Positions 1 through 64,000 of a DNA stretch of 64,000 nt are shown here, one piece after another; within the stretch, counting starts at the first letter, position 1; each line of letters opens with the position of its first letter. Below the pieces are notes generated by a model. It saw nothing but the letters and a program-made list of their open reading frames with translations. It was not told the origin of the DNA and made no database searches. The position numbers and the translations under genes are program-made. Origin of the DNA: Desulfofundulus salinus (GTDB lineage: Bacteria; Bacillota; Desulfotomaculia; Desulfotomaculales; Desulfovirgulaceae). The stretch covers positions 457,195 through 521,194 of the forward strand of contig NZ_RBWE01000001.1 in the NCBI RefSeq assembly GCF_003627965.1, given 5' to 3'.

Positions 1-2
1 TC

Positions 3-1205
3 ATGGCCAAGGCCAAATTTGAGCGGACCAAACCCCACGTAAACGTTGGGACGATTGGACACGTTGACCACGGGAAGACCACATTGACGGCAGCCATCAC
101 CACGGTGCTGGCCACGGTGGGCAAGGCACAGGTCAAGAAATACGAAGAGATCGACAACGCTCCGGAAGAGCGGGAGCGGGGGATTACCATTAACACCGCC
201 CACGTGGAATACGAGACCGAAAAGAGGCACTACGCCCACGTGGACTGCCCGGGCCACGCCGACTACGTGAAGAACATGATCACGGGTGCGGCCCAGATGG
301 ACGGGGCGATTCTGGTGGTATCGGCGGCGGACGGTCCCATGCCCCAGACCCGGGAGCACATTTTGCTGGCCCGGCAGGTGGGCGTGCCCTACATTGTGGT
401 GTACCTGAACAAGGCGGACATGGTGGACGACCCGGAACTTTTGGAACTGGTGGAGATGGAAGTGCGGGAACTTCTGTCCACCTATGAATTTCCGGGAGAC
501 GACGTACCGGTGATCACCGGTTCGGCGTTAAAGGCTTTGGAATGCGGCTGCGGCAAGCGGGAGTGCGAATGGTGTAAATCCATCTGGGAACTGATGGATG
601 CGGTGGACGAATACATTCCCACGCCGGAGCGGGACATTGACAAACCCTTCCTGATGCCCATTGAGGACGTGTTCAGCATCACCGGTCGCGGTACGGTGGT
701 AACGGGCCGTGTAGAGCGGGGCACGGTGAAGGTAGGCGACGAAGTAGAGATCGTAGGACTGATGGATAAGCCGAAGAAGACGGTGGTCACGGGAGTGGAG
801 ATGTTCCGGAAGATCCTGGACCGCGGGGAAGCCGGGGACAACATTGGGTGTCTATTGCGGGGCATCGACCGGAAGGAAGTGGAGCGTGGGATGGTGCTGG
901 CGAAGCCCGGGAGCATCAAGCCGCACACCCACTTCAGCGCGGAAGTATACGTGTTGACCAAGGAAGAAGGTGGACGGCACACGCCGTTCTTTAACGGGTA
1001 CCGGCCGCAGTTTTACTTCCGGACCACGGACGTGACGGGGACGATTACCCTGCCTGAAGGTGTGGAGATGGTGATGCCCGGGGACAACATCCGGCTGGAG
1101 ATTAAGCTGATCACCCCCATTGCCATTGAGGAAGGGCTGCGCTTCGCCATTCGGGAAGGTGGTCGTACCGTCGGAGCCGGCGTGGTCACCTCGATTATCG
1201 AGTAA
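3..1205 (+). CDS. tuf: Translation elongation factor Tu
   Basis: GTPase that delivers aminoacyl-tRNA to the ribosome A site. The 400-residue protein is complete: the G1 loop GHVDHGKT is at residues 19-26, the DCPGH and NKAD motifs follow, and domains II and III run to the end ([13 protein letters not shown] is in domain II). The ATG at position 3 gives the standard [16 protein letters not shown] amino terminus; the upstream region lies outside the window. Between the G5 motif (SAL) and the end of domain I there is a cysteine-rich stretch, with Cys at residues 181, 183, 188 and 191, that E. coli EF-Tu lacks. The last 77 bp of the gene are duplicated in tandem just after the stop codon. Confidence 0.98.
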
Positions 1206-1282
1206 AGGAAGGGCTGCGCTTCGCCATTCGGGAAGGTGGTCGTACCGTCGGAGCCGGCGTGGTCACCTCGATTATCGAGTAA
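1129..1282 (+). repeat. 77-bp perfect tandem duplication of the tuf 3' end
   Basis: Positions 1129-1205 (last codons and TAA of tuf) are repeated without a mismatch at 1206-1282. The second copy is untranslated and leaves a second in-frame stop. It looks like a slipped-strand or unequal-recombination product, perhaps between duplicate tuf genes; that origin is inference. Confidence 0.95.
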
Positions 1283-1303
1283 GCCAGCTAGAACGAGAAG
1301 TGG

Positions 1304-1346
1304 GAAGTGGAAAGTGGGGCCAGTAATGGAAAGCATCCCACATCCC
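1304..1346 (+). other. Imperfect inverted repeat between tuf and rpsJ
   Basis: GTGGGAAGTGG-rich sequence at about 1304-1314 is complementary to CCACTTCCCA at about 1337-1346. It could form a hairpin in the tuf-rpsJ spacer, but no T-run follows, so it is not a convincing terminator. It may be an mRNA processing or attenuation element. Confidence 0.35.
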
Positions 1347-1398
1347 ACTTCCCATATTTACGAAAACCCCTTTGCCGGATTTGAAAGGAGGTAGACCC

Positions 1399-1707
1399 TT
1401 GAAAAAGCAAAAGATTCGCATCCGGCTCAAGGCCTACGATCACCACATGCTGGATCAGTCGGCCCAAAAGATTGTGGAGACCGCCCGGCGCACCGGTGCC
1501 CAGGTAGCCGGCCCTATTCCTTTGCCCACGGAGAAAAATATCTACACCATTTTGCGTTCACCCCACGTCAATAAGGACTCACGGGAGCAGTTTGAGATAC
1601 GGACGCACAAGCGCTTGATTGATATCCTGGAACCTACGCCTAAAACCGTGGACGCCCTAATGCGCCTGGATCTGCCTGCCGGGGTGGACATTGAAATCAA
1701 GCTTTAG
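1399..1707 (+). CDS. rpsJ: 30S ribosomal protein S10
   Basis: Component of the 30S head and of the NusB-S10 antitermination complex. The 102 residues match the family's usual length and contain the expected conserved stretch [14 protein letters not shown]. The TTG at 1399 is chosen because AAAGGAGG (1384-1391) lies 7 bp upstream and translation begins [14 protein letters not shown]; an in-frame codon at 1372 would precede the ribosome-binding site. First gene of the S10 cluster, with rplC starting 15 bp downstream. Confidence 0.97.
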
Positions 1708-1722
1708 GAGGTGCTAAGGACC

Positions 1723-2352
1723 ATGCCCAAGGGCATCCTCGGCCGTAAAGTCGGCATGACCCAGATCTTTAATGATGCCGGGCAGGCCATTCCCGTTACA
1801 GTCATCGAAGCCGGTCCCTGCGTAGTGGTGCAAAAGAAAACCCCCGACCGGGACGGATACAGCGCAATACAGCTGGGTTTTGGCGAAAAGCCCGAGCGTT
1901 TGGTCAACAAACCCTTAAAAGGGCATTTTGCTAAAGCCGGCGTGCGGCCATTGCGTTTTTTGCGGGAATTGCGCGTTGAAAATGTGGAAGATTACCAGGT
2001 GGGGCAAGAAATTAAGGCCGATGTCTTTGCCATCGGTGAAAGGGTGGATGTGGTCGGCACATCCAAGGGCCGCGGTTTTGCAGGCGGCATTAAACGCCAC
2101 GGCTTTCACCGGGGACCCATGGCCCACGGCTCCAAGTACCACCGCCGGCCCGGCTCCCTGGGAGCGAAAGGACCGGCCCGGGTTTTCAAGGGAAGAAAGT
2201 TGCCCGGACATTACGGTGTAGAGCGGGTAACGGTGCAAAACCTGGAAGTAGTGCGGGTGGACCCGGAGAGAAATCTTTTGGCCGTGAAAGGATCTGTCCC
2301 TGGCCCCCGCGGGGGTCTTTTGCTGGTTAAGGAAACCGTTAAGGCCCGCTAG
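1723..2352 (+). CDS. rplC: 50S ribosomal protein L3
   Basis: Early-assembly 23S rRNA-binding protein near the peptidyl transferase centre. It has 209 residues, begins [16 protein letters not shown], and carries the conserved central loop with [18 protein letters not shown] 1723 is preferred over the in-frame GTG at 1711, because AGGAGGTG at 1706-1713 is the ribosome-binding site. Second gene of the S10 operon. Confidence 0.97.
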
Positions 2353-2381
2353 TAACCAGGCACCGGAAGGAGGAAAGCGTT

Positions 2382-3008
2382 ATGCCTACAGTTGCCGTTT
2401 ACAATATCAACGGGGACCAGGTGGGCGAAATCCATTTGCGGGACGATGTTTTCGGCGTCCCCGTGCATATGTCCGTGCTGCACGATGCCGTAGTCTGGCA
2501 ACTGGCCGGGCGCCGTCTGGGAACCCATGATACCAAGACCCGTGCCGAGGTTCGGGGCGGCGGACGCAAACCCTGGCGCCAGAAAGGTACCGGCCGTGCC
2601 CGTCACGGCAGCATTCGTTCCCCCATCTGGCGGAAGGGCGGCATAGTTTTTGGTCCCCATCCCCGGGACTACAGTTACCGGTTGCCCCGCAAGGTGCGGC
2701 GTCTGGCACTGAAGTCCGCCCTGTCGGCCAAGGTGCAGGACGGCAAAATTTTGGTTTTGGAAGACCTGAAGTTGGAACAGCCCCGCACCAAGGATATGGT
2801 GCGCATTTTGGGGAATCTCAAGGTAAATGACAAGGCCCTGGTGGTTACAGCCGACCGGGAGGAAAACGTGATCAAGTCCGCCCGGAATATCCCCGGTATT
2901 AAACCCATGGCGGCCGATGGTCTTAATGTGTACGACCTTTTGGCACATAATACGCTGGTCATAACGAAGGACGCGGTGGCCAGAGTCCAGGAGGTGCTGG
3001 CCCAGTGA
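2382..3008 (+). CDS. rplD: 50S ribosomal protein L4
   Basis: Binds 23S rRNA and lines the exit tunnel; in enteric bacteria L4 also represses its own operon. 208 residues, with the conserved loop [19 protein letters not shown] at about residues 59-77. A strong ribosome-binding site (GGAGGA) precedes ATG 2382. Its TGA stop overlaps the GTG start of rplW by four bases, which suggests translational coupling. Confidence 0.97.
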
Positions 3009-3292
3009 AAAATCCCCGGGATATTTTAAAGCGGCCGTTAATAACGGAGAAGAGCATGTCCCTGCTGGCCGACAACAAGTACACCTTTATCGTCGATCCC
3101 AATGCCAACAAGGTGGAAATTAAGAAAGCGGTAGAAGAACTGTTCAAGGTGAAAGTGGAAAAGGTAAACACCATGCGGGTTAAAGGGAAAACAAAACGGG
3201 TGCGGAATGTCGTTGGTCGCCGCCCCGACGTGAAAAAAGCCATCGTCACCCTGCGGAAAGGGGATAAGATCGAACTCTTTGAGGGTGTGTAA
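3005..3292 (+). CDS. rplW: 50S ribosomal protein L23
   Basis: Exit-tunnel protein that docks trigger factor and SRP. 95 residues with the family opening [14 protein letters not shown] and the late motif [11 protein letters not shown]. The GTG start overlaps the rplD stop (GTGA). The usual rplD-rplW-rplB order is kept. Confidence 0.97.
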
Positions 3293-3348
3293 AACTTCCC
3301 TCCCCCCCATTCGGGTGCGCGGGCTCATTTTGGAAGGAGGGAAACCAG

Positions 3349-4173
3349 TTGGGTATTAAAAAGTTCAAGCCGACATCTCCCGGGCGGCGGTTTGTAACCG
3401 TATCGACCTTTGATGAAATCACCAAAACCGAACCGGAAAAATCCTTGCTGGTGCCGCTGAAGAAAAAGGCCGGCCGCAATTCCCAGGGCAGGATCACCGT
3501 AAGGCACCGGGGTGGCGGCCACAAGCGCATGTACCGGATCATTGACTTCAAGCGGAATAAGGACGGCATTCCGGCCAGGGTAGCCAGTATTGAATACGAT
3601 CCCAACCGTTCGGCCCGTATTGCCCTGTTGCACTATGCAGACGGGGAAAAGCGCTACATCCTGGCTCCCGTGGGCCTGGAAGTGGGCATGACGGTTGTAT
3701 CGGGTCCCGATGCCGACATCAAGGTGGGCAACACACTGCCCTTGCGGAATATCCCGGTGGGTACCCTGGTGCACAACCTTGAGCTCTATCCCGGCGGCGG
3801 CGGCCAGCTGGTGCGCTCGGCGGGTGCGGCGGCCCAGGTTATGGCCAAGGAAGGCAAGTATGCCCATATTCGTATGCCCTCGGGCGAAATGCGCCTGCTC
3901 CTTTTGGATTGTCGGGCCACCATCGGCCAGGTGGGCAATGTGGAGCATGAAAACATCACCATCGGTAAAGCTGGCCGCTCACGCTGGCTGGGCATCAGGC
4001 CGACTGTGCGCGGTGTGGTCATGAACCCGGTGGATCACCCCCACGGCGGCGGTGAAGGCCGTTCCCCCATTGGCCGTAACCCGGTTACTCCCTGGGGCAA
4101 ACCAGCCCTGGGTGCCCGTACGCGGAAGAAGAAACCCAGCGATCGCCTGATCATCAAGAGAAGGGCGAAGTAA
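3349..4173 (+). CDS. rplB: 50S ribosomal protein L2
   Basis: Large 23S-binding protein required for subunit joining and peptidyl transfer. 274 residues, including the carboxy-terminal signature [14 protein letters not shown] with the functionally important histidine. It starts with TTG at 3349 after a GGAAGGAGG site, giving [14 protein letters not shown]. Confidence 0.97.
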
Positions 4174-4218
4174 TTCGGTAATCCGGGTAACAGCCGAAAG
4201 GAGGTAGGTGAAAAGGCT

Positions 4219-4503
4219 ATGGGACGTTCTTTGAAAAAGGGCCCCTACTGCGATCCGAAGCTATTGAAAAAAATCGAGGAAATGAACGCTAAAGGGGAAA
4301 AGCGGGTCATCAAGACCTGGTCCCGCCGTTCAACCATTTTCCCGCAGATGATCGGTCATACTATTGCCGTACACGACGGCCGGAAACACGTTCCTATATA
4401 TATTACCGAAGACATGGTGGGGCATAAGCTGGGTGAGTTTGCTCCCACCCGGTTGTTCCGGGGCCACGGTGCCCACACCGAAAGGTCCACGGCCCTGAAG
4501 TAA
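4219..4503 (+). CDS. rpsS: 30S ribosomal protein S19
   Basis: 30S head protein that contacts S13 and 16S rRNA. 94 residues starting [15 protein letters not shown], with the conserved [22 protein letters not shown] region. AAAGGAGG precedes the ATG. Usual place between rplB and rplV. Confidence 0.97.
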
Positions 4504-4521
4504 TCATAAGGAGGGTTTGGG

Positions 4522-4857
4522 ATGGAAGCCAGAGCAGTGGCCAGGTACGTGCGCATTTCGCCCCGCAAGGTACGCCAGGTGGTGGATCTCATCCGGGGGA
4601 AGGATGTGCGTGAGGCACTGGCTATCCTGAGGTTTACGCCTAAAAGGGCCGCGGTTCCGGTGGCCAAAGTAATTAAGTCGGCTGCGGCCAACGCCGAACA
4701 CAACTACGATATGAATCCGGATAATCTCTATATTGCGGCGGCTTATGTGGATCAGGGGCCAACCTGGAAGCGTTACCAGGCCCGGGCCATGGGTCGGGCG
4801 GACCTGCTGCGCAGGCGGACCAGCCACATCACCGTGGTGGTCAAGGAAAAGGAATAG
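4522..4857 (+). CDS. rplV: 50S ribosomal protein L22
   Basis: Exit-tunnel protein whose beta hairpin reaches the constriction. 111 residues, with the carboxy-terminal motif [27 protein letters not shown] lies upstream of ATG 4522, and rpsC follows 15 bp downstream. Confidence 0.97.
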
Positions 4858-4872
4858 GAAAGGAGGAATAGC

Positions 4873-5562
4873 GTGGGACAGAAGGTACATCCCAAAGGGT
4901 TGCGCATTGGCATTATCAAAGACTGGGACGCTAAGTGGTTTGCCGATAAGAAGAATTTTGCCAGCCTGCTTTTAGAAGATGTAAGGATCCGCAGATATAT
5001 CAAGCAAAAGCTTTATGCCGCCGGCATCTCCCGCATTGCCATTGAACGGGCAGCCAACCGCATCCGCATCAGCATTTATACGGCTAAGCCGGGGATTGTC
5101 ATTGGCCGGGGCGGTGCGGAAGTGGAAAACCTGCGCCGGGAGCTGGAAAAAATGACGGGTAAGCAGGTGCACGTGAACATCGTGGAAATAAAAGTGCCCG
5201 AGCTGGACGCCCAGTTAGTGGCGGAGAACGTGGCCGCCCAGATCGAAAAGCGGGTTGCCTTCCGGCGGGCCATGAAACAGGCCGTGGCCCGGGCCATGAA
5301 GATGGGCGCCAAAGGGATCAAGGTTTCCGTCAGCGGCCGGCTGGCCGGAGCGGAGATTGCCCGTACCGAGTGGTACAGCGAGGGCAAGGTACCGCTGCAC
5401 ACCCTGCGGGCGGATATCGATTACGGCTTTGCCGAAGCGGATACCACTTACGGCAAGATCGGCATAAAGGTATGGATCTACAAGGGAGAAGTGCTGCCGG
5501 AGGCCAAGGCTGCGGCCGGTCAAGGAGGAGAGAAGGCCTATGCTCATGCCCAAGAGGGTTAA
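4873..5562 (+). CDS. rpsC: 30S ribosomal protein S3
   Basis: 30S head protein at the mRNA entry site. 229 residues; the KH domain loop GRGG lies near residues 78-81, and the C-terminal half carries the [10 protein letters not shown]-type ending (here [10 protein letters not shown]). GTG start after AAAGGAGG. Its 3' end overlaps the start of rplP by 23 bp, implying coupled translation. Confidence 0.97.
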
Positions 5563-5968
5563 ATATCGTAAACAGCACCGTGTAAGAGATCTGAGCGGCA
5601 GGGCCAAGGGGGGTACGGAGGTACACTTTGGCGAGTACGGGCTGATGGCTCTGGAGCCGGCCTGGATTACCAGCCGTCAAATTGAGGCCGCCCGTATTGC
5701 TATGACCCGCCACATTCGCCGGGGCGGGAAGGTGTGGATCAGAATATTCCCCGACAGGCCGGTAACCGCCAAGCCTGCCGAAACCCGGATGGGCAGCGGT
5801 AAAGGTGCTCCCGAGTACTGGGTGGCGGTCGTCAAACCCGGGCGGATACTGTTTGAACTGGCCGGTATTGACGAGGAGGTGGCCCGGGAAGCCATGCGCC
5901 TGGCCTCTCACAAGCTGCCCATTAAAACAAAGTTTGTCAAACGTGGGAGTGAGGCAAATGAAGGCTAA
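5540..5968 (+). CDS. rplP: 50S ribosomal protein L16
   Basis: Central-protuberance protein that helps position tRNA. 142 residues beginning [14 protein letters not shown] and containing the conserved [17 protein letters not shown]. The first ATG (5540) is kept because the MLMPKR amino terminus is usual in Firmicutes. Overlaps rpsC upstream and rpmC downstream. Confidence 0.96.
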
Positions 5969-6161
5969 GGATTTGCGGGAACTATCCGATGAGGAGCTGG
6001 TCAAGAAGCTGGACGATTCCAAGGATGAACTCTTCAAGCTGCGGTTCCAACTGGCTACCAACCAGCTGGATAACCCCATGAAAATCAGGGAAGTGCGCCG
6101 GAACATTGCCCGTTTAAAGACTGTGCTCCGGGAGCGGGAGCTGGGCATCCGGCGGGCCTAA
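5958..6161 (+). CDS. rpmC: 50S ribosomal protein L29
   Basis: Small two-helix protein next to the exit tunnel. 67 residues, [14 protein letters not shown] start and the conserved [15 protein letters not shown] 5958 is inside the end of rplP (11-bp overlap); a longer in-frame reading from 5805 is only an artefact of the open frame. Confidence 0.96.
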
Positions 6162-6179
6162 CGAAAGGGGAGTCACGAG

Positions 6180-6443
6180 GTGGAAGTTCGTAAACAGCGA
6201 AAAGTCCGGACGGGCCGCGTGGTTAGCGATAAAATGGACAAAACGGTAGTGGTGGCGGTGGAAACCCTGGTGCGGCACCCGCTCTACCAGCGCACCATTC
6301 GCAAGACCAAGAAGTTTAAAGCCCATGACGAGGAAAATGCCTGCCGTGTCGGGGACAAGGTGCGCATTATGGAAACCCGGCCCCTTTCGAAAGAAAAGCG
6401 CTGGCGGGTGGTTGAAATCCTGGAACGGGCTGAACGGATTTAA
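6180..6443 (+). CDS. rpsQ: 30S ribosomal protein S17
   Basis: OB-fold protein binding helix 11 of 16S rRNA. 87 residues with the signature [14 protein letters not shown] and the later [22 protein letters not shown] start at 6180 after AAAGGGGAG. Confidence 0.96.
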
Positions 6444-6472
6444 TAAACCCTTGCGAAGGGAGGTTAAAGCCG

Positions 6473-6841
6473 ATGATCCAGGTACAGTCAATGCTCAACG
6501 TCGCCGACAACACCGGTGCCCGCCGCTTGATGTGCATTCGCGTGCTCGGCGGCAGCATGCGCCGTTATGCCAGTTTGGGAGATGAAATCATTTGTTCCGT
6601 CAAGGAGGCTACGCCCGGCGGCGTTGTAAAGAAGGGCGATGTGGTGCGGGCGGTGGTTGTGCGGACCAACAAGGAAGTGCGCCGCCCGGACGGTTCATAT
6701 ATTAAATTTGACGAAAACGCTGCGGTGATTATCAAGGACGACAAGAGCCCCCGGGGCACCCGTATCTTCGGACCTGTGGCCCGGGAATTACGGGATCGGG
6801 ACTTCATGAAGATTATTTCCCTGGCTCCGGAGGTAATTTAG
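6473..6841 (+). CDS. rplN: 50S ribosomal protein L14
   Basis: Intersubunit-bridge protein. 122 residues, [17 protein letters not shown] start and the conserved [19 protein letters not shown] end. Preceded by GGGAGG. Separated from rplX by 25 bp. Confidence 0.97.
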
Positions 6842-6866
6842 CCGGGGAAGCTGGAGGTGGGTCAGG

Positions 6867-7187
6867 ATGCCCAAGTTACACGTGCGCAAAGGCGATACAG
6901 TGCTTGTGTTGACCGGCAAATATGCCGGCAAAAGAGGCAAGGTATTGGCGGCATTACCGGCTGAAGGGCGGGTAATTGTGGAGGGCGTGAATATCGTGAA
7001 GCGCCATACCAGGCCCAGCCCGCGCATGCCCCAGGGAGGCATCGTGGAGAAGGAAGCTCCCATCCACGCCTCCAACGTCATGCTGGTCTGCAGCAAGTGC
7101 AACAGCCCAACCCGCATAGCTAAAAAGTTTTTGGAGGACGGCAAAAAGGTGCGGGTATGTAAAAAATGCGGGGAAGAACTAGGCTAA
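6867..7187 (+). CDS. rplX: 50S ribosomal protein L24
   Basis: Assembly initiator protein with an N-terminal KOW motif ([19 protein letters not shown]). 106 residues. The C-terminal half carries two CxxC pairs (CSKCNS and CKKCGE), a zinc-ribbon-like arrangement found in some bacterial L24 proteins. ATG 6867 after GGAGGTGG. Confidence 0.96.
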
Positions 7188-7204
7188 AAGGCAGGTGAAA
7201 AAGC

Positions 7205-7747
7205 GTGCCGAGACTTAAAGATAAATATAAAAACGAAGTAGTCAAGGCCATGATGCAGAAGTTTGGTTATAAAAACGTGATGGAGGTACCCAGGCTGGAA
7301 AAGGTGGTCATCAACATGGGGGTGGGTGAGGCCACCCATAACAGCAAGGCCATGGACGCGGCGGTCAGCGATCTGGCCACTATCACCGGCCAGCGTCCAG
7401 TGATCACCCGGGCCAAGAAATCCATTGCCGCCTTTAAAGTACGCCAGGGGATGACCGTGGGGTGCAAAGTGACCCTGCGGGGAGACCGCATGTATGAGTT
7501 TATCGACAAGCTTTTCAACGTGGCCCTCCCCAGGGTGCGGGACTTCCGGGGGGTTTCGCCCAAGTCCTTTGACGGCCGCGGCAATTATAGCCTGGGCATC
7601 CGGGAGCAGCTGATCTTCCCCGAAATCGAATATGATAAGATCGATAAAGTGCGGGGAATGGACATCATCTTTGTAACCACGGCCAAAACCGACGAGGAGG
7701 CGCGGGAACTCTTGCGCCTGCTGGGCATGCCTTTTGCGGCCGCCTGA
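7205..7747 (+). CDS. rplE: 50S ribosomal protein L5
   Basis: Central-protuberance protein that binds 5S rRNA. 180 residues including [16 protein letters not shown] and the C-terminal [26 protein letters not shown] start at 7205 after GGCAGG. Followed by the zinc-type rpsN, as in many Firmicutes. Confidence 0.97.
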
Positions 7748-7810
7748 GCGGAAACAACTTCGAACGATTATGGCAAAGCAGGTAAGAATCGTATATAAGG
7801 GGGGACTCAA

Positions 7811-7996
7811 GTGGCCAAAAAATCGATGATCGCCAAGGCAATGCGCGAACCCAAATTCAAGGTACGCCAGCACAACCGCTGCAAGCTCTGCGGTCGTCCC
7901 CGGGCGTACATGCGCAAGTTCGGCATTTGCCGCATCTGTTTCCGGGTTCTTGCTTACCGCGGCGAGATTCCCGGCGTTCGTAAGGCCAGCTGGTAA
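7811..7996 (+). CDS. rpsN: 30S ribosomal protein S14, zinc-binding short form
   Basis: 30S head protein. At 61 residues it is the short 'type Z' form, with CKLC and CRIC pairs (Cx2C-x12-Cx2C) that bind Zn. GTG start after a GGGGGGA site. The zinc form in the spc operon is typical of Firmicutes and thermophiles. Confidence 0.96.
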
Positions 7997-8015
7997 AGAG
8001 GAAGGGGGTATTGCC

Positions 8016-8414
8016 ATGGTTATGACCGACCCGATCGCGGACTTTCTCACCCGTATTCGCAATGCCAATACGGTTTATCTCGATAAAGTGGAGGCCCCTG
8101 CTTCCCGCTTGAAGAAGGCCATTGCCGACATTCTCAAGGAAGAGGGCCTGATTAAGGATTATGAAGTGATCGACGACGGCAAGCAGGGCGTCATCCGCGT
8201 ATATTTGAAGTACGGCCCTGACAAAAAACGGGTAATTACCGGATTGAAACGGATCTCCAGGCCGGGACTACGGGTCTATGCCCGCAAGGATTCTATCCCG
8301 AAGGTGCTGGGTGGCCTGGGTATTGCCATCCTGTCCACCTCCAAGGGCATTATGACCGACAAGAAGGCCCGGAAACTGGGTGTGGGCGGCGAAGTAATCT
8401 GTTACGTTTGGTAG
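8016..8414 (+). CDS. rpsH: 30S ribosomal protein S8
   Basis: Primary 16S rRNA-binding protein; in E. coli it represses the spc operon. 132 residues, [17 protein letters not shown] start and the C-terminal [19 protein letters not shown] 8016 follows GGAAGGGGG; the frame is open further upstream but the family start is clear. Confidence 0.97.
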
Positions 8415-8429
8415 GAGGAGGGAAGGCTT

Positions 8430-8981
8430 GTGTCCAGGATCGGCAAAAAGCCCATTGCCCTGCCCCAGGGGGTTGATGTGCAAATAGAAGGCAATACCGT
8501 GCGCATAAAGGGGCCAAAGGGCCAGCTGGAGCGGGAATTCCACCGGGATATGCGCATCCGTCTGGACGAGGAGGGGCGCCTGGTGGTGGAACGTCCCTCG
8601 GACGAAAAGCTCCACCGGTCTCTGCACGGTTTGACCCGCACCCTGCTGTACAACATGGTGGAAGGAGTGACCAGGGGGTTTTCAAAAACCCTGGAGCTGG
8701 TCGGCGTGGGTTACCGGGCCACCAAGCAGGGTAACAAGCTGGTGCTGTCGGTGGGCTATTCCCACCCGGTTGAAATTGTCCCCCCGCCGGGGCTGGAGAT
8801 AGAAGTCCCCGCGCCAACTAAAATTGTGGTCAAGGGAACGGACAAAGAAAAGGTTGGCGCCCTGGCTGCGGTTATCCGCGGTGTACGGGAGCCGGAACCC
8901 TACAAGGGCAAGGGCATTAAGTACGAAAACGAACAAATCCGGCGCAAGGCCGGTAAGGCTGGCGGTAAAGGTAAGAAGTAG
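8430..8981 (+). CDS. rplF: 50S ribosomal protein L6
   Basis: Two-domain protein near the factor-binding site. 183 residues, beginning [15 protein letters not shown] and containing the C-terminal signature [17 protein letters not shown] start 8430 after GGAGGAGGG. Confidence 0.97.
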
Positions 8982-8996
8982 GGAGGCTTGATTGCT

Positions 8997-9365
8997 TTGA
9001 TTAAGAAACCGGATCGCAAGGCATTGCGGGCCAAGAGACATTTACGGGTACGCAAGAAGATCTCCGGTACCGCCGAGCGCCCCAGGTTGAATGTCTTCCG
9101 GAGCTTAAAGCACATGTATGCCCAGATTATTGACGACGAGCGGGGAATTACCCTGGTCAGCGCTTCGACCCTTTCCCCCGAATTGAGGGAGCAGCTCAAA
9201 GCAGGTGGCAACAAGGAAGCAGCTGCCGCGGTGGGCCGCCTGGTGGCCCAGAAAGCCCTGGAGCGCGGGATTAAGAAAGTGGTTTTTGATCGGGCTGGAT
9301 ATATTTACCACGGCCGGGTGAAGGCTTTAGCCGAGGCCGCCCGGGAAGCCGGTCTGGAATTCTAG
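8997..9365 (+). CDS. rplR: 50S ribosomal protein L18
   Basis: 5S rRNA-binding protein. 122 residues, ending [25 protein letters not shown] at 8997 is preferred ([14 protein letters not shown], normal family start, about 10 bp after GGGAGG at 8981-8986). The in-frame TTG at 8988 is only 1 bp from that site. Confidence 0.95.
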
Positions 9366-9385
9366 GTGACGAAGGAGGGAAACGG

Positions 9386-9886
9386 GTGACCAGGATTGAC
9401 GCCAGTAAGCTGGAGCTTACCGAGAAAGTAGTATCCATTAACCGCGTGGCCAAGGTGGTCAAAGGCGGACGGCGCTTTAGTTTTTCAGCCCTGGTGGTGG
9501 TGGGCGATGGCAACGGCCGGGTCGGCGCCGGGCTGGGCAAGGCCGGCGAGGTGCCCGAGGCCATTCGCAAGGGCATTGAGGATGCCAAGAAAAACATGAT
9601 CCAGGTGCCCTTATCTGGCACCACCATTCCCCATGAAGTGATTGGTGAATTTGGTGCTGGCAAGGTGCTGTTAAAACCGGCTGCCCCCGGTACCGGTGTA
9701 ATTGCCGGCGGTCCCGTACGGGCGATTTTGGAGTGTGCCGGGATCCGGGACATCCTCACCAAGTCCCTGGGTTCGCACAACGCCAACAACATGGTTCATG
9801 CTACCATGGTGGCATTAAAGAGCCTGAAGACCCCGGAAGAGGTGGCCCGGCTGCGGGGTAAAACGGTGGAAGAATTACTGGGCTAA
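9386..9886 (+). CDS. rpsE: 30S ribosomal protein S5
   Basis: 30S protein important for decoding fidelity and helicase activity at mRNA entry. 166 residues; N-terminal double-stranded-RNA-binding-like domain with [19 protein letters not shown], followed by the [15 protein letters not shown] region. GTG start after GGAGGG. Confidence 0.97.
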
Positions 9887-9898
9887 GGGGGTAAGAAC

Positions 9899-10078
9899 AT
9901 GGCCAAGTTGAAGATTACCCTGATCAGAAGTCTCATCGGTCGCCCCGAAGACCAGCGCGTAACCGTACGCACTCTGGGCCTGCGCAAACTGCACAGCTCG
10001 GTAGTTCAAAACGATACGCCGCAGATACGGGGCATGATTAACAAAGTATCCCACCTGGTCAAGGTCGAGGAAGTCTAA
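9899..10078 (+). CDS. rpmD: 50S ribosomal protein L30
   Basis: 59-residue protein translated from ATG 9899 to TAA 10078: starts [20 protein letters not shown] and ends HLVKVEEV. It carries the family's RTLGLRKL motif. GGGGGTAAG precedes the start. Its place between rpsE and rplO is canonical. Confidence 0.96.
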
Positions 10079-10128
10079 ACGACGGGTACGGACGGCCTTT
10101 CGACCAGCAACCAACTGGAGGTGTAATT

Positions 10129-10575
10129 GTGGCTCAACTGCACGACCTGCGTCCCAACCCGGGGGCGCGTACCAAACCAACCCGCAAGGGGCAGGGTATC
10201 GGTTCCGGGTTAGGAAAAACGGCCGGCCGGGGGCACAAGGGACAAAAGGCGCGTTCCGGCGGCGGGGTGAGGCCCGGTTTTGAAGGCGGCCAGATGCCCC
10301 TGCAGCGGCGCATACCCAAGCGGGGTTTTACCAACGCGCGCTTTAAGAAGGAGATAGTGGCCGTAAATATTGATGTTTTAAACCGTTTTGAAGACGGTGC
10401 GGTAATAACGCCGGAAACGCTCCTGTCGGAACGGATAATCAAAAAGCTGGGTGATGGAGTAAAGATCCTGGGCGAAGGGCAGCTGGAAAAGGCGCTCACC
10501 GTGCGGGCCCACGCCTTCAGCAAATCGGCGGTGGAAAAGATTGAAGCTGCCGGCGGCAAGGCTGAGGTGATCTAG
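10129..10575 (+). CDS. rplO: 50S ribosomal protein L15
   Basis: Late-assembly 50S protein. 148 residues with the glycine-rich N-terminal region [28 protein letters not shown] start after GGAGG. Its TAG stop abuts the GTG of secY with no spacer, so secY translation is probably coupled. Confidence 0.97.
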
Positions 10576-11841
10576 GTGCTGGACAGCCTCAAAAGTGCCG
10601 TCAGGATTGATGAGCTGCGTTCAAAACTTCTCTTTACCCTGGCCATGCTCTTTGTTTTCCGCATCGGCGCTCATATTCCCGTGCCGGGGGTCAACACCGA
10701 AGTTTTTGCGAAACTGCTGGAAACGGGAGCCCTTTTCGGCTTCTTTGACGTGATCTCCGGTGGAGCCTTCAAAAATTTTTCTATCTTTGCCATGAGTATT
10801 ACACCTTACATTAACGCTTCCATCATCATGCAGCTTCTGACGGTGGTCATTCCCTCCCTGGAGCGGCTGGCCAAGGAAGGGGAAGAGGGCCGGAAAAAAA
10901 TCGTCCAGTACACCCGCTACCTCACCGTCGTGCTGGCGTTTGTCCAGGCTATCGGTATCAGCTTCGCCCTGCGCAACCAGAATGTGCTGGTGAGCCCCAC
11001 CGTCGGTCACTACCTCCTGGTGGCCCTGACCCTGACCGCCGGGACGGCCTTCCTGATGTGGATCGGGGAGCAGATTACCGAAAAGGGCATTGGCAACGGC
11101 ATCTCGCTTTTGATCTTTGCCGGTATTGTCTCCCGGGTTCCGGCGGGCGTTGTGCGGGTGGTGGAGTACCTGCAGGCCGGGACAATCAACATCTTGAGCG
11201 TGATCCTGCTCGTGGTCATTGGCGCACTGGTCATTGCCGCCATTGTGGCCGTCAATGAGGGGCAGCGGCGCATTCCCGTGCAGTACGCCAAGCGCGTGGT
11301 GGGACGCCGGATATACGGCGGGCAGTCCACTCACCTGCCCTTGAGGGTGAACCAGGCCGGCGTTATCCCGGTGATCTTTGCTTCTTCCATTTTGATGTTT
11401 CCGGAACAGCTTGCCACCTGGTTTCAAAACACCTGGTTCGGCAACTGGTACCTGGCCTATTTTGCCTGGGGTACGCCCATACACACCATCATTTACGCCC
11501 TTTTGGTGATTGGCTTTACCTATTTCTACACGGCAGTGATCATGAACCCGGTGGATATTGCTGAAAACATCAAGAAGTACGGCGGCTTCATCCCGGGCAT
11601 CCGGCCCGGACGCCCCACGGCCGAGTATATCAGCCGGGTCATGAGCCGGGTAACTCTGGCGGGGGCTATTTTCCTGGCCTTGATTGCCATCCTGCCGAAC
11701 TTTGTCCTGCTGGCTACCCGCATCCCCCAGATTTACTTTGGCGGCACCGCCCTGTTGATTGTGGTTGGGGTGGCCCTGGATACCATGAAGCAGGTTGAAT
11801 CACACATGTTGATGCGCAGCTACCAGGGTTTTATCAGGTAG
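10576..11841 (+). CDS. secY: Protein translocase subunit SecY
   Basis: Pore subunit of the SecYEG channel in the inner membrane. 421 residues with about ten hydrophobic segments; the plug/TM2 region ([26 protein letters not shown]) and the conserved cytosolic loop motif [17 protein letters not shown] (residues 334-350) are present. GTG start directly after the rplO stop. The common Firmicute neighbour adk is absent; map follows after 16 bp. Confidence 0.98.
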
Positions 11842-11857
11842 GGAGATGACCTTTATA

Positions 11858-12604
11858 ATGATCATGATTAAATCGCAGCGGGAACTGCGCTACATGCGCG
11901 ACGCCGGCCGCGTGGTGGCGGGTGTCCTGGGCGAGCTCTCCCGGGCCATTAAACCGGGGGTGACCACCGCAGAACTGGACCGTCTGGCTGAGGACTTTAT
12001 CCTGGCCCGGGGTGCCAGGCCCGCGTTCAAGGGCCTCTATGGTTTTCCGGCCAGCATCTGCACCTCGGTCAACGAGCAGGTGGTGCACGGTATCCCCGGT
12101 TTAAGAAAACTGGAAAGTGGAGATATTATCAGTATTGACGTCGGAGCGGAAATAAATGGATATTTTGGGGACGGTGCAGCCACCTTTCCGGTAGGTGAGG
12201 TTTCCCCGGAGGCAAAAAAACTGCTGGCCGTAACCGAAGAAGCTTTGTACGAAGGTATTCGCTTTGCCCGGCAGGGTAACCGGCTGTCGGATATTTCCCA
12301 TGCCGTACAGAGCTATGTGGAGAAACACGGGTTCTCTGTGGTCCGGGAATACGTGGGCCACGGTATTGGCCGGAGCATGCATGAGGAGCCACAGGTGCCC
12401 AACTTCGGAAAGCCGGGACGGGGTCCCAGGCTGAAGGCGGGAATGACTTTAGCCATTGAACCGATGGTCAATGCGGGTACCCATGAGGTACGCACCCTTG
12501 GGGACAACTGGACGGTGGTAACCGGGGATTCCAGGCTATCGGCCCATTTCGAGCACACCGTTGCCATCACCGATGGTGAGCCGGAGATCCTTACCCGGTT
12601 GTAA
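11858..12604 (+). CDS. map: Methionine aminopeptidase, type I
   Basis: Removes the initiator methionine from nascent proteins; dinuclear metal enzyme of the pita-bread fold. The ligand regions are visible: [14 protein letters not shown] (two Asp), GHGIG (His), EPM (Glu) and FEHTVAI (Glu). I chose ATG 11858 ([10 protein letters not shown]), because GGGAG at 11841-11845 touches the earlier in-frame ATG at 11846; ATG 11864 is also possible. About 248 residues, normal for bacteria. It follows secY directly. Confidence 0.96.
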
Positions 12605-12619
12605 CTGGAGGTGATCCCG

Positions 12620-12976
12620 GTGAAGGATTATTTTACGCCGGGCCGGCTGGTGAGCTCTACTGCCGGCCGGGATTGCGGCAAATTTTACCTCATTCTCGAC
12701 CGCGTCAACGAGACAAGGGTACGGGTGGTCAATGGGGCGGACCGCAAGGTAAGCGGGCCGAAGTTGAAAAATATTAAGCATCTAAAAGTTTATCCCCTGG
12801 TGGCCGGCGATATTGCCCACAAGGTAAGCACCGGCCAGCGGGTTACCGATCTGGATGTCCGCAGGGCGATCAAGGAACTGCTGGAAACTTACGGGCAGGC
12901 AACACCTGAGCAAAGCAAACCATCGGACGGAAAACTGGAGCTAAAGCTAAACGGCTCCGGAAAGGAGGTTGGCTAA
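12620..12976 (+). CDS. KOW-domain RNA-binding protein (L14e-like)
   Basis: A 118-residue basic protein between map and infA. The N-terminal half ([20 protein letters not shown]) has the KOW/SH3-like pattern seen in eukaryotic/archaeal L14e and L6e relatives; the C-terminal quarter is polar and probably disordered. Its position in the ribosomal operon suggests a ribosome-associated RNA-binding role, which is inference. GTG 12620 is about 8 bp after GGAGG; GTG 12611 lies on that site. Confidence 0.8.
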
Positions 12977-12981
12977 AGCCC

Positions 12982-13206
12982 ATGTCCAAACAGGAAAAGG
13001 ATGTTATTGAAGTTGAGGGCACTGTGATTGAGCCACTTCCCAATGCCATGTTTCGCGTCGAATTGCAGAACGGCCATAAAGTTTTAGCTCACGTTTCGGG
13101 GAAAATCCGCATGAACTTTATCCGCATTTTACCCGGTGACCGGGTGCTGGTGGAACTGTCACCCTATGATTTAAGCCGTGGTCGGATTGTTTACCGTTAT
13201 AAATAA
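12982..13206 (+). CDS. infA: Translation initiation factor IF-1
   Basis: OB-fold factor that occupies the A site during initiation. 74 residues with the conserved [20 protein letters not shown] and the [13 protein letters not shown] end. AAAGGAGG precedes ATG 12982. rpmJ follows, as usual. Confidence 0.98.
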
Positions 13207-13234
13207 GGTGATGGTCCGGGCAAAGGAGGTTTAA

Positions 13235-13351
<117 letters not shown>

Positions 13352-13370
13352 TGGAGGTGTGTTTTCACGC

Positions 13371-13742
13371 ATGGCTCGTATTGCAGGGGTTGACCTGCCC
13401 AGGGATAAACGGGTAGAGATCGCCCTGACCTATATTTACGGCATCGGCAGGCCCACATCCAAGAAAATCCTGGCCCAGACAGGAATTAACCCCGATATCC
13501 GGGTGCGCAACCTCACCGAAGACGAGGTTAACCGTTTAAGGGACGTCATTGAGAAGAACTACCGGGTGGAGGGCGATCTCCGCCGGGAAGTGGCCATGAA
13601 TATTAAGCGACTCATCGAAATCGGCTGCTACAGGGGCTTGCGTCACCGCCGGGGCCTCCCGGTACGGGGCCAGCGCACAAAAACCAACGCCCGGACGCGC
13701 AAGGGTCCGCGGAAAACTGTGGGTGTGCGGCGGAAGAAATAA
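13371..13742 (+). CDS. rpsM: 30S ribosomal protein S13
   Basis: 30S head protein that contacts P-site tRNA with its basic tail. 123 residues starting [19 protein letters not shown], with the [24 protein letters not shown] signature. ATG 13371 is used; the frame is open 12 bp further upstream. Confidence 0.97.
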
Positions 13743-13758
13743 AGGGGGGTAAGGTAAA

Positions 13759-14148
13759 ATGGCCAGAAAAGCAGCACGTACTAAAAGGCGGGAGCGCAAG
13801 AATATAGAACACGGAGTGGCCCACATCCGTTCTACTTTTAATAATACCATCGTGACCATAACCGACACGCGGGGTAACGCCATTTCCTGGGCCAGTGCCG
13901 GGACCGTGGGGTTCAAGGGTTCCCGGAAGAGCACGCCATTTGCCGCCCAGATGGCCGCCGAGGCGGCAGCCAGGGAGGCCATGGAACACGGCATGAAAAC
14001 GGTAGAAGTGATGGTCAAGGGCCCGGGGGCGGGTCGGGAAGCGGCCATTCGCTCCCTGCAGGCGGCGGGGCTGGAAGTAAGCCTGATTAAAGACGTTACA
14101 CCCATTCCCCATAATGGATGCCGGCCACCAAAGCGCCGGAGAGTTTAA
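13759..14148 (+). CDS. rpsK: 30S ribosomal protein S11
   Basis: 30S platform protein. 129 residues with [19 protein letters not shown] and a C-terminal [17 protein letters not shown] tail. GGGGGGTAAGG precedes the ATG. 20 bp from rpsD. Confidence 0.97.
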
Positions 14149-14167
14149 GGAGGTATCAAGGAAATAG

Positions 14168-14794
14168 ATGGCCAGATACACAGGTCCGCAATGCCGGCTG
14201 TGTCGCCGTGAGGGAATTAAGCTTTACTTGAAAGGGGATCGCTGCTACACGGGCAAGTGTGCCATTGACCGGCGGCCCTATGCACCGGGCGCCCACGGGC
14301 AGGCGCGCCGCAAGATCAGCGAATACGGTTTGCAGTTGCGGGAAAAACAAAAGGCCCGCCGTATCTACGGGGTGCTGGAAACCCAGTTTCGCAATTACTT
14401 TGAACGTGCCGAGCGCCAGCCGGGGATTACCGGCGAAAACCTGCTCCGTTTGTTGGAACGGCGCCTGGACAATGTTGTCTATCGTTTGGGACTGGCCGCG
14501 TCCCGCATGGAGGCCAGGCAACTGGTGCGCCACGGCCACTTTACCGTCAACGGGCGGAAGGTGGATATCCCTTCCTACCTGGTGCGGGTTGGCGACGTCA
14601 TTGCCGTACGGGAAAAGAGCAAGGACTCCCCGCGCATCAAGGAATTGATGGAGCGGGCAGCCGACAGGACACCCCCGCCCTGGCTGGAGTATGACGAGAA
14701 TCAGGCACAAGGTCGCGTGGTGGCCCTCCCAACCAGGGACCAGATTGACACTCCCGTGCAGGAACACCTGATTGTGGAGCTGTACTCCAGGTAA
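14168..14794 (+). CDS. rpsD: 30S ribosomal protein S4
   Basis: Primary 16S-binding protein and, in many bacteria, autoregulator of the alpha operon. 208 residues; an N-terminal Cys cluster (CRLCRREG...CYTGKCA) fits the zinc-binding form, and the S4 domain [17 protein letters not shown] follows. Position between rpsK and rpoA is canonical. Confidence 0.97.
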
Positions 14795-14845
14795 TGGCCT
14801 TGGTAAACTCTTATGGCCGGAACCGGCACTTGAGGGGGTTGCCGT

Positions 14846-15793
14846 ATGCTGGAAATTGAGAAGCCCAAAATTGAGTGCGTGGAAAGCAGTCCTGATAATA
14901 CCTACGCCAGGTTTGTGGTGGAACCTCTGGAGAGGGGATATGGCATTACGCTGGGTAATTCCCTGCGGAGGATCCTGCTTTCATCCCTTCCCGGGGCGGC
15001 GGTTACCTCGGTAAAAATCGAGGGCGTACTGCACGAGTTTTCCACCATTCCCGGCGTACGGGAAGACGTGACCGACATCATTCTCAATCTGAAGAGCCTG
15101 TGCCTGAAGCTGCATACCGACGAGGAAAAGATCCTGCGGATTGAGGCCAAGGGGGAAGGGGAGGTCAGGGCCGGCGATATCATCCACGACCAGGATGTGG
15201 AGATTTTAAATCCCGACCTGCATATTGCCACCCTCGCCCCCAACGGCCGCCTGTTCATGGAAATTACCGTGGCCAAAGGGCGGGGCTATGTACCGGCGGA
15301 AAGGAATAAGAAGGGGGATCATATCATCGGCGTGATTCCCGTGGATTCCGTGTTCACCCCGGTACGTAAGGTCAATTACACGGTGGAAAACACCCGCGTG
15401 GGCCAGCGCACCGACTACGACAAGCTCACCCTGGAAGTGTGGACCGACGGCAGCATAAGGCCCGATGAGGCTACCAGCCTTTCGGCCAAAATTCTGGGTG
15501 AACACCTGCGCTTGTTCATCGGGCTCACCGAAGCGGTTAAAGATGTAGAAATAATGGTTGAAAAGGAAGAGGAAAAGAAGAACAAGATCCTGGAAATGAC
15601 CATTGAAGAGCTGGATCTCTCCGTCCGTTCCTATAACTGCCTGAAGCGCGCGGGCATCAACACGGTGGAGGAACTGATCCAGCGCAACGAGGAAGATATG
15701 ATGAAGGTGCGCAACCTGGGTAAGAAATCCCTGGAAGAAGTAATCAACAAGCTAAGTGAGCTGGGCCTGTCCCTGCGCAAAAGTGATGAATAA
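14846..15793 (+). CDS. rpoA: RNA polymerase alpha subunit
   Basis: Assembly platform of RNA polymerase and contact for UP elements and activators. 315 residues: N-terminal dimerization domain with [22 protein letters not shown] (here residues about 30-51) and C-terminal helix-hairpin-helix domain with [31 protein letters not shown] lies before ATG 14846. Confidence 0.98.
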
Positions 15794-15807
15794 GGGGGGA
15801 GTAAAAA

Positions 15808-16146
15808 ATGGCGTATCGGAAGCTGGGACGTAATACCGGTCACCGCCGGGCCATGCTCAGAAATCTGGTTACGTCCCTTTTCCGCGACAATCGCATCCAG
15901 ACCACCGAACCCCGGGCTAAGGAAGTTAAAAGCATTGCCGATAAAATGGTTACCCTGGCTAAAAGGGGTGACCTGGCAGCCCGGCGTCAGGCGCTGGCTT
16001 ACATCTACGATGAACGGGTGGTTCGCAAGCTCTTTAACGACCTGGCTCCCAGGTATGCCGACCGTCCGGGCGGCTATACCCGCATTATCAAGATGGGTTA
16101 CCGCCGGGGCGATGCCGCACCCATGGTGATCCTCGAACTTGTGTAA
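15808..16146 (+). CDS. rplQ: 50S ribosomal protein L17
   Basis: 112-residue 50S protein near the exit tunnel. Starts [21 protein letters not shown] and ends [14 protein letters not shown]. Strong GGGGGGA site. Last gene of the alpha operon; the next gene overlaps its end by 8 bp. Confidence 0.97.
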
Positions 16147-17008
16147 GGCAGAGATTTCCATCCGGGGGTTGAGCCATATTTATCACCCGGGCCAGCCCGG
16201 GGAAAGAATTGCCCTACAAGACATTAACGGTGATATTCGCCAGGGGGAATTGCTGGCCATCATTGGCCCCAATGGTTCGGGCAAATCTACCCTGGCCCGT
16301 CACTTTAATGCCCTCCTCTTGCCGACCCGGGGAACCGTAACGGTGAACGGGCTATCTACAGCCGATCCGGCCAACCGGTGGGAGATCCGCTGCCGGGTGG
16401 GGATGGTCCTGCAAAACCCTGACAACCAGCTGGTGGCGGCGGTGGTGGAGGAAGATGTGGCCTTTGGTCCCGAAAATTTAGGCCTGCCCCCGGAAGAAGT
16501 GCGGCGGCGGGTCGACCGGGCCCTGGCTCTGGTCGGGCTTGGCGAGCAGCGGCTGCGCCCTCCCCACTCGCTTTCCGGTGGGCAGAAGCAGCGGCTGGCC
16601 ATTGCCGGTGCTCTGGCCATGAAGCCGTCCTGCCTGGTACTGGACGAGCCTACGGCCATGCTGGATCCTGCCGGGAGGCGGGAGGTTATCCAGACGCTCT
16701 TAAGTTTGAACCGGGAGGAAGGCCTGACCGTAGTGCTGGTTACCCATTTTATGGAAGAGGCCGTCCTTGCGGACAGGGTCTGGGTCCTCTCCGGGGGCCG
16801 GCTGGTGCTGGAGGGAACACCGGCGCAGGTTTTCAGTCACCGGGAAGCCCTGCAAAAAATTGGCCTGGCCCTGCCCGGGCCGGCGGAACTGGCCTGGCGA
16901 TTGCGCAACTCCGGGTGGCCCGTCCCTGACGGCATTCTGACTTTAGACGACTTGTTTGCCTGCCTGGCAGGTTTGCTTTTTGAAACTGAATGGGGGCAGC
17001 GGCAATGA
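16139..17008 (+). CDS. ecfA1: ECF transporter ATPase EcfA1
   Basis: One of two ABC ATPases that energize group II ECF vitamin/metal transporters shared among many S components. 289 residues: Walker [10 protein letters not shown] near residues 41-49, Q-loop LQNPDNQ, signature LSGGQKQR, Walker [11 protein letters not shown] and switch His in VTHFMEE. The best start is TTG 16139, overlapping the rplQ stop. Ends ATGA with ecfA2. Confidence 0.95.
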
Positions 17009-17865
17009 TCCTGGTGGAACACCTGACCCATATTTATGCCCCCGGTACTCCCCTTGCTCTGACATCCCTGGAGGATGTTTCCCTGCGTATAGAGGAAGGG
17101 GAATTTGTCGTTCTGGCCGGGGCTACCGGTTCGGGCAAAACCACCCTGGTCCAGCACTTCAACGGGCTGCTTTTGCCCACTGCCGGCCGGGTGCTGGTCG
17201 ACGGCCGGGATACCCGGGATAAACTGGTGCGCCAGGATTTGTGGCGCACGGTGGGGTTGCTTTTTCAAAACCCGGAACAGCAGCTCTTTGAGGAGAATGT
17301 TTTTGCCGAGGTGGCCTTCGGGTGCCGCAATCTGGGCCTGGATGAGGGGACGATCGAGGTCAGGGTCCGCCGGGCACTGGAAATGGTGGGGCTGGATCCG
17401 GCTCAGTTTGGCACACTGTCACCCTTTGCTTTGAGCCAGGGCCAGCGGCGCCGGGTGGCCCTGGCCAGCGTGCTGGCCTACCGTCCCCGGGTATTAATCC
17501 TGGATGAGCCGACTTCCGGCCTGGACCCGGCCGGCAGGGAACAGATCTGGCAGCTCCTCAAGGCAATGCAACAGCACGACCATACGGTGGTGGTGATCAC
17601 CCACCACATGGAAGATGCCGCCCGGTATGCGGACCGGGTGGTGGTGCTCCACCGGGGGAAAATATATTGCCAGGGACCGCCGCGCCAGGTTTTCGGCGAT
17701 CCCGAAGGCCTGCGGGCGGTGGGGCTGGACGTCCCCATGCCCTGTGAGCTGATGTACCGTTTGCGGCAAAGGGGCCTGCCCGTTAGTACCGGCGTCCTGA
17801 CCCTGGACGAGGCCGAGACGGAGCTCAAAAAACTGGTACCCCATGAGATGGATTCCAGTAAGTAA
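17005..17865 (+). CDS. ecfA2: ECF transporter ATPase EcfA2
   Basis: Second ECF ATPase, pairing with EcfA1. Walker A GATGSGKTT, Q-loop FQNPEQQLFEENVF, signature region LSQGQRRR (Ser-Gln instead of Ser-Gly), Walker B LILDEPTSGLD and switch VITHHMED. ATG 17005 overlaps the ecfA1 stop as ATGA and gives 286 residues; an in-frame ATG at 16990 would add five residues. Confidence 0.95.
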   Translation: MILVEHLTHIYAPGTPLALTSLEDVSLRIEEGEFVVLAGATGSGKTTLVQHFNGLLLPTAGRVLVDGRDTRDKLVRQDLWRTVGLLFQNPEQQLFEENVFAEVAFGCRNLGLDEGTIEVRVRRALEMVGLDPAQFGTLSPFALSQGQRRRVALASVLAYRPRVLILDEPTSGLDPAGREQIWQLLKAMQQHDHTVVVITHHMEDAARYADRVVVLHRGKIYCQGPPRQVFGDPEGLRAVGLDVPMPCELMYRLRQRGLPVSTGVLTLDEAETELKKLVPHEMDSSK

Positions 17866-17887
17866 GCTTCATGGTGGGAAGTGAAAT

Positions 17888-18688
17888 ATGTTAAGCGGTA
17901 TTACCCTCGGCCAGTATATCCCGGGGCGGTCCTTTGTCCACCGCCTGGATCCCCGGACCAAAATCCTTGCCTGTGCCGTGATGATCATGGCCGTGCTGGT
18001 ATGCAACAAACCGGCGGGGTATGTCTTCCTGACCCTGGGCACACTGCTGGCCCTGGGGTTTGCCGGCACGTCCCCGCGCCTTCTGGTGGGCATCCTGCGC
18101 CCCTTTTGGATTATCCTCACGCTAACCCTGATTTTGCAGCTTTTTTTCACTCCCGGGCAGGCCCTGCTGGCCCTGGGACCCCTCCATGTAACCAGGGAAG
18201 GGCTGGTCCTGGGAGGACAAATCCTGTGGCGCCTAACCCTGTTAATTGTTTTCAGCTCGCTTTTAACCCTGACCACTTCTCCCCTGATGCTTACTGCCGC
18301 CCTGGAGAGTCTTTTGAAACCTCTGCAGCGGGCAGGGGTGCCGGCTTTCGACCTGGCCATGATGATGACCATTGCCCTGCGCTTTGTGCCCACGTTGCTG
18401 GAAGAGGCCCAGCAGATTATCAAGGCGCAGCAGTCCCGGGGGGCGGTTTTTACCCGGGGCGGTTGGCTCCAGCGCGTCCGGGGGCTGGTGCCTTTGCTGG
18501 TGCCCCTTTTTGCCGGAGCATTTCGCCGGGCGGAGGAACTGGCTACGGCCATGGAAATTCGCTGCTACCGGGTTGGGGCAAACCGCACCCGCATGCACCA
18601 GCTCCGCTATGAGTGGCGGGACTACGCCGTGCTGGCTGGGGTGGGGACGTTACTTCTGGCTATTTTGGCCTTGCGCTGGTGGGGATAG
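17888..18688 (+). CDS. ecfT: ECF transporter transmembrane protein EcfT
   Basis: Membrane scaffold that couples EcfA1/A2 to substrate-binding S proteins. 266 residues, several hydrophobic segments, and the family opening with [19 protein letters not shown]. The coupling helix motifs with Ala-Arg-Gly appear here as QQSRGAVF. ecfT lies 22 bp after ecfA2; truA starts 2 bp after its stop. Confidence 0.94.
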
Positions 18689-18690
18689 CC

Positions 18691-19437
18691 TTGCGGAACA
18701 TTAAGCTGACCATTGCCTACGACGGGACCAATTACCACGGGTTCCAGGAGCAGCGGGGTACAGGTCTGGTGACCATCCAGGGGGTTCTGGAAAAGTGCTT
18801 GAGGCGCCTGGTGGGCAGGGAAATACGGGTAATTGGTGCCGGGCGCACCGATGCCGGGGTCCACGCCCGGGGTCAGGTGGTGAATTTTGACGCCTGCGGG
18901 TGGAGTATTCCCACGGAGCGCATTATCCTGGCCTTAAACGGCATGCTACCCCGGGACATTGCCGCACTGAAGGCGGAGGAGGTAGGCCCGGAGTTCCACG
19001 CCCGCTATTCGGCCCTGGCCAAGACCTACTGCTACACCATTTACAACAGCCGCATCCCTTCACCTTTCTGGCGGCTGTACAGCCACTTTGTGCCCCGCCC
19101 CCTGGACGTGGAAGCCATGGCGCAAGCGGCTCAAAAGCTGGTGGGGACGCACGATTTTGCCTCCTTTCAGGCGGCGGGCTCGCCAGTAAAACATACCGTG
19201 CGTACCCTGTTTGCTGTGGATGTCTTTCGGGAAGGAAAAGAGCTAATCCACCTGAACTTTCGCGGCAACGGCTTTCTTTACAATATGGTGCGGATCATGG
19301 TGGGTACATTAATCGAAGTGGGGCTGGGGAAACGGGACCCGGATGACATACCGGCCATTTTGGCCGCCCGGGACCGCACCCGGGCCGGTCCCACCGTGCC
19401 GCCCGAAGGTTTGTGCCTGGAGCGGGTGGAATACTGA
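18691..19437 (+). CDS. truA: tRNA pseudouridine(38-40) synthase TruA
   Basis: Makes pseudouridine in the anticodon arm. 248 residues, [19 protein letters not shown] start and catalytic Asp in [15 protein letters not shown] (about residue 54). TTG 18691 is preferred: the frame is open back to 18613 but that would overlap ecfT by 76 bp. The ecfA-ecfT-truA-rplM-rpsI order is common in Firmicutes. Confidence 0.96.
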
Positions 19438-19671
19438 AGAAGCAGGCAGCAGGCCAGCGTAGCGGACTCGTTCAAGTCGAGTCTTATTAGATGGCATTGA
19501 TGGCCGTGTAAAATTTTGATAGGAGCCCATGACCCATTCAACGCCACTAACAACGGATAAAATGGCCGCTGTTTTGCACAAAGCGAGGCGAATGGAGCGA
19601 GCGCGTGCAAAACAGCGGGCGAGTACAGAGTTACCTACTGAATCTTGATACGGGCTCATTGGATCGCGTTC
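19438..19671. other. Intergenic stretch with strong inverted repeats
   Basis: No gene seen. GACTCG/CGAGTC form a small palindrome near 19466-19484. A 14-bp perfect inverted repeat, CCGCTGTTTTGCAC (19566-19579) and its complement (19605-19618), encloses 25 bp rich in GCGAG. There is no T-run, so a terminator role for truA is uncertain. An imperfect direct repeat (TTGATA followed by GGAGCCCAT or CGGGCTCAT) lies near 19514 and 19646. Confidence 0.6.
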
Positions 19672-19700
19672 TTGACACTGGCAGAGCGAGGCATTAAAAT
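19672..19700 (+). promoter_or_regulatory. Promoter for rplM-rpsI
   Basis: TTGACA (19672-19677), a 17-bp spacer and TAAAAT (19695-19700) form a near-consensus vegetative promoter. The start codon of rplM lies about 240 bp further on, so the transcript should have a long leader. Confidence 0.8.
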
Positions 19701-19714
19701 ACTATTATGTGGAT

Positions 19715-19940
19715 TTTTGCCCCGGCCCTATGAGCCCCGGGGTTGGGGGCATAAAAGGCGATTAATATTTATCGTTGAGCCATTTCTTGTCCGGAATTTA
19801 TGCTTATACACGGGCATGACGTAAACGATTGGGGTCTCCCCAGTGTACTGCCCACGCAAGAGGAGTGGGCAAATCCAGCCGAAAGGAGCGAAAACCTGGT
19901 CGGGGGGAGGCCGCCTGTATGTTCGGCTGTACCAGGTGAG
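19715..19940 (+). ncRNA. Structured rplM-rpsI leader RNA (L13-leader-like)
   Basis: Three helices can be seen: TGCCCC/GGGGCA (19718-19723/19746-19751), TGCCCAC/GTGGGCA (19849-19855/19865-19871), and ACCTGGT/ACCAGGT (19894-19900/19931-19937), the last ending 8 bp before the rplM start. Firmicute rplM-rpsI operons often carry an autoregulatory L13 leader. Assignment to that family here rests on position and hairpins, not on a covariance-model match. Confidence 0.55.
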
Positions 19941-19945
19941 CTGGC

Positions 19946-20377
19946 ATGAATAAAACGTATATGGCCAAGCCAGGTGAAATACAGCGCAAGTGGTATATTC
20001 TTGATGCCACGGATAAGCCCCTGGGGAGGCTGGCCGCCGAGGCCGCCCGCATCTTACGGGGCAAGCACCGCCCCCAGTTCACTCCCCACGTAGATACGGG
20101 AGATCACGTTATTGTGATTAATGCCGAAAAGGTAATCCTTACCGGCAACAAGCTCAAAAAGAAAAAGTATATCCGCCATTCCGGTTATCCCGGCGGCTTA
20201 AAGGTGACGGGGTACGACGAGCTCCTGGCCAGGCGCCCCGAACTGGCCGTACGCAAGGCCATTGTGGGCATGCTGCCCCACAACCGGCTTGGTGCCAGAA
20301 TGGCCAAAAAATTGCGGGTGTACCGGGGAGAGAATCATCCCCACCAGGCCCAGAAACCAGAAGTTTGGTCCATGTAG
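19946..20377 (+). CDS. rplM: 50S ribosomal protein L13
   Basis: Early-assembly 50S protein. 143 residues, [20 protein letters not shown] start and the motifs [17 protein letters not shown] and [19 protein letters not shown]. The long hairpin-rich leader upstream suggests feedback control by the protein. Confidence 0.97.
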
Positions 20378-20397
20378 CGAGGGGAAGGAGGTCAGCA

Positions 20398-20790
20398 ATG
20401 GCTGTCATAAAGTTTTACGGTACCGGGCGGCGTAAGAATGCTGTGGCGCGGGTTTACCTTGTTCCCGGGGAAGGCCGGATAATCATCAACGACCGGCCGG
20501 TGGAAGTCTATTTAGGGCGCAAGACCCTGGAGGTGCTGGTGCGGCAACCCCTGGAACTGACGGGCACGGAAGGGCGTTTTGATGTGCTGGCCCGGGTCAG
20601 GGGCGGTGGTGTTAGCGGCCAGGCCGGGGCGGTAAGGCATGGTATTGCCCGGGCACTGGTCAAGGCTGATCCCAACCTGCGTCCGGCGCTGAAAAAGGCC
20701 GGTTTTCTCACCCGGGATCCGCGGATGAAGGAAAGAAGGAAGTACGGCTTGAAGAAGGCCCGCCGGGCGCCGCAATACTCCAAGCGTTAA
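20398..20790 (+). CDS. rpsI: 30S ribosomal protein S9
   Basis: 30S head protein whose basic tail reaches P-site tRNA. 130 residues, [16 protein letters not shown] near the start and the RRAPQYSKR tail. ATG 20398 follows GGGGAAGGAGG; translation from 20365 would overlap rplM. Followed by a clear terminator. Confidence 0.97.
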
Positions 20791-20815
20791 TGCCTGTGCG
20801 GAGTTAAGATTTAGT

Positions 20816-20850
20816 AAAGGAAGGGCAGGTTCCCTTCCTTTTATCATTTT
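20816..20850 (+). terminator. Terminator after rpsI
   Basis: AAAGGAAGGG (20816-20825) pairs with CCCTTCCTTT (20832-20841), followed by a T-rich tail. Ends the rplM-rpsI transcript. Confidence 0.9.
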
Positions 20851-20854
20851 GTAA

Positions 20855-20925
20855 GTATTCAGTGAGCCCGGTTGGATGCGGTGCTGTCCTCGCTCACTCC
20901 AGTACTTCGCGCGCTATATTTGCAT
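20855..20925. mobile_element. Single-arm fragment of an inverted-repeat (MITE-like) element
   Basis: The 26 bases at 20856-20881 match 25 of 26 bases of the left arm of the element at 32691-32900, and the next bases (GTGCTGTCC) resemble its other arm. No second terminal repeat is seen, so this is a remnant. It runs up to the stop codon of the small reverse-strand gene. Confidence 0.55.
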
Positions 20926-21092
20926 CATTTTTTTGCCCTAAAACGGGCGAAGAGGGCGGATAAAACCACGGCCGTGCCTACGCCCAGGGCCATACCGGCA
21001 CTATCATTCAATCCCAGGGCTACCGACCAGAAGTAATATACCCCCACTGATGCAGTTACGGTTAGCATCATGGGTAAAAAGCTCCTGCTCAT
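20925..21092 (-). CDS. Small hydrophobic (membrane) protein, unknown
   Basis: 55 residues from ATG (21092-21090) to TGA (20925-20927), preceded by a good GGGAGG site 7 bp upstream. It begins MSRSFLPMMLTVTASVGVYY, has two hydrophobic stretches separated by a short polar turn (GLNDSAG), and ends with a basic ARFRAKK tail, so it is probably a two-helix inner-membrane protein with the tail inside. I do not recognise a family. Confidence 0.6.
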   Translation of the reverse strand: MSRSFLPMMLTVTASVGVYYFWSVALGLNDSAGMALGVGTAVVLSALFARFRAKK

Positions 21093-21156
21093 GCGTAAAC
21101 CTCCCGATACAGCCTGTCCCTTCTAGCATAACAGGGAAAGAAATTCCGGGCAAGCG

Positions 21157-21181
21157 AAAAGGGCCCTTTAGGAAAAGGGCC
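21157..21181 (-). terminator. Terminator of the zinc-ribbon gene (reverse strand)
   Basis: GGCCCTTT (21162-21169) and AAAGGGCC (21174-21181) form a hairpin; the A-run at 21157-21160 becomes the U-run on the reverse strand. Confidence 0.75.
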
Positions 21182-21204
21182 GAAAATGGAGGTTAGAGGT
21201 CGGT

Positions 21205-21768
21205 TCAGGCTGTGGCCTGGTCGATGATCTTGCGATAGGGATTGCCGGCGTCATTGCCGGACTCGAGCAACTGGTAGATCCTGCCGGCAGTGTTGTCGTC
21301 GATACCCGCTTCTCCCAGCAGGGCCAGCACTTCCTCCCGGGACCAGCCTTTCGCCCGGGCGGCCGGACCGACCAGACTGGCCGCCACTGGAATGAGAGGC
21401 TCCGTTTTTTCGGCCAGGGCCATTGCTTCTGCCTTTTGGGCCGCTTTCAGGGACCGGTTCAACAAATCATGGTCCTCCGGCCTGAGTTTTTTGCGCAGCG
21501 CTACTTCCAGCCGGTTCCGGATGATCTGGGGCTGGCTTTGAATTGTCTTTGCCATTTCGCCAAGACATTTGCTGGCATAGGAGCACCAGGCGGCACAACC
21601 GGGATCGAACCGGGGATTACCCACCAGTTGCTTGCAATTGGGGCAGCGCAGGGTTATATCATCTTTCCAGAACTCGATGCTCTGGCCGCAGTGGGGGCAG
21701 GGAGACTCGAATATATCTTCAGGTTTCCAGAAGCTGCGGTCCTGTCCGGGACACTTCCAGATGGACAT
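21205..21768 (-). CDS. Zinc-ribbon hypothetical protein
   Basis: 187 residues, not recognised. The first 60 residues hold paired cysteines (CPHC, CPNC, plus Cys in GCAAWCSYASKC) compatible with one or two metal centres, around a WKCPGQDRSFW motif. The rest is helical and charged, with an RPEDHDLLNRSLKAAQKAE stretch and a C-terminal segment like a small helical domain (WSREEVLALLGEAGIDDNTAG). It stands alone between two terminators; no signal peptide or membrane helix is seen. A regulatory or adaptor role is possible but unsupported. Confidence 0.8.
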   Translation of the reverse strand: MSIWKCPGQDRSFWKPEDIFESPCPHCGQSIEFWKDDITLRCPNCKQLVGNPRFDPGCAAWCSYASKCLGEMAKTIQSQPQIIRNRLEVALRKKLRPEDHDLLNRSLKAAQKAEAMALAEKTEPLIPVAASLVGPAARAKGWSREEVLALLGEAGIDDNTAGRIYQLLESGNDAGNPYRKIIDQATA

Positions 21769-21893
21769 GGGACACTCCTCCTTTTTCCGGTGTTGAATTG
21801 ATCATAATATTTCAGGGCAATAGAAATCTGTGAGTATGGTCACACTATCCGGTGAATCGGGAAAATATCAAAAAAAGAGAGGTGGGTGCTGAA

Positions 21894-22160
21894 ATGAAAA
21901 TTGCCGTTCAGGACAACCTGGAAGAGGTAAGAAATTTTCTGGCTTCCCAGGGGTACGAGGTGGTCAGTCCTTCCAATGCCCTGGGTGCGGCCGCCATGGT
22001 CGTTACCGGGGACATCGATGCCCGGGAGGAAGAGCACACCCTGGCCCTGGCCACCAACCCGACCATTACCACCTATGCCCCGGTAATTAACGCCGCCGGG
22101 AAGTCCCCGGAAGAAATCCTGCAACGCATCCGGGAAGTGGTTGGGGAAAGAAAAGCCTGA
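21894..22160 (+). CDS. YkuS/UPF0180 family protein
   Basis: 88-residue cytosolic protein of unknown function. The layout matches Bacillus YkuS: an N-terminal beta-strand opening, a GYEVVSPSNALGAAAMVVTGD core and an INAAGKSPEEILQRIREVV end. ATG 21894 follows GAGAGGTGGG; the frame is open upstream to 21852, but the family start is here. Monocistronic. Confidence 0.75.
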   Translation: MKIAVQDNLEEVRNFLASQGYEVVSPSNALGAAAMVVTGDIDAREEEHTLALATNPTITTYAPVINAAGKSPEEILQRIREVVGERKA

Positions 22161-22181
22161 TCATACCTTGCGTAAAGTTAA

Positions 22182-22256
22182 AGCCCGTTCCGGGGAAGGT
22201 GCTGTTTAAATAGTCCCTTACCTGCACCTGATCGATTGGCCCGGGACGGGCTATCT
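22182..22256 (+). terminator. Large-loop hairpin after the YkuS-family gene
   Basis: AGCCCGTTCCGGG (22182-22194) pairs at 12 of 13 positions with CCCGGGACGGGCT (22240-22252), followed by ATCTTTTATAG. The 45-nt loop is unusually long for a terminator, so a small structured RNA is an alternative. Confidence 0.5.
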
Positions 22257-22334
22257 TTTATAGAAAATTTGCAGGATTTTCCTTCCTCCCCGTCGAAGGG
22301 AAACAAGTAAATTGAACCAAGGGGAGGGGTATTA

Positions 22335-24311
22335 TTGTTGCGCATGAGGTTGCGCTTAACATGCCTGTTAACGGCCGTGCTGTTTTTGCTCTCCGGCCTG
22401 TTTTCTGTATGTGGGGCTTTAGCAGCGGGAGAAACATTTAAAGATATCCGGGGTCACTGGGCGGAAAAGGTTATGCTGGAAATGAACGCTTACGACATTG
22501 TGCACGGCTACCCCGGGGGGGAATTTCGTCCCAACAATAATGTAACCCTGCTGGAAGCGGTGGTGATGATCCTCAACACCCTGGGGTTGAACGAAAAAGC
22601 CGGGCAGGTGGATCTCTCCGGCCTGCAGTTTCACCCTTCGCTGACCTGGGGTAAAGGGCACCTGGCCCTGGCGGTGGAAAAGGGCATGCTTACCCGGCAG
22701 GGCCTGCCGCAGATAGATAACCGGCGGCTGGCCAGCCGGGTGGAAGTGGCGGCCCTGGTTTGCCTGGCCCTGGGCTTGACCCCCGATTCCAGCTATGTAA
22801 CCTTTTTCGACACCAGTGAGATTCCAGAGAAATACCGGGGTTACGTGGGAGCCGTAGTGAAACACAATATCATGCGGGGAATGCCCGGCAACATGTTCTC
22901 GCCCGACGAGCCCGTTACCCGGGCCCAATTATGTGCCACTTTATCCCGCTTGATTGACCAGAAACTGGTGCCCCCGCCGGCACCCATGAACCTGGTGGTG
23001 GGCCGGATTGCCTCCATAGATGTGGATAAGCGGAAGGTTGTTTTGCGCAACCTGGAAGGAGAAAAAACCGTCTATTTTCCCGCGGATAAGTCCGTGTTCA
23101 CAGCCTCCGGGACTACCACCCCGGAATCCCTGAGCACCGGTGACCGCCTGAAATGCATTACCGATGGGCAGAACAATGTCCGCTACGCGTCTTTGGTGGA
23201 TGGTTCACCTTCTATAAAAACCACGGTGGAAGGGGTGGTCGTTTCCTTTGCCAGAGGCAGCCGGGGTTACTCCCTCACCCTGGAAAACAATGAGGGAGAT
23301 CGCCTTACCTACCCGGTGGAAGATGATGCCCGCTTGATCCGGGCGGGCAAGGAAATCGATGCCTCCGGGCTGGTGGAAAATGACTACGTGGAAATCGGGC
23401 TGGACGGGAACGACCGGATTGTCAGGATTGAGGTATACCCGCCGGAAAGAATCAGCGGTACCGTGGTGGAAGTGGAAAGAGATGCCCTCACCCTCAGAAG
23501 GCAGGGTGAAGAAACGGAGTACGAAGTAAGCCCCCGGGTGCAGGTAACCAGGAACTTCATCCGCGGGATGAGCTACGGTGAATTAAAGCGCGGCGACCGG
23601 GTGGAAGTTGTGGTCATGAACAAGACCATATTCCAGATTAATCTCCTTTCCGACGTGCTTACCGGGCAGAGCGGCATGGTTTCCCGGGTGCACAGCAAGG
23701 CCGTATACCTCTACGTGGGAGATGAAGAAAAGCGCTATGAACTGGATGAACGGGTGGAAGTGATCAAGGACGGCCGCCTGGTAAGCCTGGACAAGCTGCG
23801 CCGGGGAGACTATGTAAACTTCGAGGTGGATAGCCGCGGGTATTTAATCACCATTGAGGTTCTGGACGAAGAAGACGGTGACTTCGAGGGGACGCTGAAA
23901 TACCTTGAATTTTACCCCACGCCGTGGATAACCATTGTCACCTCCGGCGGCCTGGAACTGGAATATGAAGTGTCCAAAAGCGCCGGGGTTTTGCGGGACG
24001 GGGACAGGATCAACTTGAGCGACATCATTCCCGGTTCGCAGGTCGGCATCCGGGTCGAAGACGGCAGGGTGACGGAAATAGAGGTGCTGGACGATCAAAA
24101 CCTCACCGTGAAATGCCGGGTGTCCAGTATAAACCGGGAGCGCCTGCGGGTCACCCTGGAGATCAACGGCCGTTACTTCACCTATTCCCTGGCTCCCCAG
24201 GTCACCATCCTGGACCGCAACGGCAAACCGGTATCCCTGGAGGATGTCGAAGGATACCAGGTGGAGGTGCGCCTGAAGGACGGGGAGATAAACAGCATCA
24301 CGATAATTTAA
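22335..24311 (+). CDS. S-layer-homology domain protein with C-terminal beta-repeat array
   Basis: Exported cell-surface protein of 658 residues. A signal peptide (basic MLRMRLRL start, hydrophobic core, cleavage near ALAAG) is followed by three SLH motifs at about residues 33-85, 90-145 and 150-212 (for example FKDIRGHWAE and NMFSPDEPVTRAQL), which bind pyruvylated secondary wall polymer. From about residue 225 to the end I see about six units of 65-75 residues. Each has a 'G-V-hydrophobic' strand start, a charged middle, a 'L..GD.V' turn and a 'I..I.V' ending. No catalytic motif is visible. Start is TTG 22335 or 22338 after GGGGAGGGG; ATG 22344 would also keep the signal peptide. Confidence 0.88.
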   Translation: MLRMRLRLTCLLTAVLFLLSGLFSVCGALAAGETFKDIRGHWAEKVMLEMNAYDIVHGYPGGEFRPNNNVTLLEAVVMILNTLGLNEKAGQVDLSGLQFHPSLTWGKGHLALAVEKGMLTRQGLPQIDNRRLASRVEVAALVCLALGLTPDSSYVTFFDTSEIPEKYRGYVGAVVKHNIMRGMPGNMFSPDEPVTRAQLCATLSRLIDQKLVPPPAPMNLVVGRIASIDVDKRKVVLRNLEGEKTVYFPADKSVFTASGTTTPESLSTGDRLKCITDGQNNVRYASLVDGSPSIKTTVEGVVVSFARGSRGYSLTLENNEGDRLTYPVEDDARLIRAGKEIDASGLVENDYVEIGLDGNDRIVRIEVYPPERISGTVVEVERDALTLRRQGEETEYEVSPRVQVTRNFIRGMSYGELKRGDRVEVVVMNKTIFQINLLSDVLTGQSGMVSRVHSKAVYLYVGDEEKRYELDERVEVIKDGRLVSLDKLRRGDYVNFEVDSRGYLITIEVLDEEDGDFEGTLKYLEFYPTPWITIVTSGGLELEYEVSKSAGVLRDGDRINLSDIIPGSQVGIRVEDGRVTEIEVLDDQNLTVKCRVSSINRERLRVTLEINGRYFTYSLAPQVTILDRNGKPVSLEDVEGYQVEVRLKDGEINSITII

Positions 24312-24328
24312 CCCGAACCTGCTTACTG

Positions 24329-24353
24329 TCCCGGTCAAACCGGGATTTTTTTC
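24329..24353 (+). terminator. Terminator after the SLH gene
   Basis: TCCCGGT (24329-24335) and ACCGGGA (24339-24345) with a seven-T run. Confidence 0.9.
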
Positions 24354-24372
24354 TTTCCTTCCCGGCATTTCT

Positions 24373-24388
24373 ATCGTATAATTACGAT
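24373..24388 (+). promoter_or_regulatory. Palindrome over the ccdA -10 region
   Basis: ATCGTATAATTACGAT is an inverted repeat that contains TATAAT, so it may be an operator overlapping the -10 box of the ccdA promoter. No clear -35 box was found. Confidence 0.35.
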
Positions 24389-24466
24389 ATATAGATATTT
24401 CTCTGCCCTGGAAGCCCTGCGGTGCGACCAGAGGTTGAGGCAGATGCTGGAACGGGAGGGTTGTTG

Positions 24467-25183
24467 TTGCCGGAAGTAAACGTTTCTCTGGGGGCTGCTT
24501 TTCTTGCCGGGCTGGTTTCGTTCCTGTCCCCGTGCGTACTCCCTTTAATACCCACCTACATGGCGTATTTAACCGGAGTTTCGGTAACGGAGTTAACGGC
24601 ACCGGGGACGGCGCGCCTGCGTTTTTTGCTCCTGACCAACGCCCTTTTGTTTGTGGCCGGCTTCAGCCTGGTTTTCGTAGCCCTCGGGCTTTCCGCCAGC
24701 GCTCTGGGCAAACTGTTGCTCCGCCACCAAAACCTGCTGCGGCAGGTGAGCGGATTGTTGATTATCTTCTTCGGGTTGCATATGGCGGGCCTGCTGCGCC
24801 TTAACTGGCTGATGAGGGAAAAGAGGGTTCATTTTGTACCCCAAAGGGCCGGCTGGATAAACTCTCTTGTGATGGGCATGGCTTTTTCAGCAGGCTGGGT
24901 GCCCTGCATCAGCCCCATTCTCGCTTCGATTTTACTGCTGGCCGGCCAAAGCGAAAGCCTTATCCAGGGAGCCTACCTGCTGGTAACCTACGCCCTGGGG
25001 CTGGCCCTGCCCTTTTTAATAGCTGCCCTGGGTTTGGGCCACATGGTGCAGGCTTTGCGCCGTCATGCTTCCCTTTTGCCCCTGGTGACCAGGGTGGGCG
25101 GGTGGTTGATGGTTGGTGTGGGCTTGCTGGTGCTGACCAACTCCTTCGCCCGCCTCTCGGGCTATGTACCATTTACTCTTTAA
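24467..25183 (+). CDS. ccdA: CcdA-type thiol-disulfide transmembrane transporter
   Basis: Passes electrons from cytosolic thioredoxin across the membrane for cytochrome c maturation or other extracytoplasmic thiol reduction. 238 residues with about six hydrophobic helices and the two conserved cysteines in FLSPCVLPLIPTY (TM1) and AGWVPCISPI (TM4). Start chosen at the third of three TTG codons (24467), about 8 bp after GGGAGG; TTG 24461 or GTG 24422 are alternatives. The next gene encodes a matching thioredoxin-like protein. Confidence 0.93.
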   Translation: MPEVNVSLGAAFLAGLVSFLSPCVLPLIPTYMAYLTGVSVTELTAPGTARLRFLLLTNALLFVAGFSLVFVALGLSASALGKLLLRHQNLLRQVSGLLIIFFGLHMAGLLRLNWLMREKRVHFVPQRAGWINSLVMGMAFSAGWVPCISPILASILLLAGQSESLIQGAYLLVTYALGLALPFLIAALGLGHMVQALRRHASLLPLVTRVGGWLMVGVGLLVLTNSFARLSGYVPFTL

Positions 25184-25201
25184 TGATTAGGAGGCTTAAA
25201 G

Positions 25202-25774
25202 GTGAATAAGAGGCTGTTTTCTGTGGTCATCCTCTCTGTGATAGTTGTTAGCCTTATCGCCGCTTATGCTTACGTTTGGTCGGGCGGCAAGGAAAGGGGG
25301 AAGGACGGCACACCGCCCGCCGCAACCGGCAACAAGGAGAGTGGTGTTCCTGTGGGCACGGAAGTGGGCCAGCGGGCTCCCGACTTCACCCTGACCACCA
25401 CCGGCGGGAAGGAGGTTTCCCTTTCCAACTTCAGGGGCCGGCCGGTGGTGCTCAATTTCTGGGCTACCTGGTGCCCTCCCTGCCGGGAGGAGATGCCGGC
25501 CATCCAGAGTTTCTATGAAAAAAGGGGCGGGGAAATTCAGGTGCTGGCGGTTAACCTCACGGCCAGCGAAAAATCCGCCGCCCATGTAAAGGACTTTTTA
25601 AAAGCCGGCGGCTTCACCTTCCCGGTTTTGCTGGACACCCGCAACACTACGGCCCAGGAATACCTGGTGCGGGCCATTCCCACCACCTTCTTTATTGACC
25701 GGGAAGGCATCATCCGGGGGATCCATACCGGGCCCATGACCCTGGAGATGCTGGAGAAGGCTGTGGAAAAATAG
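25202..25774 (+). CDS. Membrane-anchored TlpA/ResA-like thiol-disulfide oxidoreductase
   Basis: Extracytoplasmic thioredoxin-fold protein that likely takes electrons from CcdA. 190 residues: N-terminal membrane anchor (residues about 4-24), a polar Gly/Lys-rich linker, then the AhpC/TSA-Redoxin fold with active site [13 protein letters not shown] (CPPC). The cis-Pro loop is [12 protein letters not shown] start after GGAGG, 18 bp from ccdA. Whether it serves cytochrome c, spore or other protein targets cannot be told. Confidence 0.92.
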
Positions 25775-25826
25775 GCAACCAGTAGAATAACTTCTTCTGG
25801 AAATGCCTCCCTGTACGATTTTATCA

Positions 25827-25855
25827 TTGACAAACCCCCTGGCCCCTGTTATGCT
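25827..25855 (+). promoter_or_regulatory. Promoter of the riboswitch-terC transcript
   Basis: TTGACA (25827-25832), 17 bp, TATGCT (25850-25855). Transcription should begin just before the riboswitch core. Confidence 0.85.
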
Positions 25856-25859
25856 AAAT

Positions 25860-25982
25860 CCCAGAAGGGGAGTAGCAAGCTTTCCCGGCGGCGTCAGTTC
25901 GGCCTGCAGGCCCGCTGCCGGGGCGGTTTTAAGCCGTTTGCAAGACCTTCACCTGTGAAGAGGTGGAGGTCTTCATTTTTTC
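25860..25982 (+). ncRNA. yybP-ykoY (Mn2+) riboswitch with terminator
   Basis: The diagnostic pieces are present in order: GGGGAGTAGC (25867-25876), the GCGTCAGTTCGGCC segment, and TTTGCAAGACCTT (from 25938). The 3' part forms AGACCTTCACCT/AGGTGGAGGTCT (25943-25954/25961-25972, one G-U pair) plus a T-rich tail, i.e. an expression-platform terminator. In this class Mn2+ usually prevents termination, switching on Mn-export or TerC genes. The next gene is a TerC-family gene, as expected. Confidence 0.9.
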
Positions 25983-26034
25983 CTGCCGGCGGGAAATTGG
26001 AAACCCATATTGTCTAATTGGAGGTGTACAATCA

Positions 26035-26745
26035 ATGGAATGGCTGAGCACCCAAAACCTGTTCGCCATACTTACTATTATCATTGCCGACTTATTGCTT
26101 GCCGGCGATAACGCCCTGGTCATTGGCCTGGCCTGCCGGGGGCTGCCGCCGGTACAAAAACGCCGGGCTCTCCTTTGGGGTACGGGCGGTGCGGTTGTCC
26201 TGCGCATCATTTTAACTTGCGGCGTGACTTTGCTGCTTGCCATCCCCTTCCTGCAGGCGGCCGGGGGAATATTGTTAACCTGGGTGGCCTTGAAATTATT
26301 GTTGCCGCACAAAGAAGTGGGCGTTGATGCCGCAGAGAATCTCACCGGTGCCATAAAAACTATTATTATAGCCGATGTGGTAATGAGCCTGGACAATGTG
26401 CTGGCCGTAGCCGCTGCGGCCCACGGGAGCATTGCGCTGGTTGTCTTTGGGCTTGTCTTAAGTATTCCCATTGTCATTTTTGGCAGCCAGTTAGTTTCCC
26501 TGCTGGTGGAAAGGTACCCCATTCTTATTTTTGCCGGGGCTGGTGTGCTGGCCTGGACGGCCGGCAAAATGCTGGTGGAAGACAGGGTGGTGCACCGGCT
26601 GGTTTCGAACATTGATTATGTACCGGTGGAAATTATTATCCCGACCGGGGTAACCCTGCTCGTGCTGGGTGCCGGTTGGTACCTTAAGCGGCGCGGGCAT
26701 AAGCAGGCGCCACTTAAGCGGGGGGTACCTACCCAACAGGGGTAA
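26035..26745 (+). CDS. TerC-family integral membrane protein (YjbE/YceF type)
   Basis: 236 residues with about seven hydrophobic segments and the two family motifs with membrane Asp residues, LLLAGDNALVIGLA (residues 19-32) and VVMSLDNVLAVAAAA. TerC proteins are linked to manganese export or metalation of secreted enzymes; control by the yybP-ykoY riboswitch directly upstream supports a Mn2+ role. ATG 26035 lies after GGAGGTG; the frame stays open back into the riboswitch terminator, which cannot be coding. Confidence 0.93.
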   Translation: MEWLSTQNLFAILTIIIADLLLAGDNALVIGLACRGLPPVQKRRALLWGTGGAVVLRIILTCGVTLLLAIPFLQAAGGILLTWVALKLLLPHKEVGVDAAENLTGAIKTIIIADVVMSLDNVLAVAAAAHGSIALVVFGLVLSIPIVIFGSQLVSLLVERYPILIFAGAGVLAWTAGKMLVEDRVVHRLVSNIDYVPVEIIIPTGVTLLVLGAGWYLKRRGHKQAPLKRGVPTQQG

Positions 26746-26746
26746 C

Positions 26747-26775
26747 AAAAAAGGGGGCTTTAACACCCCCTTTTA
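26747..26775. terminator. Bidirectional terminator between terC-family gene and glcF
   Basis: A-run plus GGGGG (26747-26757) and CCCCCTTTT (26766-26774) can terminate both converging transcripts. It overlaps the last bases of glcF on the reverse strand. Confidence 0.85.
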
Positions 26776-28041
26776 CTCTTCATCAAGGGACCTGGCCAGC
26801 AGCTCCACCGTGTGCACCACTTTCTGGGGCATCTGCTGCTGGGTTAGCCCGTCGGTCAGGTGCATCCGGCAGGCGGGACAACCGGTAACTACCAGTTGTG
26901 CGCCGGTTCCTTCGATATCTTTTAACTTGCGAGTGAGAATCTGATAGGACAAATCGTAATGGGTCAGGCTGAAGGAGCCGGCATTGCCGCAGCACCGGGC
27001 CGGTTCCTTCAGGGGCAGGTAATTGACCCCGGGAATGCTCCGGATGATGGAAAGGGGTTCCTGCACCACGCCCAGACCGCGGCCCAGGTGACAGGGCTGG
27101 TGGTAGGTGACGGCTAATTCCAGCGCCTTGAACAGCTTCGGGTCAAAGGGCAGCTTGTGCAGGAACTGGGTTATATCAAGGATTTTGGCGGCCACTTCCC
27201 GTGCCCTGTCCCCGTGTCCTGAGACACCATCCAACAGTTCCGGGTACAGGTGTTTAAAGGCTTCCCCGCACGTCCCGCACACGGTGATGATGGCGTCGGC
27301 CTGTATACTGCTGAACAAATCCACGTGGGACCTGGCCATCTCCAGGGCCAAGTCCGCCGCCCCGCTATAAAGGATGGGAGCGCCGCAGCAGTGCTGCAGC
27401 CGGGGGATAATCACGTCCACCCCGTGGGCCTTCAGGACGCGCAGGGTGGCCTGTCCGATCCCGGGATACAGGTAATTGGTCATACATCCGGTAAAGAAAG
27501 CCACCGTGGCCACGGGTCGCTCGACCGTATGCTTTTCCGCCACCTGGCCCCGGAAGGGAACCGGTGCCAGAGGAGGAAGGATCCGGCGCAGTTCCAGGCC
27601 GATAGGGAAGCGGGGCTGCATCTTTCCCGGCTCAATGTGTTTAAATAGCAGTCCCTGTATGCGGGCGGCGGTTTTTACCCCCAGATCAAAAAGGCGGGGG
27701 CGGCTGAGGCCGGTAAACACGGTCTTCTTTATGAAGGGCAGTCCTTTCCTCTGGGTCAGGGCCGTTCTGGCGGCCAGGATGATCCGGTCCACCTTCACGC
27801 CGGAGGGACACGAAGCTACGCAGGCCAGGCAGGTGAGACAAAGGGCGAAGCACTCGGCCAGCCCGGCCGTTGGTTCCAGTTTGCCCTCCAGGACCGCCGC
27901 GGCCAGGCGGATTTTTCCCCGGGCCACGGCCGGTTCCCGCCGGGATTCCTGGTATAAAGGGCAAACAGCCTGGCAGTTGCCGCATTTCATGCATTTAAGT
28001 ATTTCTTCTTCCACCGCCGCCAGCCCGTCAAAAATGCTCAT
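26773..28041 (-). CDS. glcF: GlcF-like iron-sulfur subunit of a 2-hydroxyacid (glycolate/lactate) oxidoreductase
   Basis: Electron-transfer partner of the GlcD-like flavoprotein. 422 residues: two [4Fe-4S] motifs near the amino end (CMKCGNCQAVCP and CLTCLACVASCP), then two CCG domains (HCCGAPILYSG and RCCGNAGSF, each with an upstream CxxC or CGTC-type Cys) that bind a non-cubane or [4Fe-4S] cluster. The electron acceptor is unknown (quinone or an Etf-like protein). It sits 12 bp downstream of glcD on the same strand. glcE is absent, so the enzyme is the two-subunit type common in anaerobes. Confidence 0.9.
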   Translation of the reverse strand: MSIFDGLAAVEEEILKCMKCGNCQAVCPLYQESRREPAVARGKIRLAAAVLEGKLEPTAGLAECFALCLTCLACVASCPSGVKVDRIILAARTALTQRKGLPFIKKTVFTGLSRPRLFDLGVKTAARIQGLLFKHIEPGKMQPRFPIGLELRRILPPLAPVPFRGQVAEKHTVERPVATVAFFTGCMTNYLYPGIGQATLRVLKAHGVDVIIPRLQHCCGAPILYSGAADLALEMARSHVDLFSSIQADAIITVCGTCGEAFKHLYPELLDGVSGHGDRAREVAAKILDITQFLHKLPFDPKLFKALELAVTYHQPCHLGRGLGVVQEPLSIIRSIPGVNYLPLKEPARCCGNAGSFSLTHYDLSYQILTRKLKDIEGTGAQLVVTGCPACRMHLTDGLTQQQMPQKVVHTVELLARSLDEE

Positions 28042-28053
28042 GCTTGCTCCTCC

Positions 28054-29439
28054 TCAAGTTAGATCTACAATTTTGCCCGGGTTGAGGAGATTGTCCGGAT
28101 CCAGGGCCTGCTTGATTTTCTTGAGTACCTGCACGCCCGAATTGCCCATCTCCCAGGGGAGAAATTGCTTTTTGGCGATGCCGATCCCGTGCTCCCCGGA
28201 AAGGGTGCCTCCCAGGTTCAAGGCCGCGCGGAAGATTTCTTCCACGGCCTGGCGTACCCGCTCCATCTCCTCCTCGTTGCGGGCATCGGCCAGGATGGTC
28301 GGGTGCAGGTTGCCGTCACCGGCGTGCCCAAATGTGCCGATAACCAGGTTGTAACGCCTGCCGATGTCTTCCACGGCCAGGAGCATATCCGTGATCTTGC
28401 TCCTGGGCACGGTGGCGTCCTCCAGGATGGTTGTGGGCTTGCGTTGGGCCAGGGCGGGCAGGGCGGCCCGGCGGGCGCTCCATAATTTTTCCCGTTCTTC
28501 ATCATTTTCCGCTGTTTTGACCCACCCGCCGTTTTTGGCAATAACCTGCCTGACGGCAGCCGCCTCGGATTTAACCACCTCGGGAATCCCGTCCACTTCG
28601 ATGAGCAGGATGGCCGCCACACCGGTGGGCAGACCGACGTGGGCAAAATTTTCCACGGTTTCTACCGTAACCCGGTCCATAATTTCCAGGGTGGCCGGGA
28701 TTACCTTTTGCCCGATGATATCAGCAACGGCATTTCCCGCGTCGGCCAGGCGGCTGAAACCGGCCAGCATGGTTTCCCTGGCCTGGGGTGCCGGGATCAG
28801 GCGGACAATAATTTCCGTAATGATCCCCAGGGTGCCTTCGGAGCCGGTGAACAACCGGACCAGGTCGTAGCCCGTTACATTCTTCACCGTCTTGCCTCCA
28901 TACCGGATTACCTCCCCGTCGGCCAGTACTACTTCCAGCCCCATGACGTAATGCCTGGTGACTCCGTACTTGAGTCCCCTCAGTCCTCCGGAACACTCGG
29001 CTACGCTTCCTCCCATGGTGGCGGTGTTCACCGTGCCCGGGTCGGGCGGGTAAATCAAACCGTATGGGGCGACGGCGTTATTCAAGTCCTGAATGATCAC
29101 CCCGGGCTGCACCGTGGCCGTCAGGTTGGAAGGATCTATTTCCAGAATGCGGTTCATTTTTAAAGTGCTGAGCACAATTCCCCCTTTGATGGGAACTGTG
29201 CCGCCGCTTAAATTTGTTCCCGAACCGCGGGGGTAAATGGGTAAGCGAAACTGGCGGGCAATTTTGACCACTTTCACCACCTGATCCACGTTTTCCGGGG
29301 TAACCACCACGTCCGGCTTTTGCTCCGGCAGGTCAGCCGTGGCGTCATAGGAATAACAGAACAAATCTTCGGTGGCGGTAATGACGTTATTTTCGCCCAG
29401 TTCCCGGCGTAACGCTTCGATAGCCTGTGTGACGGACAT
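28054..29439 (-). CDS. glcD: GlcD-like FAD-linked 2-hydroxyacid oxidase
   Basis: FAD-dependent oxidation of D-lactate, glycolate or a related 2-hydroxyacid. 461 residues: PCMH FAD-binding domain with YPRGSGTNLSGG (about residues 74-85), then the VAO-family C-terminal domain with GHAGDGNLHP and SGEHGIG. Sulfate reducers and relatives use such pairs for lactate oxidation; the exact substrate is not evident here and no permease is adjacent. A TGGT-N3-ACCA palindrome lies 33 bp upstream of the start. Start codon ATG 29439. Confidence 0.9.
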   Translation of the reverse strand: MSVTQAIEALRRELGENNVITATEDLFCYSYDATADLPEQKPDVVVTPENVDQVVKVVKIARQFRLPIYPRGSGTNLSGGTVPIKGGIVLSTLKMNRILEIDPSNLTATVQPGVIIQDLNNAVAPYGLIYPPDPGTVNTATMGGSVAECSGGLRGLKYGVTRHYVMGLEVVLADGEVIRYGGKTVKNVTGYDLVRLFTGSEGTLGIITEIIVRLIPAPQARETMLAGFSRLADAGNAVADIIGQKVIPATLEIMDRVTVETVENFAHVGLPTGVAAILLIEVDGIPEVVKSEAAAVRQVIAKNGGWVKTAENDEEREKLWSARRAALPALAQRKPTTILEDATVPRSKITDMLLAVEDIGRRYNLVIGTFGHAGDGNLHPTILADARNEEEMERVRQAVEEIFRAALNLGGTLSGEHGIGIAKKQFLPWEMGNSGVQVLKKIKQALDPDNLLNPGKIVDLT

Positions 29440-29471
29440 ATAATTCCCCCCCTCGGAGAGAAGTTGTCTGA

Positions 29472-29482
29472 TGGTACGACCA
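29472..29482. promoter_or_regulatory. TGGT-N3-ACCA operator-like palindrome upstream of glcDF
   Basis: TGGTACGACCA fits the general operator form of FadR/LldR-type GntR regulators that control lactate and glycolate oxidation genes. No GntR gene is in this window; the site call is inference. Confidence 0.5.
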
Positions 29483-29621
29483 CCATACGTTTAAAATATT
29501 CGCTCTTTTCTTGGTGAATTCCTCCTGTGGTTCGGCATGTTACCAAAAATTTTTTAGGCATTTCTGTAATCAGGAGTAGTGAGTGTTGAGGGCAAGAAAA
29601 AATCCTGGTATGGTGTAAAGA

Positions 29622-29645
29622 TAAAAACCCGGTTTAACAACCGGG
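29622..29645 (-). terminator. Terminator of the acuA-like gene (reverse strand)
   Basis: CCCGGTT (29628-29634) and AACCGGG (29639-29645); the A-run at 29623-29627 gives the U-tract. Separates this gene from glcDF. Confidence 0.85.
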
Positions 29646-29652
29646 CCAGGCT

Positions 29653-30294
29653 TTACGCCATATTGACTACCCTTCCGTACTTTCTGAGAAACCGCATGCC
29701 TTCGAAGAGCATGATATCTTCCTTGCCCACGTTTTTGCCAATTCTGGCCATAAACACATTGGCGGGGTGCTCCAGAATGTCGGGATCGTCGGTGGTTACC
29801 TTTTGCAGACCCACTTTTCCGAAGAGCCTGGTGAGCATCTTTTGATAAGCCCAGATATCCAGGCCGGTGTTTCTGGTGTCCCAGTGCCAGCAATACTCGG
29901 TAGTGATTACAATGAAGTCTTCCACGGCGGGATGGGAAAAGGCCAGTTTCATCAGGTTTTCCGCCACGCCATAACCACGCCATGCCGGGCTTACCTCAAT
30001 GCCGCCCATTTCCTGCACCCGCGGATGCTTGGACCAGCGGCTGAAATCATCGGGGTGATGGAAGGTGACATAGCCGATAATTTCATTTTCATGGCGGGCA
30101 ATGAATATCATACCGTCGGGCAAATTGGTAATTTGCTTAAGGGCTTCTTTCTGGCGGTCCGGTGGGCGGAAATTGGTAAGACCCTCGTTCATGGAGAGCC
30201 TGTCAATGTAGCTGTCCGTTACCGGTCCTTCAAAGACCACCAGTCCTTTGGAAGTATTCAACTCCACCGGTTTTAACTGTACTGTTTTGGCCAT
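29653..30294 (-). CDS. acuA: AcuA-like GNAT acetyltransferase
   Basis: 213 residues. The general layout (FEGPVTDSYIDRLSMNEGL, then RPPDRQKEALKQITNLPDG, then EIIGYVTFHHPDDFSRW) resembles Bacillus AcuA, which acetylates and inactivates acetyl-CoA synthetase. The GNAT acetyl-CoA loop is likely the VSPAWRGYGVAENLM segment. ATG 30294 follows GGGAGGTGGGG; the frame is open 12 codons further. No acetyl-CoA synthetase or acuBC gene is nearby, so the substrate is inferred from family resemblance only. Confidence 0.8.
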   Translation of the reverse strand: MAKTVQLKPVELNTSKGLVVFEGPVTDSYIDRLSMNEGLTNFRPPDRQKEALKQITNLPDGMIFIARHENEIIGYVTFHHPDDFSRWSKHPRVQEMGGIEVSPAWRGYGVAENLMKLAFSHPAVEDFIVITTEYCWHWDTRNTGLDIWAYQKMLTRLFGKVGLQKVTTDDPDILEHPANVFMARIGKNVGKEDIMLFEGMRFLRKYGRVVNMA

Positions 30295-30330
30295 CGACCC
30301 CACCTCCCGGGCTGACCATTCGGGTGTCAT

Positions 30331-30610
30331 AATCGACCGTTTATCCCTGGATTACAACCGTTTAGCTATCTTTATTATAGGTGACCCTGCCAATATATTC
30401 AATCCTGCCACCTGAAATAGATATATTAAAAATATTCACATATTTAGTTTGCCATGGACTCTTGTATTTATTCCCGGGTTCTGCACCAGCGGCGCAACCA
30501 CGACGGGGTATAGTGATTCGAATTACACTTACGTAATCAGGAATGATCGAGCGTTTACGATAATTACGTTAATAACCGGCAACTTTGTAATGCAATTAAA
30601 AATTAAAGTT
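30331..30610. other. AT-rich divergent intergenic region
   Basis: Holds the divergent starts of the acuA-like gene and the next forward gene. No gene seen. Palindromic TTACGTAA (about 30530) and ATTACGTTAAT (about 30580) could be binding sites; no matching regulator can be named. Confidence 0.4.
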
Positions 30611-30615
30611 AGGAT

Positions 30616-30645
30616 TTGACGAAACTGGGCATTATAGATTATAAT
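30616..30645 (+). promoter_or_regulatory. Promoter of the 108-residue hypothetical gene
   Basis: TTGACG (30616-30621), 18 bp, TATAAT (30640-30645), 30 bp before the start codon. Confidence 0.8.
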
Positions 30646-30675
30646 ACCATCAAAAATAAAAAGGAGATGTGATGT

Positions 30676-31002
30676 ATGGCTTTTGAAGTTTACAAACCTC
30701 GTGGTGAAAGGGCAGAAAAAGCACCCATGGTTTCTTTCTCCAAAAGTTCAATTGTGTTAAATAATGTGGCCAGGGAAAAACTGGGTGCGCAGCATGTGGA
30801 ATTAGCCTATGATCGGGATGCACATATTATCCGGATCCGGGCGATGGAAGAAGGGGGCATGCAGATCAAAAAAACAAAGGTTTTTGGTAAGGGCTTTTTT
30901 AAACATTTTAACATCAGCCCCCGCGGAAAGTATGAAGCCAGGTTTGATGAGAATGATCGGGCGCTCTATGTCCAACTGGATGGTACAGTGGAAAACTCTT
31001 AA
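30676..31002 (+). CDS. Hypothetical protein, possibly beta-rich small regulator
   Basis: 108 residues, not recognised. It begins MAFEVYKPRGERAEKAPMVS, followed by FSKSSIVLNNVAREKLGAQHVELAYDRD, a pattern reminiscent of small AbrB-like or swapped-hairpin proteins, then a basic IKKTKVFGKGFFKHFN stretch. No Cys, signal peptide or membrane segment. Strong AAGGAGATG site, strong promoter upstream and terminator downstream show a well-expressed single-gene unit. Confidence 0.75.
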   Translation: MAFEVYKPRGERAEKAPMVSFSKSSIVLNNVAREKLGAQHVELAYDRDAHIIRIRAMEEGGMQIKKTKVFGKGFFKHFNISPRGKYEARFDENDRALYVQLDGTVENS

Positions 31003-31019
31003 TTCGAAGGACAATCTTT

Positions 31020-31050
31020 AACCCGCATGAGCTTGCGGGTTTAATTATTA
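31020..31050 (+). terminator. Terminator after the 108-residue gene
   Basis: AACCCGCA (31020-31027) and TGCGGGTT (31034-31041) with a TTAATTATTA tail. Confidence 0.7.
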
Positions 31051-31159
31051 CCTGCTTTTTGAAAGTAAGTCTGTCCCGCGCAGGCTATATATGCTAACGG
31101 TGTAATCAGGTACGTTTTACCCCGCCACGAGCGAGGACGAGGTGAGACGAGATGGGGAA

Positions 31160-31306
31160 GTGCCTACGGAGGGACATAACCGGCGTCTGGAAGAATTACT
31201 GCGTGCCATTTATCGCATTCAGATGAATCATTTTTATCCCCATGAAATAATTACGGGGTATTTCCTTGCCGGCGAGGGAGGACTTTTCCTGGTAACTGTA
31301 GAATAA
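31160..31306 (+). CDS. Possible small protein (48 residues)
   Basis: An open frame from GTG 31160 (or GTG 31142) to TAA 31306 reads VPTEGHNRRLEELLRAIYRI and ends LFLVTVE. GAGG-type sequence lies upstream, but coding is not certain: there is no recognised family and the frame is short. It would lie 34 bp before the zinc-ribbon gene. Confidence 0.35.
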   Translation: MPTEGHNRRLEELLRAIYRIQMNHFYPHEIITGYFLAGEGGLFLVTVE

Positions 31307-31340
31307 GTTTTTTTCAAACCTTTAAAAGGGGGCTCTTTCC

Positions 31341-31751
31341 GTGGAAATCTTTCAGAAAATAGGTGAAACGGCTAAGGGGCTGAGCGATAAGGCCAAAGAG
31401 GTGACCAGGCGGTCAGGCGAATTTCTGGAGGCCACCCGGCTAAAATTTGAGCTCTCGCGTCTAGAAAAAGAGTTGGAAAACAATTTTTTGAGTTTGGGAG
31501 AACTGGTTTATCGCCGTTATAAAGGTGAAGAAGGATTGGACGGGGAAATTGAGCGCCTGTGTCAGAGCACCCGGGGGATAGAAACCGATATGTTATCCAT
31601 CCAGGAGCAGATCGACAGGTTACAGCCAAAACCCCTGGTTTGTCCTCAGTGTAAAATAGAACTGCCGACGGGGGGCAAATTCTGCAGCTACTGTGGTAAC
31701 CTGGTTGCTTCGGAAAAACTGGCCGGGGGAGATGATAAGGCCGGCAAGTGA
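31341..31751 (+). CDS. Coiled-coil protein with C-terminal zinc ribbon
   Basis: 136 residues. An amphipathic, charged N-terminal part (residues about 5-95) is probably a coiled coil; a C-terminal double-CxxC zinc ribbon follows (CPQCKIELPTGGKFCSYCG, residues about 105-123). GTG 31341 after AAAAGGGGG. Similar small zinc-ribbon/coil proteins are widespread in Firmicutes without known function. Confidence 0.75.
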   Translation: MEIFQKIGETAKGLSDKAKEVTRRSGEFLEATRLKFELSRLEKELENNFLSLGELVYRRYKGEEGLDGEIERLCQSTRGIETDMLSIQEQIDRLQPKPLVCPQCKIELPTGGKFCSYCGNLVASEKLAGGDDKAGK

Positions 31752-31926
31752 GGTATATAAATGTATTGAGATCGTTCAATAAATAGAAGGGACGAGGGAA
31801 CGCCGGGTTGATACTTTTGAAAATGCGCGCTGGTAATTGGCGGCCGGTACGGGAATGTCGGGGGGGGCGGTCGCCGCTGAAATTTATCTAAATAGTATGA
31901 AATATATCTACGGGAGGTGAACTATC

Positions 31927-32691
31927 ATTTCTACATCCTACCAGGAGAAAATCCGTACCCTGGCCGAACTTCTGCGCCGCTACGACCGCAATTTTGCCCT
32001 GACGGGGGCTGGGGTAAGTACCGAGAGCGGTATTCCCGATTTCCGCAGCCCGGGAACGGGGTTGTGGACCAAGTATGACCCGATTAAAACGGCCAGTTTG
32101 AGCGCCTTAAAGCGGGATCCGGCGACTTTTTACAAAATAAATCTCTCCCGCTGGGCGGCCTTTAGCGGCGTCGAGCCCAACGATGCCCACCGGGCAATAG
32201 CCCGCCTGGAGGAGCTGGGTTACCTGGTGGGGGTAATTACCCAGAATATCGATGGCCTGCACCAGCGGGCGGGTTCAAAGCGGGTGTGGGAAATTCACGG
32301 CCACCTGCGCACCTGCCATTGTATGAGCTGTGAGCAAAGTTACCCCTTTTCTTACCTGGTAGAACGGTTTGAAAAGGGGCAGAACCCGCCCCTTTGCGGC
32401 ATATGCAAGGGAACTTTGCGGCCGGATGTGGTCCTGTTTGAAGACCGGATGAGCGAGGACTTTTTCAAAGCCACCAGGGCCTTGTCCGGCTGCCAGTTAA
32501 TGCTGGTGGTGGGGAGCAGCCTGCAGGTTTACCCGGCTGCCGGATTGCCGCAGTTTGCCCGAAAGGTGGTGATCATCAACCGGGAGCCGACCCCCTGGGA
32601 CGAACAGGCCGAGCTGGTGATTCATCACAGTGCGGGCCAGGTATTCCGGGACCTGATGGCGGAACTGGGGGAACCCCTCACCGGCCAGTAG
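31927..32691 (+). CDS. cobB: Sir2-family NAD-dependent protein deacylase, ATT start
   Basis: Removes acyl groups from lysines using NAD+. Family motifs: TGAGVSTESGIPDFRSPG (NAD site), TQNIDGLHQRAG (catalytic His in EIHGHL follows), and the zinc cysteines C-x2-C...C-x2-C (CMSC and CGIC). The reading frame contains no ATG, GTG or TTG before TTG 32062, which would remove the whole NAD-binding motif. The GGGAGGTG site at 31912-31919 places the start at ATT 31927 (7-bp spacer) or ATC 31924, giving 254 residues (MISTSYQEKIRTLAELL). AcuA-like acetyltransferase lies 1.6 kb away, a suggestive but unlinked pairing. Confidence 0.88.
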   Translation: MSTSYQEKIRTLAELLRRYDRNFALTGAGVSTESGIPDFRSPGTGLWTKYDPIKTASLSALKRDPATFYKINLSRWAAFSGVEPNDAHRAIARLEELGYLVGVITQNIDGLHQRAGSKRVWEIHGHLRTCHCMSCEQSYPFSYLVERFEKGQNPPLCGICKGTLRPDVVLFEDRMSEDFFKATRALSGCQLMLVVGSSLQVYPAAGLPQFARKVVIINREPTPWDEQAELVIHHSAGQVFRDLMAELGEPLTGQ

Positions 32692-32900
32692 AAATATTCA
32701 GTGAACCCGGTTGGATGCGGCCCAGCACTCACCTGAATATGACTCTGCTCCCGGTGTTTCAGGTTTAATACACATCAGGTTTTGGGAAGAGCTAGTATTC
32801 CAGTGAGTGCTGGGTTCACCGGGTGCTGTTACCGGCGTGTGCTGCGTCGTTCGCTCCGGACAGCGCCGCATCCTCCTCATAACGGTTTTCTGAATATTTC
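32691..32900. mobile_element. 210-bp inverted-repeat (MITE-like) element
   Basis: Ends are perfect 11-bp inverted repeats, GAAATATTCAG (32691-32701) and CTGAATATTTC (32890-32900). Further in, the arms share AACCCGGTT/GGATGCGG-type sequence and its complement. No open frame is credible. It fills the gap between cobB and the reverse-strand endonuclease gene exactly and supplies bases of both stop codons. No clear target duplication is seen. Confidence 0.7.
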
Positions 32901-33573
32901 AGTTCGCCGGTACCAGTTCCACCAGCAGGGGCAAATGGTCGGAAGCTCCTGTGGAAGGAGTAAAAGCCTTGATGATGCGCCAGTGGCAAGAGGCAAATAT
33001 GCGGTCCAGCCCGAACCGGGGGCGGTAAGAGGGAAATGTTGGCAGATGGTCCGGCGGGGTTACGGGCAGTTCGGGGAAGGCGAGCCGTTCTGTATTCATA
33101 TCACCGGCTAAGACCACCGGCCCGCTCAAAGAGCGTATGATCTCCCTTGTTGCTTCCGCTTGTTTTTCCCTTTCCTGGTAGTTTAAGCCCAGGTGGGTGT
33201 TGAGCAGGAAAAACGTTCCTGCCTCGTGGTCTAAACTGGCGGACTGCAGCCCCCGGGGCTCGTGAGCGCTGGGCAAAGGGTAGTATTGATGTTCTGATAT
33301 GGGGTAACGGCTTAAAATGGCCAGGCCGTACTGGCAGATGCCCAGCCAGCTTAAGGTGGGGGTAAAAACAAAGTACATGTTCAGGTGCCGGGCTAGCGCC
33401 CGGGCCTGGTGGCGCAGGTAGCTGCGGGGAAGGTGGCAGTCCACTTCCTGCAGGGCGACCGCATCGGGGTTATGCCGCTGCAGGACTGCCGCCACGCGCC
33501 GTAAACGTACTTTGCCATCAACTCCCTTACCGTGGTGTATATTGTAGGTGAGCAGCCGCACAACGCGCTCCAT
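32899..33573 (-). CDS. Endonuclease/exonuclease/phosphatase-fold protein
   Basis: 224 residues of the DNase I-like metal hydrolase fold: LLTYNIHHGKG at the start, catalytic LQEVD, GDMN, and the final SDHLPLLVEL. Substrate (DNA, phospholipid or phosphoester) cannot be told. No signal peptide, so cytosolic. The reverse-strand stop codon TGA is partly made by the end of the 210-bp inverted-repeat element. Divergent from tsaD. Confidence 0.88.
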   Translation of the reverse strand: MERVVRLLTYNIHHGKGVDGKVRLRRVAAVLQRHNPDAVALQEVDCHLPRSYLRHQARALARHLNMYFVFTPTLSWLGICQYGLAILSRYPISEHQYYPLPSAHEPRGLQSASLDHEAGTFFLLNTHLGLNYQEREKQAEATREIIRSLSGPVVLAGDMNTERLAFPELPVTPPDHLPTFPSYRPRFGLDRIFASCHWRIIKAFTPSTGASDHLPLLVELVPAN

Positions 33574-33597
33574 CTGTTGTTCCCCCGGTGGTTGCGT

Positions 33598-33626
33598 ACC
33601 CCGGCAGTTATGCCGGGGTGTTTTTT
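33598..33626 (+). terminator. Hairpin with T-run upstream of tsaD
   Basis: ACCCCGGCA (33598-33606), TGCCGGGGT (33611-33619), then GTTTTTT. It lies between divergent genes and would stop forward transcription entering tsaD; TATTATTATAGT after it may hold the tsaD -10 box. Confidence 0.75.
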
Positions 33627-33674
33627 GTGGTATTATTATAGTATTGTTACTTTGCTTTTGAGAGAGGTAGTGAG

Positions 33675-34685
33675 ATGGGCGTTAAGATTCTGGCAATCGA
33701 AACTTCCTGTGATGAAACTTCCGCCGCCGTGGTGGCAGATGGTGTGGAAGTGCTTTCAAATATTATTTCCTCGCAGGTGGATGTACACAGGAAATTTGGC
33801 GGGGTCGTGCCTGAAGTAGCCTCCCGCAAGCACCTGGAATTAATCAATCATGTTATTAAAGAAGCGCTGGACCAGGCCCGGCTGGGGTTTGGCGATTTGG
33901 ATGCGGTGGCGGTTACCAATGGTCCCGGGCTGGTGGGTGCCCTGCTGGTGGGGGTGTCCGCCGCCAAGACTGTGGCCTTTGCCCTGAATATTCCCCTCAT
34001 TGCCGTTAATCATCTGGAAGGCCACATCTATGCCAATTTCCTGGTCCGGCCCGATTTGCCCTTTCCCCTCATCTGCCTGGTGGTGAGCGGCGGCCATACG
34101 GATCTGGTGCTGGTTCTGCATCACGGTGATTACCGGTTATTGGGCAGTACCCGGGATGATGCCGCCGGTGAAGCCTTCGACAAGGTGGCCCGGGTGCTGG
34201 AACTGGGTTACCCCGGGGGGCCGGCAATTGAGCGCCTGGCCAGGGAGGGTAACGAAGAGGCTATTGATTTTCCCCGGGCCTGCGTGGACGGCCTTGATTT
34301 TTCCTTCAGCGGTCTGAAGACGGCGGTGCTCCAGTACCTGCACCGCTGCCGGCAAAGGGGAGAAGAAGTAAACCTGGCCGATGTGGCGGCCAGCTTTCAG
34401 AAAGCCGTGGTGGACGTGCTGGTGGATAAAACCGTGGAAGCTGCCTGCAATTACAACTGCCCGACCATAATCCTGGCCGGGGGAGTGGCGGCCAACGGCC
34501 GGTTGCGGGCGGCCCTGGCGTCCCGGGCGTGTCAGGAAGGACGGGAAGTGTTTTATCCCCCGCCGGTGTTCTGCACCGATAATGCGGCCATGATCGGGTG
34601 TGCGGCCTATTACAAGTATCTGCGGGGCGATCTAGCCCCCCTAACCCTCAATGCCGTGCCCGGCCTACCCCTGCTCTCGTCTTAA
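33675..34685 (+). CDS. tsaD: tRNA N6-threonylcarbamoyladenosine transferase TsaD
   Basis: Forms t6A37 in ANN-decoding tRNAs together with TsaB/E/C. 336 residues of the ASKHA fold: [15 protein letters not shown] start, metal-binding histidines in [11 protein letters not shown], the VSGGHTDLV phosphate loop, and late [11 protein letters not shown] 33675 after GAGAGG. Confidence 0.97.
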
Positions 34686-35130
34686 GCAAACTTTGTCGAA
34701 GGAATTTTATCGCTTTTTGCCTGTGGATTATCCCGAGTTATCCACAAAAAGTGTGGCCTTTGGGGAACAGCAAATCCGGCGGGCAAAAAGGCGTTGAAAA
34801 ACGCGAAGCCTTGAAAATCAAGGCTTACAGGGTTGAAATAGTTCCCTGTAAAAACCGGTTTCCGGTCGGGTGAATGGCGGTTCTGTGGATTACGGGTTGT
34901 GGATAATGTGAATAAGCTTGTTAATAACTGACCAGTCAAAGGATCGGCCTGTGGGTGAAATTGTGGGTCGATTGATGTCCAATATTTCCGAAACAGATTT
35001 CTTTTTGTCTATTAACTTGCCAGATATTTACACCAGCTAATGGCGAGGTAACGAAAAATTTTTCCTCCGGCAGGATGCCCGGAAGTGGTTGTTGAAGTAT
35101 TCTTTAAATAATGAGTTTATAGTAAAGGAG
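34686..35130. other. Intergenic region with DnaA-box cluster and hairpins
   Basis: No gene seen in 445 bp. DnaA-box-like 9-mers: TGTGGATTA (34722-34730), TTATCCACA (34738-34746, perfect), TGTGGATTA (34884-34892) and TGTGGATAA (34898-34906, perfect). The first two face each other, the last two are direct. Between the pairs are a 9-bp perfect hairpin AAGCCTTGA/TCAAGGCTT (34806-34814/34818-34826 approximately) and ACAGGG/CCCTGT. The function is unknown: DnaA titration or a secondary replication-control site are possibilities. Confidence 0.6.
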
Positions 35131-35140
35131 CAGTGAGCTT

Positions 35141-36439
35141 GTGTACTGGGATCGCGAGCATGAGACCATGTCCCGGGAACAGCTTCGGGCGCTGCAACTG
35201 GAGCGCCTGCAGCTAACCATTGAGCGTGTTTACCGCAACGTACCCTTTTACCGCCAAAGGTTTACCGAAATGGGTATCAAACCCTCGTCCATCCGTTCTT
35301 TAGAGGACCTGCGGCGACTGCCCTTCACCACCAAACAGGATTTGCGCGATAACTATCCCTTTGGCTTGTTTGCCGTACCCATGAGCGATGTGGTCCGCGT
35401 GCACGCTTCTTCAGGCACCACGGGCAAGCCCACCGTGGTGGGATATACCAGAAACGATATCAACACCTGGGCGGAATTGATCGCCCGTTCACTGGTCTGT
35501 GCCGGTGCCACCAAGTTCGATGTGGTGCAGAACGCTTATGGTTACGGTTTATTTACCGGAGGATTGGGCCTGCACTTTGGTGCGGAACGCCTGGGGGCAA
35601 CGGTGGTCCCCGTTTCCGGGGGCAACACCCAGCGACAGCTCATGCTCATGCAGGACTTCGGTACCACCATCCTCACCTGCACGCCGTCCTATGCCCTGTA
35701 CATGGCCGAAGAAGGGCAAAAAATGGGGCTGGATTTTAAGAAGCTGCCTTTGAAGGCCGGCATCTTTGGTGCCGAGCCCTGGTCGGAGCGCATGCGCCGG
35801 CAGCTGGAGGAGAAACTGGACCTCATGGCGCTGGATATTTATGGCCTGTCCGAAATCATGGGGCCTGGTGTGGCCATGGAGTGTCCCGCCAAGCAGGGGA
35901 TGCATATCTTCGAGGATCACTTTATCCCCGAAATCATTAACCCCGACACGGGGGAGGTACTACCTCCCGGGGAAGAGGGGGAACTGGTGATCACGACCAT
36001 CACGAAAGAGGCTTTCCCCCTCATCCGCTATCGCACCCGGGATATCACCCGCATTGACCCGGAGCCGTGCTCCTGCGGCCGTACCCATGTGCGCATAAAA
36101 CGGATTACCGGCCGCAGCGACGACATGCTAATCATCCGCGGGGTTAACGTGTTCCCCTCCCAGGTGGAAAGCGTGCTCCTGGAATTCGGCGAAACTGAGC
36201 CCCACTACCTGCTGGTGGTGGACCGCAAGGCCAACCTGGACTACCTGGAAATATGGGTGGAAGTGGCGGAGCACATGTTCAGCGATACGGTGCGCAAGCT
36301 GGAAGACCTGGAACAACGCCTGCGGGAGCGGATCGAAAGCATTCTGGGTATTTCCGCCAGGGTGAAGCTGGTGGAGCCAAACACCATCCCGAGAAGTGAA
36401 GGCAAGGCGAAACGGGTAGTCGACCGGCGGCAGATATAA
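35141..36439 (+). CDS. paaK: Phenylacetate-CoA ligase
   Basis: Adenylate-forming enzyme activating an aryl acid (phenylacetate or a relative) to its CoA thioester. 432 residues: AMP-binding motif [14 protein letters not shown] (about residues 91-104), [11 protein letters not shown], and the C-terminal domain with [23 protein letters not shown] start after AAAGGAG. Followed 37 bp later by an ACT-domain gene, a frequent partner in anaerobic aryl-acid or indolepyruvate oxidation clusters; no ior genes are nearby. Confidence 0.93.
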
Positions 36440-36476
36440 GCGGTATAATTCAAAGAAGGGAAAGGGGGGTTCTCCC

Positions 36477-36908
36477 ATGAAAGTCAAACAAATCTCCATC
36501 TTCCTGGAAAACAAATCGGGGCGTTTGGCCCAGGTGACCAGGGTACTGGGAGACAACGGCATCAACATCCGCGCCCTGGCCATAGCCGATACCACCGACT
36601 TTGGCATTTTGCGCCTCATTGTCAACGACCCGGACCGGGCTTACCGGGTTCTCAAGGAGGCCGGTTTTACCGTCAGCGCCACCGATGTCATTGCCGTGGA
36701 AGTGGTTGATGAGCCCGGCGGCCTGGCCATGGTGCTGGCGGTGTTGCAGGAAGCAAACCTGAACATCGAGTACCTGTACGCCTTCTTGCAGAAGGCTTCC
36801 AAGGCCGCCCTGGTGGTGTTCCGGGTGGAACAGCTGGACGACGCCATTGCCGCCCTGCAGGCAAAGGGTATCCGTATCCTGAGCGGGGAAGAGGTATACG
36901 CTTTGTAA
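36477..36908 (+). CDS. Tandem ACT-domain protein
   Basis: 143 residues consisting of two ACT domains (about residues 1-70 and 71-141), starting [20 protein letters not shown] and [22 protein letters not shown] pairs bind amino acids; placement after paaK suggests sensing of an aromatic amino acid or regulation of its breakdown, which is inference. GGGGGG-rich ribosome site before ATG 36477. Confidence 0.9.
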
Positions 36909-36917
36909 AAAAAATAG

Positions 36918-36950
36918 CCCGGCTTGCGCCAACAGCCGGGTTTGCTTTTG
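36918..36950 (+). terminator. Terminator after the ACT gene
   Basis: CCCGGCT (36918-36924) and AGCCGGG (36934-36940) followed by TTTGCTTTTG. Confidence 0.75.
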
Positions 36951-37035
36951 CAAATTATCTGTGCCTTTACTGGTATAGGGTAGTGGGGGCAAATAAACGC
37001 CCTTTTTCTTTGCAGCCAGGGGAGTGGACAGAACC

Positions 37036-37782
37036 ATGCGCTTTTCAAGGTACGATATGATCTTCATCTTTGCCCTGCTGGTTGCTGCTGGAGCCGGCCT
37101 GGCTACGCTGTATAACCTGGTGATTATCGAAATGCTGGCGTCCGGCAACACCCGGCATGTTAGCGGGGCCATACATTATGCTTTGTGGCTTAACCTGGCC
37201 TTTTGGGGATTGTCGGTGGTGCTTGGCGCCGCCGGCCTGCGGTTTTATTTGCGGCAAAGACAACCCCAGGATGACACCGTGCATAATGATGTGGGAGAAC
37301 GCTTCACCGAAAGGGTTGCACCGCCCTGTACCGAACAAATGACGGAGCTGGTCCGGACGGTAAAGGAGGCTTTAGAGGTTATCCAACCACTGATACTGCA
37401 GCTTATCGCCGGGCAGGAAACGGCCGCGGGTACAACCACTGCCGGTCCTCCGGTTTCACCGCCAAAGGAGCAGTTAAGGTCCTCCGAGGGCAGGACGGCA
37501 GAGCCGTTGGGTGAAGAAGACTGCGAGCAGGAATTCTGGCCGGACTTCCCCAAAGGGCTCAATAAGGTGACTTTAAAGCAGGTTTTATCATATCTGGAGG
37601 AACATAACGAAACGGGGGTTTCTTCAGAGGAAATAGCCACAGGGGTGGGTATTTCCCGGGTTACCGTAAGGCGGTACATGGATTACCTGGAGCAGATTGG
37701 TTATGTTAAGGTGGAGTTGAGATATGGCACGGTGGGGAGACCTTTAAAAATATACACCCTTGCTAATTTGTTTAGTTCCTGA
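37036..37782 (+). CDS. Membrane-anchored one-component regulator with CitT/DcuR-type winged helix
   Basis: 248 residues. Two N-terminal membrane helices (about residues 8-32 and 47-70) separated by a short loop are followed by a polar Pro/Thr/Glu-rich linker and a DNA-binding domain at about 178-246. That domain contains GISRVTVRRYMDYLEQIG and YGTVGRPLKIY, the pattern of the DcuR/CitB response-regulator output domain. No receiver or kinase domain exists. ATG 37036 is 8 bp after GGGGAG; GTG 37024 lies at the site itself. The domain is about 58% identical by eye to that of the Cache-HAMP regulator near 49.8 kb. It lies directly upstream of hydCBA, so control of hydrogenase is plausible. Confidence 0.8.
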   Translation: MRFSRYDMIFIFALLVAAGAGLATLYNLVIIEMLASGNTRHVSGAIHYALWLNLAFWGLSVVLGAAGLRFYLRQRQPQDDTVHNDVGERFTERVAPPCTEQMTELVRTVKEALEVIQPLILQLIAGQETAAGTTTAGPPVSPPKEQLRSSEGRTAEPLGEEDCEQEFWPDFPKGLNKVTLKQVLSYLEEHNETGVSSEEIATGVGISRVTVRRYMDYLEQIGYVKVELRYGTVGRPLKIYTLANLFSS

Positions 37783-37819
37783 CAGTAAACTGTCGAAAAA
37801 CATCGAAAAGAAAAAACCC

Positions 37820-37912
37820 GGGGCGCTGTTGTCCCGCCGGAGCCACGGAGGGACAGCAGCCGCCCACAGGAAATCTTTGCTGACCTTAAAAACCCCTTGT
37901 GGTTTTTTTCTT
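37820..37912 (+). ncRNA. Structured leader/attenuator candidate upstream of hydCBA
   Basis: CTGTTGTCCC (37826-37835) pairs with GGGACAGCAG (37850-37859), extended by GGG/CCC, with loop GCCGGAGCCACGGA. It is followed by CCCACAGG (37863-37870), which can pair with CCTTGTGG (37895-37902), the latter also part of a weak hairpin with a long T-run (to 37917). The mutually exclusive pairing is what an attenuator would show. I cannot match it to a known riboswitch class. Confidence 0.45.
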
Positions 37913-38033
37913 TTTTTAAGAGATTTATGTACTTTATGATGTTTATTTAGCTTTCATTGTCGTATGCGGAAAAATCATTAAAATTTGAATCGGTAAAGTC
38001 TAAAACTTTTGAAGAATTGGAGGGGGTTTGTAT

Positions 38034-38546
38034 ATGGAGGGAACGGGCAGAAAGTTTGAAAAGTTGCAGGAGATTGTTGCCCGTCATGAAGGCAAGGTGT
38101 CGCATTTAATTGCCATCCTGCAGGAAGTGCAGCATGAATACCGCTACTTACCCGAAGAGGTATTGACCTATATTGCCACGGCTTTAAATATTCCGCCGGC
38201 AGTGGTCTACGGTGTGGCCACCTTTTACGCCCAGTTTTCCCTGGTGCCCAAGGGTAAATATGTGATCCGGGTTTGTGACGGCACGGCCTGTCACGTGCGG
38301 GGTTCGGAACCGATCCATTTTGCCCTGCGTAAGGAACTGGGGCTTGCGGAAGGCCAGCAAACAACCGATGACCTGCAGTTCACCGTGGAAACGGTCTCCT
38401 GCCTGGGGGCCTGCGGACTGGCCCCGGTGGTAACCATTAACGACCAGGAAGTGCATGGACAGATGACACCTGAAGATGTTTTAAGGGTGTTACGGGCTAT
38501 AAAAGCGGGGGAAAGCCAGGAAGAACGGAGGGAAGCCCATGCTTAA
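38034..38546 (+). CDS. hydC: NADH-dependent [FeFe] hydrogenase, gamma subunit (HydC, NuoE-like)
   Basis: Thioredoxin-like [2Fe-2S] subunit of a trimeric HydABC hydrogenase. 170 residues; the ligands are CDGTAC and CLGAC (C-x4-C...C-x3-C). ATG 38034 lies 7 bp after GGAGGGGG; the TTG at 38028 is too close to it. The next gene begins 8 bp before its stop, so the operon is translationally coupled. Confidence 0.94.
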   Translation: MEGTGRKFEKLQEIVARHEGKVSHLIAILQEVQHEYRYLPEEVLTYIATALNIPPAVVYGVATFYAQFSLVPKGKYVIRVCDGTACHVRGSEPIHFALRKELGLAEGQQTTDDLQFTVETVSCLGACGLAPVVTINDQEVHGQMTPEDVLRVLRAIKAGESQEERREAHA

Positions 38547-40419
38547 ATCAAGGCAGGATTTGAAGGCGCTCACAGAGCGGGCCAGGGAGGCCCTGAAAAA
38601 AGAGAAGTTGCGTATTTTAATCTGTGCCGGTACCGGTTGTGTGGCAAACGGCTCCCTGAGCGTATACGAAGCCTTCCGGGAGGAACTGGTCAAAAGAGGT
38701 TTACCTTATAAAGTAGAGCTGGTGCAAGAGGTGGAACACCCGGCAACCGCTTTAAATATCAGCGGCTGTCACGGGTTTTGCCAGATGGGCCCACTGGTGC
38801 GTTTTGAGCCGCAAGGAGTGCTCTATTTAAAGGTAAAGAAAGAGGACGTCCCGGAGATCATCGAAGAGCACATTTTGCACAACCGGCTGGTGAAAAGGTT
38901 GCTCTATTATCATCCAGTTACCGGCCAGGTGGTGGCCCGGGAAGAGGACATTCCCTTTTACCAGAATCAGGTGCGGGTGGCTCTGGAATTGTGTGGCCTG
39001 GTTAACCCGGAGGATATCAATGATTATCTGGCCCATGGCGGTTATCAGGCCCTGGAAAAAGTCCTTTTTGAAATGACTCCGGATGACGTAATTAAGGAAG
39101 TCCTGGATTCAGGGCTACGCGGCCGGGGCGGGGCCGGTTTCCCCACCGGCCGGAAGTGGGCTTTTGCCCGGTCTGCCACGGGGGACAAAAAATATGTCAT
39201 TTGTAACGGCGATGAAGGGGACCCGGGAGCCTTTATGGATCGCAGCGTGATGGAAGGTGCTCCCCACCGGGTGCTGGAAGGGATGATGATTGCCGGTTAC
39301 GCTATCGGTGCGGACGAAGGGTACATTTACGTCCGGGCCGAATACCCACTGGCGGTAAAACGGTTGAAAAAGGCCGTGGCTGATGCCGAAGCTCTTGGCT
39401 TTTTGGGCGATAACATCCTGGGCAGCGGATTCGCTTTTCGCATCCACATTAAAGAGGGTGCCGGCGCCTTTGTCTGCGGCGAGGAAACGGCTTTGATTGC
39501 CTCCATTGAAGGTCAGCGCGGTATGCCCCGTCCCCGTCCTCCTTTCCCGGCCCAGAGCGGCTTGTGGGGTTGTCCCACCATCATCAATAATGTAGAAACC
39601 CTGGTCAACGTGGCTCCCATTATCACCCGGGGAGCAGGTTGGTTCAAGCAGTACGGCACTCCCACCAGCCCCGGTACCAAAACCTTTGCCCTGGCCGGTC
39701 AGGTGGCCCATACCGGTCTGGTGGAAGTGCCCATGGGCATTACCCTGCGGGAAGTGGTTTTTAACATCGGCGGTGGGCTGCGGGAAGGCAAGAAGTTCAA
39801 GGCGGTGCAAATCGGAGGGCCTTCCGGAGGTTGCCTGACCGAAGAGCACCTGGACCTGCCCCTGGATTTTGACTCCCTGCAAAAGGTAGGGGCGATGATC
39901 GGTTCGGGCGGCATGGTGGTCATCGGGCAGGACAGCTGTATGGTCGAAGTGGCCAGGTTCTTCATGACCTTCGTTCAAAATGAGTCCTGCGGCAAATGTG
40001 TGCCCTGCCGGGAAGGGACCAGGCGGATGCTGGAGCTCTTGACCAAAATAACCCAGGGTAAGGCCACGGAGGAAGACCTGTTCCTGCTGGAGGAGCTGGC
40101 GCTGGTGGTCAAAGACGGTGCCCTGTGCGGCCTGGGCAAAACCGCTCCCAATCCCGTGCTGACCACGCTGCGCTATTTCCGTGATGAATACGAAGCCCAT
40201 GTGCGGGAGAAAAAATGTCCGGCGGGAGTCTGCAAGGCGCTGCTCAGTTACTTTATTGACCAGGAAAAATGTAGGGGCTGCGGTTTGTGTGCTAAGAACT
40301 GTCCGGTGGAAGCCATCAGCGGTGAGAAAAAACAGCCCCACACCATTGATCTGGTTAAATGCATTAAGTGCGGCACCTGCTTGGAGAAATGCAAGTTCGG
40401 CGCCGTTTACACCGCCTAA
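38539..40419 (+). CDS. hydB: NADH-dependent [FeFe] hydrogenase, beta subunit (HydB, NuoF-like)
   Basis: Flavin subunit that reacts with NAD(H) and, in bifurcating relatives, ferredoxin. 626 residues: N-terminal [2Fe-2S] thioredoxin-like domain (CAGTGC and CHGFC), NADH/FMN region with GLRGRGGAGFPTGRKW near residue 193, Nqo1-type SLBB and [4Fe-4S] CGKCVPC region, then two C-terminal ferredoxin clusters (CRGCGLCAKNCP and CIKCGTCLEKCK). The same domain set occurs in Thermotoga and Moorella HydB. Confidence 0.95.
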   Translation: MLKSRQDLKALTERAREALKKEKLRILICAGTGCVANGSLSVYEAFREELVKRGLPYKVELVQEVEHPATALNISGCHGFCQMGPLVRFEPQGVLYLKVKKEDVPEIIEEHILHNRLVKRLLYYHPVTGQVVAREEDIPFYQNQVRVALELCGLVNPEDINDYLAHGGYQALEKVLFEMTPDDVIKEVLDSGLRGRGGAGFPTGRKWAFARSATGDKKYVICNGDEGDPGAFMDRSVMEGAPHRVLEGMMIAGYAIGADEGYIYVRAEYPLAVKRLKKAVADAEALGFLGDNILGSGFAFRIHIKEGAGAFVCGEETALIASIEGQRGMPRPRPPFPAQSGLWGCPTIINNVETLVNVAPIITRGAGWFKQYGTPTSPGTKTFALAGQVAHTGLVEVPMGITLREVVFNIGGGLREGKKFKAVQIGGPSGGCLTEEHLDLPLDFDSLQKVGAMIGSGGMVVIGQDSCMVEVARFFMTFVQNESCGKCVPCREGTRRMLELLTKITQGKATEEDLFLLEELALVVKDGALCGLGKTAPNPVLTTLRYFRDEYEAHVREKKCPAGVCKALLSYFIDQEKCRGCGLCAKNCPVEAISGEKKQPHTIDLVKCIKCGTCLEKCKFGAVYTA

Positions 40420-40448
40420 TATCATGGTGAAAGGAAGTGCCAACGGGT

Positions 40449-42473
40449 ATGTCTACAGGGAAAGTTACCGTAGATGGTCATGTGGTGGAAATAAATGATG
40501 CCAGGAACATCCTGGAAGTAGTGCGCCGGGCCGGTATCAAACTGCCTACCTTTTGCTACCACTCGGAATTGAGCGTTTACGGCGCCTGCCGCATGTGCAT
40601 GGTGGAAGTGGAGGGGCGGGGGCTGGTGGCCTCCTGTTCAACTCCTCCAGCCGACGGCATGGTTATTCACACCAGCACCCCCCGCACCCGCCGGTTGCGC
40701 CGCATGATTATAGAACTGCTTCTGGCCAACCACGACCGGGAATGCACCAGCTGCGAGCGCAGCGGCAGCTGCAAACTGCAGCAACTGGCCCGGCAGATGG
40801 GGGTTACGGAGGTCCGCTTCGGTCAGCGGGATAAAAAGCTGCCGGTGGATCGTACTTCCCCGGCCCTGGTGAAGAACCCCAACAAGTGCATTCTCTGCGG
40901 CGACTGCGTGCGCATGTGCAAGGAGGTGCAGGGCCTGGGGATCTGGGACTTTGCCTTCCGGGGCGCTAAAACCCAGGTGACCACTGCTTTTGGCCTGCCC
41001 CTGGCGGAGGTGGCTTGCGTCAACTGCGGTCAGTGCGTGGCCGTCTGTCCTACCGGTGCCCTGACAGTGAAATCGGAAGTGGACAAGGTTTGGGAAGCAA
41101 TCCAGGATCCCGGCAAAGTGGTGGTGGTGCAGGTGGCTCCGGCGGTCCGGGTGGCCATCGGTGAGGAGTTTGGCCTTTTGCCGGGCGAAAAGGCTACCGG
41201 CCAAATTGTGGCGGCGTTGAGAAAACTGGGCTTCGACCGGGTTTTTGACACTCTGTTTACTGCCGATATGACCACCATCGAGGAAGGCATGGAGCTGCTG
41301 GGCCGGCTGCAAAACGGCGGCAAGTTGCCCCTGTTCACCTCCTGCTGCCCGGCCTGGGTGAAATATACCGAACAGTTCCACGCCGACCTCCTGGATAATT
41401 TGTCTACCTGCCGGTCTCCCCAGCAAATGTTCGGTTCGCTGGTGAAGAAATATTACGCCCGGGAGATTGGTAAGAATCCGGCGGAAGTTGTCTGCGTGTC
41501 GGTAATGCCCTGTACGGGTAAGAAATTTGAAGCCAGACGGCCCGAATTTACCACCGGGGGCGTGCCCGATGTTGATTTCGTCCTCACTACCGTGGAACTG
41601 GCTCAGATGATTAAAGAAGCGGGAATTGTCTTTAACGAACTGGAGCCGGAAGTGTTTGACAATCCCCTGGGGATGGGTTCCGGCGCGGCAGTGATCTACG
41701 GTGCCTCGGGTGGAGTGATGGAATCGGTGGTGCGCTTCATTTCGGCCCATCTGTCTCCTGGTGATGTGAGCCGGGTGGATTTTTACCCGGTCCGGGGCAT
41801 GCTGGGAATTAAGGAAGCCGAATTTACCATTGGTGGGCAAACCCTCAGGCTGGCGGTGGTAAACGGCCTGGCTAATGCGGAGAAGCTCATCAACCGCATC
41901 AAGTCGGGAGAAGCCTTCTACCACGCCGTGGAAGTAATGGCCTGTCCCGGTGGATGCCTGGGCGGTGGCGGTCAGCCTTATCCCAACAGCACCGCTTCAC
42001 GGCTGGGGCGCATGAAGGGCCTTTACGCCCTGGACCGGGCGGAACAGCTGCACAGGCCCCAGGACAACATTTTTGTCACCAGAGCACTGGAACGGTGGTT
42101 TGGCGGTCCGGCCAACGCAAATACCCATCAGGCCCTGCATACCCGCTATTATCCGCGGCGGCGCATCAGCGGTAAGCCTGTGGAAGTGAACGGCCGCCGG
42201 GAAGAACATCCGGTGGAAGTGTCGGTCTGCGTCGGTACCAACTGCTATCTGAAAGGTTCCTACGATATTCTGAACAAATTCGTGGAACTGGCCCGGCAGA
42301 TGGGCATCGCTGATTACGTGCAGCTGAAGGGAACCTTCTGCCTGGAGCACTGCGACCGGGGAGTGAGCATTAAGGTCAACGACGAAATCATTACCAACGT
42401 AACCCTGGATAACGCCGAAGAAGTCTTCAGGACTAAGATTGCCATCAAGGCCGAGCCGCCCTGGGTGGTTTAA
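40449..42473 (+). CDS. hydA: [FeFe] hydrogenase alpha subunit (HydA) with C-terminal [2Fe-2S] domain
   Basis: Catalytic subunit. 674 residues: N-terminal [2Fe-2S] domain (FCYHSELSVYGACRMC), His-Cys [4Fe-4S] (HDRECTSCERSGSC), two [4Fe-4S] motifs (CILCGDCVRMC and CVNCGQCVAVC). The H-cluster motifs follow: L1 TSCCPAW (about 297), L2 MPCTGKKFE (about 352) and L3 EVMACPGGCLGGGGQP (about 495). A C-terminal thioredoxin-like extension carries CVGTNC and CLEHC. All catalytic Cys are present. GTG 40437 is an alternative start. The trimeric set suggests electron-bifurcating or NAD(P)-linked H2 metabolism; bifurcation itself is inference. Confidence 0.95.
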   Translation: MSTGKVTVDGHVVEINDARNILEVVRRAGIKLPTFCYHSELSVYGACRMCMVEVEGRGLVASCSTPPADGMVIHTSTPRTRRLRRMIIELLLANHDRECTSCERSGSCKLQQLARQMGVTEVRFGQRDKKLPVDRTSPALVKNPNKCILCGDCVRMCKEVQGLGIWDFAFRGAKTQVTTAFGLPLAEVACVNCGQCVAVCPTGALTVKSEVDKVWEAIQDPGKVVVVQVAPAVRVAIGEEFGLLPGEKATGQIVAALRKLGFDRVFDTLFTADMTTIEEGMELLGRLQNGGKLPLFTSCCPAWVKYTEQFHADLLDNLSTCRSPQQMFGSLVKKYYAREIGKNPAEVVCVSVMPCTGKKFEARRPEFTTGGVPDVDFVLTTVELAQMIKEAGIVFNELEPEVFDNPLGMGSGAAVIYGASGGVMESVVRFISAHLSPGDVSRVDFYPVRGMLGIKEAEFTIGGQTLRLAVVNGLANAEKLINRIKSGEAFYHAVEVMACPGGCLGGGGQPYPNSTASRLGRMKGLYALDRAEQLHRPQDNIFVTRALERWFGGPANANTHQALHTRYYPRRRISGKPVEVNGRREEHPVEVSVCVGTNCYLKGSYDILNKFVELARQMGIADYVQLKGTFCLEHCDRGVSIKVNDEIITNVTLDNAEEVFRTKIAIKAEPPWVV

Positions 42474-42485
42474 GGAAGGGCGGTG

Positions 42486-42521
42486 CGACAAGGGACGGGG
42501 CAGGAACCCCGTCCCTTGTCG
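42486..42521 (+). terminator. Strong 15-bp perfect hairpin after hydA
   Basis: CGACAAGGGACGGGG (42486-42500) and CCCCGTCCCTTGTCG (42507-42521), loop CAGGAA. No T-run follows, so it may be an RNA-stability element or atypical terminator rather than a standard one. Confidence 0.6.
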
Positions 42522-42540
42522 TAGAATTGACTTCAAACAC

Positions 42541-42855
42541 GTAAATGTTCAGTAAAAACCGCTCTGTTAACTCCAAAGGCACGGCGTTGTCTAAAGCGAA
42601 CGATTTTGCGGAGCGCCGGTAACAGCACCCGGTGAAGCGAGGCTGCCGGCTCGGCTCTCGAGGACGCAAGATGGACTGCCCGGAAGAAGACTTTTATGAC
42701 ATGTTTATTTCAACAGGTAACAACGAAGAGTGACTGGTAGCGGGCAATCCGCAGAGAGCCAGAGCCGGCCCGAAGCGAGCCGTGGTGCTGTCGGCGCGGA
42801 GCATATGAGTGAGCGGGACAACGCCGTGCCTTAATCGGGTTGACTGAACATTTAC
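42541..42855. mobile_element. 315-bp MITE-like inverted-repeat element with 8-bp target duplication
   Basis: Ends GTAAATGTTCAGT (42541-42553) and ACTGAACATTTAC (42843-42855) are perfect 13-bp inverted repeats. The arms stay similar for about 120 bp, e.g. AAGGCACGGCGTTGTC near 42576 and its complement near 42820. TCAAACAC flanks both sides (42533-42540 and 42856-42863), a likely target duplication. No credible gene inside: it is a non-autonomous element. It sits between hydA and the sensory hydrogenase gene. Confidence 0.8.
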
Positions 42856-42891
42856 TCAAACACGTTTTCACGGTACGAGGGGGCACTTTTA

Positions 42892-44619
42892 GTGGGTGAA
42901 CAGGCATCCTTTCCCATCACCACCGTGGCCGACCGCTGCCGGGACTGTTACCGCTGCATCCGTTCCTGCCCGGTGAAAGCCATTCGTATCGAAGCGGAAA
43001 ACGACAAATTGCGTGCCCGCATTGTGGAAGACCTTTGCGTCCTTTGCGGCCGGTGTGTTTTAACCTGCCCCCAGGGAGCAAAAAAGGTTACCTCGCGCCT
43101 GGAGCGGGTGAAGGAGTTGCTTGCCTGCGGCGGCCCGGTGGTGGCCAGCGTGGCCCCTTCCTTTGCGGCCATGCTGCCCCCCGGGTATGCCCTGGCCCTG
43201 CCCGCTATGCTCAAAGCCCTGGGATTTGCCCTGGTGCAGGAAACTTCCTGGGGGGCGGAACTGGTCTGCCGGGCGCAAAAGCAATTGCCCAGAGACACAT
43301 CGTACGTTTCCACTGCCTGCCCGGTGGTGGTGAACCTGGTGGAAAAATACTACCCGGAGTTAATTTCCAGGCTTGATCCCCTGGTGTCCCCCATGGTGGC
43401 CCACGGGCGGTGGATCAAACAAAACCACCCGCAGAGCAGGGTGGTCTTCATCGGACCCTGTATCGCCAAAAAAGAAGAAGCCAGGCAATTTCCCGATGCT
43501 GTTGATGAGGTGCTGGGATTTGATGAACTCTGGCAGTGGTTCAAGGAGGAAGGGCTTTCCCCCGACCGATTTTCCCCGGCGGAATTTGATCCCCCCCATC
43601 CCCATAAGGCCGTTCTATTTCCCGTGGAAGGCGGCCAGCTGCACACCTTGTCCATGAGCACCGATATGCTGGATACCCGGGTGGTGGCCATCTCGGGGCT
43701 GGTCAACTGCATTGATTTCCTTTCCCAGCTGCAGCGGGGGCAGATTGAAAACCCTCCGGCCTTTATGGAATTGCTGGCCTGCAGCGGCGGGTGTATTGCC
43801 GGCCCCCTCATGGAGACTGCCGGGGATATCTTCGTGCGCCGCCAGAGGGTTATTGAATACTTCCGGGCCAGGTCCTCCGCGGCTCCCCTCAAGGAGGACG
43901 AAGAGACCCAGCCCCTGCCCTTAAACATGCTCCGGAGGCGCTACCGGGAACGCAAGATTTACCGGCCCGAACCGCCGGCGGAAGCCATCAAGCAAATACT
44001 GGCCCAAACGGGCAAGTACACTCCCGAAGACGAATTGAACTGCGGTGCCTGCGGCTACAACTCCTGCCGGGAAAAGGCTGCGGCGGTGTACTGGGGGATG
44101 GCCGAGGTGCAGATGTGCATCCCCTACATGCGCCGCCGGGCGGAATCCATGTCCAACCTGGTGATCAATGCCATGCCCAACGGCTGTATTATTGTGAACC
44201 GGCACCTGGAGATCCTGGAGGCAAACCCGGCGGCCCGGGAGATGTTTGGCTGGCAGGGGAAAGAAATTACCGGGCGGAAGCTGGATCAACTGCTCGATGC
44301 CACCAACTTCCGCCGGGTGCTGGCCACCGGGGAACCCTTGAACGTTTTGCATACCTATGACGAACACGACCGGATCATCCGGGAAGTAATCTTTCCCCTG
44401 GAAAAAGGGGAGGTTGTGGTAGGCATCCTGGTGGACATCACCCACGAGAAGCGCCAGCAGGAAGAGTTAAGGCAAATGAAGACCCAGACCATCAAGCGGG
44501 CCCAGGAGGTCATTAACAAGCAGATGAAGGTGGCCCAGGAAATTGCCGGCCTGCTGGGGGAAACCACGGCGGAGACCAAGGTTTTGCTCAGCCAGTTAAT
44601 TCGCCTGATGCAGGAGTAG
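42892..44619 (+). CDS. Sensory [FeFe]-hydrogenase-like protein with PAS domain (HydS)
   Basis: 575 residues, likely a signalling relative of HydA. Two ferredoxin motifs open it (CRDCYRCIRSCP and CVLCGRCVLTCP). A H-cluster domain follows with altered motifs: L1 is STACPVVV (about 140, Cys lost beside the conserved one), L2 GPCIAKKEE (about 188), L3 ELLACSGGCIAGP (about 291). Next are a [4Fe-4S] motif CGACGYNSC (about 384), a PAS domain (about 420-520) and a C-terminal coiled coil. Such group C-type hydrogenases are thought to sense H2 or redox state. GTG start after GAGGGGG. A SpoIIE-like phosphatase gene follows. Confidence 0.9.
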   Translation: MGEQASFPITTVADRCRDCYRCIRSCPVKAIRIEAENDKLRARIVEDLCVLCGRCVLTCPQGAKKVTSRLERVKELLACGGPVVASVAPSFAAMLPPGYALALPAMLKALGFALVQETSWGAELVCRAQKQLPRDTSYVSTACPVVVNLVEKYYPELISRLDPLVSPMVAHGRWIKQNHPQSRVVFIGPCIAKKEEARQFPDAVDEVLGFDELWQWFKEEGLSPDRFSPAEFDPPHPHKAVLFPVEGGQLHTLSMSTDMLDTRVVAISGLVNCIDFLSQLQRGQIENPPAFMELLACSGGCIAGPLMETAGDIFVRRQRVIEYFRARSSAAPLKEDEETQPLPLNMLRRRYRERKIYRPEPPAEAIKQILAQTGKYTPEDELNCGACGYNSCREKAAAVYWGMAEVQMCIPYMRRRAESMSNLVINAMPNGCIIVNRHLEILEANPAAREMFGWQGKEITGRKLDQLLDATNFRRVLATGEPLNVLHTYDEHDRIIREVIFPLEKGEVVVGILVDITHEKRQQEELRQMKTQTIKRAQEVINKQMKVAQEIAGLLGETTAETKVLLSQLIRLMQE

Positions 44620-44692
44620 TGGCTGGAGATAAGGGGGGTGAGCCGCTCTTTTCCCTCGAATAAAATCGGGGGTACTCCAGCGGCGAGTTTAC

Positions 44693-45823
44693 ATGAAAAT
44701 TTCCCTTGACATTGGATGGGCTCAGCTAAATAAGGCCGGGGAAGAGCTCTGCGGCGACAGCATCGAGGTGGTTCGAAGCCGCTCTTCCACCATCGTGGTC
44801 CTCTCCGACGGTCTGGGCAGCGGGGTGAAGGCCAACATCCTCTCCTCTCTGACCACCAAAACTGCCGCCACCATGCTGCGCATGGGCGGGGAAATCGAGG
44901 AAGTCATCGAAACCCTGGTGCAGACCCTGCCCACCTGCAGGGTGCGCAAGCTGGCCTACAGCACCTTCTCCATCCTGCAGGTTATGGCCGGCGGCCGGGC
45001 TTACCTGGTGGAATACGACAACCCCAGGGCCTTCCTGGGTCACGGGGACCGGTTGAGGGAGATCAGCCGTATCCGGCGGGTGATCAATGACAAAGAGATT
45101 GCGGAAGCTTTTTTCGATTTCCGGGAAGGGGACTGGCTGGTGCTGATCAGCGACGGGGTGGTGCACGCGGGTATTGGCGGCGTTCTTAACCGGGGCTGGG
45201 GCTGGGAAGGGGTGCGCAACTTTCTCCTGGAGCTTGCCGCCAAAAGCCTGGATGCAGCAGCCTGGGCCAGGGAACTAATCCAGCGGTGCCACCAGCTTTA
45301 TGCCGCCCGGCCGGGTGACGATACCAGCGTGGTGGTAGTGAAAGCCCTCGCCCCCCGTAAGGTGACGGTAATGATCGGGCCCCCCATGGACAGGTCCGCC
45401 GATGCCCTGGTGGTGGAAAAACTGGTGCGCTCGCCCGGGGTGAAGGTGGTCTGCGGGGGTAGCACGGCCAGCATTGTGGCGCGCGTTCTGGGCAGGGAAA
45501 TAGAGGTGGACCTTTCCACCCGCAGCGACCGGGTGCCGCCGGTAGGCATCATTACCGGCATTGACCTGGTTACCGAAGGTACCCTGACCGTGCTTTACGC
45601 CCTGGAACACCTGCGCCAGGGTGTGCCCTTCGAAGATTTGCAGAAGGCCCGGGACGGCGCCAGCCGGCTGGCGGCCACCCTGCTCGGGGCCGATGTTATT
45701 CATTTTATTGTGGGGCTGGCCGTCAACCCGGTCGGGGATTGCGCTTACAAACACCGGACCATCGAACAATTAATCCGTTTGCTCAGGAAAAAGGGGAAGG
45801 AAGTCACAGCGGAATACCATTAA
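44693..45823 (+). CDS. SpoIIE-type PP2C phosphatase with extra C-terminal domain
   Basis: 376 residues. The PP2C/SpoIIE metal-binding motifs are LSDGLGSGVKAN (about 38-49), LISDGVVHAG and PGDDTSVVVVKA (about 204-215). After them lies a conserved-looking domain of about 155 residues beginning KVTVMIGPPMDRSADALVVE; its function is not recognised. The 73-bp gap to the sensory hydrogenase suggests one operon and a signalling chain: H2/redox input, then protein dephosphorylation. Partner kinase or target is not visible here. Confidence 0.88.
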   Translation: MKISLDIGWAQLNKAGEELCGDSIEVVRSRSSTIVVLSDGLGSGVKANILSSLTTKTAATMLRMGGEIEEVIETLVQTLPTCRVRKLAYSTFSILQVMAGGRAYLVEYDNPRAFLGHGDRLREISRIRRVINDKEIAEAFFDFREGDWLVLISDGVVHAGIGGVLNRGWGWEGVRNFLLELAAKSLDAAAWARELIQRCHQLYAARPGDDTSVVVVKALAPRKVTVMIGPPMDRSADALVVEKLVRSPGVKVVCGGSTASIVARVLGREIEVDLSTRSDRVPPVGIITGIDLVTEGTLTVLYALEHLRQGVPFEDLQKARDGASRLAATLLGADVIHFIVGLAVNPVGDCAYKHRTIEQLIRLLRKKGKEVTAEYH

Positions 45824-45888
45824 GAGGTGGAAAATAAGCTTTCGCCAGGTTTGTCATTTTAAGATACAGAAGCTGGAGGATTTTCATG

Positions 45889-45925
45889 GAGCACACATCG
45901 TAAGAATGTGTGCTCTTAGATTTTA
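45889..45925 (+). terminator. Terminator after the phosphatase gene
   Basis: GAGCACACAT (45889-45898) and ATGTGTGCTC (45906-45915) form a 10-bp perfect stem; tail TTAGATTTT. Confidence 0.8.
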
Positions 45926-46079
45926 ACGGAAGATATTTAACTCAGTGGACCTGAATGGCCATTCTTGCCCCGTTTGCTTATAAATATTGCCTTATAAGGG
46001 TTATTATTAACCGGTATTTCCCTTATTACCCTTTCCAGTGGTAAACTTTAAAAAAAACGACAAGGGGAGATGGTCGTAA

Positions 46080-47102
46080 GTGAGGGTTGAAATTCTTCAG
46101 CGCAAAGCTTTTTTTCACGGTGGAATTCAAGGGCTTATTTTAACCATAGTAGTGGGGATTCTTGCTCATAATATTGCCACACTACCTTTTTTTTCTGTAT
46201 CCGGACCTATGGTTATTGCAATTTTAATTGGTATCTGCTGGCGGGGCGTTATGGGGATACATAAACAAGCTAATGTAGGAATAAATTTCGCCAGTAAGAG
46301 ACTTTTGCGTTATGGTATCATTTTGATGGGTGTTCGACTCAACCTCGATGCCATAGTTGCTACAGGTCCCAAAATTATTCTTCTCGATGCTGCGGTTATT
46401 TTATCGGCCATTGTTATTATTTGTTTTCTGGGACGATTATTTGCGGTAGAGGAACGAGTGGCTTTACTAACAGCGGTAGGAACAGGTGTTTGTGGAGCTG
46501 CTGCTGTAGCTGCCGTTGCGCCAACGGTTAAGGCCAGCCAGGATGAGACAGTCGTATCAGTGGCAAGTGTTGCCGTTTTAGGGACCATTGGTAGTGTTTT
46601 ATATCTCTTATTACAGCCGTTTTGGGGTCTTGATGCAAGTTCTTACGGCGTTTTTGCAGGAGCAACCTTACATGAAATAGCACACGTGATAGCTGCAACC
46701 CAGTCGGCAGGAAGCTCTGCGGCTAACATGGCCCTTTTAACCAAACTCGGCCGGGTGGCCCTGCTGGTTCCCGTTATCCTGGGAATCAGCCTCTGGTTTA
46801 ATTTGAAAAATGGGGAGAAAGAACAAATTAGCGGGTGGCGTAGCTTATCATTTCCCTGGTTTCTTCTGGGTTTTCTCGGGATGAGTTGCCTTAGAACCAC
46901 TGGTTTAATAGCAGATGAGCTTGCTTCTTTAATCCTGCAAATTAGCAATCTTTTTTTGATTATGGCCATGGCGGGTATGGGACTTAACGTTGATATTGTA
47001 ATGTTCAAACGTATGGGCTTAAAATCATTTTTCGTCGGTTTGCTCGGATCCCTGGTCATTTCGATTGCTGGATTTGCTGCTGTTCGCATTGTTCATTTTT
47101 AG
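46080..47102 (+). CDS. yeiH: YeiH/UPF0324-family membrane protein (putative sulfate exporter family)
   Basis: 340 residues with about ten hydrophobic helices and the family's conserved GATLHEIAHVIAATQSAG and TAVGTGVCGAAAVAAVAP motifs. In databases the family is named putative sulfate exporter; transport is not proven. GTG 46080 follows AAGGGGAG. Codon use is clearly more AT-rich than in the flanking hydrogenase and formate genes. Next come usp and a LysR gene, the latter resembling the yeiH-yeiE pairing of E. coli. Confidence 0.85.
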   Translation: MRVEILQRKAFFHGGIQGLILTIVVGILAHNIATLPFFSVSGPMVIAILIGICWRGVMGIHKQANVGINFASKRLLRYGIILMGVRLNLDAIVATGPKIILLDAAVILSAIVIICFLGRLFAVEERVALLTAVGTGVCGAAAVAAVAPTVKASQDETVVSVASVAVLGTIGSVLYLLLQPFWGLDASSYGVFAGATLHEIAHVIAATQSAGSSAANMALLTKLGRVALLVPVILGISLWFNLKNGEKEQISGWRSLSFPWFLLGFLGMSCLRTTGLIADELASLILQISNLFLIMAMAGMGLNVDIVMFKRMGLKSFFVGLLGSLVISIAGFAAVRIVHF

Positions 47103-47119
47103 GCTTTGGAGGTGTTAAA

Positions 47120-47614
47120 ATGGTTAGCGGGCTGGCCGAGCAACTTTTAAGAGGATATCAACTGGAAGTAGCAAGTATTTCCATTAACAGGATTATTCTA
47201 GCGGTGGATGGTTCGGCTCCGGCTGTTGAAGCAACTAAATATGCCGTAGTTTTAGCCAGGTGTCACGGTGCAAAAATAACTGCAGTGTTTGTAGACTCCG
47301 ACGGTGAAGAGGCCGTTGTTCCAGAAGATCAGTGGGAATACCTGGCAAAAAAGAGTAAAAGGATCCGTTATGGGCTGGCTGGCCTGGAGCTTGTTCAGAG
47401 GTACGGTAAGGCATACTGTTTAGATGTTAAGCAGCTTCTTTTAAGGGGCAATCCTGTTAAACAGATTGTAGATACTGCTGAAAAAGAAGAGGCCGACTTA
47501 ATTGTTGTGGGGGATACCGGCTTAACGGGAATTAAAAGAATAGCATTGGGGAGCGTTGCAGAAGCAGTGGTTGAAGCATCAGAAATCCCCGTTCTGGTTG
47601 TTAAGGGTAGGTAG
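47120..47614 (+). CDS. Universal stress protein (UspA family)
   Basis: 164 residues. About 20 extra N-terminal residues precede the Usp fold (RIILAVDGSAPAVEATKYAV). The ATP-binding signature G-x2-G-x9-GS is present as GDTGLTGIKRIALGS near residues 132-146, so it is likely the nucleotide-binding kind. ATG 47120 after TTGGAGG. Part of the AT-richer cassette. Confidence 0.88.
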   Translation: MVSGLAEQLLRGYQLEVASISINRIILAVDGSAPAVEATKYAVVLARCHGAKITAVFVDSDGEEAVVPEDQWEYLAKKSKRIRYGLAGLELVQRYGKAYCLDVKQLLLRGNPVKQIVDTAEKEEADLIVVGDTGLTGIKRIALGSVAEAVVEASEIPVLVVKGR

Positions 47615-47622
47615 CGATCGCC

Positions 47623-48522
47623 ATGAACTTTCACCAGTTGTATATTTTTAAGATAGTAGCTGATAAAAAGAGCTTTTCAAAGGCTGCACAGGTTCTGTTT
47701 ATTTCCCAGCCGGCCATCAGTATGCAAATTAAATCCCTGGAAGATCACTTTGGCATACGGTTATTTGAGCGCAACACCCACCAGGTGAATCTAACGGAGG
47801 CCGGCCATATCCTGTATAATTATGTAGAGAAGATCTTGTCCCTGGTAGATGAAGCAGAGAAAGATATCTCTGCCCTTACAGGATGTATGAGGGGTACACT
47901 GTCCATTGGAGCAAGTTTTACTCTGGGTGAGTATGTAATTCCCCAGGTAATTGGCCGTTTTAAGAATCAGTATCCACAGGTAAAAGTGTTTCTACAGGTA
48001 ACCAATACAGAGCAAATTGCGAAACGGGTATCAAAAAACATCCTGGATTTAGGACTGGTAGAGAGTCATGTAGACGATCAGGAACTGGCTGCCAGCCCTT
48101 TTTTGCAGGACGAGTTGATAGTGGTACTTCCGGCCGGGCACCCTTTAGCTGGAAAAAAGTCTATCTCGCTGGATGAATTCGTTGCGCTTCCCCTGGTGTT
48201 GCGGGAACAGGGGTCGGGTACAAGGAAAGTTACCGAAGAGCGGTTGAGGGAAGCGGGGGTAGAATTGTCTGCATTAAACGTTGTTATGGAACTGGGGAGT
48301 ACCGAAGCAGTAAAAAAGGCTGTAGAAGCTGGTTTTGGAGCCAGTATCATTTCCATGTGGGCGGTTCAAAAGGAATTAAAACTATGTACACTTGTACCTG
48401 TGAGGATTAAGGAATTTTCTTTGCTTCGAAACTTTTATTTAATTTTTAAAAAAAACAGGTCCCACACATCTGTGGTAAAAGAGTTCGTTTCTTTTATAGA
48501 ACAAGGTGCTTTTCTGTATTAG
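47623..48522 (+). CDS. LysR-family transcriptional regulator (YeiE/CysL-like)
   Basis: 299 residues: N-terminal winged helix-turn-helix (FKIVADKKSFSKAAQVLFISQPAISMQ) and a periplasmic-binding-like effector domain. It is co-directional with yeiH and usp; in E. coli the LysR gene yeiE lies next to yeiH, so regulation of yeiH is a reasonable inference. Effector unknown. ATG 47623 is 9 bp after the usp stop. Confidence 0.88.
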   Translation: MNFHQLYIFKIVADKKSFSKAAQVLFISQPAISMQIKSLEDHFGIRLFERNTHQVNLTEAGHILYNYVEKILSLVDEAEKDISALTGCMRGTLSIGASFTLGEYVIPQVIGRFKNQYPQVKVFLQVTNTEQIAKRVSKNILDLGLVESHVDDQELAASPFLQDELIVVLPAGHPLAGKKSISLDEFVALPLVLREQGSGTRKVTEERLREAGVELSALNVVMELGSTEAVKKAVEAGFGASIISMWAVQKELKLCTLVPVRIKEFSLLRNFYLIFKKNRSHTSVVKEFVSFIEQGAFLY

Positions 48523-48530
48523 TTTCAGTT

Positions 48531-48549
48531 AAGCCAGGATGGCTTTTTG
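48531..48549 (+). terminator. Terminator after the LysR gene
   Basis: AAGCC (48531-48535), loop AGGAT, GGCTT (48541-48545) and a T-run (weak, short stem). Confidence 0.6.
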
Positions 48550-48559
48550 TTGATGGCGG

Positions 48560-48671
48560 CAAAAACTTGAAGGCCAAGGAAGTAATGGCAGAATACCGTT
48601 AGACGGGTTATAAACCTCTGTTCAGTGTATCAATTATGAAAATTAATTGCATTTGGAGGATTTTCTTTAAA
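48560..48671 (+). pseudogene. Remnant similar to the 3' end of the SpoIIE phosphatase gene
   Basis: The frame around 48565-48602 reads NLKAKEVMAEYR then TAG, matching the phosphatase end GKEVTAEYH with its stop. GGAGGATTTTC occurs about 60 bp after each stop (45875 and 48656 region). The yeiH-usp-lysR cassette lies between the two copies, so it is either an insertion with flank duplication or a partial gene duplication. Confidence 0.45.
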
Positions 48672-48684
48672 TGAAGTAGAATTT

Positions 48685-48718
48685 AAGACGGAGGTGGTTG
48701 CGGGCCGTCTTTTTTATT
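48685..48718 (+). terminator. Hairpin-T-run just upstream of the Cache-HAMP regulator
   Basis: AAGACGG (48685-48691) and CCGTCTT (48705-48711) followed by TTTTATTTC. Either a terminator or attenuator; the open frame of the next gene extends into it, which argues against starts at 48694. Confidence 0.65.
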
Positions 48719-48765
48719 TCTTCAATTTCTTCTTCGTAACATCGGGTGGGGTGGTGGTACCACAC

Positions 48766-49878
48766 ATGCACTCCCTCAAACAGCAAATTACCTTACTCGT
48801 GGTTGGGGCAATTATTATCATGACCGCGGGTTTCATGCTGGCGGTTTTCTTTCAAACCCGGGCTACCGCCCTGATGGCCGCAGAAACCAAGGCCATGAGT
48901 GACCTGGCCACGGTGGAAGCACTGATCAATCTGCAGTATCCCGGCCCCTGGAGAGTTAAAGGCGGGGTGTTGTATAAAGGTGAAGTTAAAATTAACGATA
49001 ACTTCGCCATTGTCGATTACGTGGAAAAGTTGACCGGTGACTCATGTACCATCTTTTTAAATGATGTACGCGTGACCACCACCGTGCGGGATGACCAGGG
49101 CAACAGGGCCGTTGGTACCCATGCTTCTAGAGAAGTAGTCCAAAAAGTGCTCGGGGCCAAACAGGAATATGTCGGTGAAGCCTACGTGGTCGGCAGGAAG
49201 TATCAGACCGCATACAAACCGATCACGGACGAAAGCGGAGAGGTAATTGGTATGCTCTACGTAGGAGCACCCCGGACCTTTTACGATACCATACTGTACG
49301 GTTCACTTAAAGTTATGGGTCTGGTGGCAGTGGTATTGACTCTGGTAATAGGCCTGGGGACCTGGGTCTTTACCCAGCGCACCATTATCGATCCCCTGCA
49401 GGAGATCATTGCAGGTACAAGACAGGTGGCCCTGGGCAGCCCGGGGCAACCTGTGGCCGTACACAGCAATAACGAGATTGGTGAACTGGCCCGGGCCTTT
49501 AACCAGATGGTGGAGGGAATGCAGGCCCTGGCCAACGAGCTGGGTAAAGTGGCCGGCTTTGCCCAGAACAACGGGCAGCTGCCCCTTGCTAAGACTGTTG
49601 CTTCCCAGGTTAATCAGCAAGAAATCAAAATTGTACCAAAACTACAGGAGGAGCTCCCCAAGGGTTTAAACAGGGTTACGCTGGAACAGGTGGTCAAGTT
49701 CCTGGAGCGGAATAAAAACAGCGGTGTATCTTCCGATGAGGTGGCCGAAGGAGTGAATCTTTCCAAGGTTACCGTGCGGCGCTATCTTGATTATTTGGAA
49801 CGGTGCGGTCTTCTGGACATTGATCAGAAGTATGGTTCAGTGGGAAGGCCTATGAAAATTTACAGGCTGAAAACATAG
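48766..49878 (+). CDS. Transmembrane Cache-HAMP regulator with CitT/DcuR-type winged helix
   Basis: 370 residues. TM helix 1 (about 10-32) and TM helix 2 (about 180-203) enclose a single-Cache extracytoplasmic sensor domain (about 35-165, with a GMLYVGAP ending like chemoreceptor and DcuS/CitA sensors). A HAMP domain follows (about 204-256), then a helical linker and a winged helix (about 298-368) with NLSKVTVRRYLDYLERCG and YGSVGRPMKIYRL. No kinase or receiver: a one-component membrane regulator. ATG 48766 is preferred, since the longer frame starts inside the hairpin-T-run. It lies upstream of the formate operon, whose control it may exert. Confidence 0.85.
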   Translation: MHSLKQQITLLVVGAIIIMTAGFMLAVFFQTRATALMAAETKAMSDLATVEALINLQYPGPWRVKGGVLYKGEVKINDNFAIVDYVEKLTGDSCTIFLNDVRVTTTVRDDQGNRAVGTHASREVVQKVLGAKQEYVGEAYVVGRKYQTAYKPITDESGEVIGMLYVGAPRTFYDTILYGSLKVMGLVAVVLTLVIGLGTWVFTQRTIIDPLQEIIAGTRQVALGSPGQPVAVHSNNEIGELARAFNQMVEGMQALANELGKVAGFAQNNGQLPLAKTVASQVNQQEIKIVPKLQEELPKGLNRVTLEQVVKFLERNKNSGVSSDEVAEGVNLSKVTVRRYLDYLERCGLLDIDQKYGSVGRPMKIYRLKT

Positions 49879-49916
49879 CCCCTCCTGGTCTTTACCCGCG
49901 TTCGGGGCTTATTCAA

Positions 49917-49942
49917 CCCCTACATAAAGGGGCTTTTTATTT
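49917..49942 (+). terminator. Terminator after the Cache-HAMP regulator
   Basis: CCCCT (49917-49921) and AGGGG (49928-49932) followed by CTTTTTATTTTTT. An alternative pairing AGCCCC/GGGGCT (49877-49909) also exists. Confidence 0.7.
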
Positions 49943-50072
49943 TTTGGCGGATTTTTGTGCGTTTATGCGTTTATTATTTTTTATTTATTTTATTTTTTAT
50001 TTATCTTTTATCTAATATTTTTAAGTTTTTGTTCACAGGTTCTGATTTTAAATTAAACATTTTTAACAAAAA
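49943..50072. other. T-rich tract upstream of the formate operon promoter
   Basis: About 110 bp of extremely AT-rich, mainly TTTATT sequence. No gene seen. It may be an UP-element-like region or binding area for the upstream regulator. Confidence 0.5.
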
Positions 50073-50102
50073 TTGCCCCGGGTTTAAAGGCCTTAATATA
50101 AT
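50073..50102 (+). promoter_or_regulatory. Promoter candidate for the formate operon
   Basis: TTGCCC (50073-50078), 18 bp, TATAAT (50097-50102). The transcribed leader to the channel gene is about 130 bp. Confidence 0.6.
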
Positions 50103-50236
50103 ACCTATTGACTGAATTCAAAAAATTGTTGAAGGGAAGGGTGGTGTGGAAATGGAAGCAGGCAAGCGATGACAAGGGGTTTATGGCCGCCCAACCAGAT
50201 ACTCCCGGTACTTTGCATTAAGGAGGTATTAAGCCA

Positions 50237-51070
50237 ATGGCTGTTCTAAAACCGGCGGAAATTTTGGAATCCTGCGGCAATATGGGAGCCATGCGAGCCA
50301 GGACGGGGATTCCGAAGACTTTAATGCTTGCTTTTCTGGCCGGGGCATACATCGCTTTTGGCGCTTTGTTAATGGTAACCGTGGTGGCGGGCCTCCCCCA
50401 GGAAAGTTTTGGCACCCTAACAAAGTTCATTGGCGGTGCGCTCTTTCCCATCGGTTTGATTATGGTTATACTTGGTGGTGCGGACCTTTTTACCGGGGAT
50501 GTGATGTACAATACCGTTGGTCTGTTCCAGGGGAAAATGGGCGCCGGTGAACTTTTCAGAAACTGGTTTTTTGCTTATGCAGGGAACTTCCTGGGGGCGA
50601 TATTTGTGGTTTACCTGGCCATGTCTTCCGGGTTTCTCTCCGCCGAGCCCTGGCTTGGCTGGATCCAGAAAATTGCCGTAACGAAAACCTCTCTTACTTT
50701 TGAACAGGCTTTCTGGCGTGGTGTTGGCTGCAACTGGCTGGTTTGCATGGCCTGTTGGCTGGCCATGGCTTCGGATCATGCGGCTGGGAAAGTTTTGGGT
50801 ATCTGGGTGCCCATCATGGCTTTTGTCACCATGGGGTTCGAACACAACATTGCCAACATGTTTTTCATCCCTGCCGGGATCTGGGTCGGCGCACCAGTAA
50901 CCTGGATCCAGTTCTGGATCAACAATCAGTTGCCCGTTACCCTTGGCAATATCGTGGGCGGCGGGCTTTTTGTGGGGGTGATTTACGCTTTTTGTTATGG
51001 CAACCTTTCCTGGACGGTTCTTAAAAGTCGCATTTCCCTCAGAGTCAACGATAACACTGTAAAAAGATAA
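50237..51070 (+). CDS. Formate/nitrite transporter family channel (FocA/FdhC-like)
   Basis: 277 residues with six hydrophobic segments and the pentameric-channel motifs LGGADLFTGDVMYNTVGLFQG and GFEHNIANMFFIP. Moves formate (or nitrite). Its place before the formate dehydrogenase genes supports formate. ATG 50237 after AAGGAGG. Confidence 0.92.
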   Translation: MAVLKPAEILESCGNMGAMRARTGIPKTLMLAFLAGAYIAFGALLMVTVVAGLPQESFGTLTKFIGGALFPIGLIMVILGGADLFTGDVMYNTVGLFQGKMGAGELFRNWFFAYAGNFLGAIFVVYLAMSSGFLSAEPWLGWIQKIAVTKTSLTFEQAFWRGVGCNWLVCMACWLAMASDHAAGKVLGIWVPIMAFVTMGFEHNIANMFFIPAGIWVGAPVTWIQFWINNQLPVTLGNIVGGGLFVGVIYAFCYGNLSWTVLKSRISLRVNDNTVKR

Positions 51071-51243
51071 ATGTCCTTCTTTCTTTAATTTCAAATATAG
51101 CTTGCGTTTGAGAGTCGACGGCAAACATTTTTTTAATGAAAAGGAATGTCGATACGGACAGGAACTTTGGTCGTGCCGGCGAATTGTTTTTTCATGAACT
51201 AATTAAAAATTTTTATTGAAATCTGACAGCTGGAGGATTTCTG

Positions 51244-51819
51244 GTGGGCAAGGGCGAATTAAGAAAAGATGTCTTAAAAGCACGGGGCAGTCTTTCTCCG
51301 GAAGAAATAGCCGAAAAAAGCGGGCGGATTTTGCGCCGCGTGCTGTCCCTGGAGGAGTTTCAAAGGGCCCGGACTCTCATGGCCTATGTTGACTTCCGCA
51401 ACGAGGTGCAGACCGGCGCCCTGATCATGGAATCCATGGCCCGGGGCAAAAGGGTGGCCGTGCCGGTGACCGACGTGGCCGGCAGGCGGCTCACCCCCTC
51501 CTTGTTGCTGGAATACCCGGGGGATCTGGCGCCGGGAACCTGGGGCATCCTGGAACCCCGTCCTGAACGCCTGCGCCCCCTTGAGCCGGAGGAACTGGAT
51601 CTGGTGGTGGTGCCGGGGGTGGCCTTTGATCTCAAGGGCAACCGGCTGGGTTACGGCGGCGGCTTTTATGACCGCTTCCTGCCCCGCACCAGGCCGGATA
51701 CTGTTTGGCTGGCCCTGGCCTTTGAGTTGCAGATCCGCCCGCAGGTTTATGCCGGCCCCCACGATTGCCCGGTGCACATTCTGGTTACCGAGGAGCGGGT
51801 TGTTTACACCCGCTGGTAA
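51244..51819 (+). CDS. 5-Formyltetrahydrofolate cyclo-ligase
   Basis: Converts 5-formyl-THF to 5,10-methenyl-THF with ATP, feeding C1-folate metabolism. 191 residues, start GELRKDVLKARGSLSPEE and the ATP-binding signature GYGGGFYDRFLPR (residues about 137-149). GTG start after GGAGG. Located between the formate channel and the formate dehydrogenase, consistent with a C1 (Wood-Ljungdahl) context. Confidence 0.93.
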   Translation: MGKGELRKDVLKARGSLSPEEIAEKSGRILRRVLSLEEFQRARTLMAYVDFRNEVQTGALIMESMARGKRVAVPVTDVAGRRLTPSLLLEYPGDLAPGTWGILEPRPERLRPLEPEELDLVVVPGVAFDLKGNRLGYGGGFYDRFLPRTRPDTVWLALAFELQIRPQVYAGPHDCPVHILVTEERVVYTRW

Positions 51820-51914
51820 AGCCTGTGCACCCGTAATGCGCAGGCTGTTGGCTGTATTAGTAAGCGGGTTTATTTACACCTGCAAGGGAGAGCAATGGGA
51901 GGAGGGAAATTCTG

Positions 51915-52400
51915 GTGAGCTGTCAATGTGGATGTCAGGATGAAGCGGCCAAAAGAGAAGCCCTGGAGAAGGTTTTTGAGCAGTACCGGGGCACTAAAGG
52001 GGCGCTCATCCCGCTGTTGCAGGAAGCTCAGGAGATTTACGGGTACCTGCCCGGGGAAGTGATGCAAAGGATAGCCGCCGAGCTGAAAGTTCCCTTCAGC
52101 AAGGTCTTCGGGGTGGCCACCTTTTACGCCCAGTTTCACTTAAAACCCCGGGGGCGGAATATTATCAGAATCTGCCAGGGTACGGCCTGCCACGTGCGGG
52201 GTGCGGCCCGGGTATTTGAATCGGTATCGGAGAAGCTTGGCGTGGGCAGAAACGAGACCACCGCCGACCTGCGCTACACCCTGGAGACGGTGGCCTGCCT
52301 GGGTGCCTGCGGCCTGGCGCCGGTGATGATGGTTAACGACGATACCCACGGCCGTCTGACCCCGGAGCGGGCGGCTGAAGTTCTCGAGCAGTACGAATAG
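51915..52400 (+). CDS. NuoE-like [2Fe-2S] subunit of NAD-linked formate dehydrogenase
   Basis: 161 residues, paralogous to HydC. Ligands CQGTAC and CLGAC. The N-terminal segment MSCQCGCQDE contains three additional Cys not in HydC. GTG start after GGAGGAGGG. Forms a 19-bp-spaced pair with the NuoF-like gene. Confidence 0.92.
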   Translation: MSCQCGCQDEAAKREALEKVFEQYRGTKGALIPLLQEAQEIYGYLPGEVMQRIAAELKVPFSKVFGVATFYAQFHLKPRGRNIIRICQGTACHVRGAARVFESVSEKLGVGRNETTADLRYTLETVACLGACGLAPVMMVNDDTHGRLTPERAAEVLEQYE

Positions 52401-52419
52401 AAAGGGGGCGGCGAAAGAA

Positions 52420-54372
52420 ATGAAGTCATTAATGGATAAATGCTGTGAAAAGTGTTTCCATTCCCCGGCCAGCCCCTGCAAAGACTATATCAAATGCCGC
52501 CGGCAGGGGCCCCTGTGCCACGAGGATGAAAGCTGCCGGGCCAAATACAGGGCATTTCTGGAGGATATCCACCTGCCTGAAGACAGCCCCAGGCGGCAGA
52601 TTCTCATTTGCGCCGGTACCGGCTGCACCTCCTCCGGTTCCCGCAAACTGGTGGATGCCCTGGTGGAAGAGCTGCAAAAGCAGGGTTTGCGGGATAAAGT
52701 ATCGGTCAAGATCACCGGCTGCCACGGTTTTTGCGAACAGGGTCCCTTAATGATCGTGGAACCCCAGAAGGTTTTCTACACCCGGGTGCAGGTAGAGGAT
52801 ATTCATGAGATTGTGGCCAGCCATCTGGTGGGAGGCCAGGTGGTTGACCGCCTGCTCTACGTAGATCCCGCTACCGGTGAAAAATCCCTCACCTACGAGA
52901 CCGTTCCCTTCTACGCCAAGCAAAAGCGTCTGGTGCTTGCCAACTGCGGGCACATCAATCCCGAAGAAATTGCCGACTATGTGGCCAATGACGGTTATCT
53001 GGCCCTGACCAGGGCACTGTTTGAAATGACCCCCGAGCAGGTAATTGAAGAAGTCAAGATCTCCGGCCTGCGGGGCAGGGGCGGCGCCGGTTTTCCCACC
53101 GGGATGAAGTGGAGCTTTGTCCGTGCCGCGGAAGGGGACAAGAAGTATGTAGTCTGCAACGCCGACGAAGGGGACCCGGGAGCCTTTATGGACCGCAGCG
53201 TCCTGGAGGGCGACCCCCACGCGGTGCTGGAAGGGATGCTGATCTGCGGCTATGCCGTTGGCGCCGATGAAGGCTACATTTACGTGCGGGCCGAATATCC
53301 CCTGGCCATTCACCGGCTCAAGATAGCCATTGCCCAGGCCGAGGAATGCGGCCTTTTAGGGGACAACATCCTCAATTCCGGGTTCAACTTCCGCATCAAG
53401 ATCAAGGCCGGGGCAGGGGCCTTTGTTTGCGGCGAAGAGACCGCCCTTTTGACTTCCATTGAAGGCAACCGGGGCATGCCGCGGCCGAGACCGCCTTTCC
53501 CGGCGCAAAAAGGTTTATGGGGCAAGCCCACCAATATCAACAACGTAGAAACCTTTGCCAACGTGCCCCTGATCATCCGCAACGGCGGCGCCTGGTATGC
53601 CGCCATGGGCACGGAAAAGAGCAAGGGCACCAAGATTTTCGCCCTGACCGGCAAGGTGAATAACACCGGCCTGGTGGAAGTGCCCATGGGCATTACCATG
53701 CGGGAGATCATCTTTGGCGTGGGCGGCGGCATCCGGGACGGCAAGAAGTTCAAGGCCGTGCAGATCGGCGGACCCTCCGGCGGCTGCCTGCCCGAGGAAC
53801 AGCTGGACCTGCCCATCGACTATGAATCCCTCACCTCTGCAGGGGCCATCATGGGTTCCGGCGGCCTGGTGGTCATGGATGAAACCACCTGCATGGTGGA
53901 TGTGGCCCGGTTCTTCTTAAACTTCACCCAGGCCGAATCCTGCGGCAAATGCACCCCCTGCCGGGAAGGCACCAAGCGCATGCTGGAAATCCTCACCCGC
54001 ATCTGCGAAGGCCAGGGTAAGGAGGAGGACATCGAGACCCTGGAGCGGCTGGCCCGGGTGGTTAAAAACACGGCCCTGTGCGGCCTGGGACAGACCTGCC
54101 CCAACCCGATCCTGTCCACATTGCGCTACTTCCGGGACGAATACGAAGCCCATATCAGGGGTAAACGCTGCCCGGCTCGCGTCTGCCAGGCGCTTTTGGT
54201 GTACACCATTAATGCCGAAAAGTGCACCGGCTGCGGCAGCTGTGCCCGCGCCTGTCCGGCCGGAGCCATCAGCGGCGAAAAGAAACAGCCCCACGTCATC
54301 GATATTTCCCGGTGCATCAAGTGCGGCAACTGCATGCAGAAGTGCAAGTTCGGCGCTGTGGAAAAGGCGTAA
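52420..54372 (+). CDS. NuoF-like flavin subunit of NAD-linked formate dehydrogenase
   Basis: 650 residues, paralogous to HydB. N-terminal Cys-rich extension (CCEKCFHSPASPC...CRRQGPLC) absent from HydB, then CAGTGC/CHGFC [2Fe-2S], the NADH/FMN region GLRGRGGAGFPTGMKW, CGKCTPC, and two C-terminal ferredoxin clusters (CTGCGSCARACP and CIKCGNCMQKCK). It would deliver electrons between FdhA and NAD(P) or ferredoxin. Confidence 0.93.
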   Translation: MKSLMDKCCEKCFHSPASPCKDYIKCRRQGPLCHEDESCRAKYRAFLEDIHLPEDSPRRQILICAGTGCTSSGSRKLVDALVEELQKQGLRDKVSVKITGCHGFCEQGPLMIVEPQKVFYTRVQVEDIHEIVASHLVGGQVVDRLLYVDPATGEKSLTYETVPFYAKQKRLVLANCGHINPEEIADYVANDGYLALTRALFEMTPEQVIEEVKISGLRGRGGAGFPTGMKWSFVRAAEGDKKYVVCNADEGDPGAFMDRSVLEGDPHAVLEGMLICGYAVGADEGYIYVRAEYPLAIHRLKIAIAQAEECGLLGDNILNSGFNFRIKIKAGAGAFVCGEETALLTSIEGNRGMPRPRPPFPAQKGLWGKPTNINNVETFANVPLIIRNGGAWYAAMGTEKSKGTKIFALTGKVNNTGLVEVPMGITMREIIFGVGGGIRDGKKFKAVQIGGPSGGCLPEEQLDLPIDYESLTSAGAIMGSGGLVVMDETTCMVDVARFFLNFTQAESCGKCTPCREGTKRMLEILTRICEGQGKEEDIETLERLARVVKNTALCGLGQTCPNPILSTLRYFRDEYEAHIRGKRCPARVCQALLVYTINAEKCTGCGSCARACPAGAISGEKKQPHVIDISRCIKCGNCMQKCKFGAVEKA

Positions 54373-54432
54373 GCAAGCGCTGGCCGTTGGGGTGATACCA
54401 TAAGGGAACGGTTAAAGGGGGGAAAGTTTTCA

Positions 54433-55365
54433 GTGGCCAATGTCACTTTAACCATAGACGGGAAAAAGGTGACCGTACCGGCCGGCACCACCGTGCTGGA
54501 TGCGGCCCGGTCGGCGGGAATTTTCATCCCCACCCTGTGCCACGACCCACTTCTTCCTGGTTGGGGAGCCTGCCGGCTGTGCGTGGTGGAAATACCGGGT
54601 ATGCGCAACCTGCCGGCCTCCTGCGTGACTACCGTGGCCGAGGGGATGGTGGTCCACACCGCCTCGGAAGCGGTAATTGAGGCGCGGCGTACCATTATCG
54701 ATTTGCTGCTGGCCAACCACCCCCAGGACTGCCTGACCTGCGAAAAAAACGGCGACTGCCGTTTGCAGGATTATGCTTTCATGTACGGGGTTCGACAGAC
54801 CAGCTTTCACGGCGAGAGGAAAAATTACCCCCTGGATGATTCCAACCCCTACATCATCAGGGATCAAAATAAGTGCATCCTGTGCGGCAAGTGCGTGCGC
54901 ACCTGCCAGGCCGTGCCCGGGCGCAGCGTGATTGACTTCGGCTACCGGGGCTTTAACACCAGGGTGGTTACGGCCATGGACGTACCCCTGGGCGAGTCGG
55001 ATTGTGTTTATTGCGCCCGCTGCGTGGCCGTCTGCCCGGTAGGGGCGTTGACCTACAAGCCCATGGCCGGGAAAGGGCGCACCTGGGAAATGCAAAAGGA
55101 ACCCGTCACCTGCACTTTTTGTGAAAGCGGCTGTACCTTTGAGCTGAACATCAAAGACGGGAAAGTGATCGGCATTACAGCAAAAGAACCTGGCCCCGGC
55201 CGGCCCCTGTGCCTCAAAGGCCGCCTGGGCCTGGAGCTGCTCTACGTGGAAGAACCAATGACCCCCATGCTGAAAAAGGACGGCCGGTTTGTCCCTGTTT
55301 CCTGGGCTGAAGCCCTGGGATTGGAGGGCGTCGTGGCCAGGATGAAGGAAGTGGAAGGTAAGTAG
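54433..55365 (+). CDS. Short NuoG-like iron-sulfur protein, paralogue of the FdhA amino terminus
   Basis: 310 residues: [2Fe-2S] domain (CHDPLLPGWGACRLC), His-Cys [4Fe-4S] (HPQDCLTCEKNGDC), two ferredoxin clusters ([11 protein letters not shown] and CVYCARCVAVC), then the Mo/W-bis-MGD [4Fe-4S] motif CTFCESGC. It ends a short way into the domain, so there is no catalytic site and no Sec/Cys. It matches the first ~330 residues of the next gene, FdhA, closely, and the first ~100 bp are nearly identical in DNA. GTG start 54433. The clean ending suggests a functional electron-transfer subunit rather than a broken copy. Confidence 0.85.
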   Translation: MANVTLTIDGKKVTVPAGTTVLDAARSAGIFIPTLCHDPLLPGWGACRLCVVEIPGMRNLPASCVTTVAEGMVVHTASEAVIEARRTIIDLLLANHPQDCLTCEKNGDCRLQDYAFMYGVRQTSFHGERKNYPLDDSNPYIIRDQNKCILCGKCVRTCQAVPGRSVIDFGYRGFNTRVVTAMDVPLGESDCVYCARCVAVCPVGALTYKPMAGKGRTWEMQKEPVTCTFCESGCTFELNIKDGKVIGITAKEPGPGRPLCLKGRLGLELLYVEEPMTPMLKKDGRFVPVSWAEALGLEGVVARMKEVEGK

Positions 55366-55464
55366 ACACCCATGGCGCTTTCGGCGCCACCACAGAGGTA
55401 CGGCGCTGTTCTGAGTGAGGATGATAACAGTGATAAGAAATCATGCCGAAAGGGGGTACCTAAA

Positions 55465-58152
55465 TTGGCGGAAGTCACCTTAACCATAGACGGGAAGCAG
55501 GTGACCGTACCGGCCGGCACCACCGTGCTGGATGCGGCCCGGTCCGCGGGAATTTTCATTCCCACCCTGTGCCACGATCCGGAACTCACCCCGTGGGGCG
55601 GCTGCCGCCTGTGCGTGGTGGAAATAGAAGGCATGCGCAACCTGCCGGCTTCCTGCGTCACCACTGTCACCAGCGGCATGGTGGTGCATACCGCCTCGCA
55701 GGCGGTAGTGGAAGCCCGGAAAACCATCATTGAGTTGCTTTTGGCCAACCACCCCATGGACTGCCTGACCTGCGGGCGAAACGGCGACTGCCGCCTGCAG
55801 GATTACGCCTACATGTACGGCGTCCGGGAGGCCGGTTTTGTTGGGGAGCGCCACAGTTACCCCATTGAAGATGATAACCCCTTCATAGTGCGGGACTTGA
55901 ATAAATGTATCTTGTGCGGCAAGTGCGTGCGGGCCTGCGCCGAAATCCAGGGCAAAAACGTAGTGGATTTTGCCTACCGGGGTTTCAACACCAGGGTTAC
56001 CCCGGCCATGGACAGTACCCTGGCCGGTTCCGACTGCGTTTTTTGCGGCAACTGTGTGGCCGTCTGCCCGGTGGGGGCCCTGCAGGAAAAGGGCCTGCGT
56101 GCGGCAGCCCGCACCTGGGAAGTCAAGAAGGTGCGGACCACCTGCCCCTACTGCGGCACCGGTTGCACCTTTGATCTCAATGTAAAGGACGGCCGGGTGG
56201 TGGGGGTAACATCCTGTGACGGTGAAGTCAACGGGCGGGCCCTGTGCGTGAAAGGCCGTTTTGGTTACGGCTTTATTCACCACCCCGACCGCCTCACCAG
56301 GCCCCTCATCAAGAGAAACGGCGTTTTTGAGGAGGCCACCTGGGAAGAAGCCATCAATTTGGTGGCCGAAAGGCTGGGGGCAATTAAAAAAGAATACGGT
56401 TCCGGCGCACTGGGAGTCCTGAGCTCGGCCCGGTGCACCAACGAAGAAAACTACTTGATGAGCAAGTTCACCAGGGCCGTACTGGGGACCAACAACATCG
56501 ACCACTGTGCCCGTCTCTGACACGCGCCTACTGTCGCCGGTCTGGCGGCAGCCTTTGGCAGTGGTGCCATGACCAACCCCATCGATGATATTGGGGGAGC
56601 CGACTTTATCCTGGCCATAGGGACCAACACCACCGAGTCGCACCCAATTATCGGCCTTCAGGTGAAAAAGGCCGTGCGCAACGGCGCCACCCTGGTGGTG
56701 GTGGACCCCCGCAGGACAGAGGTGGCCGGTCTGGCCCACCATCACCTGCAGTTGAAGTCGGGCACGGACATCGCCCTTTTAAACGCCCTGGCCAATGTGA
56801 TTATTTCCGAGGGCCTGGTAAACAAGGAATTTGTGGACACCCGTACCGAGGGGTTTGAAGCCCTGAAAGAGGCGGTGGCCAAATACACCCCCGAATATGT
56901 GGCGGAAATTACCGGTATCAGCCCCGATGTGATCCGGGAAGTGGCCCGGGGTTACGCCACGGCCAGAAACGCCACCATTCTTTATACCATGGGCCTCACC
57001 CAGCACATCTGCGGCACCGACAACGTCCTTGCCGTGGCCAACCTGGCCATGCTCTGCGGGCACATCGGCAAGCCCCACAGCGGCGTGAATCCCCTGCGGG
57101 GGCAGAACAACGTCCAGGGAGCCTGCGACATAGGCGCCCTGCCCAACGTCCTCACAGGTTACCAGAGCGTTACCCTGGAGGAAGTGCGGGCCAGGTTTGC
57201 CGCGGCCTGGGGGGTAGACGAGCTGCCGGCCACGCCCGGGCTTACCGTGGGCGAAATGATCGAAGCCGCCGCCCGGGGAGAAATCAAGGGGATGTACATC
57301 ATGGGCGAGAACCCCGTGCTCTCCGACCCCGATGCGGACCACGTAGTTCACGCTTTAGAAAAGCTGGACTTTTTGGTGGTGCAGGACATCTTCCTTACCG
57401 AGACTGCCCGCCTGGCCGATGTGGTTTTGCCCGCAGCCAGTTTTGCGGAGAAGGACGGCACCTTTACCAACACCGAGCGGCGGGTGCAGCGGGTGCGCAA
57501 GGCCATTGAGCCCGTAGGGGAAGCCAAACCCGACTGGCAGATCATCTGCCTGGTGGCTACGGCCATGGGTTATCCCATGCAGTACGGTTCGCCGGCGGAA
57601 ATCATGGAGGAGATTGCCCGCCTCACCCCCTCCTACGGCGGCATTTCCTACCAGCGCCTGGAGAGCGGCAGCCTGGTCTGGCCCTGTCCCGCCCCCGATC
57701 ACCCGGGAACGCCCATCCTGCACGCGGGCAAGTTTGCCCGGGGGTTGGGCAAGTTCCACCCGGTAGAATACGTTCCCCCGGCCGAGCTGCCGGACGAAGA
57801 ATATCCGCTCATCCTGAATACGGGGCGGCGGCACTTCCACTACCATACCGGGACCATGACCCTGCGTACCGGGGCCCTGGAGGAGTACTACGGCCGGGAG
57901 CACCTGGAGATCAATCCCGCCGACGCCCGGACCCTGGGCATTGCCGACGGCGACCGGGTGCGGGTTATCTCCCGCCGGGGACAGGTGGAAGTAACCGCCC
58001 GGGTTGTGGATACCGTGCCGCCCGGGGTGGTCTTTACCTCCTTCCACTTCCCGGAGGTGGCCATCAACAAGCTGACCAACACGGCCCGGGACCCGGTGGC
58101 CAGAATACCGGAGTTAAAAGTCTGCGCCGTGCGGGTGGAGAAGATCGCCTGA
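55465..58152 (+). CDS. fdhA: Selenocysteine formate dehydrogenase catalytic subunit, TGA read through
   Basis: 895 residues if the in-frame TGA at 56518-56520 is read as Sec (residue 352). Before it: [2Fe-2S] domain ([15 protein letters not shown]), His-Cys [4Fe-4S], two ferredoxin clusters ([11 protein letters not shown] and [11 protein letters not shown]), then the bis-MGD domain CPYCGTGC. The residues before the TGA (NNIDHCARL) and after ([16 protein letters not shown]) are the formate dehydrogenase active-site signature. The catalytic domain and molybdopterin-dinucleotide C-terminal domain run to 58152. TTG 55465 follows AAAGGGGG and mirrors the start of its short paralogue; an open frame exists back to 55372. 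Likely complexed with the NuoE/NuoF/NuoG-like subunits. Confidence 0.93.
56518..56551 (+). promoter_or_regulatory. Sec codon and bacterial SECIS hairpin in fdhA
   Basis: TGA 56518-56520 is followed after 10 nt by CTGTCGCC (56531-56538) and GGCGGCAG (56544-56551), an 8-bp stem with one G-U pair and loop GGTCT. The apical GGU and its distance from the UGA match the bacterial SECIS recognised by SelB. Confidence 0.9.
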
Positions 58153-58167
58153 GAGCATTTAAATAGG

Positions 58168-58200
58168 GGACCCAGCTTTCACCAGGGCTGGGTCCTGTTT
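58168..58200 (+). terminator. Terminator after fdhA
   Basis: GGACCCAGC (58168-58176) and GCTGGGTCC (58187-58195) followed by TGTTTATC. Confidence 0.8.
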
Positions 58201-58218
58201 ATCACGGACTTGTAAAAA

Positions 58219-58259
58219 GGTGCGCCGGTCACAAGTCACTGGCTTACGGCCGGCGCACC
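58219..58259. other. 10-bp inverted repeat between fdhA and the sigma54 activator
   Basis: GGTGCGCCGG (58219-58228) and CCGGCGCACC (58250-58259) enclose 21 bp. No T-run. Function unknown. Confidence 0.5.
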
Positions 58260-58323
58260 GCTTAGTTCGTCCAGGGGAGGGATTCATCTGAGGGAGGTAT
58301 TTGCATTACTTGATCCCGTACCC

Positions 58324-60024
58324 GTGGGGTTGTTGCTGGTTGATGCCGGGGGAAGGGTGGAGTTTTTGAACCGGGTCGCCGAAGACCTCCTGGGTGTAGA
58401 AAGAAGTGCGGCTGCGGGGAGGCAACTTGGCGACGTATTACCTGCCGTCCTGGTGGAGCAGTTATGGCCGCAGGACGGTTCGCCTTTAGGCAGGAAGGTG
58501 GAAATAAACGGCCGGAAGGTGGCCGTGCAGGTCAACCCGCTGGTGGGGGAAGAGGGCGCCGGCGGGACGATGCTGGTTTTACAGGACATTTCCCTGTGCG
58601 AATCCTTGAGGGAAGCCAAGGAAGAGCTGGAAGCCATCTTTAACTCTTCTTACGACGAAATTTACGTTGTCGACGGCGAGGGCTACACCCGCAGGGTCAA
58701 CAAAATTGGAGAAAGCTACTACGGGGTGGAAGTGGAAAAGATAATAGGCAAACATTACAGCGAAATGGAGGAGGAGGGTTATTTCAACCCATCCGTTTCG
58801 CGCCGGGTTTTTGAGGAAAGACGGCGGGTGACCATGGTCCAGCATACGAAGACGGGCAAGACTCTCATCGTTACAGGAAATCCGGTCTTTGACGATTCGG
58901 GCAGGATCACCCGTATAGTGGTCAACTCCCGGGATGTTTCCGAGCTGATCAATTTAAAGCAGCGCCTGGAAGACACCGAACAGCTGGTGGACAACTACCG
59001 CCGGCTGGTGATGTACCTGCGGCAGGAAAAGCTGGAAAACACAGAAATTATTGCGGCCAGCCCTCAAATGAAACAGGTCCTGGACCTGGTGGACCGGGTG
59101 GCCCAGGTGGATTCCACCATCCTGATTACCGGCGAATCCGGTGTGGGCAAGGGCGTTATTGCTTCCCGCATTCACAAGTTGAGCAGGCGGCATAAAGGTC
59201 CCTTTATCACCATCAACTGTGGAGCCATACCCGAGAACCTGCTGGAATCGGAGCTGTTCGGCTATGAGCCCGGGGCCTTCACCGGGGCCAGGCGTGAGGG
59301 GAAAAGGGGCCTAATTGAAATGGGTGACGGGGGAACCGTTTTTCTGGATGAGGTGGCGGATCTGCCTTTGAACCTGCAGGTCAAGCTGTTGCAGGTAATC
59401 CAGGAAAAAAAGTTAATGCGTGTCGGGGGAAGCCAGCAAATCGCGGTGAATGTGAGATTTATCGCCGCCACCAACCGCGATATTCAGAAGATGGTCAGGG
59501 AAGGATTGTTCCGGGAGGATCTTTACTACCGGTTGAATGTAGTCCCGGTCACCATTCCTCCCCTGCGGTATCGCAAAGAAGATATTGTGCCCTTGATTGA
59601 GCATTTCGTCAATAAGTTTAATCTGAAATATGACATGAATAAACATTTTTCACCGGAAGTCCTGGACGTACTGGTGAAATACCACTGGCCCGGTAATATA
59701 AGGGAAGTGGAAAACCTGGTGGAGCGGTTGATGGTTACCACCGACAGCAACCTTATTGAGACGGTGCATATTCCCGATTATATTATCAACTCCAGCGGCG
59801 AGCTTCCCGGCAGGGTATATGTGCTGGGGATATGCCCCTTGAAACAGGCCGTCGACGAGGTGGAAAGGCAGTTAATTATGCTGGCGTCACAGCGTTGCAA
59901 AACCACCTACGAAATGGCCAGCGCCCTGCAGGTCAACCAGTCAACCATTGTCAGGAAGATCCAGAAGTACCGCGTGTACCCCACGGGGAGCAAACAAAAG
60001 AAGCTCATGAAAAACACAAAATAA
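58324..60024 (+). CDS. Sigma54-dependent transcriptional activator with two PAS domains
   Basis: About 566 residues from GTG 58324. Two PAS-like domains (about 1-95 and 100-210), then a sigma54 AAA+ domain: Walker A TGESGVGKG (about 269-277), the sigma54-contact loop PGAFTGA (about 316-322), Walker B VFLDEV. A short helix-turn-helix ends the protein (TYEMASALQVNQSTIVRKIQKY). The first PAS seems to begin before GTG 58324: the frame continues upstream, and GGGGAGG (58274-58280) lies 7 bp before CTG 58288, so a CTG (or ATT 58282) start with 12 more residues is possible. It probably controls the following glutamate dehydrogenase and permease genes. Confidence 0.92.
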   Translation: MGLLLVDAGGRVEFLNRVAEDLLGVERSAAAGRQLGDVLPAVLVEQLWPQDGSPLGRKVEINGRKVAVQVNPLVGEEGAGGTMLVLQDISLCESLREAKEELEAIFNSSYDEIYVVDGEGYTRRVNKIGESYYGVEVEKIIGKHYSEMEEEGYFNPSVSRRVFEERRRVTMVQHTKTGKTLIVTGNPVFDDSGRITRIVVNSRDVSELINLKQRLEDTEQLVDNYRRLVMYLRQEKLENTEIIAASPQMKQVLDLVDRVAQVDSTILITGESGVGKGVIASRIHKLSRRHKGPFITINCGAIPENLLESELFGYEPGAFTGARREGKRGLIEMGDGGTVFLDEVADLPLNLQVKLLQVIQEKKLMRVGGSQQIAVNVRFIAATNRDIQKMVREGLFREDLYYRLNVVPVTIPPLRYRKEDIVPLIEHFVNKFNLKYDMNKHFSPEVLDVLVKYHWPGNIREVENLVERLMVTTDSNLIETVHIPDYIINSSGELPGRVYVLGICPLKQAVDEVERQLIMLASQRCKTTYEMASALQVNQSTIVRKIQKYRVYPTGSKQKKLMKNTK

Positions 60025-60037
60025 TGCAATTGCGCAT
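60024..60037 (+). promoter_or_regulatory. ATGC-N6-GCAT site 1 (gdh upstream)
   Basis: ATGCAATTGCGCAT, at the end of the activator gene and 165 bp before the sigma54 promoter, a usual distance for an activator site. Confidence 0.6.
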
Positions 60038-60122
60038 CATATATAATCCTGTGTTGCATTATCAAAAAGGGACAGAGTGCAGAGAAGTGCCCGGTATCCC
60101 GGTTTTGTGTTAATTTGGGAAA

Positions 60123-60136
60123 ATGCATATTTGCAT
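60123..60136 (+). promoter_or_regulatory. ATGC-N6-GCAT site 2 (gdh upstream)
   Basis: ATGCATATTTGCAT, 66 bp before the sigma54 promoter of gdh. Confidence 0.6.
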
Positions 60137-60201
60137 CCATTCATTTATAGTAAAAATTACAGAAGTCTTAAAAATGTTGCGCCAATTAAGATTATTAAGC
60201 C

Positions 60202-60217
60202 TGGCATGCTTCTTGCG
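60202..60217 (+). promoter_or_regulatory. Sigma54 (-24/-12) promoter of the glutamate dehydrogenase gene
   Basis: TGGCATGCTTCTTGCG has the -24 GG (60203-60204) and -12 GC (60215-60216) separated by exactly 10 bp, as the sigma54 consensus requires. Start codon 65 bp downstream. Confidence 0.88.
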
Positions 60218-60281
60218 CCCTTAAAGGGTAAAGCCTCCGGAGGGAAAGCTTCCGGGGCAAACCCTTAAGGGGAGTGATTTG

Positions 60282-61577
60282 ATGAGCAAGCGGTTGAACA
60301 GTTTTGAACTGGCATGTAACCACGTCCTGTCGGCGGTGAAAAGGCTCAACCTCAACCCGGCGGTTTACGAAATTCTGCGCAACCCGGAGCGGGTACTGAC
60401 GGCGGCCATACCGGTGAAAATGGATGACGGCAGCATCAAGGTTTTTACCGGCTACCGGGTGCAGCACTGCAGTGTACTGGGTCCTTTTAAGGGGGGAATA
60501 AGATTTCACCCGGATGTGGATATGGGCGAGGTGAAAGCCCTCGCCCTGTGGATGACCATGAAGTGCGCCGTACTGGGGCTGCCCTACGGCGGCGCCAAGG
60601 GTGGAGTGACCTGTGACCCCAGGGAAATGTCCCTCGATGAACTGGAAAGGCTGAGCCGGGGTTACATCAAGGCCATGTACCCGTTGCTGGGCCGGGAAAA
60701 GGACATTCCTGCCCCGGACGTTTACACCAACGCCCGGGTGATGACCTGGATGATGGATGAGTTTTCGGAGATCAAAGGGTATAACGAGTTTGGGGTTATT
60801 ACCGGCAAGCCGCCGGTGGTAGGCGGATCCCTCGGGCGGGAAGAGGCCACGGCCAGGGGTTGTGTCATTGCCGTGCGGGAAGCGGCCGCGGCGCTGGGGA
60901 TCAGCTTAAACGGCGCTGCCGTTGCCGTGCAGGGTTTTGGCAACGTAGGGAGCATTGCCGCCAGGCTGTTGCACGAAATGGGCTGCCGCATTATTGCCGT
61001 ATCCGACTCTTCCGGCGGCATTTACAACCCCAGGGGGCTCGACCCGGTGGCGGTGCTTCAATTCAAGAAGAATACGGGAACCGTGAAGGGGTATCCGGGC
61101 AGCCGTCCCATCAGCAACGAGGAGTTGCTGGCCTTAAGCTGTGACATTCTCATCCCGGCGGCCCTGGAAAACCAGATTACCGAGCAAAACGCCCGCAATA
61201 TTAAAGCCCGGATTATCGGCGAGGGGGCCAACGGCCCTACCACTCCCGGCGCAGACCGGATCTTGAATGAGAAAAAGATTTTTGTAATTCCCGATATTCT
61301 GGCCAATGCCGGCGGCGTAACCGTTTCCTACTTCGAGTGGGCACAGAATAATACCGGTTACTACTGGTCTGAAGAAGAAGTGAACCGCCGCCTGGAGGAA
61401 AAAATGGTGGCCGCCTTTAAAGAAGTTTATCAAATGTACAGGGCCCATAAGGATCTGAATATGAGGGATTGTGCGTACCTGGTGGCCGTGCAGCGCCTGA
61501 GCGAGGCCATGTGGCTGCGGGGATGGCTGGGCAAGGGTGCCGAATATAGTGATCAGAGGGAAGCTGTTCTGGCGTAA
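60282..61577 (+). CDS. gdhA: Glutamate dehydrogenase (Glu/Leu/Phe/Val family)
   Basis: 431 residues. Substrate-binding and catalytic parts: GGIRFHPDVD, the catalytic-lysine region LPYGGAKGGVTCDP, and PAPDVYTN; then the NAD(P)-binding motif VQGFGNVGSIAA. Oxidative deamination or amination of glutamate (or another amino acid). ATG 60282 is preferred over TTG 60279; GGGGAG is upstream. The sigma54 promoter and ATGC-N6-GCAT sites point to induction by the adjacent activator, so a catabolic amino-acid role is likely. Confidence 0.93.
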   Translation: MSKRLNSFELACNHVLSAVKRLNLNPAVYEILRNPERVLTAAIPVKMDDGSIKVFTGYRVQHCSVLGPFKGGIRFHPDVDMGEVKALALWMTMKCAVLGLPYGGAKGGVTCDPREMSLDELERLSRGYIKAMYPLLGREKDIPAPDVYTNARVMTWMMDEFSEIKGYNEFGVITGKPPVVGGSLGREEATARGCVIAVREAAAALGISLNGAAVAVQGFGNVGSIAARLLHEMGCRIIAVSDSSGGIYNPRGLDPVAVLQFKKNTGTVKGYPGSRPISNEELLALSCDILIPAALENQITEQNARNIKARIIGEGANGPTTPGADRILNEKKIFVIPDILANAGGVTVSYFEWAQNNTGYYWSEEEVNRRLEEKMVAAFKEVYQMYRAHKDLNMRDCAYLVAVQRLSEAMWLRGWLGKGAEYSDQREAVLA

Positions 61578-61587
61578 GAATCTTGAA

Positions 61588-61620
61588 AACCCGAGTCTGT
61601 TTGTTAGCTCGGGTTTTTTA
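61588..61620 (+). terminator. Terminator after gdhA
   Basis: AACCCGAG (61588-61595) and CTCGGGTT (61608-61615) with TTTTTTA. Confidence 0.88.
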
Positions 61621-61630
61621 GTTAAAACTA

Positions 61631-61644
61631 ATGCGCTATGGCAA
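61631..61644 (+). promoter_or_regulatory. ATGC-N6-GCAT near-match (permease upstream)
   Basis: ATGCGCTATGGCAA matches the element in all defined bases but the last. It is 20 bp before a perfect copy. Confidence 0.4.
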
Positions 61645-61650
61645 TAATCA

Positions 61651-61664
61651 ATGCCAATATGCAT
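61651..61664 (+). promoter_or_regulatory. ATGC-N6-GCAT site 3 (permease upstream)
   Basis: ATGCCAATATGCAT, perfect to the pattern. Confidence 0.6.
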
Positions 61665-61718
61665 TAGCCAGGCTGGTGCGGTTTCGGGAGAAAAAACGAA
61701 CCGTTCTTTTAATCCTTA

Positions 61719-61732
61719 ATGCGGATGCGCAT
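61719..61732 (+). promoter_or_regulatory. ATGC-N6-GCAT site 4 (permease upstream)
   Basis: ATGCGGATGCGCAT, perfect to the pattern, 63 bp before the candidate sigma54 promoter. Confidence 0.6.
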
Positions 61733-61794
61733 TTCTAATGTTTTTGTAAAATCACAAAAAGACAATAATTTGCCCAATTTCGCTATTTTGAACC

Positions 61795-61810
61795 GGGAAT
61801 AGGGTTTGCA
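61795..61810 (+). promoter_or_regulatory. Candidate sigma54 promoter of the permease gene
   Basis: GGGAATAGGGTTTGCA has GG (61796-61797) and GC (61808-61809) 10 bp apart and a good TTTGCA -12 half, but the -24 half lacks the usual TGGCAC. Confidence 0.5.
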
Positions 61811-61926
61811 AGACCTGTTTTGTGCTTCTGCTTGTCGGTGAAAGGTGGTGAAATCCCGGAAAATTTGTACATTCAGGCACTGAACGAAATATCTGAAAAA
61901 TTAGAGCATGCAGGAGGTTTTTAATA

Positions 61927-63327
61927 ATGGCTCAGAAAGAAAGCTTTGCGCGGGTTTTAACCCGCAAAGACGTGCTGGCTCTGGCCTTTGGAGCCATGAT
62001 TGGCTGGGGCTGGGTAGTCCTGGCGGGTACATGGGTTGAATCAGCCGGTTCCATAGGGGCAATGCTGGCCTTTCTCATTGGCAGCATTGTGGTTATTTTT
62101 GTGGGGTTAACTTATGCTGAATTGACACCGGCCATGCCCAAGGCGGGCGGTGAATTTGTGTTCAGTTTCCGCGCCATGGGCGTTACCCCTTCCTTTATAT
62201 GCGGCTGGATCCTGGCCCTGGGTTACACTTCGGTGGTGGCCTTCGAGGCTGTGGCCCTGCCTACCGTGGTGGAGTATCTCATACCGGATTACAAGCACGG
62301 TTACCTCTGGACGGTGGCCGGATGGGATGTATATGCTTCTTGGGCGCTAGTAGGTATCATTGGTTCCATCATCCTTACCATAATTAATTATGTGGGCATT
62401 AAGCCGGCAGCATTTTTGCAGGGAGTGCTTACATTGTTAATTGCCGTTGTAGGCATTATGCTCATGACCGGTGCCCTGTTTAACGGAAATACCGGCTATT
62501 TGGAGCCCCTGTTCGTAGGCGGCATGAAAGGAGTTTTTGCCGTTTTAATCATGACTCCCTTCATGTTTGTAGGGTTTGACGTTATTCCCCAGGCAGCGGA
62601 AGAAATGAATATTCCGTTTAAGTCAATCGGGAAAATACTCCTCCTGTCCATTTTCCTGGCGGCTTTATGGTACATCATGGTCATTTTTAGCGTTTCCGTG
62701 GCGCTAACCGAGCAACAAATGCACGCTTCCAAGCTGCCCACCGCCGATGCCATGGCAGCCCTTTTTAAAGGCGGTTGGGCCGCCAAATTGCTGATCCTGG
62801 GCGGCATTGGCGGCATCATTACCAGCTGGAACAGCTTTTTCGTGGGTGCCAGCCGGGTGATCTTTGCCATGGCCAGGGCCAAGCTGCTCCCCGATTTTCT
62901 GGGCCAGCTGCACCCCCGGTACAAAACACCGGCTAACGCCATTTTGCTTGTGGGTGTGTTATCCACCCTGGCCCCCCTCCTGGGCCGCAAAATGCTGGTC
63001 TGGCTGGTGGATGCAGGCAGCCTGGCTACCATCGTGGCCTGGACCATGGTGGCAATATCATTTTTGATCCTGCGGTACCGTGAACCGGAGATGGAGCGCC
63101 CCTTCAGAGTTAGCTACGGCAAGCCGGTGGGGTTTTTGGCCGTAATTTTTAGCCTGGCCCTGATACTCTTATACCTGCCCGGCAGTCCCGCTGCCCTGGT
63201 GTGGCCCTATGAGTGGCTGATCTTCCTGGGTTGGTGCGCGTTGGGTGTGGTTTTCTACTTTTGGGCGCGGTCTTCCCACGCGCAAACCACAGCCATCATG
63301 CGGGAATTGTTGCAGGCTGAAAAGTAG
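61927..63327 (+). CDS. APC-family amino acid permease
   Basis: 466 residues with about 12 hydrophobic helices. The first contains the substrate-site region GAMIGWGWVVLAGTW, where most relatives have GxIIGxGIF. Substrate unknown; the neighbours (glutamate dehydrogenase, class III aminotransferase) suggest an amino acid such as glutamate, GABA or ornithine. ATG 61927 after AGGAGG. Confidence 0.92.
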   Translation: MAQKESFARVLTRKDVLALAFGAMIGWGWVVLAGTWVESAGSIGAMLAFLIGSIVVIFVGLTYAELTPAMPKAGGEFVFSFRAMGVTPSFICGWILALGYTSVVAFEAVALPTVVEYLIPDYKHGYLWTVAGWDVYASWALVGIIGSIILTIINYVGIKPAAFLQGVLTLLIAVVGIMLMTGALFNGNTGYLEPLFVGGMKGVFAVLIMTPFMFVGFDVIPQAAEEMNIPFKSIGKILLLSIFLAALWYIMVIFSVSVALTEQQMHASKLPTADAMAALFKGGWAAKLLILGGIGGIITSWNSFFVGASRVIFAMARAKLLPDFLGQLHPRYKTPANAILLVGVLSTLAPLLGRKMLVWLVDAGSLATIVAWTMVAISFLILRYREPEMERPFRVSYGKPVGFLAVIFSLALILLYLPGSPAALVWPYEWLIFLGWCALGVVFYFWARSSHAQTTAIMRELLQAEK

Positions 63328-63335
63328 CATGCCCT

Positions 63336-63375
63336 TGCGAGGGCCCTGGTTGGAACACCAGGGTTCCTTCGCGTT
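63336..63375 (+). terminator. Hairpin after the permease gene
   Basis: CCCTGGT (63344-63350) and ACCAGGG (63357-63363), with outer GCGAGG/CCTTCGC pairing. T-run is weak, so it may be a partial terminator that lets the aminotransferase gene be read. Confidence 0.5.
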
Positions 63376-63469
63376 AATAAAATCGCCTGAAAAACTCCCG
63401 GACGGAGGTATATGAGTTTTTGGTTCCCCCCGGGCCGGGAGAAAAAATTAGCAGGAGGTTTTGCGTGTG

Positions 63470-64000
63470 ATGCTTCAGAAAGTTACTGCCATACCCGGTC
63501 CCAGGTCAAATAACCTGCTGGAAAAGAAGAACAGATACGTCGCCAGGGGTATTTCCAATGCCACTCCCGTTTTTGTAGCAGAAGCAAAAGGAGCCCTGAT
63601 CAAGGATGTGGACGGGAACGAATTTATTGACTTTTACGGCGGCATCGGCACCTTAAACGCCGGCCACTGTCCCGAGCCGGTGGTAAAAGCCATTAAAAGC
63701 CAGGCCGACAAGCTCCTGCACACTTGCTTTATGGTGACCATGTACGAGAACTATGTGGACCTGGCCGAAAAGCTGGCCGGTCTGTGCCCCGTTAAAGGCG
63801 AGAGCAAAAAGGTTATGTTTGCCAACAGTGGGGCGGAGGCGGTGGAAAACGCCGTCAAGATAGCCCGTTTTTACTCCAAAAAGCCGGGCATTATTGCCTT
63901 CGAGTGCGCCTTTCACGGCCGGACTCTGATGGCCATGAGTTTAACCAGCAAGGTGAAACCCTACAAGTTCGGCTTCGGGCCCTTTGCCCCGGAAGTGTAC
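63470..64000 (+). CDS. Class III PLP aminotransferase, 3' end beyond the window
   Basis: 177 codons are visible, from ATG 63470 (TTG 63461 and GTG 63467 are in frame too) after GCAGGAGG. The sequence (MLQKVTAIPGPRSNNLLEKK, then GALIKDVDGNEFIDFYGGIG, FANSGAEAVENAVKIAR, AFHGRTLMAM) is that of the ornithine/4-aminobutyrate aminotransferase group; the PLP lysine lies beyond the window. Likely transaminates an omega-amino acid taken up by the permease, feeding the glutamate dehydrogenase. Open at the window edge. Confidence 0.88.
   Translation, partial: MLQKVTAIPGPRSNNLLEKKNRYVARGISNATPVFVAEAKGALIKDVDGNEFIDFYGGIGTLNAGHCPEPVVKAIKSQADKLLHTCFMVTMYENYVDLAEKLAGLCPVKGESKKVMFANSGAEAVENAVKIARFYSKKPGIIAFECAFHGRTLMAMSLTSKVKPYKFGFGPFAPEVY

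Follow-up and report, generated by a model that had tools for sequence, protein, structure and literature searches.

One gene of the stretch of DNA analysed here, a window of 64,000 nucleotides, poses the question of how an extracytoplasmic sensor can work when it is joined in one chain to a DNA-binding domain, what such a sensor perceives and which genes it controls. The gene is an open reading frame of 370 aa on the forward strand (48766-49878, stop included), with the ATG at 48766 as its start; the orthologue in Desulfofundulus australicus (L041) begins at the same residue and the longer frame from GTG 48694 is unnecessary. A first-pass annotation had read it as a Cache-HAMP sensor fused to a DNA-binding domain, and this was borne out by the Pfam and NCBIfam profiles and by AlphaFold2 models, but the end that it gave, 49400, falls within the HAMP domain. 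As judged from Pfam, NCBIfam and hydropathy, the chain consists, in this order and on the forward strand throughout, of transmembrane helix 1 (residues 10-28, 48793-48849, by hydropathy; part of a helix spanning 4-57 in the AlphaFold2 models), an extracytoplasmic sCache_3_3 sensor of the formate type (residues 29-182, 48850-49311), transmembrane helix 2 (residues 183-201, 49312-49368, by hydropathy), a HAMP domain (residues 204-253, 49375-49524; Pfam 8e-11), a flexible linker (residues 259-296, 49540-49653) and a C-terminal winged helix of the DcuR/CitB type (residues 297-368, 49654-49869). The sCache_3_3 profile (PF17202) matched residues 75-176 with an E value of 2.1e-37 and 128 bits against a cutoff of 28.8. 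In the winged helix HTH_11 matched residues 306-353 above its own cutoff and the C-terminal profile of the response regulator DcuR (PRK10430, NCBIfam) matched residues 294-369 (E 1.3e-15), while the match of the 370-aa protein to the 'DpiA-like' HTH_64 was just under its cutoff.

Profiles, hydropathy and AlphaFold2 models alike place sensor, membrane helix and DNA-binding domain in a single chain without phosphorelay domains. No HisKA or HATPase_c was present among the Pfam matches of the 370-aa protein listed up to E 10, and the chain ends after the winged helix. Nor did the Pfam matches listed include Response_reg, the receiver domain with its phospho-aspartate, the N-terminal part being TM-Cache-TM-HAMP, or MCPsignal, the chemoreceptor signalling domain, only the linker and winged helix being left after HAMP. 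The hidden kinase domain that the first-pass annotation had asked about was thus not found by Pfam or NCBIfam, and no other output domain was found either; its phrase for the protein, a short-circuit of a two-component pathway, can fairly be applied to a sensor and a DNA-binding domain in one chain without a kinase.

What the sensor perceives is suggested by its fold. In structure comparison the Cache domain matched 8py0 best (Z 21.2, 2.1 Å over 149 residues) and 8py1 next (Z 19.2), both of them chemoreceptor sensor domains described as in complex with formate, while citrate and fumarate sensors trailed these formate-bound structures with a Z of 13.7 at most. In the formate chemoreceptor PacF the residues R142, T145 and T158 are reported to affect formate binding (PMC12501870), and the spacing of this triad, R, T (+3) and T (+16), is identical in R102, T105 and T118 of our protein (49069-49119 on the forward strand), which we predict to be the formate contacts. 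The triad is present in the aligned sequences of both 8py0 and 8py1, and a human-gut sCache_3_3 domain containing the R/T/T residues binds formate (PMC12415202). It is kept in 26 of the 30 aligned fusions and occurs also in every other Cache relative that was checked, chemoreceptors included; since it is common to the whole Cache family, it was inherited by the fusions and is a mark of the family, not an independent signal for this protein. The ligand of the Cache domain is very probably formate, which had been one of three guesses in the annotation and is the one to which the structure, the contact residues and the neighbouring genes all point.

The other end of the protein appears to be a functional DNA-binding half. 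Two AlphaFold2 models, one built with 9 sequences (mean pLDDT 75) and one with 31 (mean pLDDT 77), contained the long TM1-Cache helix, the Cache fold and the HAMP helices; the stretch at about 259-294 was disordered, and from residue 297 a winged helix was modelled well. Residues 297-368 compared to known winged-helix folds with a Z of about 11; Foldseek matches to CodY and SpoVT were discarded for their rmsd of 7-36 Å. Across the 30 fusions K299, G300, L301, T305, V335, T336, R339, Y340, G357, G360, R361 and P362 show no or almost no variation, and the residues of the recognition helix and wing rank among the most conserved of the protein. These near-invariant residues, together with a family operator motif at the downstream promoters (see below), argue against the degenerate winged helix that the annotation had also considered. 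Its statement that HAMP leads by a helix to the winged helix was no more than half correct. The linker between the second HAMP helix and the winged helix is 41 residues long in our protein, as against about 33-78 in relatives, is poorly conserved in the alignment of the 30 fusions and had a pLDDT below 50 in both models, the 31-sequence model leaving it disordered like the other; being disordered and variable in length, it does not join HAMP and winged helix by one continuous helix. As modelled, such a flexible linker argues against rigid helix-to-helix transmission from HAMP to the winged helix.

Full-length fusions of this kind number about 30 and are spread across several families of Bacillota. 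Whole-genome searches found them in 11 genomes of the source organism's class (113 genomes and the source genome searched) and in 13 further genomes of a 398-genome sample of the phylum; these searches replaced a scan of named genomes with near-exact peptide patterns, which had yielded 8 loci only. Named carriers include Desulfofundulus thermobenzoicus, D. australicus, D. thermosubterraneus and Desulforamulus putei. The copy in genome G005 runs off a contig end. At L094 (7232-8379, genome G082) a fusion beside a formate dehydrogenase operon is split into two overlapping reading frames, as are the neighbouring formate dehydrogenase genes, which is a matter of frameshifts or poor assembly. In a tree of the Cache domains a branch with support of 96/94 separates the fusions from 25 Cache proteins of other kinds, the sole exception being L013, a truncated fusion at a contig end.

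We then asked which genes lie beside the fusions, whose neighbourhoods are related by descent; gene identities were confirmed by profile for example loci. Genes for formate transport, formate dehydrogenase or hydrogenase adjoin 25 of the 30 aligned fusions, in several families: focA-type transporters in seven (with a transposase-like frame intervening in L109), an operon for a periplasmic formate dehydrogenase with Tat signal and selenocysteine in 11, nuoEF-hydA in two and hydrogenase genes in five (periplasmic [FeFe] in four, NiFe in one). In our window the next gene is a formate/nitrite transporter of the focA type (50237-51070, forward; Pfam PF01226 7e-81, fnt TIGR00790 above cutoff), which is the predicted target, and focA likewise follows the fusion in L040, L041, L014, L101 and L112. 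Within the source organism's family the presence of a close focA coincides with that of the fusion: all four genomes with the fusion have one (4/4), and the five without it have none (0/5). Further downstream on the forward strand lie NuoE- and NuoF-like subunits (51915-54372), NuoF being assigned by NCBIfam and the NuoE-like frame at 51915-52400 by its translation and its order beside nuoF, which are the probable electron partner of a formate dehydrogenase. Its alpha subunit is encoded at 55372-58152, also forward, with an in-frame TGA read as selenocysteine (TIGR01591, 908.8 bits against a cutoff of 666 with TGA=U); the TGA sits between two open reading frames and read-through yields the full match to TIGR01591.

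Several other features of these loci may be recorded. The reading frame at 54433-55365, upstream of the alpha subunit, looks like a second, truncated copy of its N-terminal part. Directly after the formate dehydrogenase genes the forward strand encodes what its translation suggests is a PAS-containing activator of the sigma-54 type (58324-60024), and the cluster may therefore have a second, cytoplasmic regulator. Genes for a YeiH-like protein, a Usp and a selenium-associated LysR regulator (46080-48522) lie between the hydrogenase cluster and the fusion gene in the window and in D. thermosubterraneus (L042) and are absent from the same place in D. australicus (L041), a difference due to a small insertion or loss. 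In D. thermobenzoicus a long CRISPR-like array, whose repeat reads FQSPFRRVSGCN when translated, is located just upstream of the fusion together with cas-like genes (L040 4768-7827). The window also encodes, at 37024-37782 on the forward strand and just upstream of a nuoEF/[FeFe]-hydrogenase cluster, a second membrane-anchored regulator, whose DcuR/DpiA-type winged helix (HTH_64 29.6 bits, above cutoff) stands behind two transmembrane helices with no Cache and no HAMP; regulators of this type were present in eight of the nine genomes of the source organism's family that were examined, and their winged helices form one clade in a tree of few columns.

A de novo motif search was performed on 19 of the intergenic regions between the fusions and the next operons. 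It returned the A/T-rich motif TTTcTTTATTTACtTTATtT, with a clear site in 17 of the 19 regions and a weak or absent one in L104 and L110; TTATTTAC occurred forward in 10 of the 19 and reverse in none, as compared to 0.6 in shuffled sets. MaeR, a regulator of the CitB family, binds tandem TTATT(A/T)AA repeats, the first two of which are 1 bp apart (PMC5457438). As predicted sites, TTATTWA occurred 31 times forward and five times reverse in the regions downstream of the fusions, against 9.5 in shuffles, its start-to-start distances peaked at 9 bp (8 against 0.3 expected), and the proximal repeat stood exactly 6 bp before the TTG of a -35 in 10 cases where 1.5 were expected. In the window the motif search marked a candidate operator at 49980-50004 on the forward strand, which resembles the MaeR operator TTATTWAA and consists of A/T-rich direct repeats TTATTTAT at 49981 and 49997; these, 16 bp apart, are less regular than those of the family. 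By pattern search the sole perfect TTTATTTAYTTTATTT in the 2.89-Mb source genome is the one at 49980, upstream of focA. A predicted focA promoter, TTGCCC and TATAAT with 18 bp between them (50073-50102, forward), is conserved in a three-species alignment; the promoter-proximal half-site is 5 bp from its -35, not 6, and TTGCCC is a poor -35 box. Upstream of the fusion gene itself the motif signal was weak (4/60 and 14/60 shuffles reached the same score), upstream of the periplasmic [FeFe] hydrogenase genes of L093 and L097 it was not significant, and no clear motif was seen upstream of the bifurcating hydrogenase operon (1/60 shuffles in the window, 9/60 in L041), where the TTATTTA core is absent.

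From these sequence features we regard it as highly likely that the protein is a membrane-tethered one-component regulator, most likely an activator, which responds to formate outside the cytoplasmic membrane and acts on the neighbouring operon. Formate would bind the Cache domain outside the cell through R102, T105 and T118, and the signal would cross the membrane through TM2 and HAMP, which would change state. The paired, tethered winged helices on their flexible linkers would then engage the direct repeats (TTATTTA, 9-bp step) beside the -35 and, once bound, would recruit polymerase. In the source genome this would switch on focA, and with it formate uptake; in relatives the operons switched on would be those of formate dehydrogenase or hydrogenase. 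The coupling of HAMP to the winged helix is the least certain part of this mechanism. We infer activation rather than repression because of the fixed spacing between repeat and -35 and the sense of the neighbouring genes.

The same tethered protein could instead repress, with formate causing it to leave the promoter, as the direct repeats adjoin the -35 region and a protein bound there could equally stand in the way of polymerase. We hold this to be quite unlikely, for the proximal repeat abuts the -35 and does not overlap it, the fixed 6 bp in ten cases is an activator-like geometry, and the CitB-family relative MaeR is required for the use of its substrate (PMC5457438). Cleavage of the linker by regulated proteolysis, freeing the winged helix from the membrane to act as a free protein, is an unlikely course of events to which we nevertheless allow some weight, the linker being long, disordered and poorly conserved and a tethered regulator having to reach its own DNA; however, we noticed no conserved cleavage motif in the linker, whose length varies widely, and the target sites adjoin the regulator gene, which suits a tethered protein.

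As to the ligand, in seven of the 25 neighbourhoods the fusion adjoins a hydrogenase cluster and neither formate dehydrogenase nor focA, and citrate and C4-acid sensors share the fold at a Z of about 13, so that the protein might read, instead of formate, a different small acid or some other signal linked to hydrogen metabolism. Against this, the two formate-bound structures score well above all others, the formate triad is intact, and focA and formate dehydrogenase are the commonest neighbours, which makes a ligand other than formate very unlikely. That the winged helix contacts only protein, or is decaying without binding DNA, appears improbable in the extreme: the Pfam HTH scores are indeed modest, with HTH_64 below cutoff, but few residues of the protein are better conserved than those of the recognition helix and wing, and the operator motif of the family is found again at target promoters, those of L114 and L115, held out from motif building, included.

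These two loci belong to a small branch of the family which bears on the question of the ligand. Four fusions (L099 5916-7040; L114 2546-3670 and 6104-7249; L115 7048-8175) lie beside genes for a UGSC selenoprotein and a MauE/DoxX-like protein, and in the alignment all four carry a cysteine in place of R102, at the contact position, and a second cysteine about 10 residues later, whereas R/T/T is intact in each of the 25 fusions that have formate or hydrogen genes next to them. Simple counts of neighbour type against the R to C change give p 2e-4, a value that is overstated, as it ignores kinship: the three UGSC-adjacent fusions included in the Cache tree form one clade, and there was thus probably a single joint change of ligand and neighbours. 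This cysteine branch has likely switched to another signal, perhaps a thiol, a metal or a redox cue. The operator motif is retained in the copies of L114 (twice) and L115, none of which was used to build it. We see an even chance that the whole is a family of one-protein switches which, anchored at one spot in the membrane, relay the extracellular formate signal directly to the promoter of the adjoining operon, and of which one branch would have exchanged formate for a cysteine-dependent signal and, with the same operator, moved to selenoprotein (UGSC) genes.

With the sCache_3_3 formate chemoreceptor sensors (8py0, 8py1, PacF) the protein shares the fold and the R/T/T residues at identical spacing, but their output is chemotaxis and its own is a DNA-binding domain. 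With the DcuR/DpiA (CitB-family) response regulators, MaeR included, it shares the C-terminal winged helix and, as predicted here, direct-repeat operators of the TTATTWAA type, though it has no receiver or phosphorylation and is fused to a sensor and anchored in the membrane. DcuS-DcuR and CitA-CitB likewise have an extracytoplasmic Cache domain that senses small carboxylates and control genes of uptake and use; they are two proteins with phosphotransfer, whereas the fusion is one protein without a kinase. CadC and ToxR also combine a sensor, a membrane helix and a DNA-binding domain within a single polypeptide, with an N-terminal winged helix of the OmpR type and a single transmembrane helix; the fusion has its winged helix, of the DcuR type, at the C-terminus behind two transmembrane helices and HAMP, and so lies outside that family as strictly defined. 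FhlA is a formate-responsive activator of formate metabolism, cytoplasmic and sigma-54 dependent; its domains are unrelated, and it reads formate inside the cell, which the fusion would read outside.

A survey of 2016 counted 14 of 276 sCache_3_3 proteins as transcription factors, and its Table 1 gives the count only, with no ligand, target or operator (PMC4822843); that count probably includes the Cache-HAMP-winged-helix architecture. No functional study of such a fusion was found in the literature searched, the scope of which left out most subscription journals. Membrane one-component regulators are already known as a kind. The parts of the fusion are known; the function and mechanism predicted for it are new and well supported.

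Formate is a main currency exchanged between anaerobes. If our reading is true, external formate is read and transcription acted upon without phosphotransfer, a job that is usually split between a sensor kinase and a DNA-binding protein. For one small gene the ligand can be named, three residues can be tested, and both a target gene and an operator are predicted, so that experiments can address directly how HAMP can drive a DNA-binding domain in place of a kinase. The protein would then be, for anaerobes, a compact switch for external formate.
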